Assembly: GCA_021850545.1 (NCBI GenBank)
Contig: JAJZLU010000020.1
Coordinates: 1-55,984, forward strand
Reading direction: 5' to 3'
From: Thermoplasmata archaeon
Lineage (GTDB): Archaea; Thermoplasmatota; Thermoplasmata; Thermoplasmatales; Thermoplasmataceae
Length of the DNA: 55,984 nt
This document shows positions 1-55,984 of this stretch, one piece after another. How positions within the stretch are numbered: position 1 is the stretch's first letter; the number at the start of each line of letters is the position of its first letter. The notes beneath the pieces were generated by a model that searched no databases, was not told where the DNA came from, and saw only the letters and a program-made list of their open reading frames with translations. Made by a program: the position numbers and the translations under genes.

Positions 1-959
1 TTGCTGTTAAGAAACGCCACAAAGCCATTGGTGCCGCTGTTGTCAACTATCTCCATCTGGCCTAGGGCGCTGTTGTAGGCAAACCCCTGCCCATCGAATT
101 CATTGAGTGATGGGAAGCTTGCTGACATGACAAGATCTGAACCATTATATGCAAAAACACCGCCGTTGGAGCCTGCCAATAGAACCTGGCCATTTGTTGG
201 GTAAACTGCAATGGATTCAGGGCTTGAAGGCAGTGCAACACTGTCCAGAATAGTGCCAGATGGGCTGTATTTGAGCAGTGCGCTGCTGTTTGCTACGTAA
301 AATATGCCATTTGCATTGTCTGCTGCAACTGATATCGGTGAACCGGGAATAGCTACTTCACCCATCACAGTGTAGTTCACAGGGCTTATCATATATACGG
401 ATGAACTGGAATAACCCACCACAAGGAAAAGGTTGGAATAGCTGTCATAAACCCCGTATACCGGGAGGACAGACTGGCTTGTGGACAGCATGGAGGCAGA
501 TCCAAGGAGTTTTCCATTTTCAAGGTTGAGGTAACTGCTTACCGTGAATTTGCCAAGAAAAGTTGTGTTAATGACTTGGCCATTTGCAATTAGGTTTAGG
601 GTGCCAGTTGATGCTTCTGTAAAGTAACCGAGGGAGTTGGAAACAGAATAATTGTAAGTGCCATATGGCAAGTAAATTACAATGGAACTGTTTATTGTGG
701 AATATGTGTGGCCTGATATGGCAACAGACCATGATGTTCCGGAAGGGAGCCCGCTTTCATTGAATATTGCGGAGGGGACTGATGGTTGGGCGGGAGGTGA
801 GAAAGTTACGATATTTGAAACTGCACTAGCTGTCGAAAAACCGCTACCAGTGGGGGCCTGCACATTTGGCCCTGATGCAGCATGAGAAGGAATTAAAAAA
901 GCCGAGGCTATGAATACCATTATCAGTACGAAAGCCAAGAATTTGGTACCTCGCATCAT
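1..959 (-). CDS. Secreted surface protein with beta-propeller-like repeats (5' part only)
   Basis: The minus strand is open from an ATG at 959 (a second ATG follows at 956) to the window edge, about 319 codons, so the C-terminus is missing. Residues 1-28 form a signal peptide: MMRGTKF, a hydrophobic core rich in L, V, I and F, then a small-residue SHAASG cleavage region. Residues around 60-90 carry the FNESGLPSGTSW motif, a short beta module I associate with Thermoplasmata surface proteins. After about residue 140 come repeating segments such as ISVAADNANGIFYVANSS and ESIAVYPTNGQVLLAGS, typical of YVTN/NHL-like propeller blades. It is Ser/Asn/Gly/Tyr-rich and probably exported and cell-surface attached. 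Its ligand is unknown. A TATA-like box at about 984-993 lies 25 nt before the ATG. Confidence 0.8.
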   Translation of the reverse strand, partial: MMRGTKFLAFVLIMVFIASAFLIPSHAASGPNVQAPTGSGFSTASAVSNIVTFSPPAQPSVPSAIFNESGLPSGTSWSVAISGHTYSTINSSIVIYLPYGTYNYSVSNSLGYFTEASTGTLNLIANGQVINTTFLGKFTVSSYLNLENGKLLGSASMLSTSQSVLPVYGVYDSYSNLFLVVGYSSSSVYMISPVNYTVMGEVAIPGSPISVAADNANGIFYVANSSALLKYSPSGTILDSVALPSSPESIAVYPTNGQVLLAGSNGGVFAYNGSDLVMSASFPSLNEFDGQGFAYNSALGQMEIVDNSGTNGFVAFLNS

Positions 960-982
960 CCCTATTACTGAATCGTCACAGT

Positions 983-994
983 GTTTATATAATA
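983..994 (-). promoter_or_regulatory. TATA-like box of the surface protein gene
   Basis: On the minus strand the sequence reads TATTATATAAAC, about 25 nt before the ATG at 959. This spacing implies a transcript starting at or next to the start codon (leaderless). Inferred from spacing and match to the archaeal TATA consensus. Confidence 0.5.
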
Positions 995-1173
995 ACCGAT
1001 TGTAAATTTCGCATAGACCCACTTTTTAGGGCTTTGAGATACAAATTTCAAAATTGATCAAATTGGCAAATGGACACACACCTTTAACCAAACACGCAGT
1101 TATTATTAAGAGGAGAACCACAATTATCTATCATCCATTGCCCTGAAAAGCTTTGATTTGGAGGAGGAACATT

Positions 1174-2688
1174 GTGAGTAATGAGAAGAGCAATCCAACA
1201 TCGGACAAGAATTACCCCGAAGTAAGCCCTGCTGAAGCAAAGGTTCTCAAGTTCCTGGCTTTGAAGCTTAACGGCAACAAGTCTCTAAGTGAAGATGAGA
1301 TTGCCTTAACCGACTTAAATGAAAGGGAAATTTCAAGCGCGGTTTCCTGGCTGGAAAAGAAGCAACTCATCAATGTCGAAAAGAAAGAGCATTTTACATA
1401 CGCACTCACCGATGAAGGTGAAAGGTTCCTCAAGAGTGGGCTTCCTGAGGAAAGGGCATTTGACATTGCAGCCCATAGTGGTACTATTTCACCAGCTGAC
1501 ATCATGAAAACCCTTGGCCCAAAGGATGGAAAGATTGCCCTGGCTCAACTGGCAAAACTTGGGATGAAGCCTGTTGGAGGATTTATTGTTGTGAAAGGAA
1601 ATGAATCCGCAAGGGAGGTTTTCAGCAACAGAAGGGTCTTTCTTTCTGGTTTGCCCGGATCTGCCTTCTCAGAACCGGAATTGCTTGAACATTTCAGGAA
1701 AAGGGAAGACATCATTGCGGAAAAAAAGCGCACAGAGAGAGTTGTTTCTATAACAGGGCTTGGAATGGAACTTGCAAAGAAGGCAACAACAGAAGACCTT
1801 ATTTCTGAAATTACCCCGGAAATCCTTCAGGCCGGATCATGGAAAGGCAAGAACTTCAGGCGATACGACATAAATGCTCCAGTTGAAAGGATAAATTCAG
1901 CAGTTTTCCATCCATTGACATTCCTGATTGACAAAGTGCGAAGAATATTCCTGGACATGGGTTTCACTGAAATGGCCGGGCATTATATTGAGTATGCAGG
2001 CTGGAACATGGATTCACTGTTCATACCTCAGGACCATCCAGCGAGGGAAATGCAGGATACGTTCTACCTTGACTCTGACAAAGAAATTCCATTCGAGGAC
2101 CAGGAAGTGCTGAAAGTCTTCAAGGAAGTCCACGAGAAAGGCATTGAGAACTATACAGGCTGGGGATACAAATGGGACCTGGAGAAGGCAAAGCAGCTTG
2201 TTCTCAGAACGCACACAACGGTCAGCACAATCCGATATCTCTATAAACATAAGGAAAGCCCCCAGGCTGCTTTTTCGGTAGAGAAAGTATTCCGGCACGA
2301 AAGCGTGGATTGGAAACATCTTGCGGAACTTCACCAGATAGAGGGGACCTACTATGCCAAGGACGCAAACCTTTCAACACTCTTCTGGCTGATGAAGGAA
2401 TTCTATGGGCGGCTTGGCTTCCATGACCTGAAGTTCGTCCCTTCTTATTACCCATATACTGAGCCAAGCCTCGATGTTGTTGTGAAAATCAACGGAAAGG
2501 AGATGGAATTGGGTGGTTCTGGTGTATTCAGGCCAGAAGTAACCAGGCCACTGGGGCTGAAAGAACCAGTGGTTGCATGGGGGCTCGGCCTCGAAAGGCT
2601 TGCGATGATATACTACGGTTTTGAAGACATTAGGGAAATTTACAGAACTGACATTGACTGGTTAAGAAAGTTCCCACTCAAGTTCTGA
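1174..2688 (+). CDS. pheS: Phenylalanyl-tRNA synthetase alpha subunit
   Basis: This is the catalytic subunit of the (alpha-beta)2 PheRS, which charges tRNA-Phe. The chosen start is GTG 1174, because GGAGG at about 1161-1167 sits 6-7 nt before it; the frame stays open to a TTG at 1153. The protein is about 504 residues. The first ~170 residues form the winged-helix domains typical of archaeal PheS (for example EREISSAVSWLEKKQLI), and the class II core follows. Motif 2 is visible in KVFRHESVDWKHLAELHQIEG and motif 3 in GLGLERLAMIYYG. The partner gene pheT is not in the window; the next gene on this strand is an unrelated acetyltransferase, so the two subunits are encoded apart. Confidence 0.95.
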   Translation: MSNEKSNPTSDKNYPEVSPAEAKVLKFLALKLNGNKSLSEDEIALTDLNEREISSAVSWLEKKQLINVEKKEHFTYALTDEGERFLKSGLPEERAFDIAAHSGTISPADIMKTLGPKDGKIALAQLAKLGMKPVGGFIVVKGNESAREVFSNRRVFLSGLPGSAFSEPELLEHFRKREDIIAEKKRTERVVSITGLGMELAKKATTEDLISEITPEILQAGSWKGKNFRRYDINAPVERINSAVFHPLTFLIDKVRRIFLDMGFTEMAGHYIEYAGWNMDSLFIPQDHPAREMQDTFYLDSDKEIPFEDQEVLKVFKEVHEKGIENYTGWGYKWDLEKAKQLVLRTHTTVSTIRYLYKHKESPQAAFSVEKVFRHESVDWKHLAELHQIEGTYYAKDANLSTLFWLMKEFYGRLGFHDLKFVPSYYPYTEPSLDVVVKINGKEMELGGSGVFRPEVTRPLGLKEPVVAWGLGLERLAMIYYGFEDIREIYRTDIDWLRKFPLKF

Positions 2689-2827
2689 CCATTTTTCTGC
2701 CCATTCTCTGGCAGGCTGTACACAGCCCCATTTCTCCAATGTGATTCGAGCATACTGGCTCATGGCAATTCCTGCACTGGAAATCAGCAGGTGCACCACA
2801 GATATGGCATAAGCCCCTCATTGACAT
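2678..2827 (-). CDS. 49-residue HIT-like zinc-finger protein
   Basis: A short minus-strand frame runs from ATG 2827 to TGA 2678-2680 and overlaps the pheS 3' end by 11 bp. It encodes 49 residues with eight regularly placed Cys/His ligands: C7-x2-C10, C18-x2-C21, C26-x2-H29 and C36-x2-C39. This spacing, with a CSNH element, resembles the zf-HIT/B-box class of cross-brace zinc fingers. Almost nothing but the finger is present, followed by a basic tail (RMGRKMVRT). The ligand pattern would be very unlikely in a random frame, so I treat it as a real gene. Its role is unknown; a protein- or nucleic-acid-binding adaptor is plausible. Confidence 0.7.
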   Translation of the reverse strand: MSMRGLCHICGAPADFQCRNCHEPVCSNHIGEMGLCTACQRMGRKMVRT

Positions 2828-2883
2828 GATTTTATTATGAAGGCTTCAGTAATTTATTTTTCCAATAAGATCATAGGGCTAAT

Positions 2884-3579
2884 GTGATACGAAAGGCGAC
2901 CAAGGATGACTGGCCTTCAATCAGTGATATATCCCGCAGATCGGGATATGAGGATTACATCAACAGGGTGGGGATATCATATCTTGATGAGGGCGAAGTA
3001 TGGCTGTACGAGGATGGCAGAATCAAGGGGTTCTCTAAAATTGAGTACCTTTCCGACAACTCAGTGTGGTTAAGTGGTCTGAGGGTGGACCCGGATTACT
3101 GGCGGTCGGGAATAGGCCAGCAGCTTTCAGAAGCTTCCTTGAAAGCTGGGGCTGAAAGGGATTGCACATCTGCGAGGTTACTTGTTTATGAGGACAATGC
3201 AAAATCTCTTGGACTGGTTGAAAAGATGGGGTTTCGGATTGTGAGCAAATACAATTTCATCTATGGAATTCCTAGCTTAGAGCATTTAAGCTCTGAAGAG
3301 ATAGTGCTTGATCATGGCCTGATTAACGTGGGCTGGAAATTTTTGGAAGCCTCAAAGGATCATCCGGCCAAAGCCCTATTATATTCATCAAAGAAGTGGA
3401 GTATACTGGGGACTGGGAACAATACATTTGAAATTCTTAACGCCAGAGAGCCAATATCGCTTTCTGAAGGGCTTGGTTTTACCTGCGCCAAATCTTCGTT
3501 AGACCTGCCGAAAACTGTGTCTGATTATGCAGAACATGATATTTCTTCGGGATATGTTCTGGAAAAGGTGCCCATATGA
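2884..3579 (+). CDS. GNAT-family N-acetyltransferase
   Basis: This 231-residue protein starts at GTG 2884. Residues about 1-130 form a GNAT acetyl-CoA-binding fold: MIRKATKDDWPSI is the first strand and helix, LSGLRVDPDYWRSGIGQQL is motif A with the acetyl-CoA loop (R/Q-x-x-G-x-G/A form), and LVYEDNAKSLGLVEKMGF is motif B. About 95 extra C-terminal residues do not match the core and may form a second, degenerate GNAT-like half. The acceptor substrate cannot be told from sequence. The gene is convergent with the nitroreductase gene; no Shine-Dalgarno site is obvious. Confidence 0.8.
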   Translation: MIRKATKDDWPSISDISRRSGYEDYINRVGISYLDEGEVWLYEDGRIKGFSKIEYLSDNSVWLSGLRVDPDYWRSGIGQQLSEASLKAGAERDCTSARLLVYEDNAKSLGLVEKMGFRIVSKYNFIYGIPSLEHLSSEEIVLDHGLINVGWKFLEASKDHPAKALLYSSKKWSILGTGNNTFEILNAREPISLSEGLGFTCAKSSLDLPKTVSDYAEHDISSGYVLEKVPI

Positions 3580-3612
3580 AAGAAGCCAGGCTCTTATGAG
3601 ATCCAGCTTTAT

Positions 3613-4128
3613 TCAGTCAAGAAATTTTACAATATCATCGATCTTTTTCCTCAGTGTAAGCCTAGGGCTTTCTCCAGCTTTCCCAATTAGGACCATCGCC
3701 ACGGGAATATATCCATCACAGCCTATCTCATTGGTAAGCATCTCTTCGTCAAATGAACCGATCCAGGCAGTTGAGTAACCGAGGTCTGTTGCTTTCAGAA
3801 CTGCAAACGTTGCAGCTATTGTGGCATCCTGAATACAGTAAAGGTTGCTACCGCGGGTGCCGTATTCTTTGGAGGAGGCCTCCGGCTGAGCCGCGAATAT
3901 AAGTACTATAGAAGCTCCGACGATGAAATCCTGCCCATAAGTGCATTTCGCTACAATTTGCTTTTTTGCATCTCCTCTGATTGCAAATATTTTGAATGCC
4001 TGGAGATTTCCAGCTGAAGGTGCCCGGTTGGCTGCATCCAGCACCAATCCCAATTGCGAATCAGGAATGTGAAACGGCAGATACTTCCTCACTGAATGCC
4101 TGTTCTTTATTACTGTATCAAGCTGCAT
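3613..4128 (-). CDS. Nitroreductase-family FMN oxidoreductase
   Basis: This 171-residue protein belongs to the flavin-dependent nitroreductase family, which uses NAD(P)H to reduce nitro compounds, quinones or flavins. The N-terminal NRHSVRKYLPFHIPDSQL and RAPSAGNLQAFKIFAI motifs bind FMN phosphate and ring, and the central CIQDATIAATFAVLKATDLGYSTAWIG helix and the VAMVLIGKAGESP segment are typical of the family. It is at the short end of the family, with no extra domain. It likely works as a homodimer in the cytoplasm. The natural substrate is not predictable. Confidence 0.85.
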   Translation of the reverse strand: MQLDTVIKNRHSVRKYLPFHIPDSQLGLVLDAANRAPSAGNLQAFKIFAIRGDAKKQIVAKCTYGQDFIVGASIVLIFAAQPEASSKEYGTRGSNLYCIQDATIAATFAVLKATDLGYSTAWIGSFDEEMLTNEIGCDGYIPVAMVLIGKAGESPRLTLRKKIDDIVKFLD

Positions 4129-4168
4129 AAAATTATCATCCTCGTACCTTCAAACAAGGGTTGATTGC

Positions 4169-4486
4169 TTAATTATTCGCTCCTCTCCAGTAATCTTTCG
4201 GGCCGTAGACAACCCAGATTAAACCTACGAGCAACCCTGCGATTAGCAAAGATACAAGCGTAACGATAAGGTTCTGGAATATTGTCATTTCAGTTGACAA
4301 ATAAATGGCATAAAGAAGAATGAACACTGCCCAACCTATCATTAACACAATGGATGCAGCAACTGGTGCAACCGGACCTTCATATCTTGTTCCTTTTCCA
4401 GGGTTTGATTTTACTGTTTCTGGGCCGCTGGTGTATCCACCTGCTTTCTTCTCCTCTCTTTCTTCCTGGTTCGTATTTACCCCCAA
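4169..4486 (-). CDS. Small two-helix membrane protein
   Basis: This 105-residue protein has a polar, charged N-terminal tail of about 40 residues, then two hydrophobic helices: about 43-65 (VAASIVLMIGWAVFILLYAI) and about 72-92 (LIVTLVSLLIAGLLVGLIWV). It ends with a short loop, YGPKDYWRGANN. I do not recognise a characterised family. The layout, a soluble tail and a helical hairpin, is common among small archaeal membrane proteins of unknown role. It is transcribed divergently from the GNAT gene at 4608 across a short shared promoter region. Confidence 0.65.
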   Translation of the reverse strand: MGVNTNQEEREEKKAGGYTSGPETVKSNPGKGTRYEGPVAPVAASIVLMIGWAVFILLYAIYLSTEMTIFQNLIVTLVSLLIAGLLVGLIWVVYGPKDYWRGANN

Positions 4487-4607
4487 ATAGAATTGCTTGT
4501 TTTGAATTTAGCCGTTATTCCTTATCTGTCTAATGTGAACAGCCATGGAAACTATGTGTCCTTCAGGAAACAAAGTAATAAATTGGATCTATGTTAACTC
4601 CACCATT

Positions 4608-5123
4608 ATGACGGAGCCAACAGAAGGCAGAATTTCATATGAAAAACTCGATCCAACCCGTTGGGAGCAGTTCAGGGAACTGAGGCTCGAGGCACTTAAA
4701 AGCGATTCTTCTGCATTTGGAAGCGAATATGAGGAGGAGCTCAATTATGGGAAGGTAGTCTGGCAGAGCAGAATTGGAGGAGTCATCTTTGCCATTTCAA
4801 ATAATGTTCCCATAGGTATGATGGGGCAGGTATACTTCACTAGGAAGAAAGAAGCACATGTTATGGATATTGTTGGATTCTTTGTAAAGAAGGAATTCAG
4901 GGGAATGGGCATAGGAACACGGCTTCTGGAAGAAACCATAAGAGCAATTTCGGAAAACCGAAACATAAGGAAAATTAAGCTAGCGGTAAACTCCCCGCAG
5001 ACTGTTGCAGCTTCGATTTACCGCAAGTTCGGGTTTGAAGTGGTGGGCACACTTAAGGAAGAGGCTTTCGTTGACGGAAAATACCTTGACCAGACAATAA
5101 TGGAGAAATTTATCCGACATTAA
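4608..5123 (+). CDS. GNAT-family N-acetyltransferase
   Basis: The open frame begins at 4545, but the GNAT fold begins just after the ATG at 4608 (MTEPTEGRISYEKLDPTRW), and AATAAATTG lies about 25-30 nt before that codon, so I use 4608 (171 residues). Motif A is FFVKKEFRGMGIGTRLLEETI, carrying the R-G-x-G-x-G acetyl-CoA pyrophosphate loop. Motif B is KLAVNSPQTVAASIYRKFGFEVVG. It acetylates an amine, perhaps a protein N-terminus or small metabolite; the substrate is unknown. It is unrelated in detail to the GNAT at 2884. Confidence 0.8.
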   Translation: MTEPTEGRISYEKLDPTRWEQFRELRLEALKSDSSAFGSEYEEELNYGKVVWQSRIGGVIFAISNNVPIGMMGQVYFTRKKEAHVMDIVGFFVKKEFRGMGIGTRLLEETIRAISENRNIRKIKLAVNSPQTVAASIYRKFGFEVVGTLKEEAFVDGKYLDQTIMEKFIRH

Positions 5124-5356
5124 GATTCAGTTTCTATGATTCTGAAAAACAAGCCAAGCAATCCAGTGTGCCATATGTATTCACGTCTATAACTCAGAAA
5201 GATGAAAATATCCATTGCAAAGTCCCCATGCATTGTGGAAAGTACTCTCGAAATAGAACAGGATTGAATATCCATGGGATTCCTTAACAGAAATAAGTGC
5301 GACAGAAATGTTATTAGAGGGATATCGGATTTGGCACGAGATAAAAGGGGAAATAT

Positions 5357-6160
5357 ATGGATTGGGGAATGAGTAACAGACTTTCTAGAATGATTAAGCC
5401 ATCTGACGGCAGATCAGTTATGCTTGCCTGCGACCACGGATATTTTATGGGCCCTACACACAACCTGGAAAACCCCCGTAAGACAATTGAACCTATTATT
5501 TCCTACGCCGATACACTTTCAGTTACCAGAGGAGTACTGCGCTCATCGGTAGACCCAAACTGGGATACCCCCATACTCTTGAGGGTCTCCGGAGGTGCCA
5601 GCGTCCTCAATGATGACCTGAGCAATGAGGAAATTACCACATCAGTAAAAGATGCAGTTAGGCTCAATGTTGCTGCAGTTGCAATTTCCATATTTGTTGG
5701 GACCGCCCACGAAAAGCAGTCTCTTGTCAACCTGTCTAAACTGGTGGATGACGGTGAAGAATATGGTATGCCAGTAATGGCTATCACAGCTGTTGGGAAG
5801 GAACTAGAAAAGAGAGATGCGAAATACCTCGCCCTTGCCAGCAGGCTCGGCGCAGAAATAGGGGCCAAAGTGGTAAAGACTTACTACTGTGAAAACTTCA
5901 GCAAGGTTGCTGACGGTTGCCCAGTGCCTGTTGTAGTGGCTGGCGGACCCAAGCTCAAGACTGAGGCCGACATTTTCAACCTCGTGTATAATGCGCTGGA
6001 CCAGGGGGCCATTGGTGTGGATATGGGCAGAAATATCTGGCAGAATGAACACCCTGTTGCAGTAATAAAAGCAATCAGGGCCATAGTCCATGAGAAAGCA
6101 AATGCAAAGGAAGCCCAGCAAGTCTTTGAAGAAAACAAGAAGTCTTCCAGCCAGAATTAG
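5357..6160 (+). CDS. LsrF/DhnA-type class I aldolase-thiolase
   Basis: This 267-residue TIM-barrel enzyme belongs to the DeoC/FbaB (DhnA) superfamily. Visible motifs are MLACDHGYFMGP at the first barrel strand, GAKVVKTYY with the Schiff-base lysine at about residue 169-170, and GVDMGRNIWQNEHPVA, a phosphate-binding signature. The KTYY and GVDMGRNI segments match E. coli LsrF (3-hydroxy-5-phosphonooxypentane-2,4-dione thiolase) more closely than archaeal fructose-bisphosphate aldolase. In archaea such proteins may still act as class I FBP aldolase, so the substrate is uncertain. An ATG at 5369 (MSNRLSRM), preceded by GGGGA, is an alternative start. The gene is convergent with the RhaD-like fusion gene. 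Confidence 0.8.
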   Translation: MDWGMSNRLSRMIKPSDGRSVMLACDHGYFMGPTHNLENPRKTIEPIISYADTLSVTRGVLRSSVDPNWDTPILLRVSGGASVLNDDLSNEEITTSVKDAVRLNVAAVAISIFVGTAHEKQSLVNLSKLVDDGEEYGMPVMAITAVGKELEKRDAKYLALASRLGAEIGAKVVKTYYCENFSKVADGCPVPVVVAGGPKLKTEADIFNLVYNALDQGAIGVDMGRNIWQNEHPVAVIKAIRAIVHEKANAKEAQQVFEENKKSSSQN

Positions 6161-6190
6161 GCTTTCCAATAGAAAATTTTAGAAAAATCA

Positions 6191-6216
6191 TGGGGACATC
6201 CCCAACCTGCTTTTTT
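6191..6216. terminator. Hairpin plus T-run between convergent genes
   Basis: TGGGGA-CA-TCCCCA (6191-6204) is a perfect 6-bp inverted repeat. Six T residues follow at 6211-6216. It lies between the convergent aldolase and RhaD-like genes and can serve as terminator for the upstream plus-strand gene. Archaeal termination mainly needs the T-run; the hairpin's role is inferred. Confidence 0.45.
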
Positions 6217-6229
6217 ATCATCAGTGAAA

Positions 6230-8197
6230 TTACTTTATTCCGCCGTCAACTGGAATCATAGAATCTGTTGTTGCACCGAATACGGAATCGTCCAGAAGCG
6301 CCATCATCACTCCAACAACATGGGACGGCAGGACTTCTACCCCAAGGAGATTCTGGGTTTTGTATTCCTCAACAGTCTGTCCCTTTGCCTTGGCCCTTGA
6401 TTCCAGCACACCGCCTTCCCAAATCTTGGAGCCGCGGAATACCTTGTCAGGGTTTATGATGTTGGATCTTATCCTGTATTTTCCGCCTTCCTTGGCAACA
6501 TACCTGGAAAGTTGGGCAGCAAATGCCTTGGTTGATCCATACATTGCCATTTCCACTCCGGGATTTGTGAGGTTCTTTGTGATGTTGAATACAAAAGAGC
6601 CTCCAATACCCTGGTTTTTCATTATACGGAAAGCCTCCCTGGTGACCAGGAATGTCCCCTTGGAATTTACCCTGTACATAAGGTCCATTTCAGAAGCTTC
6701 GATCTTGTCAAGTGGAGCAGTCTTTAGTATACCAGCATTATTGAAAACATAGTCAACACCGCCAAACTCCATTATGGTGCGTTCAATCGCTTCCTTAATC
6801 TGGCTTTCATCGGACAGGTCCGCCCTGATGGGGAGGTTTTCAATACCGGATTCCCTGAAGATTTCCTTCCCTGCTTCCAACACTGCTGGATCAATGTCCA
6901 AACCAACAACGTATGACCCGTTAATGGAAAGAGTGCGGAAAGCCTCAAGCCCTATTCCTGCGGCAGCACCTGTCACGATTGAAACAGAACCCTGGAATTT
7001 TTTTGGTGCGTATTTTCTCAGCTTGGCTTCCTGTAGGGGCCAGTATTCCATTGCAAAGGACTCATCAATTGTCACGAACTCATGCTTTGCAATCTTTCGG
7101 CTCTTGGCATTCACTGTGAAGGAATGCAGTGCGTCATCCATGATGATCGCTGCTTCTTTCTTTGTTGTTGCCTGTGTTATGATTCCAAAGCCCCGGATTA
7201 CGATAACCGACGGGTTGGGATCATGCATGGGATATGATGGAGCATGTTTTTCATGCTCTCCTGCATATTTCTGCCTGTATTCTTCCAAAAGGCCAGAAAT
7301 CTTTGAGGCATCTGAAACATAAAGAAAATCATGTTTGGTCCGAATGAGCATATCTGTTGTGGTTGGGCCGTATGAGCAAAGTTCCTCAGCTTCTGATGAA
7401 TTGGCAATTTCTCTTGCCAGGCCATCGTTACAAACTTGCAGCACTTTCTTTGAAAAACCTGAAACAAGCCCCCTGAGCTTCGGAAGAAATTCACTTGTGT
7501 CGATTGATGCAGCCGCATACTCTGCCGTAAATAACGGCCCCTTCACCCTTTCAGAAATTGCTTTTTCGGCCCTGGTTACAATTTCGATATGCTTTTCATA
7601 TGATTTCCTGGCTTCATCGCTGTAAGTGAATAGACCATGCTTTCTTAGAACAACGCCTTCCGCTTTCCTGATCTCTTCCATGCGGTCAAAAAGGGCTTTC
7701 GCCAGTTTGAAACCTGGATGTATGTATGGGACTACAACAACGTTTCCCAGAATTGCGGTCAATTCCTCATCTTTCAAGTCAGTATTGGTGAGAGCCACAA
7801 TTGAATCCGCGTGTGTGTGGTCAACGTATTTGTGTGGGATAAAAGCGTGAAGAAATGACTCAACGCTTGGTGCAGCTTCTGAAGGTTCCAGTTTGCTCTT
7901 GCCAAGATAACTTTCCATTGTGATGTCATCCATGGACACAATGCTTCCAGCAGCAAGCAAATCTTCCATCCTCAAGCCTGTAAAACCTTTCTCATCGATG
8001 CTGGAGAGGTCTGAACCGCTGCCTTTAACCCTTAGGACTGGGACGGCCCTACCTGTGTGGTCCTTTTCCTCTGTCTTTACTGAGGTGTTCCCACCCCCAT
8101 GGAGAACCAGATCCTTTTCTGCACCAAGAAGCCTTGATGAATATGCCCTTAAACTCAGATCACTGTTTCCATCAAGAGCAGACCAACGTGATTGCAT
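6230..8197 (-). CDS. Bifunctional class II aldolase / short-chain dehydrogenase (RhaD-like)
   Basis: This 655-residue fusion has a class II aldolase/adducin domain (about 1-400) and a C-terminal short-chain dehydrogenase domain (about 410-655). In the aldolase half the zinc ligands sit in VDHTHADSI and the LRKHGLFTYS segment. The SDR half shows SIVTGAAAGIGLEA (Rossmann glycine motif), NNAGIL, and YGSTKAFAAQ (catalytic Tyr-x3-Lys). This is the architecture of rhamnulose-1-phosphate aldolase/lactaldehyde dehydrogenase fusions, which give dihydroxyacetone phosphate and oxidise lactaldehyde to lactate. The exact sugar here is inferred. No rhamnose isomerase or kinase gene is nearby. Confidence 0.85.
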   Translation of the reverse strand: MQSRWSALDGNSDLSLRAYSSRLLGAEKDLVLHGGGNTSVKTEEKDHTGRAVPVLRVKGSGSDLSSIDEKGFTGLRMEDLLAAGSIVSMDDITMESYLGKSKLEPSEAAPSVESFLHAFIPHKYVDHTHADSIVALTNTDLKDEELTAILGNVVVVPYIHPGFKLAKALFDRMEEIRKAEGVVLRKHGLFTYSDEARKSYEKHIEIVTRAEKAISERVKGPLFTAEYAAASIDTSEFLPKLRGLVSGFSKKVLQVCNDGLAREIANSSEAEELCSYGPTTTDMLIRTKHDFLYVSDASKISGLLEEYRQKYAGEHEKHAPSYPMHDPNPSVIVIRGFGIITQATTKKEAAIIMDDALHSFTVNAKSRKIAKHEFVTIDESFAMEYWPLQEAKLRKYAPKKFQGSVSIVTGAAAGIGLEAFRTLSINGSYVVGLDIDPAVLEAGKEIFRESGIENLPIRADLSDESQIKEAIERTIMEFGGVDYVFNNAGILKTAPLDKIEASEMDLMYRVNSKGTFLVTREAFRIMKNQGIGGSFVFNITKNLTNPGVEMAMYGSTKAFAAQLSRYVAKEGGKYRIRSNIINPDKVFRGSKIWEGGVLESRAKAKGQTVEEYKTQNLLGVEVLPSHVVGVMMALLDDSVFGATTDSMIPVDGGIK

Positions 8198-8306
8198 GAC
8201 CGGTGATGTGTACAGTTAATATGTAAATTCCGTTAACTCTTATTCATTCAATTAGAAAGCCCCATCTAGCCTACTAAAAAAATTACAAACTGAGATTGTT
8301 TATAAG

Positions 8307-8380
8307 CGCCCGAGCCGGGATTCGAACCCGAATCTGAGGCTCCGCAGGCCCCTAGGATGTCCAAATTACCCCACTCGGGC
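8307..8380 (-). tRNA. tRNA-Arg (anticodon GCG)
   Basis: Read on the minus strand, the acceptor stem GCCCGAG pairs perfectly with CTCGGGC, with discriminator G at 8307. The D arm is GGGT...ATCC, with GGA in the loop. The anticodon stem GGGGC/GCCTC (one G-T pair) closes the loop CTGCGGA, giving anticodon GCG. The T arm is TCGGG-TTCGAAT-CCCGG. No intron and no encoded CCA. An A after the D-loop GG agrees with arginine identity. Confidence 0.9.
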
Positions 8381-8467
8381 AGTGGAACCATAATTGCTCT
8401 GTGATAGAAAAATGTTGGTTTGTAAGCCTCAAGATTTAATCACTTCCGGCGATTAAGTGGAATAAGG

Positions 8468-9781
8468 ATGCCCGACCGGAAAGAGTTTGACATTGTCATC
8501 ATAGGAGCAGGTGTTCTTGGCTCTGCCATAGCATATGAACTTTCCTTAGCATTTCCGGGAAAGATCGCCGTTATCGAAAAAGAGGAGACGGCCGGAAAAC
8601 ATACCTCATCCAGGAACACCGGCGTCATTCATAGGCCTTTTTATCTGGACCCTCAAAAAAAGAGAATTTTTGCGGAATCATCCCAGGTATCCTTTGGTAT
8701 GTGGAAATCACTTGCTGAAAAGCATGGGTTGCCATGGATGGAAAACGGGACTCTTGAGATCGCAACAAGGGAAGATGACATGAAAAGCGTCGAATCTTAC
8801 TCAAAATGGGCAATTTCCAATGGGATGAGGGAAGAAGAATTCAGAATTTTTGATCATCAGGGATTAAGCCAGTATGAGCCCCTGGTTCAGGGCTATGGGG
8901 CATTCCTTAGTGTTACGGATGCCTGTGTCAGCTTCGGCGCCTTCACAGGGAAAATCATGGAACTGGCCGTTGCCAGTGGAATAGAGTTCATCGCAGGATA
9001 TTCAGTTACAGATGCCGTGGAGACACCCGACGGCATTTTAATGAAGGCATCTGGGCCAAAGGGGGAAGTTGAGGTGATTGCGGGCTTTATGGTTAACTGT
9101 TCTGGGGGCGATTCCTTGTCCATTGCACACAGGATGCACCTGGCCAAGAAGTACGCCGTTTTGCACTTCAGGGGAGACTACTGGGTGGTAGGTGACAGTT
9201 ACCCTGGAAGAATGCGCCATAACATCTACACTGTCCCCAAGCACAAGAAATTTCCATTCCTGGACCCACACTTCATCTTAAGGCAAGATGGCAGGAGGGA
9301 ACTTGGCCCAAATGCAGCTCTGGTTGCAACACCGTATGATTATTCAGACCAACATGACTCTGGGTCACTTTTCCTCAAGCTTCTTGAGAGGCCAACACTT
9401 CCAAAGCTGAAACTGCTGACCAATTCAGAATTCATTTCACTGGTTCGCAGTGAATGGAAATCCTCAAGGTCCATGGATGAAATGGCAAGGAGGGTAAGAG
9501 AATTTATCCCTGGATTGGAGACTTCATACATCACGGGAAGAGGGCTTTCAGGTGTAAGAAACTCCCTCATAGACTCAAGTGGTTTTGTGCCTGAGGCAGT
9601 ACTAGAGCAATCTGACCATAGCTTGCATATCCTAAATTACAATTCACCCGGCGCAACGGGTGCACCAGCCTTCGCTCTTTACGCCATCAGTACCCTCAAA
9701 GATTCTGGCAAGATTTCACTTAGAAGCAGCGCAAAATTAGAAAGCTCATCATGGGCACGCGAGATAAGTTCACTTTTTTAA
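8468..9781 (+). CDS. FAD-dependent oxidoreductase, L-2-hydroxyglutarate oxidase-like
   Basis: This 437-residue protein of the DAO (FAD-dependent amine/hydroxyacid oxidase) family begins with the dinucleotide-binding FDIVIIGAGVLGSAIAYEL (about 7-25). HTSSRNTGVIHRPFY at about 45-60 matches the FAD-contact HxxSRNSGVIH segment of L-2-hydroxyglutarate dehydrogenases and related glycerol-3-phosphate dehydrogenases. The C-terminal NYNSPGATGAPAFALYAI is the second FAD-binding motif. It likely oxidises a 2-hydroxy acid. The gene is single, between tRNA-Arg and an MFS gene; the substrate is inferred only from family. Confidence 0.8.
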   Translation: MPDRKEFDIVIIGAGVLGSAIAYELSLAFPGKIAVIEKEETAGKHTSSRNTGVIHRPFYLDPQKKRIFAESSQVSFGMWKSLAEKHGLPWMENGTLEIATREDDMKSVESYSKWAISNGMREEEFRIFDHQGLSQYEPLVQGYGAFLSVTDACVSFGAFTGKIMELAVASGIEFIAGYSVTDAVETPDGILMKASGPKGEVEVIAGFMVNCSGGDSLSIAHRMHLAKKYAVLHFRGDYWVVGDSYPGRMRHNIYTVPKHKKFPFLDPHFILRQDGRRELGPNAALVATPYDYSDQHDSGSLFLKLLERPTLPKLKLLTNSEFISLVRSEWKSSRSMDEMARRVREFIPGLETSYITGRGLSGVRNSLIDSSGFVPEAVLEQSDHSLHILNYNSPGATGAPAFALYAISTLKDSGKISLRSSAKLESSSWAREISSLF

Positions 9782-9884
9782 ATGAATTGGTTTCGCTGGG
9801 TTAGAAAGTGAAGCAGAGATTTGATAAACAATTGAGGCTCAGAAGGAAATCGATTCTGGAGCCCTTTAATGCTAGCCTTACTAA

Positions 9885-11150
9885 TTGAATGTTAAATATA
9901 AGGTAGCAATAACTGAGCCATTGAAAGACAGATTGAGGGCTCTTTCTTTTACTTCGCTTGCACATTTTGCAAATGACGGAACTTCACTACTTTACCCTAT
10001 TCTCATAACGTTTTACGATAAGCTCCCGGGAATACAGATAACATATCTAGGGAGCATGGTAATTATCTATAACCTGATTTCCGGAACCCTAAGCACCCCT
10101 ATTGGAAGATACGCAGACCGAACTGGAAACTACGGTGGCCTCCTTAGTGTCGGTATTGCGCTTCTTGGCGTTACCTCAGTTATCCTTTCACTCCCATTCG
10201 TTTACCCCGGCTATATACTGCCATTGCTCATTGTGGGTTCGGTTTTCATGGGTAGCGGACAGGCTTTTTACCACCCACTGGGAGCCACAATTTTGAGGAA
10301 TACTTATGGCCTAGATGCACCAAAGGCTATGGGCGTAAACGGCTCGTTTGGGAGCCTCGGAAGGGCGGTCATGCCCACAACCGTGGGCTTCATAATGGTC
10401 TTCATTGGGGAATTCCAGGGGCTGATGGTTTATTCGGCTTACAGCTTCATCAGCGCCCTCATACTTTATCTTGGCCTGAGAGAAGTCAAGGTGAGGAAGG
10501 AGAAGCCAGTTACAACTGCGAAACCGAAAGAGGCACAGGCTACAACAAGATTGCGCGGGAGCCGTTTCATGCCATTCCTTTATATCCTGACTGCTGCGGT
10601 TTTCATAAGATCCCTGTTCATGGTGGGGACATCGACATTCATTCCCACATTCCTTACACAGGAATATGGAAGCGTTATCACGCTCACCATAATACTCATA
10701 ACCTACCTCCTCCCTGTTTTTGGCCAGCCATTTTTCGGTTCCCTCACCACGAGAAAAGGCGGAAGGTTCACCATTGTTGTGACATATATTCTCTCCGCAA
10801 TTTTCTTCGGGTTATTCCTTGTTTCAGGGCATAATGTTATATTCACAATCCTGTCATTCGGTTTCTTCGCTTTCTCAGCCTACAGTGGATTTCCTGTTCT
10901 TCTTGGGTATGTCGGCCAAATTGTTCCAAGAGATGCACTTGGAAGATCCAATTCCATTGTATGGGGCATCGGCCAGACCATTGGTGGAGCTGTTGGTGCA
11001 GCTGTAGTTTCAGTGCTGGCTTTATTTGTTTCCGTCGGCACAGCCATTGAGTATATGTTCATATTTGCAATCGTATCTCTGGTTTTCCTCCCTCTCCTGC
11101 CCTCCAAGAAGAAATCAGATGGTGGAAACTCAAGCTCTTCACCCTCTTAG
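9885..11150 (+). CDS. Major facilitator superfamily transporter
   Basis: This 421-residue protein has about 12 hydrophobic segments and a central hydrophilic loop (REVKVRKEKPVTTAKPKEAQ) near residue 205-220. The family loop 2-3 signature appears as TPIGRYADRTGNYG, a G-x3-D/R-x-G/R form. SLAHFANDGTSLLYPILITFY in the first helix resembles the fosmidomycin-resistance (Fsr)-like MFS group, which starts with HFxND. The only in-frame upstream start is TTG 9885. The substrate is unknown. The BtuF-like gene follows 35 bp downstream on the same strand. Confidence 0.85.
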   Translation: MNVKYKVAITEPLKDRLRALSFTSLAHFANDGTSLLYPILITFYDKLPGIQITYLGSMVIIYNLISGTLSTPIGRYADRTGNYGGLLSVGIALLGVTSVILSLPFVYPGYILPLLIVGSVFMGSGQAFYHPLGATILRNTYGLDAPKAMGVNGSFGSLGRAVMPTTVGFIMVFIGEFQGLMVYSAYSFISALILYLGLREVKVRKEKPVTTAKPKEAQATTRLRGSRFMPFLYILTAAVFIRSLFMVGTSTFIPTFLTQEYGSVITLTIILITYLLPVFGQPFFGSLTTRKGGRFTIVVTYILSAIFFGLFLVSGHNVIFTILSFGFFAFSAYSGFPVLLGYVGQIVPRDALGRSNSIVWGIGQTIGGAVGAAVVSVLALFVSVGTAIEYMFIFAIVSLVFLPLLPSKKKSDGGNSSSSPS

Positions 11151-11185
11151 TTCTTAAAATATGAAAAAAGCATTCAGCCTGATAG

Positions 11186-12001
11186 ATGCCTGAGCTAACC
11201 GATCACCTTGGAAGAATAGTAGAAGTACCAGATGAACCGCAGAGAATAATCAGCTTCAGCCCTGCTGTTACAGAAACTCTTTTCGAATTAGGCCTCGGCG
11301 GCAGGATAAAAGGCATATCAGCTTTCTGTTCACGGCCAAAAGAAACGTCCAAGATAAGGAAAGTTGGGAGTTATGGAAGCGCAAGGATGGATCTCCTTCA
11401 TGAGATAAACCCTGACCTTATCCTCACGATTTCAGGGTTCCAGAAGGATTTTGCTGAAAAACTTGGAACGGAATTTCCAGTTTACACATTCGAGCTACCC
11501 TCTTCCGTGGCTGGTATCGTTGACCTTGTTTCAAAGATAGGCATTGTTACTGGCCGAAAAAATGAAGCCAGATATATGGAATTTGAATTGTTGAAATACC
11601 TTGGTTCCCTCAGGAGGAGGCCGTCTGTCACGGGATACCTGGAAATTGACCTTGGCGGCCCCGTAAGTTTCGGATCTCTCAGTTATATTACAGATGCCCT
11701 TTCAATCCTGGGAGTAAAGTCAATTTACGGCGATCATCTGAATGAATGGATTCAGCCAGACTTCAATTACATCAGGGATTCGGATCCAGATGTGTTATTC
11801 TATGAGCCTAAAATGTATTCAAAATTCCTCCCAGAAGACCTGAAAAAGCTGATTTCTTCGAGAGGATGGGGAAATATGAATGCGGTGAAAAATAACCATG
11901 TTTTCACCTCTCCCGGGCCCCTTGATTTTTTCGCACATCACGGACCCTCCTTTATCAGAGAAGTATTGCCATGGGCAGTAAGCGCCCTTGAGTCAGTTTA
12001 A
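11186..12001 (+). CDS. BtuF-like substrate-binding protein lacking a signal peptide
   Basis: This 271-residue protein has the class III periplasmic-binding fold of cobalamin and iron-siderophore binding proteins (COG0614). RIISFSPAVTETLFELGLGGRIKGIS is the first strand-helix, INPDLILTISG the second motif, and RGWGNMNAVKNNHVF the C-terminal motif. The ATG is followed directly by the domain (MPELTDHLGRIVEVPDE): there is no signal peptide or lipobox, and no ABC permease or ATPase is near. It is probably cytoplasmic, or an orphan corrinoid- or metal-binding protein. The function is open; the fold assignment is firm. Confidence 0.8.
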   Translation: MPELTDHLGRIVEVPDEPQRIISFSPAVTETLFELGLGGRIKGISAFCSRPKETSKIRKVGSYGSARMDLLHEINPDLILTISGFQKDFAEKLGTEFPVYTFELPSSVAGIVDLVSKIGIVTGRKNEARYMEFELLKYLGSLRRRPSVTGYLEIDLGGPVSFGSLSYITDALSILGVKSIYGDHLNEWIQPDFNYIRDSDPDVLFYEPKMYSKFLPEDLKKLISSRGWGNMNAVKNNHVFTSPGPLDFFAHHGPSFIREVLPWAVSALESV

Positions 12002-12091
12002 AAAATTTTTTTCGAGTTTCGCAATACATATCTTAAAATACCATCTGATAATTGGCGTAAGTCTTCTATACAGACAAAAGGAAGTAATAGA

Positions 12092-12565
12092 ATGGAAGAG
12101 ACGACCAAAATAAAAGACCTTACACCAGAGTCCAGGAGAGTAAATGTCCTGGCCAAGGTTGTTAGCATAGGCGAGCCAAAGCAAATACAGACCAGATTTG
12201 GAGAAGAAAAATCCGTAACTGAGGTCTACATTGGAGACGATACCGGGAAGATCATACTTTCTCTTTGGGGAGAGCAGGCCGGCCAGGCATCAGAAGACAA
12301 AACCCTCTTTATAGAAAATGGATACATTTCCCTTGTAAGAGGCCACATGAGACTAAACGTGGGCAAATATGGATCACTGAAGGAAGCACCGGAAGAAATC
12401 ACAGAAGTCAATGAAGAACATGACATGAGTGAAGCCGAGCACGAGAATACCTTCAGGAGAAGGCCATTCAACAGTGGCGGCGGCGGTGGAAGAGGCGGCC
12501 GTGGCGGATTCTACAACAACCGTAACGGTGGAAACAGACCCCCTAGAGACGACTTTAACGATTAA
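12092..12565 (+). CDS. ssb: Single-stranded DNA-binding protein, one OB fold with Gly/Arg tail
   Basis: This 157-residue protein has an RPA-type OB fold (about 5-110): VNVLAKVVSIGEPKQIQ, EVYIGDDTGKIILSLWG and ISLVRGHMRLNVGKYGSL are its characteristic strands. An acidic linker (about 112-125) leads to a flexible tail of RRRPFNSGGGGGRGGRGG and asparagines, ending in the acidic DDFND. This plan, one OB fold plus a protein-interacting tail, is that of crenarchaeal SSB such as Sulfolobus SSB. It coats single-stranded DNA in replication and repair. GGAAG lies 8-11 nt before the ATG. It is convergent with the DNA ligase gene. Confidence 0.88.
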   Translation: MEETTKIKDLTPESRRVNVLAKVVSIGEPKQIQTRFGEEKSVTEVYIGDDTGKIILSLWGEQAGQASEDKTLFIENGYISLVRGHMRLNVGKYGSLKEAPEEITEVNEEHDMSEAEHENTFRRRPFNSGGGGGRGGRGGFYNNRNGGNRPPRDDFND

Positions 12566-12594
12566 ACTATTAATAAAATTATAAAACCAAAATC

Positions 12595-12611
12595 ATGGCT
12601 CTAAGAGCCAT
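12595..12611. terminator. Inverted repeat between convergent ssb and ligase
   Basis: ATGGCTCT-A-AGAGCCAT is a perfect 8-bp inverted repeat just after the ssb stop and touching the DNA ligase stop codon. It may act as a bidirectional 3' end structure for the two convergent genes; the effective loop would need opening of the inner pairs. Function is inferred. Confidence 0.4.
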
Positions 12612-14362
12612 TATCCAACTTTTTTCTGTGCATAGTACATTTCAAGAACTTCCTCAGTGGTGGTTGCATCTTCAGGAGTCTTGTCATCGCGCCATCTGCC
12701 AGTGAACCTCGGGAACCTGATTGCCAGGCCAGCTCCTTTCTCAACTTTGTCAAATGCACATGAATGTACTGGGCTTACAGTAATTTCGGCGCCAATGATT
12801 TCCAAGACGGCCTTGGGGTCAAACCAAACATCGGGAACAAGGCCACTTTCCACTCTTGCTGGTTTCCTGTCAATGACAAAATCTGCAAGTTTAGCTGGGA
12901 GCCCGAAAAGGACGTCGTCTGTGAACCCTGTGCCTAACTTGCAGACAGATTCAAAGGTATCCTGGCCCTTGTTGTATGTTGCCATCAAAAGGGCACCGTA
13001 TGTTCCTTTTCTCCTGCCATGCCCTCCGAATGCCCCAATGATCACCAGGTCCAGTGTATCCTCAAAAGTGGACTGATAGTCTCTCTTTACCTTGATCCAG
13101 AGCCATCCTCTTGCCCCAGCCCGGTATATGGAATCTGGCGAAACATTCTTTGCGACCAGGCCTTCGCATCCGGAATTTATTGCCTCGTTGAAGAAGCCAT
13201 TTACTTCCTCCGGATCTGAGGAAAGGAGCATGGTTGCGCATTTGAAATCGTCATTCTCTGTGAAGAGCGATTGCAGGATTTTCCTTCTTTCAAGGTACGG
13301 GACCTTGTTGAGGGCCCTCCCATTGAGGAAAAGTATATCAAAGAGGAAAACCACTACTGGAATTTCTTCCATCTTCGATTTCAAGTCGTACTTCCGGCCC
13401 CTTCTCTGGGAAACCATCTGGAACGGGTAAAGTTCTCCAGTTTCTGCGTTATATGGAACTGCCTCGCCATCGAGGATGCAGGAATCTACCTTGAAATCCC
13501 TCAACGCATGTTCTACGATATCTGGGAAATTTGACGTTGTTTCCTCAGACCCTCTTGAGAATATCTTCGCTTTGCCGTCTCGGATGTGTATCTGGGTCCT
13601 CATCCCATCATACTTGTACTCAAATGCTGCTTTTCCGCCCATTTTATCCAGTATGTCCCTGACCTCGGGTAGTCTCTCTGCAAGCATGACCTTGGCAGGA
13701 ACCATTGGGGTGGGCCCCATCTGCAGGACCTTTTCCAGTTTCCCGTCTCTCAGGAGTTCCGCCAGTTCTCCGAGATCAGGATGAAAATTGTAAGCCTCGT
13801 CTATTTCTTCTGAGTGCTGTTTGTCTGCAAATGCCAGAACAAGTGCATCAAGTATAGTTGCGTCCGATACGCCGAGCCTCAGTCTCCCGGTAATTATCCG
13901 GGTTATGTACATGCCTTCATCCGGCGTGGCATTCAAGAGCAAATCCTGATATATCCCAATCTTAGTCCTGATGCTCCCTTCACCTTTAATCCGGGCAAGC
14001 TTGGTCAGTTCATCGTAGACATAATCAACACTCAGTTCACTTGAGAAAAGGGCGTTCTGTGACTTCTTTTCTGAAATTATCTTTGCAACTGTTCCAAGGT
14101 CACCCTCCTTTATGAACATGGCATCAATTTCTTCTTCCTTCTTGCCTGATATTGTGGAAAGGCCCTTGATTATGAGCTTGTTTGCCATTCCCAGTTCCAG
14201 GCCCTCGTAATCCGGAAGCAGTTTACCCTGTGTCAGGTATACAAGTTTCTTAAGATCCCTGTTTGCTGATTTTAGAAGTCTCACTAGAATTTCAGTAAGT
14301 TCCAGCCTCTTGGTTGTATTGGACATCTCTGTGAACCTTTCTGAGACCTCCAGGAAATTCAT
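12611..14362 (-). CDS. lig: ATP-dependent DNA ligase
   Basis: This 583-residue replicative ligase joins Okazaki fragments and nicks using ATP. Domain order: N-terminal DNA-binding helical domain (about 1-215), adenylation domain with the KYDG motif ([12 protein letters not shown], about residue 250, the AMP-accepting lysine), LDGEAVPYN (motif III), EGLVAKN (motif IV) and WIKVKRDY (motif V), then an OB-fold domain ending in [20 protein letters not shown]. The length is normal for archaeal Lig. It is convergent with ssb, so replication genes share the locus although transcribed separately. Confidence 0.95.
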
Positions 14363-14384
14363 GCCTTAATATCCGCTTAACCTA

Positions 14385-15575
14385 TTAAACGTTAATTTCA
14401 GAGACCTTCGGCTTTCCCCTCATTTCTGACCTCAGGTAAAAGCCCGCGGACGCACAGGAGAGGCCAAGGGCTCCCAGGAATGCCCATGAATCCACGAATC
14501 CGCTGTAATGCGCGATGATAGTAAAAATGGTCGGGGAAAATGCCCCGATAATATTCTGCACAAAGTTCACGAAGGATAGTGAGAATGAAAGCATTCCCCT
14601 GTCAGGAGTCCTCTCAACCACAAGTGTATACAGCATGCTAAGGGAATTGACCGTGAGAATTCCCAACACAACCATCAATGCAACAAGAAGGTAGAAATCC
14701 TGTACGAATGCGACTGCAATTGTAAACAGTGCCAGGAGGATTGTAGAACCCAGAAAGAGAATAATGCGCCTCCTGACAACACCGAAGATGTATCCTCCAA
14801 GTGCACCGCCGATGAAACCCACCATGAGGTAGATTGTTCCAAGGGCACTGGCAAGATTAGGTGGAAGGTGCAGCTGTGATTCTGCGTAATATACAAAGAG
14901 CTGCCCTATTATCGTCTCAGTGAGGATGCCGGCAAGAGCTATGATAGGAAGGAGCCATATTATTGGGATTCGCAATACATCCCCCGCCCTCCTGAAAATG
15001 TTGATCCTATTTTTCGGGTCTGGTCTGTAGGAACGCAGTACATAGAGGTTTTCTGCAGCAAGGAATAGCATGACTGCACCAGCAAAGTATAGGGGGACTC
15101 TCCACCCAAACAGCTGGTCCAGGAAATTCCATCCAATGATTCCCATTCCACCACCAAGATTAAAGGAGCCATTGAAAAGTCCAACGTAAAAACTGTACCT
15201 CTCCCTAGGAACAATGTCCGCAAGCAGCCCCAGTGCGGGTGAGAAGAAGAGTGCAGAACCTATTCCCGCAAACAGCCTGAATGTGAACAGTTCGTAAAGA
15301 TTCTGTGACATTCCTGTGAGCACCACAGATGCCCCAAGTATACTAATGCCCAGCACCGAAGTGTAACGGTTACCTATCCTGGAGGACAACAGTCCCCCCA
15401 CCATCTGGAATGCTGAAAGGCCGATGTAAAATGCAGTTGTTATGATTCCGAGCTGCACCAGTCGGAGCTTAAGGTCTTGTGAGATGTAAGCGAGGCCAGG
15501 GGCAATATTGAACCAGTTCAGCGCGTAAACAGCCCTGGAAACATTTATTGAACCAGCCTGAACCCGGTAACCCAC
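14385..15575 (-). CDS. Major facilitator superfamily transporter
   Basis: This 396-residue membrane protein has about 12 helices; GGLLSSRIGNRYTSVLG carries the loop 2-3 motif and RLFAGIGSALFFSPALGLLADIVPRERYSFYVGLFNGSFNLG the helix 4-5 motif of drug/metabolite MFS carriers. A middle loop (RSYRPDPKNRINIFRRAGD) separates two halves. It differs clearly from the MFS gene at 9885. Its start lies 38 bp after the end of truA on the same strand, so the two may be cotranscribed. The substrate is unknown. Confidence 0.85.
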   Translation of the reverse strand: MGYRVQAGSINVSRAVYALNWFNIAPGLAYISQDLKLRLVQLGIITTAFYIGLSAFQMVGGLLSSRIGNRYTSVLGISILGASVVLTGMSQNLYELFTFRLFAGIGSALFFSPALGLLADIVPRERYSFYVGLFNGSFNLGGGMGIIGWNFLDQLFGWRVPLYFAGAVMLFLAAENLYVLRSYRPDPKNRINIFRRAGDVLRIPIIWLLPIIALAGILTETIIGQLFVYYAESQLHLPPNLASALGTIYLMVGFIGGALGGYIFGVVRRRIILFLGSTILLALFTIAVAFVQDFYLLVALMVVLGILTVNSLSMLYTLVVERTPDRGMLSFSLSFVNFVQNIIGAFSPTIFTIIAHYSGFVDSWAFLGALGLSCASAGFYLRSEMRGKPKVSEINV

Positions 15576-15613
15576 GTTCCATCTGATGTCCAGCTTGTAT
15601 TACTACTTGAGTA

Positions 15614-16372
15614 TTATTCTGCCAGAAAAGCAAAATTATCCATGACAACATGGCGAAGGTTTTCCTGCTGGAACCACGAACTCATGTATTTTTTCTTTGA
15701 TAGGCTCATGCCGTCCTTGAATTCAAACCCCTTATACGTTATATCAGTTAGGATAAGCCCATTTGGATCCATCAACTTAGGATATTTTCCCTCCCGGGAA
15801 AATGGGTCCCCTTGGTTTTCTGCATAAGAATGTTCAAGTGCATATGCAGTAATTGACCTGATCTGGTTCCAAAGGAAACTCCTTCCCTTGTAGTCAATAA
15901 AAATTCTTTCGCCCTTCCTGGATACAGATATTGATTTTATGGTTCTGACAGTGTTCCTGCCATCCATTTTGCAAAAATTCCTGAAGTCATGCTGCCCCTT
16001 GAAAGGTTTGAGGGCTTGTCTGAGATATGGCCCTACATTGCCTCCGAGAATTATGTACCGGTAGGTCTTGTAATCGCAGTGCCTTGGGTTAAAAGTCTCT
16101 GGAACCACGGCATAGCTGTGGAACATCATCTCAGGAATCTTTCCGTTGAGAACGCCCATAACCATGGAAGGTTTCCTTTCAGTGTCCACTGCAAATGCAT
16201 TTGATATGGCTGATACCCCCCTGTCAGTTCTGGCTGCAGATTGTACTGAACTTGAAATACCTGCCTTCTCCAATACCCGTATTATGGTGTCCTCAATGCT
16301 TTTAGTCCCATTTCCCTTCTGGAAACCTGTAAACTGCCAGCCAAAATAGCCAAACTTGATGAGGAGCCTCAA
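15614..16372 (-). CDS. truA: tRNA pseudouridine synthase A
   Basis: This 252-residue TruA makes pseudouridine at positions 38-40 of the tRNA anticodon arm. The catalytic aspartate is in SAARTDRGVSAISNAFAV (about residue 65). Other family segments are KFGYFGWQFTGFQ at the N-terminus, FNPRHCDYKTYRYII and GRSFLWNQIRSITAYAL. The length is typical for archaea. It is divergent from the GGR-like gene at 16421, with a 48-bp shared promoter region. Confidence 0.93.
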   Translation of the reverse strand: MRLLIKFGYFGWQFTGFQKGNGTKSIEDTIIRVLEKAGISSSVQSAARTDRGVSAISNAFAVDTERKPSMVMGVLNGKIPEMMFHSYAVVPETFNPRHCDYKTYRYIILGGNVGPYLRQALKPFKGQHDFRNFCKMDGRNTVRTIKSISVSRKGERIFIDYKGRSFLWNQIRSITAYALEHSYAENQGDPFSREGKYPKLMDPNGLILTDITYKGFEFKDGMSLSKKKYMSSWFQQENLRHVVMDNFAFLAE

Positions 16373-16420
16373 GCATTGGTTAATTACAAGGATATTTAAG
16401 ATAGGTCGGTTTTCTCAAGA

Positions 16421-17401
16421 GTGCTACATATTGCAGGCTTGGGCGTTTCTGGATCCTACCTTCTCAGGAGGCTTTCGGATGCAGGAATTGAAGCCGTAGG
16501 TTATGATCCAAAGAAGCCTGGTTTTTACGTACCCTGCGGTTATGCTGTGAATATTAACAGGCTTCGGGATTTCACTGGGAAAGTAGGGCTTGAAGCCGAT
16601 TCATATCTTGAGGCCAAGGCAGATTCTGTTACATTTGCAAGTGACTCTGGCTTGAACATCCGATTGCCTTCGGTTGGATTCAGCACAATAGACAAGAACA
16701 GGCTGGAGGCGGACATGCTTCTTGGCCTTGAATTCGAAAGAAAACCTTCTGCCATTCCCTCCAAAAAGAAGGATATCCTGATAGATGCCACAGGTGTATC
16801 CCGGTATTATCTTGGACCTGCCAGTGGAGATATCCTTATGAGAACCAGGGAATATCTCACTGATACTGCACCGCAAGATGGTTTTTACTTCAGGTACTTC
16901 CCTTCAGGGCGGGGCTATTACTGGGAATTCCCGCTTAAAGAAGGCTACCACATAGGAGCTGGGGGAGATTCTATAGAAATCGTTTCCGGTTCCCTCAAAG
17001 ATGTCAGGAACCCAAGAAGATTGATGTCAAGGAACATCAGGCTTGCGCCCCTGTTTAATTATGCACACAAGGGCAACGTGATTGGAGTGGGGGAATCCAT
17101 TGGCACAGTTAGCCCAATCACCGGTGAAGGAATCATACCATCTATGGAGTCTGCAGAAATACTCTTCAATTGCATTTCTCGTTATGATGACATAGAAGAT
17201 CTCAAAGAAAAGTATGTCTCAGAAATAAAGAACAGATTCAGGAGATATGAAAAGCTCTCCAAACTCCTGAATAACGCAAGGGCGGGCAATCTTAAGAAAT
17301 TGGAGAACTTATCTGCCATTTCAAGTGCCAAGGAAGATTTTGAAAATTTTGGAATCCAGCTGAAAATCCTGAAGGTTCTGAAGCAGATTGCTTTCACTTA
17401 A
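16421..17401 (+). CDS. Geranylgeranyl reductase-family FAD protein
   Basis: This 326-residue flavoprotein starts at GTG 16421; a GATATTTAAG element lies 22-32 nt upstream, so the transcript is probably leaderless. Motifs: MLHIAGLGVSGSYLLRRLSDAGIEAVGYD (Rossmann GxGxxG), PCGYAVN (the PxxCG-like family segment), YYWEFPLKEGYHIGAGG, and GESIGTVSPITGEGIIPSMESAEI, the GD-like FAD motif of geranylgeranyl reductases. Relatives saturate the isoprenoid chains of archaeal lipids or of menaquinone. It is shorter than typical archaeal GGR (about 390-450), so the exact substrate is uncertain. A link to the Tes-like gene nearby is inference. Confidence 0.8.
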   Translation: MLHIAGLGVSGSYLLRRLSDAGIEAVGYDPKKPGFYVPCGYAVNINRLRDFTGKVGLEADSYLEAKADSVTFASDSGLNIRLPSVGFSTIDKNRLEADMLLGLEFERKPSAIPSKKKDILIDATGVSRYYLGPASGDILMRTREYLTDTAPQDGFYFRYFPSGRGYYWEFPLKEGYHIGAGGDSIEIVSGSLKDVRNPRRLMSRNIRLAPLFNYAHKGNVIGVGESIGTVSPITGEGIIPSMESAEILFNCISRYDDIEDLKEKYVSEIKNRFRRYEKLSKLLNNARAGNLKKLENLSAISSAKEDFENFGIQLKILKVLKQIAFT

Positions 17402-17463
17402 GCGAGCTTTTCTGTACGCTATATTTCCTCGAGTGATCCGCTTCCTGAACGGAAATGCGGGAA

Positions 17464-20205
17464 TCATTTTAGCCTTATCAGTGGGCGTCCGGGCCATGCA
17501 TTCTTCCTGCCTGGATATATCTCTGCCTGGGTGATGTTTACTTTGCACCCGAATAGGCTTTCTATGTATTCCCTGTTTCTAGAGAGTATTCCCAGCTCAT
17601 CTCCCACATCCATCTTCACGCCCTTCCTTATCTTCATGAATTCCGGAATAAGTGGCTTGAGGGTGGAGGGCAAATCTTTCAGGCGGTTGTCAAGCATAGC
17701 TGCCGCGGCATCCCTCACTTCGCTCCCACAAACTTCTATTTCAATGGTTTTTGGAGAAATGCCTGTTGCTTTCATTATTGCCCTGAGATCTGCAACCGTC
17801 TCCTGCACATAGTTTTCAGAGAGTATTATGGATTCGTCTGTTTTGCCTACCTGGGAGATGTGAAGTTCCTGAGAGCTTATAAAATCATTATGGCCCATTG
17901 ATGACCATATTTCCTCACAGGTATGCGGTATAACCGGAGTCATGACCTTTAGCCATATCTCGCCTATGCTGTAAAGGCAGGCCTGAACACTGCCGCCCCT
18001 GTTTTCAACATACTTGAGGTCGTTCAAAACCTCATAGAAGACGGATATGTATGCGCCCCTTATATCATAGGCGTCCATCTTCATGAAGTATTCCCTCATG
18101 TGGAGATTGAATTTTGCCAGGAACCAATCCTCAACCTGTTTATTCGCCGGTACTTCTTTCCCTTCATTATTGCTGAAGTATTCAACAAAGGATTCGTATT
18201 TTTTCCTGACAGCAGCAATTTCGGTTTCATTCCAGTCTAGCACAGAGGAAATGTCAGCACTCACCGCGACAAACAGCCTGTATAAATCAGCTGTGTACCT
18301 AGTTGAAATTTTCAGCAGAGGGATTGCATTCCCTTTGCTTTTGGATATTTTCGCCCCATTTGCAAGTAGAAGGCCAGAGATGATTATTCCCTTAGGATTG
18401 TCCCGCTTCGGAAGGATTGCTGCGTGATTCATTATGTAAAATGCAAGATGGTTACTCAGATGTGGAGCTGCAGTAAGCCTTACGTCAACTCCATACCAGT
18501 AATCCTTTGCTTCCCTTGCCTTCCTTGCGAGTTCAACAACTTTTTCGCTATAAAGGCTGATTGGTTCTTCTTTTCCCTCGTTGTAGACATACTCGATTAT
18601 CTCATCAGGAATTTTGCCCAGAATGCTGAAAATTTCAGAAATGTTCTTCTGGTTGGTGTAAATGATCGGATATAGTGTTGAGTCCGAAAGGGATTCGATG
18701 ACCCATTCGTCATCGAAAGGCAGTTTAGTTCCAATACCTCTCCTCCTTGCACATGGCCGTTCTCTTAGCCAGTCCACAGCATCGTTCATAGCGTTCCTGT
18801 AAAATTCAGGGTAGAACATCATGGAGTTTACTACTTCATGTGAGGCTTTTTTCCACCATTCTACGGAATAGTCGATGAACCACTGGTTCGAAAGCACTGC
18901 AACTATGACTTTTGAACCGCTTCTTGTCTGGGCTTTCCTGGAAGTCTCGTAAAAGATGAAACCTTCTTCACTGCTGAACAGTTCGTTCTTGATTTCATCC
19001 CTGGCTTTTACTGAACCGAGGCCGGAAAACCTTCCATTGTTGCCAAGCATCTTCCCGTCGTAAAATTCCAACTTGTAGAGTCTCTGGGTAGCTTCCTTTA
19101 TTTTGCCGCTGTCCTTGAGTGATGAGATCTTCAGTTCCTCCACTAATGATTCCACTGTACTTTTATCTGCCCCAGTCAACTCCAGTACCTTGATGGGCGC
19201 GAGATTAAGCTGTGCATCTTTTATTGCAATGTAATCCCACACTGCGTGGCCTGGCACTGAATAGACAATGCCAGTTCCATTATCTGGGTCGACAAAACTT
19301 GAAAGATAGGCATTTATCTTACGATGTTCCAGGGGAGTTTCAAATTCAGAGGATAAAATTTCTTCCTCCTTAACCGGTCCCACCTTTTCTAAACCCTGAT
19401 GCTGGTACTGCATCTTCTCAAGAGCATCTTCGGAAACGACATAGTTCTGCCCTTTCATCCTGAATTTAATGTAAGTGCAGCCTGGTGCTATCCATAGGTT
19501 CGTTATGCCGTAAACTGTTTCAGGGCGCAATGATGCAGCAATCAGGGAGAAATCCTTTCCCTTGAATATGACACCAGTGAATTCTTCAATTGTGACTTTG
19601 TCAATATCACCATCAGAGATATCATCCTCGCCAACTGCATTCCTATCATTGATGCTATATAGGACCGGGTATTCTCCATTCTTAATGAGGCCCAGGGAGT
19701 TAAGTTTCCTGAATTGCCACTTTACAAATTCCTGGTAAAAGGGATCGCCTGAGGTGAACCTGGATCTCCAGTCTATGGAATAACCCAGGCTCGTGAAGTC
19801 CTTCACTATCCTTTCTGAGAAATATGTTGCAATATTTTGAGGTTCCTTGAATTCCTCTATTCTCTTGCCAATGTCTTCTTCCTTTTCGTATTCCCTGAGT
19901 GTATCCCTGTACTGTTGGAGTGTCTTTTCGTCACCTCTACTAATTCTCTCGGAAATTGCAAGTATTGGTGTTCCGCTCTGGTGGAATGCCATGGGAAACA
20001 GCACATTGTACCCGGAAAGGCGCTTGTACCTTGCGATAATATCGGCTGTAGTATAGGTTCTCCCATGGCCAACATGAAGTGAGCTGTTTGTATATGGCCA
20101 TGGTACAGTTATGAAGAATTTCTTCTTGGCGGAATCCGGCTTGGGCTGAAAAATGCCTGCTTCCAGCCATTTATCCTGCCACTTTCTCTCCACGGAGGGA
20201 TCCAT
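17464..20205 (-). CDS. leuS: Leucyl-tRNA synthetase (archaeal type)
   Basis: This 913-residue class I enzyme charges tRNA-Leu. The HIGH-like motif is SLHVGHGRTYTTADI (about residue 42) and the KMSKS-like motif is AKISKSKGNAIPL. The CP1 editing domain lies between, recognisable by ASLRPETVYGITNLWIAPG and GTGIVYSVPGHAVWDYIA (T- and D-containing editing site). The anticodon-binding and C-terminal domains complete a normal archaeal length. It lies 4 bp after pdaD on the same strand. Confidence 0.96.
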   Translation of the reverse strand: MDPSVERKWQDKWLEAGIFQPKPDSAKKKFFITVPWPYTNSSLHVGHGRTYTTADIIARYKRLSGYNVLFPMAFHQSGTPILAISERISRGDEKTLQQYRDTLREYEKEEDIGKRIEEFKEPQNIATYFSERIVKDFTSLGYSIDWRSRFTSGDPFYQEFVKWQFRKLNSLGLIKNGEYPVLYSINDRNAVGEDDISDGDIDKVTIEEFTGVIFKGKDFSLIAASLRPETVYGITNLWIAPGCTYIKFRMKGQNYVVSEDALEKMQYQHQGLEKVGPVKEEEILSSEFETPLEHRKINAYLSSFVDPDNGTGIVYSVPGHAVWDYIAIKDAQLNLAPIKVLELTGADKSTVESLVEELKISSLKDSGKIKEATQRLYKLEFYDGKMLGNNGRFSGLGSVKARDEIKNELFSSEEGFIFYETSRKAQTRSGSKVIVAVLSNQWFIDYSVEWWKKASHEVVNSMMFYPEFYRNAMNDAVDWLRERPCARRRGIGTKLPFDDEWVIESLSDSTLYPIIYTNQKNISEIFSILGKIPDEIIEYVYNEGKEEPISLYSEKVVELARKAREAKDYWYGVDVRLTAAPHLSNHLAFYIMNHAAILPKRDNPKGIIISGLLLANGAKISKSKGNAIPLLKISTRYTADLYRLFVAVSADISSVLDWNETEIAAVRKKYESFVEYFSNNEGKEVPANKQVEDWFLAKFNLHMREYFMKMDAYDIRGAYISVFYEVLNDLKYVENRGGSVQACLYSIGEIWLKVMTPVIPHTCEEIWSSMGHNDFISSQELHISQVGKTDESIILSENYVQETVADLRAIMKATGISPKTIEIEVCGSEVRDAAAAMLDNRLKDLPSTLKPLIPEFMKIRKGVKMDVGDELGILSRNREYIESLFGCKVNITQAEIYPGRKNAWPGRPLIRLK

Positions 20206-20209
20206 CTGA

Positions 20210-20758
20210 TTACTCCACTATGAGCACTGCCGCGGATATTACGGTGGTCCATTCACCGGGTTTCATGACAACAGCGGTAGAACAGATATTTTTAGTGGTA
20301 AGGATCTTGTCCTGCAGGACGTATTCCTCGTTTTTCTCGTCCCATTTCAGCTGGTCTATCTGGCCCACTGTGCTTGCGAGCATTTCGGCGGCAAGTTTTT
20401 CTGCGAAGAATCCCGCGACCTTTTCAGTTTCACCGTAACTGTGGTGCTCGCTGAGATATCCCCACTTGCTTCTGTCAGTTGGAATTGCATATCCGATTGC
20501 TGCAGAAACCATCCTGTTAAGCTCATCAGACGAGTTTCTTGCAAGTACTGTAAAGAGAATCTGCCCAGGGTTGAGGAGTTTCAGTCCCTCTTCCCTTGAA
20601 ATTGACTCTGCAAACGGCGGAAATATTGAACTAATGCCTACCAGATTATATGGAGCGATGCCTCCATCTCTCAGTGCTTCCTCAAAGGACTGCAACTGGC
20701 TTTGGCCCCTTCCCACGCCTCTTGTGAAAAATATCTTTTTTGCTACAAATGATGGCAT
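20210..20758 (-). CDS. pdaD: Pyruvoyl-dependent arginine decarboxylase
   Basis: This 182-residue proenzyme cleaves itself between Ser43 and Ser44 in the [10 protein letters not shown] motif, making a beta chain and an alpha chain with an N-terminal pyruvoyl group. It decarboxylates arginine to agmatine, the first step of archaeal polyamine synthesis and of agmatidine modification of tRNA-Ile2. [27 protein letters not shown] at the N-terminus and [12 protein letters not shown] are family segments. It precedes leuS by only 4 bp, likely one transcription unit. Confidence 0.93.
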
Positions 20759-20808
20759 TTCAAAGACATAATAGCATTTCCCAAATAAAGCTATAGATAG
20801 ATTCCAGT

Positions 20809-21213
20809 TCAGATATCAAATATCTGGACTCCGTAGCCCTTTTCAGGATTGATCTCCATTTTGTGGTATGTTGGAGCCTTGAGAATATACCTGTACTGGA
20901 AATCTCCGTTTATCCTGCATCCTTCTAAACCGATACTTGCTTCGTTTCCATTAAGCGAAAAGCCAGCGAGTGTACCATATAAAATTTCATCCACTTCGAA
21001 GAAAAAAATGATTCTGTCGATGAGCTGCATCATTAGATCCTGGTAGTCAGAAAAAGTGATCTTAATCTTTGTACTGGTTCTGTTACAGTTTTTCCCAGGA
21101 TCGCCGATTACATAAGCAGTTCCGGTGATGGCACTTGAAAACAATTCCTCTATTGTGGAACCGAAATAACGTATGCCCACGTCTCCAGTATGCTCAATAA
21201 GTTCAAAGGTCAA
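20809..21213 (-). CDS. Archease (RtcB activator)
   Basis: This 134-residue protein has the archease signature [22 protein letters not shown] and ends in [20 protein letters not shown]; metal-binding residues lie in the HTGD and C-terminal D segments. Archease speeds guanylylation of the RNA ligase RtcB in tRNA splicing. RtcB is not in this window. The gene follows the Tes-like gene by 41 bp and precedes pdaD by 50 bp on the same strand, so a tes-archease-pdaD-leuS run is possible. Confidence 0.92.
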
Positions 21214-21254
21214 TAAATAGAAAAGAAAAAAGGGAATAAAAAGGGTTGGAAGAT

Positions 21255-23087
21255 TTACTCTGGTCTTTCTGATGAAATCACTGGTATTGGCTCATCGAGG
21301 TTTATACCGATTTCATCTTCGGATAGTTTCCTTCCTATGCTCTGCTCGTAGAAGGCCAGAATTCTCCTCTTGTCTTCCTTTGTGTACTCTCTGAAGTACT
21401 TGTCTTTCTTGAGGATCTTTCCGGTTCTCTCTTCGTAGGTCCTGGCTGGCATTGAGTACTTTCTCTGTGTTGCATCCCTGTAGAGTTCCGGGATAACGTT
21501 AAATGCACAGAATGGGACTACTCTTCCGTCAGGCATTGCATAGTGGATATCACATCTCTCAACTCTGTCCACATCGTATGTGTATGGGTCCATGAAGTGC
21601 ATGAAACCTATAAACATGGATTTGTAGTGGAAAGCTTTGAGTCCGTGGTAATCTCCATCTGTGAAGGCGTTATAGATCATATCCTTGAGCTTGAAGTCCT
21701 TCGGTGCCTTCTCATAGTCCACGAATTTGTTCAGGCTAAGGAGCAGCTTTGGAACTGTGACAGCCTTGCTGAGTCTCTTGAAGTTTGAGTTCTTGATTTC
21801 GTCGGCGAGCTCGCCAATGCGCTCAAACATTCCCCTTACATCGATGAACCTTGTGATTGGGATAACTCTCTCGTCATCCTTGAACAGGTAGGTACCCATT
21901 CCACAGGCAAAGTGTATGGACAGTTTGTACATTTCCTTTCCTTTGAGCTGCTCTACGAAGTTTGAGACCTTTGCAGTCGATGGAACTGTGAAGAAGTCTT
22001 CCCTTCCTATGAGTCCGTCAGTCTGCTGTTCAATCTTCTTGATTGCTCCAGGGATTGTGACTCTCTGCTTCTCCCTCATCCTGTCAGGCATTCTGCCCAC
22101 AAGGCTTACGGGCTGGAAGTTAACTGCCCTTACAACATCGATGTTTGAAAGACCGAATCTGATGATATCACCGAGATACTTGTCGTTAACCCCACCGATG
22201 ACTGTCGGCACAAGAACTACTCCCAGAGGAGCCTTCTTGTAGTTCTCAAGAGCTGCAGGGACTTCCCAGAAGTTCTTGGGGTTTGACCTTGGGGTTGGGC
22301 CATCGAAACTTGTGTAAATGACATTTGAACCAGCGGCCCTGATCTGCTTCGGGAAGTCTGGGTCAAAGGCTGACCTGATACTGTTGGTATTGAGCTGTAT
22401 GTGCTCATAGCCTTCTTCTCTTGCAATCTTGATTATATCAATGATATCATCCCTGATTGCTGGCTCTCCGCCGGTAATCTGAACTGCATTTGCGCCAACT
22501 GGTTTCTCGTTTCTCATCCTTCTCAGCATCATTCTGACCTGATCCTGAGTTGGCTCGTAGATTGGCTCGTTCTCCTTTGCATAGAAGAAACAGTACCAGC
22601 AGGACAGATCGCATCTGTTAGTAACTACGACATTGCCGAGACCAGTGTGTGATTTATGCTTAACGCAAAGCCCACAGTGTGTCGGGCATACAATCTTAGA
22701 TTCAAGGTAAGCAACATGGGGATTGAGGATTCTAACTCCAGGGTCGAGCCATTTCTTGGCCTCCTGGTACATCTCATAATCTTCCCAGTATTTCTCTTTA
22801 GTAATTCCGTGTTCGGCGCACTCTTTTATGAGTTTTACTTCGCCAGCATTCTCATACACTACTGCAGGTATCCTCATCTGGTCAAACTTCTCATCATCAA
22901 CACAAATTGGGCAAAGGCTCTCTGTAACTCTGATTACCATCATATCCGGAGTAATCAGGTGTCCCATGGTGTTGACAAAGTCATCCACCGTTGTAAACGG
23001 TGCGTTCTTACTGATCTCGAAATCATTTGCGAATCTGATTTCGGGATACCTGTTTCTTTCCTCAGACATTATCATTCTTGGAATCAC
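21255..23087 (-). CDS. tes: Radical SAM protein, tetraether lipid synthase (Tes)-like
   Basis: This is a 610-residue protein as drawn from GTG 23087; ATG 23075 or 23069 (MSEERNRYPE) are alternative starts. The radical SAM cluster motif C159-x3-C163-x2-C166 (NRCDLSCWYCFFYA) is preceded by two further cysteine groups, C59-P-I-C62 and C134/C138/C141, likely auxiliary iron-sulfur or metal sites. This pattern matches MJ0619-type proteins, shown to couple two archaeol chains into macrocyclic and tetraether (GDGT) lipids. Acidophilic Thermoplasmatales have tetraether membranes, which fits. It heads the archease-pdaD-leuS direction. The substrate assignment is by family. Confidence 0.8.
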   Translation of the reverse strand: MIPRMIMSEERNRYPEIRFANDFEISKNAPFTTVDDFVNTMGHLITPDMMVIRVTESLCPICVDDEKFDQMRIPAVVYENAGEVKLIKECAEHGITKEKYWEDYEMYQEAKKWLDPGVRILNPHVAYLESKIVCPTHCGLCVKHKSHTGLGNVVVTNRCDLSCWYCFFYAKENEPIYEPTQDQVRMMLRRMRNEKPVGANAVQITGGEPAIRDDIIDIIKIAREEGYEHIQLNTNSIRSAFDPDFPKQIRAAGSNVIYTSFDGPTPRSNPKNFWEVPAALENYKKAPLGVVLVPTVIGGVNDKYLGDIIRFGLSNIDVVRAVNFQPVSLVGRMPDRMREKQRVTIPGAIKKIEQQTDGLIGREDFFTVPSTAKVSNFVEQLKGKEMYKLSIHFACGMGTYLFKDDERVIPITRFIDVRGMFERIGELADEIKNSNFKRLSKAVTVPKLLLSLNKFVDYEKAPKDFKLKDMIYNAFTDGDYHGLKAFHYKSMFIGFMHFMDPYTYDVDRVERCDIHYAMPDGRVVPFCAFNVIPELYRDATQRKYSMPARTYEERTGKILKKDKYFREYTKEDKRRILAFYEQSIGRKLSEDEIGINLDEPIPVISSERPE

Positions 23088-23257
23088 CTATTTAATGCAT
23101 AAGATGCAATGCTATTAAAATAGTTTTGTAGTGTTTTAAGCGAAATGGGGTGAAAGATTAGTAGTTTTGTATCATACATATTCTCCACTTTTCTCATGAA
23201 CTACAAATCCTTTATTTTGGCTACTTTAGAAGCCTTTAATATTTAACCATTGTTATC

Positions 23258-23280
23258 TTTGTTGCTTTAACTGCAACAAA
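23258..23280. repeat. Perfect 8-bp inverted repeat upstream of tes
   Basis: TTTGTTGC at 23258-23265 and GCAACAAA at 23273-23280 are exact reverse complements with a 7-nt spacer. It could be an operator or an RNA hairpin. It is about 170 bp upstream of the tes start. Confidence 0.4.
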
Positions 23281-23411
23281 AGGGTTTCACATAATAAATT
23301 ACATTTTCGAACTAGAAAAATACAGCTTTTGTGGTTAAATAAATGGAAAAACGACAAAGTATTTCGCTTACTCAGCTAAAAACAGCTTAGAACTTTTCAT
23401 GGAGGGGTAAC

Positions 23412-23543
23412 ATGTTATGCATGAGGGATATTTACATGGTGTTTTATATCGGTCAGCCAAGAGGAAATGTTCCTGGAAACTCCACAAAACTCAATTGTTT
23501 TCCATGTAGAGGCAGAGATGGTATCAAAGTGGCGGGCGAATGA
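23412..23543 (+). CDS. Possible 43-residue small protein
   Basis: A frame from ATG 23412 to TGA 23541-23543 encodes 43 residues, with GGAGGGGT at 23401-23408 placed correctly before the ATG. The protein has a short hydrophobic stretch (IYMVFYIGQ) and a CFPC motif, but resembles nothing I know. The good Shine-Dalgarno site is the main support; in a leaderless-prone genome it may also be chance. It ends 45 bp before tRNA-Gly. Confidence 0.25.
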   Translation: MLCMRDIYMVFYIGQPRGNVPGNSTKLNCFPCRGRDGIKVAGE

Positions 23544-23588
23544 CTGGCTTAGCAAAAATTAATATCAAAAAGATGAATGCACAGCCAA

Positions 23589-23661
23589 GCGGGTGTGGTG
23601 TAGCCTGGTAACACGCGAGCTTGCCAAGCTCGTGCCTCGGGTCCAAATCCCGGCACCCGCA
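23589..23661 (+). tRNA. tRNA-Gly (anticodon GCC)
   Basis: The acceptor stem GCGGGTG pairs with CACCCGC, discriminator A at 23661. The anticodon stem CGAGC/GCTCG closes the loop TTGCCAA, giving anticodon GCC. The T arm is CGGGT-CCAAATC-CCGG-like. No intron and no encoded CCA. Confidence 0.92.
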
Positions 23662-23798
23662 TTTTACCTGGCGTCCCTATTTTTAAAAGTATTTTGGGAA
23701 AATTTATGCTTTTCTGGTCCAATAAATAATGTATTTCATAACTGGTAAGCCCTCAAGGGTATTAGGACTAATTTTATGGAAGAAATGGGTTCTGAACG

Positions 23799-24908
23799 TT
23801 GGCAATCACAGTTGGTGTTCTAAAAGATCTTGCTGCAAATGAGAAGAGGGTTTCCATCGTCCCAGATGGTGCCAGAACACTGACTGGTTTAGGGGCTAAT
23901 GTGCTTGTCGAAAGTGAGGCTGGCGATGGGGCATTTTTTAATGACGATGACTACGAGCTGGCAGGAGCCAAAGTCGTTGCCCTCAGGCAAGAGTTGTTGG
24001 AAATTTCTGATATAATCATAACAGTCCAAAGACCCAGCATTGCAGACATCAAGGCCATGAGAAAGGGTGCATTTGTTGTTGGCCTGATTATGCCAGACAG
24101 GTATCCTGATATTGCCCAATACCTTATGGAAAAAGGCATAACTGCATTTTCTCTTGAAAAGATACCAAGGATTTCCAGAGCACAGGCAATGGACGTCCTT
24201 ACCTCACAGTCTTCCGTTGCTGGATATTCTGCTACCATACTGGCAGCAGAGGAATCGCCGAGATTCCTGCCAATGCTCACGACTGCAGCAGGCACAATAA
24301 GGCCATCGAGGGTCCTCGTGGTGGGAGCCGGGGTTTCTGGCCTCATGGCAATTGCCACAGCTAGGAGGCTTGGTGCATCAGTTACAGGATATGATATCAG
24401 AAGAACCGCCGGTGAGGATATAAAAAGCCTTGGTGCCAGATTCCTTAATCTCAACATAGAAGCGTCGACTAGTGGAGGATATGCAAGGGAATTAACTCAC
24501 TAGGAAAAACAGGCGCAGACCCAAGCACTGGAAAATGAACTTTGTTCTTCTGACATAGTGATCACAACAGCTTCAGTCCCTGGCAGAATTGCACCTAGAA
24601 TAATAGACAGGTCAACTGTGGAGAAAATGAAGCCTGGGGCTGTGATAATTGACCTGGCCTCCGATTCAGGGGGGAACTGTGAGGTAACGGAACCGGGGCG
24701 GTCTGTAACAATTGGAAGGGTCAAGGTGCTCGGTTTTACGGATTTGCCATCGATGGTGCCAGTCAATGCCAGTGAAATGTTTTCCCGGAATGCCGTAGAA
24801 TTCATGAAGCTGTTGATCCACGATGGACAGCTTGCAGATACATTCGGGGACGAAATCCTAATGGCTACGAAAATCGGGCCCGAAAATAAGCCGGAAGGAA
24901 TGGTGTGA
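23799..24908 (+). pseudogene. pntA: NAD(P) transhydrogenase alpha-1 subunit, interrupted by in-frame TAG
   Basis: Domain I of proton-translocating transhydrogenase binds NAD(H). The frame opens at TTG 23799, runs 234 codons to TAG 24501-24503, then continues in the same frame for 134 codons to TGA 24906-24908. Both sides match PntA: GVLKDLAANEKRVSIVPDGA and VLVVGAGVSGLMAIATARRLGA before, and DIVITTASVPGRIAPRIID and KPGAVIIDLASDSGGN after. The stop falls inside the NAD-binding subdomain just after GGYARELT, where intact homologues continue with a polar helix, so neither half should fold alone. Internal initiation at GTG 24558 would give a fragment. It may be a nonsense mutation, a sequencing error or readthrough; decay is favoured because pntB is also truncated. 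Confidence 0.85.
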
Positions 24909-24909
24909 A

Positions 24910-25221
24910 TTGCCATCAGATATTTGGCTTTCCCTATACATAATTATCCTGGCACTTTTCATCGGATATGAGGTCATTGTAAGGGTTCCTGTGATACTTC
25001 ACACCCCACTTATGTCAGGATCTAATTTTATCCATGGGATTGTCCTCATTGGAGGAATATACGCGCTTGGATATGCAACAACCGTTGTCGAACAGGTAAT
25101 TGGATTTCTTGCCGTGGTGATGGGCTCTCTCAATGTAACCGGAGGTTTCAGGGTTACCCAAAGGATGCTTTCGATGTTCACCAAACGGAAGGGGCAGGCG
25201 GAACATGATAGACCTCATTGA
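24910..25221 (+). CDS. pntA2: NAD(P) transhydrogenase alpha-2 subunit
   Basis: This 103-residue membrane protein corresponds to the C-terminal membrane part of E. coli PntA, encoded separately as in many bacteria. It starts at TTG 24910 next to the pntA1 stop. Hydrophobic helices: LSLYIIILALFIGYEVIV, FIHGIVLIGGIYALGYA and VIGFLAVVMGSLNVTGGFRVTQRML, the last being the family hallmark. It overlaps pntB by 17 bp. The gene itself looks intact, but its partners do not. Confidence 0.85.
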   Translation: MPSDIWLSLYIIILALFIGYEVIVRVPVILHTPLMSGSNFIHGIVLIGGIYALGYATTVVEQVIGFLAVVMGSLNVTGGFRVTQRMLSMFTKRKGQAEHDRPH

Positions 25222-26347
25222 TCCAGTATATCTCCTTACTGTGGTGTTTTTTATCATTGCTTTGGAAAGGATGGGGCGCCCAAATACAGCATACAGCGGT
25301 ATTGTATGGGCAGGGCTGGCCATGGCATTATCAGTTGCTGTTACCTTCCTCCTTCCGGGAATCTCGAACTTAGGCCTAATTCTGCTTGGAATAGTTATTG
25401 GGAGTTCTATAGGCTGGTATTTCTCAAGCAGGGTTGCAATGGTCAATATGCCGCAGATGGTTGCCATATTCAATGGAATGGGGGCAGGGGCAGCTGCAAG
25501 CATAGCTTCAATTGAACTCCTTGCAGGAGGCGGACAGGGGCCCAATGCTTTGTTTGCAATGGCTGGCTCAATAACTGGTTGCATCTCTACAACAGGAAGC
25601 ATTGTTGCATTCATGAAGCTCCAGTCGATAATGAGGCAGAGCCCGCTTGTATTTGCTTGGCAACAGGCGGCCAATATTCTAATTTTGATCCTGACCCTTG
25701 GATTTTCCGTTGCCTTTATCTTGTACCAACAGAGTGCCTCAATAATTGTGGTTTTTCTCCTGCTGGACATCTTGTTTTCCCTACTTTACGGATTCTTGAT
25801 GGCCCTCCCCATAGGAGGTGCTGATATGCCAGTCATAATTGCTTTTTTCAATTCAATTACCGGGATTGCAGTGGCCCTAGATGGGTATTCCCTGTCAAAC
25901 TACGCAATGATTGTTGCAGGGATTCTTGTTGGAACCTCTGGAATCATCCTGACCCTGGCAATGGCAAAGGCCATGAACAGGAGCCTCGTGAATGTGATTT
26001 TTGGCTCATTTGGCAGGGTGAAGGAAGGAACAGGGGCAGCCGCAGGGAATTTGAAAACCTTGGGAACCGAAGATGCAGCCATAATGCTTTCTTATTCGGA
26101 CAAAGTCATCGTTGTTCCAGGGTTTGGAATGGCCTCTGCACAGGCCCAGTTTCTTGTAAAGGATCTCATGGACGCCCTGTCAAAGAGGGGAGTGAGAGTG
26201 TATTTCGCTATACATCCTGTAGCTGGGAGGATGCCTGGCCACATGAATGTTCTGCTTGCAGAGGCTGGTGTTCCCTATGAACTCCTCCTGGATCTGGATA
26301 GTTCTAACAGGGAACTGGAGAACGCAGACGTTGCCTTTCTAAAATAA
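25205..26347 (+). CDS. pntB: NAD(P) transhydrogenase beta subunit, C-terminally truncated
   Basis: This 380-residue protein has the membrane domain II of PntB (about nine helices, about residues 1-260) and the start of the NADP-binding domain III: VIVVPGFGMASAQAQFLV and FAIHPVAGRMPGHMNVLLAEAGVPYELLLDLD. It stops at NADVAFLK, where homologues continue with the GAND motif, the KRSM motif and about 75 more residues that hold NADP(H). Nothing resembling this end follows in any frame before the convergent aldehyde dehydrogenase gene, whose stop is at 26383. Normal length is about 460. Without this part hydride transfer to NADP should fail. It may be a pseudogene by deletion. Confidence 0.85.
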   Translation: MIDLIDPVYLLTVVFFIIALERMGRPNTAYSGIVWAGLAMALSVAVTFLLPGISNLGLILLGIVIGSSIGWYFSSRVAMVNMPQMVAIFNGMGAGAAASIASIELLAGGGQGPNALFAMAGSITGCISTTGSIVAFMKLQSIMRQSPLVFAWQQAANILILILTLGFSVAFILYQQSASIIVVFLLLDILFSLLYGFLMALPIGGADMPVIIAFFNSITGIAVALDGYSLSNYAMIVAGILVGTSGIILTLAMAKAMNRSLVNVIFGSFGRVKEGTGAAAGNLKTLGTEDAAIMLSYSDKVIVVPGFGMASAQAQFLVKDLMDALSKRGVRVYFAIHPVAGRMPGHMNVLLAEAGVPYELLLDLDSSNRELENADVAFLK

Positions 26348-26382
26348 TTGAAGCTCTCAAAAAAGTTTAGTGGATGTTGGAT

Positions 26383-27858
26383 TCAATCCAGCATGTCTTC
26401 TCTAACGGTTTCAATGCTGAGTGGGCCACCAGAATAATCCACGTACACGTTTTTAAGCTTCAGGTATTCCTCTATGCCGAACTTGCTTCCTTCGCCTGCC
26501 TGGCCAGTGAGCCTGAATCCTGTGTGGTATCCCTGGGAGGACTCCGGACCTGGCATGTTCACATAGACTTCACCGAACCTGATTCCTTCGGATGCTTTGA
26601 AAATCAGGTTTGGATCTGATGTGAAGAGATATGACGCAAGCCCATATTTCGAATCGTTTGCATATCTGAACAGAACTTCCTCGCTTTCTACAGGCATTGC
26701 CCCTATGACTGGCCCAAACACTTCTTCCTGGAATATTTCCGAATCCTGCTCAACGCCTGAGAAAATAGTCGGCCTGTAGAAGTACCCATTTCCAAAATCT
26801 CCTGAAAGCGTTGGCCTCTCACCGCCCGTAAGAAGTTTGTATCCCTTTTCTTTTGCGTCTTCGACAAACTTCTCAGTGGACTGGAGGGCACCTTTGTTAA
26901 TGAGCGGCCCCATATCTGATGTTCTTGGGTCCCCGACCCTGATTTTTGAAAGAGCTGATGAAACCATTCCCATGAACTTTTCATATATGCCACTGTGGAC
27001 ATAGAGCCTTTCAGCAGCTATGCAGGACTGGCCCGTATTCCAGAATTTTGCCCATATGAAAGCCCTCAATGCATTCTTGAGGTCCGCATCCTTCCATACC
27101 ATGAATGGCGCTTTTCCGCCAAGTTCCAAAACCATTTTTGCCATATTGGCTGATCCCTTTGACATTATTCTCTGCCCCGTTGAGGTTGAGCCGGTCATGG
27201 TTACAAGGCCCACTTTCCTGTGCTCCACAATGTAATCACCGATTTCCGAGCCCCTTCCTGTTAAGAAATTCAGCACCCCATCAGGAATGCCTGCCTCAAC
27301 GAATTTCCTGACAATCCATTCTGCAGTGAATGGAGTGTCGCTGCTCGGTTTAAGTATGACTGAGTTCCCGGTCATAAGTGCTGGTGCAAGTTTTCTTGCA
27401 ACCATCGCCGCTGGGAAGTTCCAAGGTGTCAGGGCAACCACGATGCCGTATGGCACCTTGTACTGGAAGATCTTCCTGCTTGGGGCATCTCCCTCAACAA
27501 TCTCACCAGTGATCTTCCTTGCAAACTCTGCATAATACTGCAGCTGGTCAATTACCCCATCTGTTTCCTGCCTTGCTTCAGTTGTTGTTTTGCCGTTTTC
27601 ATCCTGCAGTAGGCGCTCAAGTTCATTTCGGGATTTTTCTATGAGTTCCCTTGCCCTGTAAATTACCTTGGATCTTGCCACCGATCCCATGGAATACCAG
27701 TTTTCAAAGCTTTCCTCAGCCGCATCCATGGCACTGTCTACATCCTCCTTTGTGGCTGCAGGAAACTTGCCATACAATTTACCGGTAGAGGGGTTGTACT
27801 TCTCAAGTTCGTCATTATTGCCTGAATTTACCCATTCACCCTTTATTAGCAGTTTCAT
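26383..27858 (-). CDS. NAD(P)-dependent aldehyde dehydrogenase
   Basis: This 491-residue ALDH-superfamily enzyme oxidises an aldehyde to a carboxylic acid. Motifs: LTPWNFPAAMVARKLAPAL (cofactor binding), MTGSTSTGQRI, the general-base glutamate in VLELGGKAPF, and the nucleophilic cysteine in NTGQSCIAAERLY; FGPVIGAMPVESEEVL lies near the C-terminus. In Thermoplasmatales such genes include D-glyceraldehyde dehydrogenase of the non-phosphorylative Entner-Doudoroff pathway and lactaldehyde dehydrogenases. Either is possible here, and lactaldehyde would fit the RhaD-like fusion. The substrate is not resolved by sequence. Confidence 0.9.
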   Translation of the reverse strand: MKLLIKGEWVNSGNNDELEKYNPSTGKLYGKFPAATKEDVDSAMDAAEESFENWYSMGSVARSKVIYRARELIEKSRNELERLLQDENGKTTTEARQETDGVIDQLQYYAEFARKITGEIVEGDAPSRKIFQYKVPYGIVVALTPWNFPAAMVARKLAPALMTGNSVILKPSSDTPFTAEWIVRKFVEAGIPDGVLNFLTGRGSEIGDYIVEHRKVGLVTMTGSTSTGQRIMSKGSANMAKMVLELGGKAPFMVWKDADLKNALRAFIWAKFWNTGQSCIAAERLYVHSGIYEKFMGMVSSALSKIRVGDPRTSDMGPLINKGALQSTEKFVEDAKEKGYKLLTGGERPTLSGDFGNGYFYRPTIFSGVEQDSEIFQEEVFGPVIGAMPVESEEVLFRYANDSKYGLASYLFTSDPNLIFKASEGIRFGEVYVNMPGPESSQGYHTGFRLTGQAGEGSKFGIEEYLKLKNVYVDYSGGPLSIETVREDMLD

Positions 27859-27918
27859 AATATTTCATGGCGGCATTTCATAAAGTTGTTTTCCAGCCCT
27901 GACAGATGGTCTCTGGGC

Positions 27919-28629
27919 TCATGGGCAAGGAAATTTTTCCAGGTGCTCTGCAACTTTACCTGAGGTGAGCTCTTTTAGTGCCCTTCCCGCGATCCATTTT
28001 GCCGGCTTTGAATCCATCCCTGAAATTTCCTTGGCAATGAGGATAGATAGGCTATTGTATTCGCGGCAGGTTTTTCCTATCGCCAGGATGGCCCACAGCA
28101 CTGCCTTCTTCACAAAATTCCTGTCATCGGTTGCGGCTTTCCTGATGCAATTGAAGAAAAATTTCACGTTTTCTGCTGTGTAGAACTTTCTGCGGTCAAG
28201 CTGGGCTATTGTTGAAAAAGCCGCCCTCCTTTCAAACTCACTTTCCATTTGGAGCCAGTCAGCTATGGTCCGGATTGCAATTGTGGAATTTGCAACGAGG
28301 TTTCCTGTAAAATGGTCGCAAAGGTCCCATGAGCGGATTTCTTTCAACATATTGCTTGCTTCTTTCAGGGTAAGTTCATTTGGAGGGAAAACCATTGTGG
28401 CAAGAATCATGGCCTCGTGGACTCCTGAACTCCACAATTCCAGTGCGATAGACCTCCCTGGGAGCACACCTTTGGCTATTTTCCTTATTTCAGGCACAGG
28501 TACCCCCAGCGCTTCCCCGGGGTTTATTGCAAACTTTTGGAGATTGTCCCGATATTTCCCACTGGAAGCTTTCATGAGTGCCCCCATTATGGCTGAAGGA
28601 TCTGTTGGTTCAAAGGATTCGCTGTTCAA
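27919..28629 (-). CDS. AlkD-like DNA alkylation repair / HEAT-repeat protein
   Basis: This 236-residue all-helical protein belongs to the DNA alkylation repair (AlkD/AlkC) HEAT-like family. Typical segments are GVPVPEIRKIAKGVLPG, WDLCDHFTGNLVA, FERRAAFSTIAQL and DDRNFVKKAVLWAILAIGKT. Family members remove N3/N7-alkylpurines, but many archaeal homologues are untested. It starts 2 bp after the copA stop, so it is transcribed with copZ-copA; the link to copper resistance is probably positional. Confidence 0.8.
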   Translation of the reverse strand: MNSESFEPTDPSAIMGALMKASSGKYRDNLQKFAINPGEALGVPVPEIRKIAKGVLPGRSIALELWSSGVHEAMILATMVFPPNELTLKEASNMLKEIRSWDLCDHFTGNLVANSTIAIRTIADWLQMESEFERRAAFSTIAQLDRRKFYTAENVKFFFNCIRKAATDDRNFVKKAVLWAILAIGKTCREYNSLSILIAKEISGMDSKPAKWIAGRALKELTSGKVAEHLEKFPCP

Positions 28630-28631
28630 GT

Positions 28632-30686
28632 CTATCCCGTTGCACTGAACTTGAACCTGTTGAATACGTTTTTCCTCAGTGTGATGCGAAGGAGAAGTGA
28701 GTTCAGGACCACACTTGTAGAACTCAATCCCATAGCGAGCGCAGAGAGTATAGGAAGGACAGAATATACCTGCAAACCAAAGACTGGAACAAGTGCTCCA
28801 CCTGCAATGGGGATAAGCGCAGAATTATAGCCAATGGCCCAGAATATATTCTGCTTAACTTTCCTAATGGTCTGCTTTGAAAGGTCCAACGCCGAGAGAA
28901 CGAGCATAATGTCATTTTTTGCCAGAATGACATCTCCCGCCTCCTTCGCGACATCTGATGCCTCAGGGACTGCGATCCCTGCATCAGCGGTTTCCATAGC
29001 GATTGTATCATTGATGCCATCCCCAACGAAAATGACATAGTCACCTTCTTCCTGGTACTTTCTCACAATTTGAGCCTTCTGGCCTGGAAGGCATTCAGAG
29101 TGGTAAGAATCCAGCGAAAGTAGATCAGATATTCTCTTTGCCTCACTCTCTTTGTCTCCGGTTACAATGGAGGTCTTGATCCCCCGGTCCTTGAGTTCAC
29201 TTATCAGGAATTTGGATTCGGGCCTTACCACGTATTGGAAATTTATTCTCCCTGCCATCAGGCCATCGACGGTTACCTCTACTGCAGATTTCTGGCTCTC
29301 CTTTGATCTCCTTATTTCCACTTTCCTGCTGCCCACAATTCCTGTGATTCCCTGCCCTGGAGTTTCCTTTATGTCAGTAGCACTTGGCATTGCAATGTTA
29401 GCTTCGCCTGCAAATTTTACTATGGACTTTGCCACTGGATGGTTGGAGTACTTTTCAACCGATGCGGCCAGTGAAAGCATCTGATCCCTTGGCATCTCGC
29501 TTTCCACGCCAGAAACTTCCGGGAGTGTTTTTGTCAGCGTTCCTGTCTTATCGAAAATAACCCTTGTAGCTTTTGATATCCTGTCAAGGGCCCCAGTGTT
29601 TTTGATGATCAGGCCATTCTCGTATGAATAGGTTGAAGATATGAGCATGGTAATTGGAGCGGCCAGCCCGATGGCACACGGGCATGCTATTACAACCACC
29701 GATACAAATGCCAGGACAGGAATATCCCACTGGCCGGTGTTGCTTCCATTGATGAAGTATACCCAGAATGCTGCAGAAATGCTCGCGGCCACCAGAACCA
29801 CCGGTACAAAATAAAGCGAAAAGACATCAGCGATCCTCTGTATCCTGGCACGGCCCGAAGTTGCAGCCTGCAGCATATCGTAGATTTTCCTTACTGTGGA
29901 ATTGCTCCCTGATTTTAGGACATGCACCATTATGGTACCATTAAGGTTTTTCGTGCCTGACAAAACCGTGGTGCCTTCTGCTGCAAGAACCGGCTCCTGC
30001 TCGCCCGTGATGGTGGAAGTGTCCACATCTGCAGTGCCATGAGAGACGACCCCGTCGGCCACAAGTATTTCTCCAGGCTTAACCAGAATTGTGTCCCCTT
30101 CACTTATGGAGTCTGATGGCACATCAACTGTATCTGCCCCAACAACTTTGTGGACGGTCCCGGGAAGGAGCTCCAGCAATTTTGAAGCAGCATCTCCAGC
30201 GGATTTTTTAGTCAATGTCTCTATGAAATTTCCCGTGAGTATCAGGGTGATGATGAACGCAGAGGCATCGAAGTATGTTGACGAGTGTGATATGAGCCCC
30301 GGATCTATTGTTATAGCAAGGGAATAAAAGAAAGCGGTGAGGGTGCCAAGAGAGATCAGGATATCCATATTTCCCATCCTGTTCCGGATAGACTCATAGG
30401 CCCCCCTATAGAAACCTGCACCTGAATAGAATTGCACTGGGAGAGTCAGAGCCAGGAGAATCCATGCCTTGAAAGCCAGGCCCGGATAATATGTGATGGC
30501 CAGAACCGGTATGGAAAATACCCATGCAATGCCTAGTCTCCACCTGATGCTTCTGATCTGTTCCTCGGGGGACTTGAACTTGTTAAGGCAATCCGTTGAG
30601 CAGAAATAATAATCCCTGCCGTCTTTTGTCAGTTTCAGATTTGATGTATCCGGAACAAACATGCCGCAGACAGGGTCTGTTGGCAT
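28632..30686 (-). CDS. copA: Copper-exporting P1B-type ATPase with N-terminal YHS domain
   Basis: This 684-residue pump exports Cu+ (or Ag+) from the cytoplasm using ATP. Residues 1-45 form a YHS/TRASH-like metal-binding domain (DPVCGM..YYFCSTDCLNKF) instead of the usual HMA domain. Core motifs follow: CPC in VVVIACPCAIGLAAPI, the phosphorylated Asp in IFDKTGTLTKT, the HP motif in EKYSNHPVA and VGDGINDTIAMETADAGIA. Eight membrane helices are seen. It follows copZ by 4 bp, in an operon divergent from the TRASH regulator. Confidence 0.93.
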   Translation of the reverse strand: MPTDPVCGMFVPDTSNLKLTKDGRDYYFCSTDCLNKFKSPEEQIRSIRWRLGIAWVFSIPVLAITYYPGLAFKAWILLALTLPVQFYSGAGFYRGAYESIRNRMGNMDILISLGTLTAFFYSLAITIDPGLISHSSTYFDASAFIITLILTGNFIETLTKKSAGDAASKLLELLPGTVHKVVGADTVDVPSDSISEGDTILVKPGEILVADGVVSHGTADVDTSTITGEQEPVLAAEGTTVLSGTKNLNGTIMVHVLKSGSNSTVRKIYDMLQAATSGRARIQRIADVFSLYFVPVVLVAASISAAFWVYFINGSNTGQWDIPVLAFVSVVVIACPCAIGLAAPITMLISSTYSYENGLIIKNTGALDRISKATRVIFDKTGTLTKTLPEVSGVESEMPRDQMLSLAASVEKYSNHPVAKSIVKFAGEANIAMPSATDIKETPGQGITGIVGSRKVEIRRSKESQKSAVEVTVDGLMAGRINFQYVVRPESKFLISELKDRGIKTSIVTGDKESEAKRISDLLSLDSYHSECLPGQKAQIVRKYQEEGDYVIFVGDGINDTIAMETADAGIAVPEASDVAKEAGDVILAKNDIMLVLSALDLSKQTIRKVKQNIFWAIGYNSALIPIAGGALVPVFGLQVYSVLPILSALAMGLSSTSVVLNSLLLRITLRKNVFNRFKFSATG

Positions 30687-30690
30687 AATT

Positions 30691-30837
30691 TCACCTTGTG
30701 AATTTCAGTGGGTTTGCGTCAAATTTTTCCTTGCAGTGCTCACAGCAGAAGTAGTACTCCTTGCCTCCGTAGCTTGACTTGATGGTTGTGTCGTCATTTA
30801 CGGTCATTCCGCATACTGGATCAACTTTTTTTGCCAT
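30691..30837 (-). CDS. copZ: YHS/TRASH-domain copper chaperone (CopZ-like)
   Basis: The frame is open to 30879, but the ATG at 30837 begins the domain (MAKKVDPVCGMTVND) and has a TATA-like ATACTTATC about 22-31 nt upstream; I use it, giving 48 residues. Ligand cysteines lie in DPVCGM and YYFCCEHCKEKF. It closely resembles the N-terminal domain of the adjacent CopA. The gene order regulator / small metallochaperone / ATPase is that described for Ferroplasma and Sulfolobus copper operons. It probably hands Cu+ to CopA. Confidence 0.85.
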   Translation of the reverse strand: MAKKVDPVCGMTVNDDTTIKSSYGGKEYYFCCEHCKEKFDANPLKFTR

Positions 30838-30859
30838 AGTTTGAAATAGTGCCAGAGTA

Positions 30860-30877
30860 GATAAGTATTCACTTATC
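30860..30877. promoter_or_regulatory. Candidate operator of the cop locus
   Basis: GATAAGT-ATTC-ACTTATC is a perfect 7-bp inverted repeat, placed between copZ (ATG 30837) and the divergent regulator (ATG 30912). It overlaps the probable copZ TATA region (about 22-31 nt before its ATG) and sits just upstream of the regulator's TATA-like AATAAATTT (30884-30892). A dimeric regulator bound here could control both promoters. Confidence 0.6.
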
Positions 30878-30911
30878 AAAATGAATAAATTTGAGTTTGT
30901 GATTAATCATT

Positions 30912-31436
30912 ATGAACAGAAATCTGTCAGATCTGGAGCAAAGGTTACTTGCAATCTTAAGGGACAATTCAAGGAAGAGCATTTCTGATATCGCTGTGGA
31001 GCTTGATATTTCAAGAACTACAGCAAAAAAGGCATTGGATTCCCTCCTGGAATCTGGCAGGATAAAATCATTCACGGTACAACTCAATGATGATGAAAAG
31101 GATCTGGTAATGCTCCATATGGATGGCCCGAACCCAGTCCCGAGCAGGTACATCCTTGAAGACTTTGAGCTGATTGACGGCACACACATTGTTGTAATCC
31201 ATTATGAGAATCTTGTAAAGCTGAATGGGCTAAGAATAATTGACGTAAAGATTGCAAAACGGAAGATGGGTGGAGAAAGCCCCGGAAGAACAATGCACAT
31301 TCACTGCGATCTTTGCGGGAATGACATACATGGCGAACCCATTCTGGTAAAATCAAAGGGGAAGACTTACTACGCCTGCTGCCCAGGGTGTGAAAGCACC
31401 CTGAGGAAAAGGATTCCTATGGTCGAGACTCAATGA
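30912..31436 (+). CDS. copT: Lrp/AsnC-like regulator with C-terminal TRASH domain (copper-responsive)
   Basis: This 174-residue regulator has an N-terminal winged helix of the AsnC type (LSDLEQRLLAILRDNSRKSISDIAVELDISRTTAKKALDSLL, about 5-47), a short middle domain, and a C-terminal TRASH metal-binding domain (about 135-170). Cysteines are in HCDLCGND and YYACCPGCESTL. This is the plan of CopT/CopR/CopY proteins that sense copper in archaea and control the neighbouring copA. It is divergent from copZ-copA and leaderless by its TATA spacing. Whether it activates or represses is not visible. Confidence 0.88.
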   Translation: MNRNLSDLEQRLLAILRDNSRKSISDIAVELDISRTTAKKALDSLLESGRIKSFTVQLNDDEKDLVMLHMDGPNPVPSRYILEDFELIDGTHIVVIHYENLVKLNGLRIIDVKIAKRKMGGESPGRTMHIHCDLCGNDIHGEPILVKSKGKTYYACCPGCESTLRKRIPMVETQ

Positions 31437-31448
31437 GGGGTGAGTGAA

Positions 31449-31805
31449 ATGCGCTTATTGATTCAAAGGATTTACAGCAAAGAAGCCATGCCCGGCCTAA
31501 GGATCCTTGTGGACCGCCTTTGGCCAAGAGGAATAAGCAAGGAGAAAGCAAACTTATATGCCTGGTTCAGAGAGGTAGCACCCTCCGATGAACTCCGCAG
31601 GGAATTTTCACACATAGCAGAAAAGTTCGGAACTTTCAGGGAAAGATATAGGGAAGAACTCAGAAACAATCCGGAATTCCACAGGCTGCTGGAAATATGC
31701 AGAGCGAATGATGTGGTACTGCTCTATTCAGCCTCGGACACTGAGCATAACAATGCTGTGGTGCTCAAGGAAGCCTTGGAAACAGGATTGGATCCTGATG
31801 CATAG
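31449..31805 (+). CDS. DUF488 family protein
   Basis: The frame extends to GTG 31440, but ATG 31449 has GGGGTGA a few nt before it and starts the domain; this gives 118 residues. The family signature LRILVDRLWPRGISKEKANLYAWFREVAPSDELRREFSH is clear, as is the C-terminal VVLLYSASDTEHNNAVVLKE. DUF488 proteins are small cytoplasmic proteins of unknown activity. It follows the copper regulator by about 12 bp, so the two are likely cotranscribed, hinting at a metal- or stress-related role (inference). Confidence 0.85.
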   Translation: MRLLIQRIYSKEAMPGLRILVDRLWPRGISKEKANLYAWFREVAPSDELRREFSHIAEKFGTFRERYREELRNNPEFHRLLEICRANDVVLLYSASDTEHNNAVVLKEALETGLDPDA

Positions 31806-31807
31806 CA

Positions 31808-33028
31808 TTAAAGGCACTGGGCAACCTTTTGCATCGCTTCCAGTTCCCCCAGCGCCCGTGCCCTTATGGCGTCAGGGTTGTCGTATGGGCCAACCAGCTT
31901 GCCCCCATCCAGCATCTTAACTAAGATGTTCTCCATCTTTCCGCCACATCTGCAGGTAGAGCTAGATTTGCTTGAAGGCACTGAAAGTGTGGAACGGCAA
32001 GAACTGCACCTTAGCAGGTTCTTCCTGCCAGAATGTTTGCCTCTCTTGGTCAAGGGAGATCCGTTGAGTTCTACAATGTCCATGGCAAAATCGTAAGGAT
32101 GGGCGGATGCAATGGAAGTCCCAATGCCAAAGGATTCAGCGCCGGCAGCCTTTAGCTCCTGTAGGTTTTCTAGCTTTAGCCCTCCCGATACCATTATCTT
32201 CACGTGGTTGAAACCTCTCAGATCAAGCTCCCACCGCACTTCCCGTACAATGTTGGCGAAATTGCCCCTCCTTGAGGAAGGAGTGTCCAGCCTGATGTAA
32301 TCCAGGTCAGGAAACATTGTTGCAGCTTTTATGGCCGCGAATTTCTCATCCATGAAGGTATCGATGAGCACCGTTTTTACGCCTTCCTTTCCCGCGGCTT
32401 TGACAGTCATCTCCCAGGCTTTGTCGTCTCCGAATATTAGAGACAGTGCATGGGGCATGGTCCCAACCGGCTTCTGCCCGATGAGCTTACCGCCTAGGAT
32501 TCCCGAAACGCCATCTGCTCCACCAACGTATGCTGCCCTGTCTATCATTGGTGAAATTGCAGGATGCATTCTCCTGATACCGAATGAGAAAAATGGGGTC
32601 TTGCCGAGAATTTCCCGGATCTTGGTGGAATATGTCGAGATCCCGGTGGACTGACAGATAAATCCCAGAATTGAAGTCTCAAATTCTCCGAAGTCGTCAT
32701 AATTTCCTTCGATACGCATGAAGGGGACGGGGTTTCCTACCATATCCCTTGGTCCTATGATTGTGCCCTCAGGTATTGAATAAACATCCACTCCTTTTCC
32801 CAAAAGCAGGCTCATGACTTCGTTCAAGCCGGAAAAATTAACCCATGGGTCAAGCGGCCCGGATAAAGTCACCTCAGCAACAACGTGTGCTTCATGCTTT
32901 ACTCTTGAAGCTGCGCTCAGGCTTCTCTCGAAGTATACATCCGAAGCCTGGCCGGCAAGTATTTCCTCGTAAGTGGCCGAACTCAATCGTATATGCTGAT
33001 CCTGTTCCAATTTTTTTCCTGATACCAT
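31808..33028 (-). CDS. pncB: Nicotinate phosphoribosyltransferase
   Basis: This 406-residue enzyme joins nicotinate and PRPP into nicotinate mononucleotide for NAD salvage. Family segments: GFICQSTGISTYSTKIRE, SFGIRRMHPAISPMIDRAAYVGGADGVSG with the active-site histidine region, and KIMVSGGLKLENLQELKAAGAESFGIGTSI. A C-terminal zinc knuckle follows (CSSC and CRC, about residues 345-370), as in the structurally known Thermoplasma acidophilum enzyme. It begins 1 nt after the pncA stop, and nicotinamidase supplies its substrate. Confidence 0.93.
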   Translation of the reverse strand: MVSGKKLEQDQHIRLSSATYEEILAGQASDVYFERSLSAASRVKHEAHVVAEVTLSGPLDPWVNFSGLNEVMSLLLGKGVDVYSIPEGTIIGPRDMVGNPVPFMRIEGNYDDFGEFETSILGFICQSTGISTYSTKIREILGKTPFFSFGIRRMHPAISPMIDRAAYVGGADGVSGILGGKLIGQKPVGTMPHALSLIFGDDKAWEMTVKAAGKEGVKTVLIDTFMDEKFAAIKAATMFPDLDYIRLDTPSSRRGNFANIVREVRWELDLRGFNHVKIMVSGGLKLENLQELKAAGAESFGIGTSIASAHPYDFAMDIVELNGSPLTKRGKHSGRKNLLRCSSCRSTLSVPSSKSSSTCRCGGKMENILVKMLDGGKLVGPYDNPDAIRARALGELEAMQKVAQCL

Positions 33029-33029
33029 A

Positions 33030-33560
33030 CTATATTTCCCCCAGGGCCTCCTTTGAGGTCAAGATCCTGGCCCCGTAATTCCTCTTCATGAAGGAAAGCG
33101 CCTCCAAATGTTTTTCAGGCGATATTGAACTGCAAAGGTCCGAAATGATGTTTAGGCCATAATACCTGAAAAAAGCACCTGCGGCGGTGTGTTGCACACA
33201 TATGTCTGTGCTAATGCCAAATATATATAGTCTTTCTATGCCGTTAGCTCTCAGGTATCCATCCAGGTCAGTGTCGTAAAAAGCATCAAAATGCCTCTTT
33301 GTTATCCTGTAACCCGGTAGTTCTTTCAGTGAATCCACCTGCTGGCTCCCCCAGGTTCCAATTATGCAATGCTCACCCCATACTTTGAATTCAGGGTCAT
33401 TTGGTATGTGCGTATCCAAGGTGAATATTACATCAGACTTTCCACCCACCACCCTCAGGAAGTCGGCAATCCTGATGGATACTTCAGTGGACTTCTCAGA
33501 ACCAAGAATTCCAGAAACAAAATCATTTACAATATCAACAACAATCAATGCACTTTTCAT
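33030..33560 (-). CDS. pncA: Nicotinamidase (isochorismatase-like hydrolase)
   Basis: It hydrolyses nicotinamide to nicotinate and ammonia. The frame reaches GTG 33569, directly after the cysS stop, but ATG 33560 has AGGTG 6 nt before it and is preferred (176 residues). The catalytic triad positions are Asp9 in VVDIVNDF, the lysine in ITKRHFDAFYDT, and the cysteine in FGISTDICVQHTA with its cis-peptide. Zinc-site residues DTHIP are present. The order cysS-pncA-pncB on one strand makes a salvage pair behind a tRNA synthetase gene. Confidence 0.9.
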   Translation of the reverse strand: MKSALIVVDIVNDFVSGILGSEKSTEVSIRIADFLRVVGGKSDVIFTLDTHIPNDPEFKVWGEHCIIGTWGSQQVDSLKELPGYRITKRHFDAFYDTDLDGYLRANGIERLYIFGISTDICVQHTAAGAFFRYYGLNIISDLCSSISPEKHLEALSFMKRNYGARILTSKEALGEI

Positions 33561-33569
33561 TCCAGACAC

Positions 33570-34937
33570 CTACGATTTCCACCAGATGGTTTCTTCTCCC
33601 CTGTCCTCTATTGTTATTCCCATTTCCCTCAGGCTTTTCCTGATTTCGTCCGCACCTGCGAAATCCTTCTTTTCACGCATGGATTTGCGCAACTTCAACA
33701 GCAGTGCGATAAGTTCATCGCCGGAGGAATCTCCTTTGCCGGACGGCAAGATTCCGGTGAAGCTATCCACCCATTCAATGGCTTCCAAAGCAAATTCCTT
33801 TTGAATCAAACCTATTGAGCCAAATTCAGAGTTCCAACGGTTAACTTGCAAAAGCAGATTCTTAAAGAGATTTCTAAAATCTAACCCATTCTCAAAAATC
33901 TCCGTAAATATAGTTATAAATGGATTATTGCCCCTTGAGGCTCTATTTTTTAAATCAAATTTCAATTTTTCATATAGGGTGTTAATTGCATTGATATTTG
34001 CCCTTGCCTCGTTCATGAGTTGCGGAGCAAAGTTCACGTTTGACCTGAACTGCGCATTGAGAAGCGCATACCTCAGTTCTTCAGGAAGGTAGTCCTCCAG
34101 AACGCTTCTGATAGTTACATAATTCTTCAGGGACTTTGACATTTTCTCCTGGTTCACATTTATCATTGCACTGTGAATCCAGTATCTCGCCAAATAGGGT
34201 TCTCCGCTAATTGACCTTTCAATGGCAATCTCTGCCTCGTGATGGGGAAATATTAGGTCTGTGCCTGCTCCATGAATATCGTAGGTAGGCCCGAAATACT
34301 TCTCGGTAATAGCGGTATCTTCAACATGCCATCCTGGTCTCCCCTTGCCCCAGGGCGAATCCCAGTATGGCTCTCCAGGTTTCATCTTTTTCCATATGAC
34401 AAAATCCCTCGGGTCCATTTTTTCTTCTGAAGAGTCAACCCTCGCTCCGGTTCTTAGGGCATCCAGATCCTGTCCGGAAAGCCTGCCATAATCCGGGAAT
34501 TTCATGACGCTGAAATAGACTCCGTCAGATGTTTCATAGGCGAGCCCCCTGTCTACCAGTATACCGATCTGCCTGATTATCTCAGGAATATGGCGGGTAG
34601 CCATTGCATAAAAATTGACGCTGTCGATCTTAAGGGCCTTCATCAAGTCGAAATATTCCTGAGTATACTTCTTGGAAATAACATCATAGGATACGTTCTC
34701 CTCCTTTGCCCTGTTTATGATCTTGTCATCAATGTCAGTTATGTTCTGGAGGTAAAATACGCTGTAGCCACGTATCCTGAGATATTTTACAACAGAATCG
34801 AAAAATGCATAGGTTCTTGCATGGCCAATATGAAAACTGTCCTGCACGGTTGGACCGCAAACGAAAACCCTCACAACGCGGCTAGGGTCAAGGTCCAGCT
34901 TTATTTCAGCCCGGGACAGCGTATCATATGCCAACAT
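33570..34937 (-). CDS. cysS: Cysteinyl-tRNA synthetase
   Basis: This 455-residue class I enzyme charges tRNA-Cys. VFVCGPTVQDSFHIGHARTYAFFDSV contains the zinc-binding Cys and the HIGH motif, KMSKSLKNYVTI is the KMSKS loop, and GWHVEDTAI plus FPHHEAEIA supply further cysteine and histidine zinc/substrate residues. The helical C-terminal anticodon-binding domain ends in the basic MREKKDFAGADEIRKSLREMGI. Direct charging of tRNA-Cys therefore exists in this organism. It heads the cysS-pncA-pncB run. Confidence 0.95.
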   Translation of the reverse strand: MLAYDTLSRAEIKLDLDPSRVVRVFVCGPTVQDSFHIGHARTYAFFDSVVKYLRIRGYSVFYLQNITDIDDKIINRAKEENVSYDVISKKYTQEYFDLMKALKIDSVNFYAMATRHIPEIIRQIGILVDRGLAYETSDGVYFSVMKFPDYGRLSGQDLDALRTGARVDSSEEKMDPRDFVIWKKMKPGEPYWDSPWGKGRPGWHVEDTAITEKYFGPTYDIHGAGTDLIFPHHEAEIAIERSISGEPYLARYWIHSAMINVNQEKMSKSLKNYVTIRSVLEDYLPEELRYALLNAQFRSNVNFAPQLMNEARANINAINTLYEKLKFDLKNRASRGNNPFITIFTEIFENGLDFRNLFKNLLLQVNRWNSEFGSIGLIQKEFALEAIEWVDSFTGILPSGKGDSSGDELIALLLKLRKSMREKKDFAGADEIRKSLREMGITIEDRGEETIWWKS

Positions 34938-34990
34938 TTATTCAGGTATATATTGAGGCTTTGCTAATAATTTGTTCTTCTGCTGTGAGG

Positions 34991-35593
34991 TTATTTATTA
35001 TTGCCGGGTGTTGTGTTGTGGTTTGCATTTATGTGTTCAATCACCCTGCTTGTAAGATACCTGGAACCTATGCACAGGACCTTCTCCTTCTCAATGTCTA
35101 TCACAGATATCGTGGCATAGCGTATCTTCAGGCCATAGCTCTCTTGCTCATCCAGTCCGAGGAACATTGAAATCGCTGATCTTATGGGGAACTCATGGCT
35201 CACCAGGATCCAGTTGCCCTCGACTTCACTGAATACATTCCTGAACCTTTCCTGATGTGATTCCCATGTTTCCATGCCGAGGTCTTTCCTGCTCTGCCTT
35301 GGTATATCATGGAAAAGCGTGTTGTTGAACCTCCCAAGCCCGGATTCCACGATTCTTGGATCCACGAACTCCGAGATTTCCTTTTCTGCGGAGATAATGC
35401 TTGCAGTTTCCCTTGCCCTCTGTACGGGGCTGGTGGCAATGAAGTTCACCTTGATGGGAAAAAGCTGGCGAGCTGCGTTTTTTGCCTGCGATCTGCCTTC
35501 CTGGGTAAGGGGAAAACCGTTGTAATCGCTGGAAACGATATTCCTCACATTGGTTTCACTCTCTCCATGCCTGACAAGGATTGCTATTGCCAC
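34991..35593 (-). CDS. Histidine phosphatase (phosphoglycerate mutase-like)
   Basis: This 200-residue protein has the catalytic RHG motif in ILVRHGESETNVRNIVS (His9 as phospho-acceptor), the second arginine in TSPVQRARETASII, and the second histidine in WILVSHEFPIRSAI. Members are cofactor-dependent phosphoglycerate mutases or broad phosphatases; without a close family match I would not say which. It is a single gene transcribed toward cysS. Confidence 0.85.
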   Translation of the reverse strand: MAIAILVRHGESETNVRNIVSSDYNGFPLTQEGRSQAKNAARQLFPIKVNFIATSPVQRARETASIISAEKEISEFVDPRIVESGLGRFNNTLFHDIPRQSRKDLGMETWESHQERFRNVFSEVEGNWILVSHEFPIRSAISMFLGLDEQESYGLKIRYATISVIDIEKEKVLCIGSRYLTSRVIEHINANHNTTPGNNK

Positions 35594-35796
35594 TCATGTA
35601 TATTGGGCTTCCAGTATATAAATGCCCGTGACATCCTCTCCTCCCTTTCATAAGGGGATTTTCCGCTCAATTTTTGTTAATGCGCAAGATTTCTCTCATC
35701 TCAGTGAAAGAAGTATCACGTTGATTTTCAACAATGGTTATAAGGGGATCATGACTTTTCCATTGAATCCGGACCGGAGAAATTACGGTGTAAATC

Positions 35797-37869
35797 ATGG
35801 TTGAGAAAGAATTCACGAACAGGCTAATTAATGAGAAAAGCCCTTACCTGCTTCAGCATGCGCACAATCCTGTGGACTGGTACCCCTGGTCAGAGGAAGC
35901 TTTCAGGAAAGCGAAGGAAGAGAACAAGCTTGTTTTCCTGAGTATAGGGTATTCCACCTGCCACTGGTGCCACGTGATGGAGAAGGAGAGCTTCGAAAAT
36001 GAATATGTGGCCCGTGAAATGAACGATGTGTTTGTGTGCATAAAGGTAGACAGGGAGGAAAGGCCCGATATAGACAGTGCTTACATGACTGTAAGCCAGA
36101 TGATGACTGGGACTGGGGGATGGCCACTTAACATTATAATGACGCCTGAGAAAGTGCCTGTTTTTGCCCTCACATATATTCCCAGGGAAAGCCGAAGAGG
36201 AATGGTCGGTATCATTGACCTTACAAGGCAGATCAAGGAACTGTGGACACAGGGAAGGGAGGAGGTTGAGAGAAGGGCAGAGGAGGTCCTGGGCAACCTG
36301 AAAAGGGTTACTCAGAGCAGAAAAGGTGCAGCAGTAAACCAATCAACTTTAGATTCAATGTTATCACAGCTTAAGCAGAGTTTTGACAAAGAGTATGGTG
36401 GATTTGGCCATGCACCCAAGTTTCCATCTCCGCATAACCTGATGTTCCTGCTCAGGGCATACAAGAACTCAGGAGATGGCGAACTACTTGATATGGTTAA
36501 AAAAACCCTAAACACAATGAGGATGGGGGGAGTATACGATCATCTCGGATACGGTTTCCACAGGTATTCCACCGATGCCGGGTGGTTCCTGCCCCACTTC
36601 GAGAAGATGCTTTATGACCAGGCTTTCCTGATGATGGCTTACACTGAGGCATTCCAGGTAACTGGCGAAAGGATATTCAGGGATGTTGTATATGAAGTCG
36701 CTTCGTTCATAGAGAGGGAAATGACCTCTCCGGATGGGCCATTTTACAGTGCAATTGACGCTGACAGCGAAAACGAGGAGGGAAAATTTTACACCTGGAG
36801 GGCCACTGAGATCATACAGCTCCTTGGCAGGGAAGATGCAGAAATCTTCATGTCGGTTTACAACTGTGACCTTTCCGGGAATTACATAGAGGAAGCAACC
36901 GGAAGGGGGACCGGGAAAAACATCCTATTCCTTAACCGCACCCTTGAAAGCGAAGCAGGCCGGCTCGGCCTTCAAGTTGAAGACTTGAAGCAACTGCTTG
37001 ACAGGAGCAGGGAGAAACTATTCCAGTACAGGGCAAAAAGAACCAGGCCGCACCTGGACGACAAAATTCTCACAGACATCAACGGCCTGATGATTGCAGC
37101 TCTTTCAAAGGCATACAGGGCCTTTGGAGAAGAAACCTTCCTTGCTTCAGCCCGGAAAGCTGCAGAATTCCTCATAACAAGGATGTACAAAGATGGCAGG
37201 CTGCTCCACAGGTACAGGGACGGAGAAAGTGCCATAAATGGATACCTGGATGATTATGCATTCCTTTCATTCGGGCTCATAGAGCTCTTTGAGAGCACAA
37301 TGGATGCAAGGTACATTGAGATCAGCAAAAAACTCTCTGAAACTGCAAACACGCTCTTCAGAGATGAGAAAGATGGCGGCTATTTCGGTTCACCTTCTGA
37401 TGGTGAAGTCCTTCCAGTCAGGATGAAGGAAGGGCATGATGGTGCAATCCCTTCAGGAAACTCCGTACAGATGCTGAACCTCCTAAGGCTTGGGACCATT
37501 CTTTCCGATCAGGCAATGAAGGAATCGGCGGACTCAATCGCGAATTCGTTTGCATCGGACATAGAGAGGGGAGCAATGTACCACTGCTTCATGGGGATTG
37601 GCATCCTGTATTCACTTTCAACAAATTATCTGGTGAAGATCGGAGAGAAACATCCACAATCATCGAAAGTGGCTAAATACATGTCAGAAAGTTTCCAGCC
37701 CTTTTCCGAGCCAGTATTATTGGGCGACAATAATGCTGGACTTCTTGCGCTCATGGGTGAGGCATCAGCATCCGGGGGTGCCCACAGCAAGATCCTGGTG
37801 TGCATAGAGAACAATTGCTTTCCGCCTGTTGAAAGCCTGGAAAAGTTGAAAGAGCTCATAAAAGGATGA
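35797..37869 (+). CDS. DUF255 thioredoxin-fold / glycosidase-like protein (YyaL/SPATA20 family)
   Basis: This 690-residue protein has an N-terminal thioredoxin-like domain (DUF255): [27 protein letters not shown] and [16 protein letters not shown], with a C-x2-C redox-like pair. A large alpha-alpha barrel domain like N-acylglucosamine 2-epimerases and glycosidases follows, seen in [20 protein letters not shown] and [18 protein letters not shown]. The family is widespread and its activity is unknown. Length is normal. ATG 35797 follows a 200-bp promoter region. Confidence 0.9.
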
Positions 37870-37903
37870 GTTTTAAAAAATCAGATTATTTATTTAATAA
37901 AAA

Positions 37904-38398
37904 TTATATTTGTTGGTTTAAATTGAATGTTGTTATAGTTCCCTGGGTCTTCAAGTCAACCAGCCTGATCTGGCTTATATTCTGATTCTGGCCCACATGC
38001 GGTATCCCCGATATGAACGCAACAGTTGATACCCCGAAATACTGTGGCCCCTTTACAGTAATATTCCATAGCCCGCTCTCATTGAATGGCTTGCTGGACT
38101 GATCATTGGAGAGAACATTGTAATAGACGCTGTTGTTTGTTGTAGTAATTACCATCTGAACTTCAGATAGGCTGATGTTTCCACCATACTGGTTTACATA
38201 CAACTGGTATACCGGCGGGTTTGTTGCCACCTCGTTAACTTGAATTGACGCCTGGGGTGTAGAGGCCCCGAGGAATGTAGTGTAGCCACCAAGAATGGTA
38301 TATAGAGTTGCCGCAAGAACAACAGTTATGGCTACAAGCAGTATTGTTGCTATGATTGGGGAAACCGCCTTGTCATCATTGAGTATGACCTTTTTCAT
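37904..38398 (-). CDS. Archaeal type IV pilin-like protein
   Basis: Starting from ATG 38398 (MKKVILNDDKAVSPIIATILLVAIT), this is a 164-residue protein with the archaeal pilin N-terminal signature (DUF1628/Pilin_N): a short basic leader, then the DKAVSPIIATILLVAITVVLAATLY helix, cleaved before the helix by an EppA/PibD-type peptidase. The rest is a beta-rich, Asn/Ser/Thr-rich extracellular domain. It likely forms or caps a surface filament, or is a single-helix-anchored surface protein. No assembly ATPase or platform gene is nearby. GTG 38407 is an upstream alternative start. Confidence 0.82.
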   Translation of the reverse strand: MKKVILNDDKAVSPIIATILLVAITVVLAATLYTILGGYTTFLGASTPQASIQVNEVATNPPVYQLYVNQYGGNISLSEVQMVITTTNNSVYYNVLSNDQSSKPFNESGLWNITVKGPQYFGVSTVAFISGIPHVGQNQNISQIRLVDLKTQGTITTFNLNQQI

Positions 38399-38588
38399 CT
38401 GCACCACACTATAGAGTAAAATCTATACCTTAGCTCCATACTTAAAACTTATCACAGTAAATACGGAAAATTCGCATAATCACCTACACAATGAAAACAC
38501 TCCAGGACAATATAGAACACTGTTTTTGGCTTATGTACCAGGGTGTGCATGTGTCATTGCAGGAATTTATGCCGAATGCATCGAATGA

Positions 38589-39404
38589 TTAAGCATACTT
38601 TTGGCTAACCTGAATCAATCCCTTTTCGTTGACGAAACCGCTTAACAGGGGTCCTGGAACTGATTCAAAATACCTGTTTATGCAGTTCCCGCCCTCTATG
38701 CCAAGCTCCTCACACCCATGATCTGCGAATTGCGGATACTTGCCCATAGCCCACTCCGCCTCTTCCTTCATTCCAATGCCAATCGCATAATTGGATTTTG
38801 AAAAATACCGCATTACTGTGAAGAGTGGTAATGTACCAATTTTGTGGATGAGTGTCCCATCTCCCAGCAAGGAATCACATCCCACGAATGCAAAATCTGA
38901 CTTTCTGCAGGCAATGCCCATTGAAGCGTCGGTCACCAAGGTGGCTTCAATTCCGTTGTCCGTAAGTGACTTGTAGAATGCAACGCCTTCAAGTTTCGGC
39001 CTGCTTTCCAGAACATAAACCATTTGGACATTTTTGGAGTGTTTGATGATTGCATCTTCAACTTGCGAACTCCTGCTTATTGTAACCACACGTGCCTTAT
39101 CCTGGAATAGCATCCCAGCGTTTTCAAGCGCCTTTGCGGATTGTTTAGATATGCGTAAGCGGATTTCCTTTGCAGATTTGTCAATGTCTCCATCCTTGGA
39201 CAGGACTTCCAACAGTTCCAGGATCGTATTTCTTACAAGCCCCATGCCAGAGAAATGCGAGTAGAGGCTCTTCCCAAGTGCCTCAAGAACTTGTGGCCCT
39301 GAAACTGCATGATCCACGAAGAACCTGGAGACCTTTATGGCAAGCTCTGTGGAACCAGAGACATTATCGCTGGCAAGATCCTTCAAATCCGAGTCTATAC
39401 TCAT
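38589..39404 (-). CDS. eIF2B alpha-like / IF-2B family protein
   Basis: From ATG 39404 (MSIDSDLKDL, GGAAGGG upstream) this is a 271-residue member of the IF-2B family, which includes eIF2B alpha/beta/delta, methylthioribose-1-phosphate isomerase and ribose-1,5-bisphosphate isomerase. VYVLESRPKLEGVAFYKSL and VGCDSLLGDGTLIHKIGTLPL are diagnostic. The family Asp (VGCDS) is present, but the isomerase cysteine segment is replaced by VVTISRSSQVEDAI. This argues against the ribose-1,5-bisphosphate isomerase reaction. The role is uncertain; it lies downstream of the amidohydrolase on the same strand. Confidence 0.75.
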   Translation of the reverse strand: MSIDSDLKDLASDNVSGSTELAIKVSRFFVDHAVSGPQVLEALGKSLYSHFSGMGLVRNTILELLEVLSKDGDIDKSAKEIRLRISKQSAKALENAGMLFQDKARVVTISRSSQVEDAIIKHSKNVQMVYVLESRPKLEGVAFYKSLTDNGIEATLVTDASMGIACRKSDFAFVGCDSLLGDGTLIHKIGTLPLFTVMRYFSKSNYAIGIGMKEEAEWAMGKYPQFADHGCEELGIEGGNCINRYFESVPGPLLSGFVNEKGLIQVSQKYA

Positions 39405-39462
39405 CTTCGAACCCTTCCCTAAACAGCCACCCATCTAAAAATGGCCATATATTATGGTCCAT

Positions 39463-40587
39463 TCAGGGATTTATGAGTTCCCCCTCCGCAACTATGAGGC
39501 GAGGCTGGGAATCAAGTTCGAATGGATCCTTGTTCCAGACTGTGAATGAAGCCAGCTTTCCCTCCCTGATGGTTCCAAGGTTCTCTAGCCCAAGAATTTC
39601 TGCTGGTTCTCTTGTGAGCTTGGCTATTGCCTCCTCCCTTGGCATCCCAAACTTAAGGAAGTGCCTCATGGTGAGGAAAAGGTTTCGCTGCAAAATTACA
39701 GGATGGTCAGACATCATGCAGAACTTTACGCCAGAATCCATGATCAGCTTGCAGTTCCTCCAGCTCTCATGCTTCAGTTCGACCTTGTAAGGGTGAGAAT
39801 CCAGCGGCCCATATATGAGGGGGATATTCCTAGCCCTCATTTCTTTAAGAACCTCTGGCCGGTAGAAATCCATTCCGTGGTTTATTATGGCCTTGAAGCC
39901 GAATTCATCCATCATGCTCATTAGGACATAAGCATCGTCTTCCCTGTGAAGGTGGGTCATAAGCCTGTCTTCACCCTTGAGTATGCGCATGAAAACCTCA
40001 TCAAGGGGCTCTACCTCATCCTGCACCTTCTTTCCTGATTCGATGAGCGCAAGGAGTTTCTTTGCCTTGATGAACCTTTCCCTGAGCAATGCTATTGCAC
40101 CCATCCTTGTTGAAGGCCTCTTGCCCTCCCAGTCTTTTGTGCTCCTGGGATTATAACCAAGTGCCGTTTTGATGCCAATGTCCCTTACGTAGGCATCTTT
40201 AATGTTGGAGGCAAATGTCCTGATGAGCACAGCTTTCCCTCCAATGGGGTTTCCGCTGCCAGGCAGGACCACAGAATAGAGGACATTTCCCTCCACAGAT
40301 TCCCTGAATGCAGAATCATCCATGTAAACACTGTGAAGGGCATTTACAAGTGGATAAATTGGGTCCATGTGCTCATTTGCCTCATCTTCTCCTGATGGTT
40401 CCCCTGCCCTGGCCATCCCAATATGTGCATGGGCATCGATGAAAGCAGGAGTTACTACTCCTTCAGCAACAACTTCGCCTGCCGGCTTTTCCGTGGTGAC
40501 TTTGACTATATCCTTTTCAAAACCTATATAGACATCTTTCCGCAGCTTCCCGTCATTGTACAGGGTCGTGGCCTTTACAAATTTCAT
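39463..40587 (-). CDS. Metal-dependent amidohydrolase
   Basis: This 374-residue protein of the imidazolonepropionase/dihydroorotase-like superfamily has the metal-binding HxH in VTPAFIDAHAHIGMA (about residue 52), a further histidine in LMTHLHREDDAY, IINHGMDF, and the catalytic aspartate in FCMMSDHPVILQRNL. GTIREGKLASFTVWNKDPFE is the C-terminal beta-sandwich typical of the group. The substrate is unknown. It is the middle gene of a minus-strand run: epimerase, amidohydrolase, IF-2B-like. Confidence 0.88.
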   Translation of the reverse strand: MKFVKATTLYNDGKLRKDVYIGFEKDIVKVTTEKPAGEVVAEGVVTPAFIDAHAHIGMARAGEPSGEDEANEHMDPIYPLVNALHSVYMDDSAFRESVEGNVLYSVVLPGSGNPIGGKAVLIRTFASNIKDAYVRDIGIKTALGYNPRSTKDWEGKRPSTRMGAIALLRERFIKAKKLLALIESGKKVQDEVEPLDEVFMRILKGEDRLMTHLHREDDAYVLMSMMDEFGFKAIINHGMDFYRPEVLKEMRARNIPLIYGPLDSHPYKVELKHESWRNCKLIMDSGVKFCMMSDHPVILQRNLFLTMRHFLKFGMPREEAIAKLTREPAEILGLENLGTIREGKLASFTVWNKDPFELDSQPRLIVAEGELINP

Positions 40588-40627
40588 AACACATGATGAA
40601 TTTCAATGTATTTTCAATTTATGCAAA

Positions 40628-41440
40628 TCAGAACAATCTGAACTTTGCTGAACAGTGGAATTTGTCCCCAGGAGGTATAGAGACAAGCCCAATGCCATTA
40701 TTGAATGCGTCCGGAGCAGCGCTCATTGGCTCCGCTGCTACTGAGGTTCCGCCTGAGTATTTTCCGTTGTAAATTACCAGGTATGGCATGTTTGCCGTCT
40801 GAACCTCAATCTTTCCTTTCCCAGTGTTGAGGATCGGCGTGCTGTTCGTAAGATAGGTGTTGTCAAAAGCAATCCCGCACTTTGAATTCAGGGAAGTTGG
40901 GTTTACTGGTGTCATGCTGCCGTCTGGAAAATATTCTGATTCGTAATTCAATCTCAAAAGGTTCTGCATGGATTCAATAGACCAGCGTTCCTCGAATCTG
41001 AAGTATGGGTGCATGCCTGCCATGAAGGGCGCAGGCTTTCTTCCGTTGTTTTCAGCTTCGATTGAAGTTGTGAAACTGGCTTTTTCCAATAGAAAAGTAA
41101 TGCTGATAAGGAGTTCTGCTGGGTACTCCGGAGTGGATAATTTAACTGAGCATTTTCCAATATTTTCCCTCTCTTTCTCTAGTTTCCACTGGAGGTTTCT
41201 TGTAAGGCCATGAATGCTGTGTTCTCCATTGTTCTTAGGCAAGCTGTATTCCGTTCCTTCCCAGACATACCTTGCATGGCGGACACGATTGGCAAATGGC
41301 AGGAGCATGGCCATTCCACCATGGGTCTGCTCCCCGTCTTCGCTTAACTTAAGAATATCCTGCCCACCCATGGACAATGACTTGACATATGCGCCTTTTT
41401 CAAGAATTTCCGCTGAACTATCGCCATTTGTAAGTATCAT
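40628..41440 (-). CDS. Aldose 1-epimerase family protein
   Basis: This 270-residue galactose mutarotase-like beta-supersandwich protein interconverts alpha and beta anomers of a sugar, or sugar phosphate. Recognisable parts are GGMAMLLPFANRVRHARYVWEG (substrate arginine region), NGEHSIHGLTRNLQW (first catalytic His), and PFMAGMHPYFRF (second His). The YSGGTSVAAEPMSAAPDAFNNG motif carries the catalytic Glu. It is 40 bp upstream of the amidohydrolase. The sugar is unknown. Confidence 0.88.
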   Translation of the reverse strand: MILTNGDSSAEILEKGAYVKSLSMGGQDILKLSEDGEQTHGGMAMLLPFANRVRHARYVWEGTEYSLPKNNGEHSIHGLTRNLQWKLEKERENIGKCSVKLSTPEYPAELLISITFLLEKASFTTSIEAENNGRKPAPFMAGMHPYFRFEERWSIESMQNLLRLNYESEYFPDGSMTPVNPTSLNSKCGIAFDNTYLTNSTPILNTGKGKIEVQTANMPYLVIYNGKYSGGTSVAAEPMSAAPDAFNNGIGLVSIPPGDKFHCSAKFRLF

Positions 41441-41592
41441 GATGCCTCACTTTCCTGTTTAATAAGAATTGAACTCTCTTAACTTTTATCCGCAATAAAT
41501 GGATCTAGTGCCAGGCGATTATGAATGAGGATGATTTTCACATCTGATGGCAAAATCGCTAAACTTAACTCCCATCTCATTCTACAGGAACA

Positions 41593-42327
41593 TTGAAGGA
41601 AATTCAGGTCTTGGATGATGTTTTCATTTCAGAGCTCCATTGCATATATCTGAGGGATATCTCAACGGCTGTCGTCTCTGACCTGCACCTTGGCTTTGAG
41701 GAGGAGATGAACCTGCACGGTCTCTTTCTGCCTAAGCTTCAAAGGGACCATGTAGAGGGCATGGTAGACAGGATCATAGAAACGTACAACCCGGAACGGC
41801 TCATAATAAACGGGGACTTCAAACATGAATTCTCGAAGAACCTGCCCCAGGAGTGGGATGACATAATGCATTTCATCAACAGGTTCAACGACCAGCTAAA
41901 GCTGCACTTCATACGCGGCAACCATGACAATTACCTTATCACTATCCTGAAGAGAAAGAACATAGAGATCACTGAAACCTTTGAAAATGAAAGGTATTAC
42001 ATTTACCACGGAGACAGAGACCAAGGCCTGAAAAAGATCACAATATTAGGGCATGAACATCCTTCCCTTGTCCTCAGGGACAGGGTAGGAGGCATGTTCA
42101 AAATCCCCGCATTTGTCTTCAACGAGGAATCCAAGATACTCATCACCCCGGCAATGAGCTTCTTCTCATCTGGAACAGATGTTGCACAGAGCCTGCTGAG
42201 TGAAGAGCACTTCACCCCCGTGTTAAGGCATACAGATTCAAGCAGGTTCAGAGTCTACGGAGTAACGGAAGAATTTGGGCTGGTTGATTTTGGCTATCTT
42301 CGGGATTTGCAGGCAAGCAGGCCATAG
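41593..42327 (+). CDS. Calcineurin-like metallophosphoesterase
   Basis: This 244-residue phosphoesterase has the two-metal site motifs: VVSDLHLGFEEEM (D-x-H), LIINGDFKHEF (GD), FIRGNHDNYL (GNHD), YIYHGDRD and ILGHEHPSLVL (GHxH). It resembles the archaeal YfcE/MJ0037-like ICC group. The only suitable start is TTG 41593, with AGGAAC close before it. It may act on nucleic acids or nucleotides; not decidable from sequence. Confidence 0.88.
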   Translation: MKEIQVLDDVFISELHCIYLRDISTAVVSDLHLGFEEEMNLHGLFLPKLQRDHVEGMVDRIIETYNPERLIINGDFKHEFSKNLPQEWDDIMHFINRFNDQLKLHFIRGNHDNYLITILKRKNIEITETFENERYYIYHGDRDQGLKKITILGHEHPSLVLRDRVGGMFKIPAFVFNEESKILITPAMSFFSSGTDVAQSLLSEEHFTPVLRHTDSSRFRVYGVTEEFGLVDFGYLRDLQASRP

Positions 42328-42438
42328 AAAATCAGAATGTTATAGTCCATTATGGGCGTATAATATTGAAATGTAAATTGCTTAAAGAGCGCCTGCATCA
42401 CCTAATAGTTTTAATAAAACTGTGCAATAAACGGTAAA

Positions 42439-42511
42439 GCCCTGGTAGTGTAGCGGCCTATCATACGAGCCTGTCGAGCTCGTGACTCGGGTTCAAATCC
42501 CGGCCAGGGCG
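42439..42511 (+). tRNA. tRNA-Asp (anticodon GTC)
   Basis: The acceptor stem GCCCTGG pairs with CCAGGGC, with discriminator G at 42511 as expected for Asp. The anticodon stem CGAGC/GCTCG closes the loop CTGTCGA, giving anticodon GTC. The T arm is CGGGT-TCAAATC-CCGG-like. No intron and no encoded CCA. Confidence 0.93.
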
Positions 42512-42579
42512 TTTTGAACTTTTTTTAGCACCATATGTGTTTCACTACTATTATCCACCCAGTAGTCTCCAATTAACTG

Positions 42580-43554
42580 CTACTTCTTTATTGCATCTTC
42601 AAGACTAAAGGCAGTTTCAATGTAATTGACATGGTCACTTCTTACGGGCTTTCCCCAATACTCAGTCAGGCCTTTCAGGAAAGGAATTTGAAGTTCCCTT
42701 TCAACAATGTAGTAAGACACTTGCCTTTCCTCGGCCAATTCAATGTGGAGGAAAATCGGACCCGAGTACCTCCTTATGACTTCTCTAGAGAAATCCATGA
42801 AGAACCTTGACTTTACGTTGAACTCCACGATGTTATCCTCCTTGCTGACAACCTGGCCCTTTGAGTTCCCCTTCAGCTCGGACCCCCCAGTTTTGAAGAT
42901 TAAGGCTTCTTTCTGGCCTTCTGAGAATTCCTTGGGAACATATGTGCCAACATTCTGAAGGACTCCGTCATTCTGCCCTTTAATCTGTTCCGGGTCAAAT
43001 TCCCAAACGGTCTTCACTAAAAGGAAATTGCCGAGGGAGTTACCATTGCTGGCATACATTTGCAGGAGACATGGAAGAACTGAGTTTTGAGGGCCGGAAT
43101 AAATCAGCTTCTTTGAAAATAGATGGTCCCTTATAAGAAAATCAGTGATTGTATGGTTTACTTCTTTGGCAACCGATCTATTGTATTCTACACTCACGTA
43201 AACGTCTCCGCTTGAGTGGTAGACATTTGGGTCTATTCTGCAACCTGGAATCGCATTTAGGCGTTCATAGAAAGGCTTGACAAATTCTGGAAACTCCATT
43301 TCTAGTATTGTATTGTGCACCTCAGAATGCTCACCGCCACCCCAGGTCATAAGAAAATTGCTCATGCTCTCCTTTTCTGCTTCAGTTGGTTCAAATCCAA
43401 GGTTCATGTACGCCCTAAGTCCTTTGCCATCCCGGAATATGAACATGAATCCGTCCCTTATCACTGAGTTTCCTTCGGACAGGCCAAGATCCTTTGGCAT
43501 TAGATTTTCTATTTTTATAATTGTGCAGCTTTCCAGGGTCTCATTACTGAACAT
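42580..43554 (-). CDS. Unrecognised protein, second gene of a two-gene operon
   Basis: This 324-residue protein has no domain that I recognise. It is soluble, with no signal peptide or membrane helix, and is mixed alpha/beta with regularly spaced hydrophobic strands (GFMFIFRDGKGLRAYMNLGF, DVYVSVEYNRSVAK, GPIFLHIELAEERQVSYYIV). The first and last thirds both end with strand-rich segments, so an internal duplication is possible. It starts 1 nt after the stop of the 128-residue gene (43556), so translation of the pair is probably coupled and the products may interact. It lies between tRNA-Asp and an AbrB gene near the mobile element. Confidence 0.75.
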   Translation of the reverse strand: MFSNETLESCTIIKIENLMPKDLGLSEGNSVIRDGFMFIFRDGKGLRAYMNLGFEPTEAEKESMSNFLMTWGGGEHSEVHNTILEMEFPEFVKPFYERLNAIPGCRIDPNVYHSSGDVYVSVEYNRSVAKEVNHTITDFLIRDHLFSKKLIYSGPQNSVLPCLLQMYASNGNSLGNFLLVKTVWEFDPEQIKGQNDGVLQNVGTYVPKEFSEGQKEALIFKTGGSELKGNSKGQVVSKEDNIVEFNVKSRFFMDFSREVIRRYSGPIFLHIELAEERQVSYYIVERELQIPFLKGLTEYWGKPVRSDHVNYIETAFSLEDAIKK

Positions 43555-43555
43555 T

Positions 43556-43942
43556 TTAGTTTACCCCATCAATTTTGAATTCTTTTTTCGCTTCCAAAAG
43601 CTTATCGCAGAAACCAACTCCAAAGAGATATTCAAGCCTCTTTTCCCCTAAATTGCACATGAACCACACGAGAGACGGGTAAAGCAGCCCGTAGGGGTGA
43701 CTCTTTTGACGAGCTAGTGATTCATCCATAAGGTATTCATGGACAGAGAAGTCTATTTCATCTGCCACAAGATTCGTATTTTGCACTACACTAAGAAACC
43801 ACATGGAGGAATTTTTCAGGAGTTCTTCAGGTGATAATTCGAAATATTTTGGCCCAGCTTTGACCTCATAGTATTGGGTCTTTACCTTTCTTAACTGCTC
43901 TTCCAGCGAACGCATAAAAATTTTGGGGTGAATTTGACCCAT
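43556..43942 (-). CDS. Unrecognised protein, first gene of a two-gene operon
   Basis: This 128-residue protein is mostly helical and soluble; I do not recognise a family. Features seen are a basic N-terminal helix (MRSLEEQLRKVKTQYYEVK), an aromatic-rich centre (PYGLLYPSLVWFMCNLGEKRLEYLFG) and a charged end. A TATA-like TTTATATT lies about 25-32 nt before its ATG, so this is the promoter-proximal, leaderless gene of the pair. The neighbour starts within 2 nt. Confidence 0.75.
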   Translation of the reverse strand: MGQIHPKIFMRSLEEQLRKVKTQYYEVKAGPKYFELSPEELLKNSSMWFLSVVQNTNLVADEIDFSVHEYLMDESLARQKSHPYGLLYPSLVWFMCNLGEKRLEYLFGVGFCDKLLEAKKEFKIDGVN

Positions 43943-44316
43943 TTTAAGATTTAAAGGATTAAATTAATATAAATTTAACTGATAATCACTATTATTTCAA
44001 ATGCGATCCAGTTGATGCTTCATATTTCAGTTGTATGCTATGAGGGACACTGAAGATAAACTTGCCAATGACAAACGCTTTATAAGCTGTTTCAAGTAAT
44101 TCAATGTGAGTACAATGCTGTTTCACTTTGAAGATAGTTGAAACAATTGGCATTCTTTTAGTAATAAAACAGAATTTTCAAATTGTAAAATGCCCATAAT
44201 GCCACAGCATAAACGATTTTCCCAATATGTACAAACGGGATTATAGGAACTATATAAATAGAGATGCCTTACATTTTAGAGTCTACTTAATTATAATCAC
44301 TAAAATTTACTATAAA
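43943..44316. other. AT-rich divergent promoter region
   Basis: These 374 bp contain no convincing gene. They hold a TATA-like box at about 43967-43974 for the minus-strand pair and, for the AbrB gene, TATA-like elements at about 44250 (CTATATAAATAG) and about 44286-44294 (AATTATAAT, 25-30 nt before ATG 44317). The middle (about 44000-44220) shows no repeat or open frame that I can support. Confidence 0.5.
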
Positions 44317-44502
44317 ATGGCACAGGAAAATGGCCGAAAGATACTAGACGTAACACATATTTCATCAAGGGGCTCATCTTACAGGATAACCCTGCCGAAG
44401 AAAGTGGCAGCACAGCTAAGCCTCTCAGATGATGATGACATCATCATCTTTTACCAGGAAGAAGAAGGAAAGATCTCCTTGGAAAAACTAAAGCATCAGT
44501 GA
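44317..44502 (+). CDS. AbrB/SpoVT-type DNA-binding protein
   Basis: The frame is open from 44227, but the ATG at 44317 (MAQENGRKILDV) follows a TATA-like box by about 25 nt and starts just before the domain, so I use 61 residues. The swapped-hairpin AbrB fold is visible in VTHISSRGSSYRITLPKKVAAQLSLSDDDDIIIFY. Such proteins bind DNA as dimers and act as transition-state or antitoxin-type regulators. No toxin gene lies beside it. The solo TnpB element begins 21 bp after its stop. Confidence 0.8.
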   Translation: MAQENGRKILDVTHISSRGSSYRITLPKKVAAQLSLSDDDDIIIFYQEEEGKISLEKLKHQ

Positions 44503-44523
44503 TTTAACCAATATTTCTGTAAA

Positions 44524-44640
44524 GTGAAATCCTCCCACGACTAAACCCGTGGGCTTCCTGCTTCGACCAGTGCGCTTGCCCTGATTCCCTCTCTTGCGAG
44601 AAGTTCCAGAGCAGTGGTGCGTCTGTCCACAGGCGTTAAT
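44524..44640 (-). ncRNA. Predicted omega RNA scaffold of TnpB (approximate)
   Basis: In the IS605 group the tnpB 3' end and right end make an RNA that guides TnpB. The hairpin at 44534-44553, with the tnpB stop in its loop, should be its last stem. The scaffold should end at about 44524, and the following minus-strand bases (about 44523 down to 44508) would be the guide. The 5' limit (about 44640 or further) is a guess from typical RNA lengths. Inferred from position and family knowledge. Confidence 0.45.
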
Positions 44641-45761
44641 TCCCCACTCTCCGTGGGTACTCCTTCCGAAATTAATGCGAATCTTCTTATGTTGATTGCT
44701 GCATTCACATCCCTGTCATCTGTGTATCCACATCGCTCACACACGAAGCGCCTTTCTGAAAGTCTCATATGTGACTTCACATGGCCGCAGGCTGAACACA
44801 TCCTTGTGGATGGCTCATACCTGCCGATTTCCGTGAAATTCTTCCCTCTTTGTGATGCCTTGGTTTTCAGCATCATTCTGAAGGTGTACCACCCTGCATC
44901 AGCTACTGCCTTTGCACGGTGATGATTTCCTTTCATCATCTCCTTGAGGCTGAGGTCCTCAACAGCTATTGTGTCGTATGTCCGTGTGAGGACATCGGAT
45001 ACCTTGTTGAGAAAGTCCTTTCTCTGATTCGCTATGTGTTCCTGTAGGCGTGCCACCTTGACACGCTGTTTCCCTCTGTTTTGAGAACCTTTCCTCTTTC
45101 GTGAAAGGTTCTTCTGTGCCTTCCCCAGCTTCATCTCGGATTGAATTATGTGTTTTGGCTTGTGTATCTGTGTGCCGTCAGAGAGCGTGGCGAATGTCCT
45201 TATTCCCATATCGATGCCTATGGCAGATTCCTCTGCAACGGGCATCTGCAGAACGTCAGGATCCTGTTCGCACACTAGGATGGAAGCATGATACTCCCCT
45301 GACGGAGATTGTGAGATCGTTATGCTCCTCACTTCTCCGTCAAAATCCCTGTGTCTGAACATCCTTATTGGTCCCTTGAAGTTTGGAATGAAAAGTCTGT
45401 TGTCGATGATGTTGAATCTCTGCGTTACTGTGAAAGACTTCTTCTTATGCTTCCTCTTGAACACAGGTTCTTCTCCGAGTTTCTTGAAGAACCTTCTGTA
45501 TGCGGTTTCAAGATGAAGCAAAGACTGTTGCAGGCTCTGTGAATTGACCTCTTTCAGCCATTTGTACTCATCCTCTTTCTTCAGTAGCGTCAGTTCCCTG
45601 CACATCTGCTTAAAGGATGTGCTCCTTCTTTCCTCTGCATAACGCTTGTTATTCAGGTCAAGGAAATAGTTCCACACAAACCTGCAGCTACCGAAATGCT
45701 TTGCAAGTACCACTTTCTGATCTTCAGAAGGATACAATCGGTATCTGTAGGCTCTCAACAT
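44541..45761 (-). CDS. tnpB: TnpB RNA-guided endonuclease (IS605 OrfB family)
   Basis: This 406-residue TnpB is complete. An N-terminal HTH_OrfB_IS605 region (YRLYPSEDQKVVLAKHFG) precedes the RuvC-like nuclease: Asp184 in AIGIDMGIRTFATL, Glu268 in IAVEDLSLKEM, and the last Asp in the DRDVNAAINI motif (about 349-358). A zinc ribbon has C322-x2-C325 and C341-x2-C344. All three catalytic acids are kept, so the enzyme should be active with its omega RNA. The stop codon TAG lies in the loop of the right-end hairpin, as expected when the RNA overlaps the gene's 3' end. Without TnpA it would cut DNA but not transpose by itself. Confidence 0.93.
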   Translation of the reverse strand: MLRAYRYRLYPSEDQKVVLAKHFGSCRFVWNYFLDLNNKRYAEERRSTSFKQMCRELTLLKKEDEYKWLKEVNSQSLQQSLLHLETAYRRFFKKLGEEPVFKRKHKKKSFTVTQRFNIIDNRLFIPNFKGPIRMFRHRDFDGEVRSITISQSPSGEYHASILVCEQDPDVLQMPVAEESAIGIDMGIRTFATLSDGTQIHKPKHIIQSEMKLGKAQKNLSRKRKGSQNRGKQRVKVARLQEHIANQRKDFLNKVSDVLTRTYDTIAVEDLSLKEMMKGNHHRAKAVADAGWYTFRMMLKTKASQRGKNFTEIGRYEPSTRMCSACGHVKSHMRLSERRFVCERCGYTDDRDVNAAINIRRFALISEGVPTESGELTPVDRRTTALELLAREGIRASALVEAGSPRV

Positions 45762-45903
45762 CCTGTTTAAGATATTCTGTTGATTACCTTAAGCCTGTTC
45801 TTTCCTCCAAATGTTGTGCCTCGCTTTCATCCCACCCATGAATGGTGTGGGCTTTCTCGCTCGGCTGTTGGTAAATTTTCAATTATTAAATGCCAAAAGA
45901 AAA

Positions 45904-46242
45904 CTAATGGCTGCCTTCTTCCGATAGGTATGCCCATTTATTTCCCCATTGTCCCAGTAGATCGATGACTTCCCTCAACGCCATTCCCTTATCAGTAAGT
46001 GAATACAATACGTTGAATGGTTGGGTTGAAACAATAACTCTCTTTACCAGTCCTCTATTGGACATTGTCTTGAGATTGTTTGAGAGCGTTTTTGAACTGA
46101 TGCCCTTTGCCTCCCTCAGGAGTTCATTGAAGCCCATGCTTCTTGTCATAAGGTAGCGGATAATGATAAAATTCCATTCGCTCCCAATTTCCCTGATTGC
46201 TGACACTATTGGGCATTTGTCAAGTTCTGTGTGTTTTATCAT
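45904..46242 (-). CDS. HxlR-family transcriptional regulator
   Basis: This 112-residue MarR-like winged-helix protein shows the HxlR signature: CPIVSAIREIGSEWNFIIIRYLM with the N-terminal cysteine, GFNELLREAKGISSKTLSNNLKTMSNRGLVKR as the recognition helix and wing, and YSLTDKGMALREVIDLLGQWG. Members sense aldehydes or redox stress through the cysteine. It is divergent from the pirin gene; an inverted repeat at 46300-46325 lies between them. Its 3' end is about 33 bp from the TnpB element. Confidence 0.88.
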   Translation of the reverse strand: MIKHTELDKCPIVSAIREIGSEWNFIIIRYLMTRSMGFNELLREAKGISSKTLSNNLKTMSNRGLVKRVIVSTQPFNVLYSLTDKGMALREVIDLLGQWGNKWAYLSEEGSH

Positions 46243-46299
46243 TGTTAGCTGATTACCTATTGGTTATCTGATATCTTTACTTCCTCTTAAAGGATATAA

Positions 46300-46325
46300 A
46301 TGTAAAATGTATATCTACTTTACAT
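46300..46325. promoter_or_regulatory. Inverted repeat, candidate HxlR operator
   Basis: ATGTAAA (46300-46306) and TTTACAT (46319-46325) are perfect reverse complements separated by 12 bp, a two-half-site spacing suited to a winged-helix dimer. It sits 58-83 bp upstream of the hxlR start and overlaps TATA-like sequence (GGATATAAAT, 46292-46301). It lies between hxlR and pirin. Inferred operator. Confidence 0.5.
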
Positions 46326-46425
46326 GGTAAACTGACACCATAGCAATGAGATATATTCCAGGTGCAGTTACTTTAGTGAGAATATTTGGGAATAGTAATT
46401 GAAAACCATGTACCGGGGTAATAGA

Positions 46426-47358
46426 ATGAATTCAACTAATCACGAAAAAACAATCAAGCATGTATTCACAGGACAGGAAACGTATGATGGGGCTGGCGTC
46501 AAGCTGAACAGAATCCTTGGGGGGCACCTTTCGGCACAGATCACGGATCCTTTCCTCCTGATGGACCACTTTGGTTCTTCAAAGGTCGAGGATTATATCA
46601 AGGGTTTCCCATGGCACCCCCACAGGGGGATTGAAACTGTTACATACCTGCTTTCAGGGAAAGTCTTCCATGAGGACAGTGAGGGCAATAAGGGTGTCAT
46701 ACACACGAATGACCTCCAGTGGATGACCGCAGGCAGCGGCATCTTCCACCAGGAAATGCCAAAGCCCCTGGATGAATCAGACCCTGAGGAACTTCTGAAA
46801 TCTGTTGGCCTTCCTACCAACGTTTCTGGAATGCAGCTCTGGATTAACCTGCCTGCAAAACACAAGATGACCATGCCAACCTACCGGGACATAAAGGGAA
46901 ATGCCGTTCCTGTCATAGAGCAGGACGGGGGTGCGAGGGTCAAGATCATTGCAGGTTCCTTTGAAAATAACCTGGGCCCATTCAATGGAGCATATGGCGT
47001 GGATCCCACATATCTGGACGTATCCCTGAAAGAAGAATCAGAGTTCCAGTATCCTGTCAAAGCTGGCTATACTTCCCTCCTGTATGTCATTGGGGGCAGC
47101 GGGCATTTTGATTCCAGGGATGAGAACTTTTACAGGTCGGGGCAGGCAATGGTTTACTCTGAGGAAGGAGACCATATAAGAGTTTACACTGAAGATTCCC
47201 CGCTTAGATTCATCCTGCTTTCGGGTAAGCCTTTGAAGGAACCAATTTGGTGGCATGGCCCAATAGTGATGAATTCTAAGGAACAGATCAATGAAGCGGT
47301 CCGCGATCTCCAAACAGGAACTTTTGTCCGTGAGAAGAACCCCTTGTTTGTTGACTAA
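46426..47358 (+). CDS. Pirin family protein
   Basis: The frame extends to 46399 (TTG) and ATG 46408, but ATG 46426 (MNSTNHEKTIKHV) best fits the family start, giving 310 residues. The N-terminal cupin has the metal site PWHPHRGIETVTYLLSG and AGSGIFHQEMP (three His and a Glu). A C-terminal cupin ends in GPIVMNSKEQINEAVRDLQTGTF. Pirins are iron-binding cupins, some acting as quercetinases or redox sensors. It is divergent from HxlR, suggesting redox or quinone control (inference). Confidence 0.9.
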   Translation: MNSTNHEKTIKHVFTGQETYDGAGVKLNRILGGHLSAQITDPFLLMDHFGSSKVEDYIKGFPWHPHRGIETVTYLLSGKVFHEDSEGNKGVIHTNDLQWMTAGSGIFHQEMPKPLDESDPEELLKSVGLPTNVSGMQLWINLPAKHKMTMPTYRDIKGNAVPVIEQDGGARVKIIAGSFENNLGPFNGAYGVDPTYLDVSLKEESEFQYPVKAGYTSLLYVIGGSGHFDSRDENFYRSGQAMVYSEEGDHIRVYTEDSPLRFILLSGKPLKEPIWWHGPIVMNSKEQINEAVRDLQTGTFVREKNPLFVD

Positions 47359-47429
47359 CCAACAAACACCTCTTTTTAGTCCATAAAACCAGAGTTTACA
47401 TATATTGAACTGATTAAAGGAGGATTGCA

Positions 47430-47888
47430 ATGTCACATGTTACACTGGAAACGAATATGGGAAACATAAAGATAGAGCTCTTCGAGAAGGAGATGCCCGT
47501 TACAGCAGGGAACTTCAGGAAGCTTGTGGAGAAGGGTTTCTACGACGGGATCATTTTTCACAGGGTAATACCGGATTTCATGATACAGGGCGGAGACCCG
47601 ACCGGCACTGGGATGGGCGGGCCAGGCTACAACATTAAGGATGAATTCACAAAAAGCAACCACAACTCAAGAGGAACCATCTCAATGGCAAATGCTGGCC
47701 CCAATACTGGAGGCAGCCAGTTTTTCATAAATGTTGTGGACAACCACTTCCTTGACTCCAAGCATCCCGTTTTCGGAAAGGTCGTAGAAGGGTTGGATGT
47801 TGCTGACAAGATCAGCAAGGTAAAGAGAGACAAGGGGGACAGGCCGCTTTCAAAAGTGACCATTAACAAGGCAACCTACCACCCATAA
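47430..47888 (+). CDS. ppiB: Peptidyl-prolyl cis-trans isomerase, cyclophilin type
   Basis: This 152-residue cyclophilin isomerises proline peptide bonds during folding. Active-site segments are [32 protein letters not shown] (catalytic Arg and Gln), [20 protein letters not shown] and [18 protein letters not shown]. There is no signal peptide; it is cytoplasmic. A strong AAAGGAGG at 47417-47424 lies 5 nt before ATG 47430, one of the few clear Shine-Dalgarno sites in the window. Confidence 0.95.
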
Positions 47889-47929
47889 TTTAGGCAGATT
47901 CCCAACAATTTTTTTAAAATTGCAGAAGT

Positions 47930-49096
47930 TCACGGGGTTTTCTGCATTGAATTTTTCAGTTTAATATAGGCTTCTTCATAAGATGAGTTGATTGCATCAG
48001 CTACGGTATCATAAGCTGCCCCTTTCTGAAGCCTGAAAGTTACTTTGATACTGTTTGTCAAGTATGCCTTCGTGAAAAAGAAGCTTTTGAATTCCAGGAT
48101 CCCTGCATCATCCTTGACTTTGGACAGAAGGGCGTCTCCATTCCTCATTATATCCCTTACGGGCACGTCAACCGGAAAGCCAAGCACAATATTGTTCCCC
48201 TGTGGTGCCCTGTTCTTCATCTCCCAGTAGCCAGCCTCCAGTGCAGAATTTATTGAATGTGCAATTGCATTATAGTCCTCCATCCTTTTGAAGTCCAATA
48301 TGACCTTTACGGTGTTTGCATTGAACGCTTTTGTGTAGAAGAACATCTTGAAATTGACAAGCCCGATTTCATTCTTCCTGTTTTCAAGGAGGTCATTTGC
48401 AATGTCGATTATTCCACTTATCTGTGCGTCAACAGGAAGCGCAGCAGATACTGTTGCCCTGATGTTTGAATTGTATCCAAGGATTTTGAATTCTGACTGT
48501 GAGAGCAGAGCCGTATTGGGCAGTTCCACAACATATCCATCTATGTCCTTTATCTGTACAGTGAGAAGTTTCACGTCTACAACTTCTCCCATTACAGGAT
48601 TGTCAAACAACCAAGAGAAATACGAGACTTTGTCCTTTGGCTTGACAATTCCAGCGCTGGCCAGCAGCAGTCCAGACAGAAGGCTTGAAACGGTGTTCTG
48701 GAGTGCAAATGAGAGGATCAGGCCCCCCACAGTTCCGCCGATAAGTGCACCCGTGAGGCTGACTCCGATATATTCAAGGAAGATTGCAATTGCAGCACCA
48801 TAAACAACCGCCCTTAGTATTGTGTATATTCCCCTGATGTTCCTTTTGGTCCTTTTCTCTGATGTTATTTCAATGGTTTTCTTTATGCCGCGAAGCATTA
48901 GGAAGGCAAAGCCAAAAATCACCGCGGCTGCCATTGCGTCTCTGATGTACCGGTCGTAAGATTTAAGGATGGGGTAGACTGTCTCCACCCTGGGATAAAG
49001 AAAATACTGGAAAAATACGAGAATGATGATTCCCAGGGCGATAATGCCTATGGCCTTTAGGGTCTCCCTGCCTACGGTCCGTCCGCTGGAACTCAT
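47930..49096 (-). CDS. mscS: MscS-family mechanosensitive channel with duplicated C-terminal domain
   Basis: This 388-residue membrane protein has hydrophobic helices at about 14-33, 53-70 and 92-112, then the pore-lining helix rich in Gly and Ala (SLTGALIGGTVGGLILSFALQNTVSSLLSGLLL, about 113-145). The beta domain follows (GEVVDVKLLTVQIKDIDGYVVELPNTALL). The C-terminal alpha/beta domain occurs twice in tandem: residues about 217-295 and about 305-384 share FYTKAFNANTVKV / FFTKAYLTNSIKV and AHSINSALEAGY / ADAINSSYEEAY. MscS normally has one copy. The channel likely releases solutes on hypo-osmotic shock. Confidence 0.88.
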   Translation of the reverse strand: MSSSGRTVGRETLKAIGIIALGIIILVFFQYFLYPRVETVYPILKSYDRYIRDAMAAAVIFGFAFLMLRGIKKTIEITSEKRTKRNIRGIYTILRAVVYGAAIAIFLEYIGVSLTGALIGGTVGGLILSFALQNTVSSLLSGLLLASAGIVKPKDKVSYFSWLFDNPVMGEVVDVKLLTVQIKDIDGYVVELPNTALLSQSEFKILGYNSNIRATVSAALPVDAQISGIIDIANDLLENRKNEIGLVNFKMFFYTKAFNANTVKVILDFKRMEDYNAIAHSINSALEAGYWEMKNRAPQGNNIVLGFPVDVPVRDIMRNGDALLSKVKDDAGILEFKSFFFTKAYLTNSIKVTFRLQKGAAYDTVADAINSSYEEAYIKLKNSMQKTP

Positions 49097-49188
49097 CTAT
49101 CCCAAATCGCTTTGGTTAAGTATAAATGTTACACAGAAATAGCGGAAAACTGGGCAATAAGGTCAATTCCCTCTAATGAGATCGGTTG

Positions 49189-49533
49189 TCAGGGCCTTCC
49201 AGTTTTTGAGCCTTCCACTGGAAGCCCAGTTTTCTCCCACTCCTCTATGCCGCCTTCATAAGCAGAGGCATTAATTCCCATGTCATTGAGGATCCTGGCC
49301 GCCCTCTTTGATGCTAGGCAGGTATAATTCTTACAGTAAGTTATGACTTCCTTTCCGCCATTTAATGCATCCAGCTTTCCATCTTCCACCAGATCAAAAG
49401 GGATGGAAACCGAGCCCTTTATGTGTATCTCATCATAAGAGTGTTTCGAAAGGACATCCACCACAACTGCAGTACCACTTTCCAGATGCTTGAGAACCTC
49501 CTCCTTTGTCACCACTTTGATTTCCTCTTCCAT
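49189..49533 (-). CDS. Rhodanese-like protein
   Basis: This 114-residue single-domain rhodanese has VVVDVLSKHSYDEIHIKGSVSIPFDLV and the active-site loop ITYCKNYTCLASKRAARIL, where the first cysteine is the usual sulfur acceptor; a second cysteine in the loop is notable. The end GGIEEWEKTGLPVEG is typical. It could transfer sulfane sulfur to cyanide or thiols. It is cytoplasmic and a single gene. Confidence 0.88.
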   Translation of the reverse strand: MEEEIKVVTKEEVLKHLESGTAVVVDVLSKHSYDEIHIKGSVSIPFDLVEDGKLDALNGGKEVITYCKNYTCLASKRAARILNDMGINASAYEGGIEEWEKTGLPVEGSKTGRP

Positions 49534-49612
49534 GGAATTGCATTGATGTAGAATATTAAACTATTCTGAGCAAATTTAATTTCTATCAGGTAATGGCAAC
49601 TGGCAATTTTTC

Positions 49613-50647
49613 ATGGGCAACAAACAGGAGGGGATCATTGGCGGGATGCCTGCATCGTCATTTTCTTTTGCAATGTCTACGGGGATAATCTCCGTAAGTG
49701 CTCTTATTCACCACCACTCTTGGGTTTCATATGTCCTCATGATTGCAGGCCTAACAGCCTTGCTGGCCTTGGGATTCCTGTATGTGGCCAAGATTGTGCT
49801 TGAGCATAGGGCAGTCTTAAACGAGTTTCATGGCAAAAATTCATTCTTTGGGTTCTTTACTGTTTCAGCTGGAATAGATGTGATCGCAACTAGGATGATG
49901 ATCTCGTACATACATTCTGATGACTATCTGTTTTTCACTATTTCTGTTGGTTTACTGCTGCTTTTTTCATTCGCCCTGGCTTTTAAAATGTCCAGCGGTC
50001 AATTGAGATTCAACAGAAATGCCGTAACATCCAACTGGCTCAATGTTCCTGTAGCATTTGAGGCATCAGCTATCACAATGGCCATTTACTTTCAAGAAAC
50101 CTCGAATGCGGATGCTTATGAATATTTCTTCATTTTTGCGCTGATCTTACTGGGGCTCTTTTTCTATGCTGCGGTTAATTTTGTCGAGGTGGTAAATCTT
50201 GGGGGCTCTGGAAGGAAAACAGAGTTCTCCGGGATGTTCTTCGTAAACATGGGGGCCGGGGCCATACTCTCACTTGCCTCTCTGGAACTTCTCAGAGTTG
50301 TGTCCCCAGCATCAAGTTTCCTAACGCATGAAATCCTTACTCTGCTGTTCGCTGCAGGCGCAATTTACTCTACGCTCTGGCTCCCCATAGTTGCCTACAA
50401 ATATTTTACTTCGCTGCCAAAATTGAGGGAATTTCGTTACAGAGTCTCGCAGTGGGCCATTGTTTTCCCTCTTGGAATGTATTCTGTAACAACCTATTAT
50501 CTGTCTGAATACCTCCATGTGTACGGCTTCTTCAACTTTATCTCCAATGCAGCTTTCGCCATCGCACTGGCAGCTTGGGCACTGGAGTCCGTTCTCGCAG
50601 GAGCTGGTTTGGCATCAGGATTAAGCAAAGCCCATCCTAGAAAGTAA
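49613..50647 (+). CDS. TehA/SLAC1-family transporter or channel
   Basis: This 344-residue protein has about ten hydrophobic helices. ASSFSFAMSTGIISVSAL near the start and WAIVFPLGMYSVTTYYLSE in helix 9 match the tellurite-resistance/C4-dicarboxylate carrier family (PF03595), to which plant SLAC1 anion channels belong. The pore phenylalanine region cannot be fixed without an alignment. It likely moves an anion or organic acid across the cell membrane. Confidence 0.82.
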   Translation: MGNKQEGIIGGMPASSFSFAMSTGIISVSALIHHHSWVSYVLMIAGLTALLALGFLYVAKIVLEHRAVLNEFHGKNSFFGFFTVSAGIDVIATRMMISYIHSDDYLFFTISVGLLLLFSFALAFKMSSGQLRFNRNAVTSNWLNVPVAFEASAITMAIYFQETSNADAYEYFFIFALILLGLFFYAAVNFVEVVNLGGSGRKTEFSGMFFVNMGAGAILSLASLELLRVVSPASSFLTHEILTLLFAAGAIYSTLWLPIVAYKYFTSLPKLREFRYRVSQWAIVFPLGMYSVTTYYLSEYLHVYGFFNFISNAAFAIALAAWALESVLAGAGLASGLSKAHPRK

Positions 50648-50667
50648 ATAGAAAATTTATGTTGGCA

Positions 50668-51816
50668 TCAGGAAACGGATTTAGCGAATTCTATGATTTT
50701 GCTGATGCCTTCCTTTATAGTTTCATCATCTGTGGCAAAGGAAAGCCTGAAGTGGAATTCTCCCTGGTCCCCGAATGCTGATCCCGGAGTCACGACAACA
50801 AGCTTGTCGTTCAGGAGTTTTTCAGAGAAAGCTTCGCTTGGCAATTTTCCCATGTACTTTACAAAGGCGTAGAAAGTTCCTTCTGGTTTCCTCATTTCCA
50901 GATTGCCTGAATTAGATATGAGCCCATGGACAAGGTCTCTCCTCTTCCTGAAGATTTCATTGAACTTTGCCGGAGTATCCCTGTCCTGGATTGCAGCCAG
51001 TGATGCATACTGTGAAACAGATGGTGCGCAAGTAAGAGTCTGCTGCTGTAACTTGTTGGATGCCTTGATAATTTCCTCTGGAGCAACCATGTAGCCAATC
51101 CTCCAGCCTGTCATTGCATAACTTTTGGAGAATCCTCCAACTGTGATTGTCCTTTCAAACATCTCTTGCATGGAAGCGGGAGAGAACATTTTACCCTCAA
51201 AAATCAAGTCTTCGTAAATCTCATCGCTTACCAGATAAAGATTATTTTCAAGGACAAAGTCGCTAAGTTCCTTCAGCTCTTTTTCTGAGTATACCTTCCC
51301 AGTTGGGTTAGTGGGATTGCTGATTATGACCATTTTTGTTCTTGGAGAAAGAAGTTTTCTCATGTCGTCTAAATCGAAAGAGTAGTTTCCGTCTGTTGGC
51401 GATGTCAGGACTTTGCCGCCATGCAGCCTCACAATGTCCGGATACGACAGGTAATATGGCTCAGGAATTATGGCCTCATCTCCTGGATTCATAAGGGACA
51501 TGACCGCCAGGTTAAGCGAGAATTTTGTCGGTGTAACCAAGATGTTCTTTAATGTAGACCTGACATTGTTGACCTCGTTCATTTTCCTGGAAATAGCTTC
51601 CCTGAGCTCCACTATCCCGTAGGAAGAGGTGTAATGTGTCTTGCCCTTGAGGGCAGCGTCAAAACCTGCCCTAATTATGTGTTCCGGTGTTGTGAAATCA
51701 GGTTCACCTATTCCGAAGTTGTATACCCTCTTACCGGCCTTGACAAGTTCAGCAGCCCTGTTGCTTGTAGCTACGCTCTTGGATTCAGAGATGGATGACA
51801 ATCTGGAGGCTAACAT
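50668..51816 (-). CDS. PLP-dependent aspartate/aromatic aminotransferase (class I)
   Basis: This 382-residue fold-type I aminotransferase shows FGIGEPDFTTPEHI (substrate entry), NPTNPTGKVYSEKEL (carboxylate contact), VSDEIYEDLIFEG (Asp to pyridine N) and the Schiff-base lysine in VGGFSKSYAMTGWRIGY. The FRLSFATDDETIKEGISKI end holds the substrate arginine. It transfers amino groups between aspartate and 2-oxoglutarate or similar. Length is normal; the gene stands alone. Confidence 0.93.
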   Translation of the reverse strand: MLASRLSSISESKSVATSNRAAELVKAGKRVYNFGIGEPDFTTPEHIIRAGFDAALKGKTHYTSSYGIVELREAISRKMNEVNNVRSTLKNILVTPTKFSLNLAVMSLMNPGDEAIIPEPYYLSYPDIVRLHGGKVLTSPTDGNYSFDLDDMRKLLSPRTKMVIISNPTNPTGKVYSEKELKELSDFVLENNLYLVSDEIYEDLIFEGKMFSPASMQEMFERTITVGGFSKSYAMTGWRIGYMVAPEEIIKASNKLQQQTLTCAPSVSQYASLAAIQDRDTPAKFNEIFRKRRDLVHGLISNSGNLEMRKPEGTFYAFVKYMGKLPSEAFSEKLLNDKLVVVTPGSAFGDQGEFHFRLSFATDDETIKEGISKIIEFAKSVS

Positions 51817-51978
51817 TCAAATGCCTATGCTGAAGCAGCTAAAAGATTTCATGTTTTCGCACATAAGTAGATTAAAGGAACGCTCCCGATCCCATTGATT
51901 CGACTCCATTTTCCCTGCTCTATTCAAATAGGACTTATGCATTTTGAATTAGAGCCACCACGGGTAGGTTAAGCTGAT

Positions 51979-53040
51979 ATGATGATAAACCGAGAATTTG
52001 CCTCTTCCATAAAGAAACTAATGCCAAGCACCCAGAGAAAAACGGATCCAGACAGGCCTGTTTCCATTTGGAAGGAGAAAGATCGCCTCAGAGGTTATCC
52101 GGAAACCACAATGGTTGCTATTTTCAAAACCACCGGCTGCTCCTGGTATCGTTTTTCTTCATGTTCAATGTGCGGGTATTTCAATGACGTATCAAGCGAG
52201 ATCAGAACTGAAAACCTGAGAAAGCAGGTGGACATTGTTGCAGACTCACTTGAGGATGTAAAGACCCTGAAGATTTTCACATCTGGCAGTTTCCTTGACC
52301 CGCAGGAATTTCCAATTGAGGCGAGGAATTACTTCTTTGAGAAGATCACCGGCAAGGTGGAAAAACTTCTGGTTGAATCCAGGACTGAATACATCACAGA
52401 AAGCAACATATCATACCTGAAGGACTACAAGATACCAATGAGGATTGCCATTGGGCTTGAAAGCGCCAATGACAATATCATGAGGAATTCCATAAACAAA
52501 GGCAGCACTTTTGCCAAATATGTCAAGGCTGCTGAAGCAGTAAAGTCTATGGGCTATGAGCTCAGAACTTACCTTCTTTTCAAGCCCCTCTTCCTATCCG
52601 AGGAGGATTCGATTGCAGACATGATAGATTCAGTGCGAAAATCTGCTCCGTACTCAACAGATGTTTCAGTGAATCCGATGAACATCCAGAAGAACACCAT
52701 GGTTGAACATATGTGGAAAAAAGGGCTGTACAGGCTGCCAAGGCTCTGGAGCCTTGCACGTATCCTTCTGGAGTCAAAGGACTTTGGCACCCAGGTTGTT
52801 TCATACCCTACGGGGGGAAACAAGGAACGGGGAATACACAATGACTCCCCTGATCCAACACTTCTTCAGTTCATCTATGATGCCTCACTGAACCAGGACT
52901 TCAGCGAACTAGAGGAATACTATAATTCAGTGGACAAAACTGATTACTTCGCCTCACTCTCGGCTGAAAAAATAAACCTGTCCCAGCCTGATTTCGACAG
53001 GCTTCTCAGCAGGACATCTGGTTCTTCTGTCTTAATCTGA
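51979..53040 (+). CDS. Archaeosine radical SAM protein RaSEA
   Basis: This 353-residue radical SAM enzyme has the unusual cluster motif GCSWYRFSSCSMCGYF (C-x7-C-x2-C) that marks the RaSEA/Elp3-like subgroup (TIGR01210). RaSEA with ArcS converts the lysine adduct of preQ0 at tRNA position 15 into archaeosine. ArcS (TGT-like) is not in this window. ATG 51979 (second ATG 51982) is used. The 3' end overlaps the convergent nuclease gene by 9 bp. Confidence 0.85.
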   Translation: MMINREFASSIKKLMPSTQRKTDPDRPVSIWKEKDRLRGYPETTMVAIFKTTGCSWYRFSSCSMCGYFNDVSSEIRTENLRKQVDIVADSLEDVKTLKIFTSGSFLDPQEFPIEARNYFFEKITGKVEKLLVESRTEYITESNISYLKDYKIPMRIAIGLESANDNIMRNSINKGSTFAKYVKAAEAVKSMGYELRTYLLFKPLFLSEEDSIADMIDSVRKSAPYSTDVSVNPMNIQKNTMVEHMWKKGLYRLPRLWSLARILLESKDFGTQVVSYPTGGNKERGIHNDSPDPTLLQFIYDASLNQDFSELEEYYNSVDKTDYFASLSAEKINLSQPDFDRLLSRTSGSSVLI

Positions 53041-53694
53041 AGTCTCGAATTTGTACAGGCTGCCCGCTTTTTCATCGGTTGCAGTCGAAGCCTGGATATC
53101 ACGCCTTTCCATCTCCTGGTCCAGCTTGTCGGCTACCAGTATTGCCCTTCTGACAATAGTATCCCAGTACTTTGGAACTTCATCCCTTTGAATCTCTTCG
53201 GCCACCACATCACTACCCCCGAATTTAACCACCAGGCCGGTATATTCCCTCCCGGTTTTTTCCTGCAGCATTTTCAGGTATGAGGCTAGCTGTGTCTTGT
53301 GGTACTCCTCAATCTTGTCAGAACTGGTGGAACTCTTCAGTTCTATGGCCTCATTCCTTTCATCGTGGAGAAGGTCAATCACACCAACGAAATCTATGGT
53401 TTCAAACCCCATATAATGCCAAGTGTGTGGTATTGAATAGTAAAGCCTGTACTCCGCCCTGTAACCCTGATCTTTAACAAGGTTCTGAATATGGTTGTGA
53501 AGTGCCGTTCCCCTGAACATATTTAATTTGTCCTTCAGTGTTTCTTCCTTCTCCCCCAGCTTCCTCTTGATCTCCTGTTCCGCGCTGAAAGAAAGCCCAC
53601 TAATGCTCAGCCTGTTGAGCGGGATTTTCTTCGTGTAGGGCTTGCCTTCGACAAGACCCTTGAAAAGTGCCTCTATCTGGTCTCTTCGCTCCAT
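53032..53694 (-). CDS. PD-(D/E)XK nuclease, Cas4/RecB-like
   Basis: This 220-residue protein shows the RecB-type nuclease core: RGTALHNHIQ (His), the aspartate in VGVIDLLHDE, the E-x-K in EAIELKSS, and QLASYLKMLQ (QxxxY). It lacks the four iron-sulfur cysteines of Cas4, and there is no CRISPR array or cas gene here. It is probably a DNA repair or modification nuclease. Its 3' end overlaps the RaSEA gene's. Confidence 0.8.
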   Translation of the reverse strand: MERRDQIEALFKGLVEGKPYTKKIPLNRLSISGLSFSAEQEIKRKLGEKEETLKDKLNMFRGTALHNHIQNLVKDQGYRAEYRLYYSIPHTWHYMGFETIDFVGVIDLLHDERNEAIELKSSTSSDKIEEYHKTQLASYLKMLQEKTGREYTGLVVKFGGSDVVAEEIQRDEVPKYWDTIVRRAILVADKLDQEMERRDIQASTATDEKAGSLYKFETSD

Positions 53695-53821
53695 GTCCTG
53701 AAGTAAATGTTGTCAAAGGTTAAAAGAGTGTTTCAAGGTCATCTCACCTGATTCTTTTTAGCCGAATTATTCTGCCCTCCTTCACTAATATAAATATTAA
53801 GATGTGGCATATTGGAGTGCA

Positions 53822-54796
53822 GTGAAGCTAAAGGACATCGGAGAAAGGAAGCTCATTCAAAGCATCTTCAAAGATTTCAACATTACACAGCCGAAGGATG
53901 ACTGCGCCACAATTGAAATTGGGGACGAAGTCTTCCTTCTCAGCACTGACATAATTAGGGAGGCAACCCATATTCCAAAAGGGGCAAAGCCAAGGCAGAT
54001 TGGAAAGTTTGCAGCCAACCTGAATCTCAGCGACATAGCTGCAATGGCTGGCCAGCCCATTGGAATGCTTGTTTCCTACCTTCTGAGACCTGAAATGGAA
54101 GATACAATATTCAAGGAGATTGTGGCAGGAATAAATGATGCATTGAAGGCCTATGGTGCGGAGATTCTTGGAGGAGACACAAAAGAGGGGAGTGAAACGG
54201 TGATATCGGGAACTGTCCTTGGAAAGCAGCAAAAATCTCTCGTCAGGAGGAGATCTGACATCTCTAGTGGTCAGATCCTTGGTGTTACCAATAATCTCGG
54301 GAGAGCGGCTTCAGGATACCTATTCCAGAAATTTGGATACCAGAAATCACGGGCAGTTGACCTCATACTCGACATAACCCCAAGGATAAGGGAGGCTCAG
54401 GCCATCAGCAGGCATGGCGGAAAGTTCATGATGGATCTATCTGATGGACTCTTTTCGTCAATTTCCCAGATGAAAGAAGATTACGGCAAGGGCTTCAGAA
54501 TAGTAGAAGATGAGCTCCCTTCGGACAGGAATGTGAAAAAAGCATCAGACCTTTCTGGGATATCCCAGACTGAAATCCTTGGAAGCTTCGGGGGAGAGTA
54601 TGAATTGCTCTTTACCGTGGAAAACAACAATTACAAGGACTTCATGGAATCCATGGAGTCGGAAAACATCAAAGTAACCTTTTTCGGAGACGTATGGGAA
54701 GGCAAGAACATAATATACAACGGTAAAAACTGGTCAGATATCACCAACAGGGGTTATGAGCACTTCAGCAGAAAGCCTTTTTCAAAAGAGGAATGA
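53822..54796 (+). CDS. thiL: Thiamine-monophosphate kinase
   Basis: This is a 324-residue AIR-synthase/ThiL fold protein that phosphorylates thiamine monophosphate to the diphosphate. I use GTG 53822 (MKLKDIGERKLIQ) because AATATAAATATT lies at about 53787-53798, 24-35 nt upstream, and ThiL proteins start KLxDIGE. Motifs: KDDCATIEIGDEVFLLSTD, NLSDIAAMAGQPIG (metal aspartates), GGDTKEG and MMDLSDGLFSSI, FGGEYELLFT. Divergent thi genes were not seen. Confidence 0.9.
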   Translation: MKLKDIGERKLIQSIFKDFNITQPKDDCATIEIGDEVFLLSTDIIREATHIPKGAKPRQIGKFAANLNLSDIAAMAGQPIGMLVSYLLRPEMEDTIFKEIVAGINDALKAYGAEILGGDTKEGSETVISGTVLGKQQKSLVRRRSDISSGQILGVTNNLGRAASGYLFQKFGYQKSRAVDLILDITPRIREAQAISRHGGKFMMDLSDGLFSSISQMKEDYGKGFRIVEDELPSDRNVKKASDLSGISQTEILGSFGGEYELLFTVENNNYKDFMESMESENIKVTFFGDVWEGKNIIYNGKNWSDITNRGYEHFSRKPFSKEE

Positions 54797-54800
54797 AAGT

Positions 54801-54938
54801 TTAGTTTGGGACGAAATTTCTATCATCCTTTTTAGATTCAGGATCAGGTTCTGTTAATTCTTCCTTCAACCTGTTTCTCAATCTCACGGCCTCGTCCTTC
54901 AGCTCTTCCTTATATTTGTGAAGCCTCTGTTTTATCAT
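54801..54938 (-). CDS. Small charged 45-residue protein
   Basis: A minus-strand frame runs from ATG 54938 to TAA 54801-54803, just after thiL. It encodes 45 residues, nearly all charged and helical (MIKQRLHKYKEELKDEAVRL, then RNRLKEELTEPDPES and a KKDDRNF tail), like a short coiled coil. TTTATA lies about 25-30 nt before the ATG, so a leaderless transcript is plausible. I do not recognise it. The strong helical bias makes a real gene more likely than chance. Confidence 0.5.
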   Translation of the reverse strand: MIKQRLHKYKEELKDEAVRLRNRLKEELTEPDPESKKDDRNFVPN

Positions 54939-55133
54939 ACTATATTATGTACATACATCCTATAAATATTTTTCGTAATATCTTTGCTCGAAAATATTTC
55001 GCACATATTTTAATCATAATTTAAAAATTTGTCTGCTTATTGTCAGACGAAGCCGCATAGTGCACCATTTACTCATTTTTCAAGGCAGCAGTAAGACATT
55101 TGTTATTGAAAAATACTACATATTTGAAGTCAG

Positions 55134-55376
55134 ATGATTAAGACTGCAGAGATTAAGATGCTCGAAGAGATCAGAAAGCTCGATGCCGAAAGGATAGGAA
55201 TCAGGGAATTGAGGAAACACAATGCCGATCTATATGGATATTATTTTTCATGGCTTGTCAAGAAAGAGAATTCGCTCATAAGGAAATACATTAGAAAGTA
55301 CGACAAATGGCCCGAACTTCCTGGCACCGTAGTGATACCGCAAATTTTGACCAGGCCAATTAACGCAATCTATTGA
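55134..55376 (+). CDS. Small basic protein of unknown function
   Basis: This 80-residue protein starts at ATG 55134. It is rich in Lys, Arg and Glu with two helices (IKMLEEIRKLDAERIGIRELRKHN and the WLVKKENSLIRKYIRKYDKW segment) and a proline-containing end. The pattern resembles small helical DNA- or RNA-binding proteins, but no family is recognised. It lies between the 45-residue gene (divergent) and ileS. Confidence 0.5.
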   Translation: MIKTAEIKMLEEIRKLDAERIGIRELRKHNADLYGYYFSWLVKKENSLIRKYIRKYDKWPELPGTVVIPQILTRPINAIY

Positions 55377-55442
55377 TGCTGTTTTTTTCCTTTCTAATAC
55401 TAAAAACAATATATCACTTTAAATTCTCGTAATTTGTTTAAT

Positions 55443-55984
55443 ATGAAAAAACCAGCCTACGAACAGATCCAGGTAAACAGGAGCCTGAAAGCCATAGGGG
55501 ATGAGTTGCGTACCTACTGGAATGAGGCTGGAATTATTCAGAAGACGCTTACTTCGTCGCTTGGGAAGAAGCCATTCGTTTTTCTAGAGGGGCCCCCGAC
55601 CGCCAATGGAAGGCCGCATGTAGGCCATGCCATGACCAGGACCATGAAGGATTCAGTTCTCAGGTACCGTTACATGGCAGGATATGACATACACAGGAGA
55701 ACTGGCGGATGGGACTGCCATGGACTGCCTGTTGAAATAGAGGCTGAAAAGCATTTTGGTTTCAAGACTAAGAAAGAAATAGAGGACTTCGGAATAGCAA
55801 AATTCAATGAATATTGCAGGGAAAGCATATTCAGGTACATAGATGAATGGATGGAAGCAGACCAGAAGATTGGCTTCTGGGTTGACCATGAAAAGGCGTA
55901 TGTTACTCTCAGAAACGAATATATAGAGAGCGAATGGTGGGCTTTGAAGTCACTGTTTGACAAGGGCCTTCTCGTGAGGGATTA
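55443..55984 (+). CDS. ileS: Isoleucyl-tRNA synthetase (5' part only)
   Basis: The frame opens at ATG 55443 and runs out of the window, about 180 codons. It has the HIGH-type motif in FLEGPPTANGRPHVGHAMTRTMKD and GWDCHGLPVEIEAEKHFG, which are diagnostic for IleRS. The N-terminus (MKKPAYEQIQVNRSLKAIGDELRTYW) fits archaeal/eukaryotic-type IleRS. The editing, KMSKS and anticodon domains lie outside. Confidence 0.93.
   Translation, partial: MKKPAYEQIQVNRSLKAIGDELRTYWNEAGIIQKTLTSSLGKKPFVFLEGPPTANGRPHVGHAMTRTMKDSVLRYRYMAGYDIHRRTGGWDCHGLPVEIEAEKHFGFKTKKEIEDFGIAKFNEYCRESIFRYIDEWMEADQKIGFWVDHEKAYVTLRNEYIESEWWALKSLFDKGLLVRD

What the first reader, a model, noticed from the sequence alone, without database searches (positions are those of the whole stretch)
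44508..44560. Intact TnpB with predictable guide
Seen: catalytically complete TnpB, right-end hairpin with the stop codon in its loop, and end sequence GGATTTCAC. The guide should begin at about 44523 (TTTACAGAAATATTGG, minus strand), next to the abrB 3' end. With left flank TTTAC (45871-45875) the empty site can be reconstructed as TTTAC followed by this guide.
Basis: partly seen in the sequence, partly recalled or inferred. Interest (0 to 1): 0.6.

Follow-up and report, generated by a model that had tools for sequence, protein, structure and literature searches.

The report
Solo TnpB element with mapped guide
An archaeal genome carries an intact, transposase-less mobile element encoding an RNA-guided DNA-cutting enzyme (TnpB), and comparison with 42 related insertion junctions shows exactly which neighbouring bases it would use as its guide; this is a well-placed member of a known kind, not a new one.

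Summary
Window 44524-45870 (minus strand) is a 1347-bp solo-tnpB element of the IS200/IS605 type in a Thermoplasmata genome. The 406-aa TnpB has ISDra2's catalytic triad and zinc finger. The stop codon lies in the loop of the right-end hairpin, and the element ends GGATTTCAC. I tested the boundary: in 43 distinct junctions the sequence is fixed up to this motif and essentially random from the next base on, so the guide starts at 44523 (TTTACAGAAATATTGG). Left ends follow TTTAN (here TTTAC). In two related copies inside host genes, joining flanks at exactly these boundaries restores the reading frame; one joined protein aligns without gaps to an uninterrupted homologue. Three congeneric species lack the element at the same site; in two, intergenic lengths were counted (55 and 56 bp, versus 54 here without the element). 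The 3' end of tnpB shows compensatory base changes in RNA stems and suppressed synonymous change, as expected of a guide RNA. No RNA was measured, and no TnpA transposase was found in this roughly 90%-complete genome. One detail stands out: target motif TTTAC and element end TTCAC differ by one base. Real and predictable, but of a published kind.

The parts
44524..45870 (-). complete solo-tnpB element (1347 bp), IS200/IS605 type, no tnpA inside
   Evidence: ends fixed by alignment with related copies
44541..45761 (-). tnpB ORF, 406 aa, intact
   Evidence: Pfam OrfB_IS605, Cas12f1-like_TNB and HTH_OrfB_IS605 all above cut-off; phmmer to ISDra2 TnpB 8H1J E=1e-70
45210..45212 (-). RuvC catalytic Asp D184 (ISDra2 D191)
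44958..44960 (-). RuvC catalytic Glu E268 (ISDra2 E278)
44709..44711 (-). RuvC catalytic Asp D351 (ISDra2 D361)
44643..44657 (-). guide-RNA scaffold hairpin 1 (CCCACGGAGAGTGGG), inside the tnpB ORF
   Evidence: four of five pairs change on both sides between the two subfamilies (CG to GC), 99.3% of cells paired
44534..44553 (-). right-end hairpin with the stop codon in its loop; also the last scaffold hairpin of the guide RNA
   Evidence: compensatory changes in five of seven pairs
44524..44532 (-). right-end terminal motif GGATTTCAC (GGAT[GT]TCA[CG] in relatives)
44508..44523 (-). predicted guide, first 16 nt: TTTACAGAAATATTGG (host DNA, outside the element)
   Evidence: sequence conservation ends exactly before 44523 in 43 junctions
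45871..45875 (-). left flank and predicted target-adjacent motif, TTTAC
   Evidence: same position holds TTTAN/NTTAC in most related copies
45831..45851 (-). left-end hairpin CCCACACCATTCATGGGTGGG, the usual type of TnpA recognition structure
   Evidence: conserved at left ends of relatives
44317..44502 (+). abrB/MazE-like gene downstream of the guide (host)
   Evidence: Pfam PF04014
45904..46242 (-). HxlR-family regulator on the other flank (host)
   Evidence: Pfam PF01638

Best explanation
A solo-tnpB IS200/IS605 element inserted 3' of TTTAC between the convergent HxlR and abrB-like genes. Its TnpB is an RNA-guided DNA endonuclease whose guide RNA is the 3' end of its own transcript: about 130 nt of scaffold overlapping the end of the ORF, ending at GGATTTCAC, followed by host sequence from 44523 as guide. 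The RNP should cut TTTAC-TTTACAGAAATATTGG, which is the empty site left when the element is lost, so that repair from an element-bearing sister restores the copy. It spares the occupied locus because there the guide sequence is preceded by TTCAC. Movement would need a TnpA supplied in trans. Shown here: the ends, intact nuclease, conserved RNA structure, the joining rule, and empty sites in relatives. Inferred: transcription, cleavage, recopying and trans-mobilisation.
For: Catalytic triad and zinc finger aligned with ISDra2 TnpB. Sharp conservation boundary at 44524/44523 in 43 junctions. Left ends after TTTAN. Joined flanks restore a 241-aa FAD-oxidoreductase ORF (L016) and a 203-aa ORF (L004); full-length only at the predicted boundary, not one base either side. 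The joined L016 protein aligns without gaps at 63% to an intact homologue and one Pfam domain spans the junction. Empty syntenic sites in three congeners, with intergenic lengths 55 and 56 bp against 54 for the joined window flanks. Compensatory changes in two scaffold hairpins, 95.3% of cells paired versus 45-60% when slid, and RNAalifold independently finds both plus a long-range stem. Synonymous change suppressed in codons 361-390 (2/28 and 2/29; Fisher p=0.001 and 0.003). TTTAC+guide occurs nowhere in the own genome or the five congeners with two or fewer mismatches, except its own TTCAC-preceded copy. Published parallels: ISDra2 (PMC8612924), and S. islandicus TnpB7, where the right end is TTCAC, the TAM is TTTAA, TTCAC abolishes cleavage and -3T matters most (PMC11043419).
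Against: No RNA or cleavage data. In S. islandicus the solo (IS1341-type) tnpB genes, unlike the tnpA-linked ones, showed no overlapping transcript (PMC11043419), so expression may not follow. No TnpA was found in the own genome (89.6% complete), so excision, and with it the need to cut an empty site, may be rare or absent here. The empty-site bases of the congeners are too diverged (best guide identity 12-14 of 20) to show the exact window junction.
Confidence: 0.85

Rival explanations
1. The element is a silent relic: the ORF is still intact, but no guide RNA is made and no TnpA exists to move it, so it is on its way to decay.
For: No TnpA in the own genome; solo tnpB genes of S. islandicus lack an overlapping transcript (PMC11043419); the other TnpB in this genome (C45) is broken by stops.
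Against: Intact triad, zinc finger and 406-aa frame; RNA stems kept through compensatory change across the family; reduced synonymous change over the scaffold region; the congeners' empty sites suggest the insertion is specific to this lineage.
Confidence: 0.12
2. The true right end lies further out (after TTTAC at 44519), giving a TTTAC...TTTAC direct repeat, and the guide starts later.
For: TTTAC flanks both sides of the element as delimited.
Against: Only one other junction of 43 (L087) has TTTAC after the end motif; joins at other copies work only with the boundary right after TCAC; IS200/IS605 elements make no target duplication.
Confidence: 0.02
3. A domesticated TnpB-like protein (TldR-type, nuclease-dead repressor) regulating the adjacent abrB-like or HxlR gene.
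For: Element without transposase, sitting between two regulator genes.
Against: Catalytic residues all present; site empty in all three syntenic congeners, so no conserved association.
Confidence: 0.01

Closest known systems
ISDra2 TnpB (Deinococcus radiodurans)
   Same: Same domain layout, catalytic triad and zinc finger; guide RNA from the right end overlapping tnpB; guide is flanking host DNA; TAM equals the left flank (PMC8612924).
   Different: ISDra2 carries its own tnpA; TAM TTGAT rather than TTTAC.
Sulfolobus islandicus IS605-type TnpB (SisTnpB1/SisTnpB7)
   Same: Archaeal; TTTAN-type TAM (TTTAA; TTTAT for solo copies, PMC10640517) and right end TTCAC with guide immediately after; TTCAC is not cut (PMC11043419).
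   Different: Active Sulfolobus examples are tnpA-linked; the window copy is solo and its TAM (TTTAC) differs from its end motif (TTCAC) by one base instead of two.
tnpA-bearing relatives in the same genus (e.g. G005:C67, C59)
   Same: Similar right-end scaffold, hairpin and TCAC end; TTTAA left flank where it could be read.
   Different: Only about 40% identical TnpB, with a Y1 transposase gene upstream; end motif GTCAC rather than TTCAC.
Rfam HgcC (RF00062) and sot0042 (RF02656) RNAs
   Same: HgcC model matches (below cut-off) fall on tnpB 3' ends in relatives and on the window's scaffold plus guide start.
   Different: Sub-threshold scores; HgcC's function was described as unresolved (PMC5732400).

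Membership tests
TnpB RNA-guided nuclease (IS200/IS605) | RuvC D-E-D triad and zinc finger of TnpB | tested here: met
TnpB RNA-guided nuclease (IS200/IS605) | Structured RNA encoded at the right end, overlapping the tnpB 3' end | tested here: met
   covarying stems, suppressed synonymous change; transcription itself not tested
TnpB RNA-guided nuclease (IS200/IS605) | Guide is the host sequence directly after the right end | tested here: met
   conservation boundary in 43 junctions; that this sequence is in the RNA is inferred
TnpB RNA-guided nuclease (IS200/IS605) | RNA-guided, TAM-dependent DNA cleavage | not testable with these tools
   needs biochemistry
IS200/IS605 element | Insertion 3' of a fixed short target, no target duplication | tested here: met
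   left flanks TTTAN; in-frame flank joins at two copies
IS200/IS605 element | Subterminal hairpins at both ends | tested here: met
IS605 group (autonomous) | tnpA present in the element | tested here: not met
   no Y1_Tnp in the element or the own genome (genome 89.6% complete)
IS1341 group (solo tnpB) | tnpB alone between the ends | tested here: met
   1347-bp element holds one ORF of family size

The most novel reading that the evidence does not exclude
In this solo subfamily the TAM has become TTTAC while the element's own end is TTCAC, so the nuclease tells the empty site from its own occupied locus by a single base (position -3, T versus C), one fewer difference than in the tested Sulfolobus TnpB (TTTAA versus TTCAC), in a genome that seems to have no transposase.
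Probability: 0.5. Interest if true: 0.4.

Novelty: new member of a known kind. Interest (0 to 1): 0.3.

Why it matters
It gives a fully delimited, testable TnpB system in Thermoplasmata: enzyme, scaffold, guide, target motif and the exact self-versus-target difference are all specified to the base. Single-base discrimination at TAM -3 can be tested directly. It also supports reading Rfam's HgcC RNAs as TnpB guide RNAs.

Tried and rejected
Base-exact empty site at the window's own locus: the three congeneric sites are empty, but their intergenic DNA is too diverged to align. Second target sites of the guide: none in the own genome; one 3-mismatch match in G003, taken as chance. TTTAC direct repeat as a target duplication: rejected. 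sigma-70-type promoter and terminator scan: little above shuffles and not suited to archaea. First attempt at the junction count used a faulty pattern and caught only 14 junctions; corrected. Flank joins of most other copies fall in intergenic DNA or give no clear frame and say nothing either way. No structure prediction was run, because the sequence match to solved TnpB structures was already unambiguous.

Full report
What is there. Window 44524-45870 on the minus strand is a 1347-bp element containing one gene, tnpB (44541-45761, 406 aa). Pfam finds all three TnpB domains above cut-off, and phmmer pairs the protein with ISDra2 TnpB (8H1J) at E=1e-70 over residues 3-369. The RuvC residues of ISDra2, D191/E278/D361, correspond to D184/E268/D351 here, and the two CxxC pairs are kept. 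The TAG stop lies in the loop of the right-end hairpin CCCACGGGTTTAGTCGTGGG, followed by AGGATTTCAC.

Where the element ends. I did not rely on the motif alone. Related TnpB copies were fetched from the same genus, family and order (Thermoplasmata). Aligned copies agree up to GGAT[GT]TCA[CG] and then diverge at once. In 43 distinct junctions the twelve columns before the boundary carry 1.3-2 bits and the twelve after it 0.04-0.25 bits. Because that motif was part of the search pattern, the informative part is the abrupt loss after it. Left ends follow TTTAN: TTTAC for the window and two G005 copies, CTTAC and TCTAT for two others, TTTAT or TTTAA in more distant relatives.

Is 'flank + guide' really the empty site? 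Two relatives sit inside host genes. Joining their flanks at the same boundaries restores a 241-aa reading frame (L016) and a 203-aa frame (L004); moving the left boundary by one base gives only truncated frames or none. The L016 join aligns without gaps at 63% identity to an intact homologue in G019 across the junction, and one FAD-oxidoreductase domain spans it. At the window's own site three congeners have the HxlR-abrB neighbourhood without the element. Their intergenic lengths are 55 (G004) and 56 (G001) against 54 for the joined window flanks; G005 is empty too, but its length was not counted. The bases there are too diverged to show the junction itself.

Is there a guide RNA? On an alignment of 30 related 3' ends, a scaffold hairpin inside the ORF switches from CCCAC/GTGGG to GGGAG/CTCCC between subfamilies with only one cell unpaired, and the right-end hairpin shows compensatory changes in five of seven pairs. 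95.3% of cells pair, against 45-60% when partners are slid. RNAalifold finds both without being told, plus a long-range stem CCTGT/GCAGG with compensatory changes. Between the window copy and two G005 copies, synonymous change is suppressed in codons 361-390 (2 of 28 and 2 of 29 codons; Fisher p=0.001 and 0.003 against codons 31-360). Codons 1-30 are also conserved against L004, so this signal alone is not decisive.

How it most likely works. By analogy with ISDra2 (PMC8612924), TnpB bound to this RNA cuts the vacated site, TTTAC plus guide, and repair from an element-bearing copy restores the element. The occupied locus is spared because the guide DNA is there preceded by TTCAC; the own genome has no other match with three or fewer mismatches. 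In S. islandicus TnpB7 the right end is also TTCAC, the TAM is TTTAA, TTCAC abolishes cleavage, -3T is the most sensitive position and -5 is free (PMC11043419). That fits the variable -5 base seen here. It also shows what is slightly unusual: with TAM TTTAC and end TTCAC, only position -3 differs. A different Sulfolobus enzyme, SisTnpB1, tolerated most single TAM changes (PMC10640517), so whether one base suffices here is an open question.

Mobility. No Y1 transposase was found in the own genome (89.6% complete), whereas congener G005 has nine matches, several directly upstream of a TnpB subfamily about 40% identical to this one that shares the right-end scaffold and hairpin. Mobilisation in trans is therefore plausible but not shown. 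S. islandicus solo tnpB genes lack an overlapping transcript, which is the main reason to doubt expression here.

Side result. Rfam's HgcC RNA, called functionally unresolved (PMC5732400), matches the window's scaffold and guide start weakly. Its seven sub-threshold matches in relatives lie at the 3' ends of tnpB genes or tnpB-like fragments. In T. kodakarensis three HgcC RNAs start inside transposase genes in sense (PMC4247193). HgcC is therefore probably a TnpB guide-RNA family.

Verdict. The observation and interpretation hold. It is a new, precisely delimited member of a known kind; interest is modest.

Noticed in passing
window 44511-44649 (-); L167-L173: Rfam HgcC (RF00062) model matches, all below cut-off, coincide with tnpB 3' ends; some also match sot0042. 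HgcC is probably an archaeal TnpB guide-RNA family whose function was still described as unresolved in 2017.
   Followed up: partly
L125, L087, L086 and L037 versus window: Two hairpin types (CCCAC..GTGGG and CCCC..GGGG) occur at left and right ends and mostly match within a copy; both types appear in the solo and tnpA-linked subfamilies of G005, suggesting shared transposases or recombination between subfamilies.
   Followed up: partly
G000:C45:19-1023 (L117): The only other TnpB found in the own genome is broken by two stops and resembles the tnpA-linked subfamily, yet keeps a good right end GGATGTCAC.
   Followed up: no
L034 (G005:C53:48800-50900): TnpB copy with an internal deletion that removes part of the RuvC/zinc-finger region but keeps both ends and the guide-RNA scaffold: a possible guide-only element.
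   Followed up: no
L004 and L037 (two G005 copies): Codons 211-270 of these two copies show no synonymous change while neighbouring parts differ in 25-38% of codons, suggesting gene conversion between copies.
   Followed up: no
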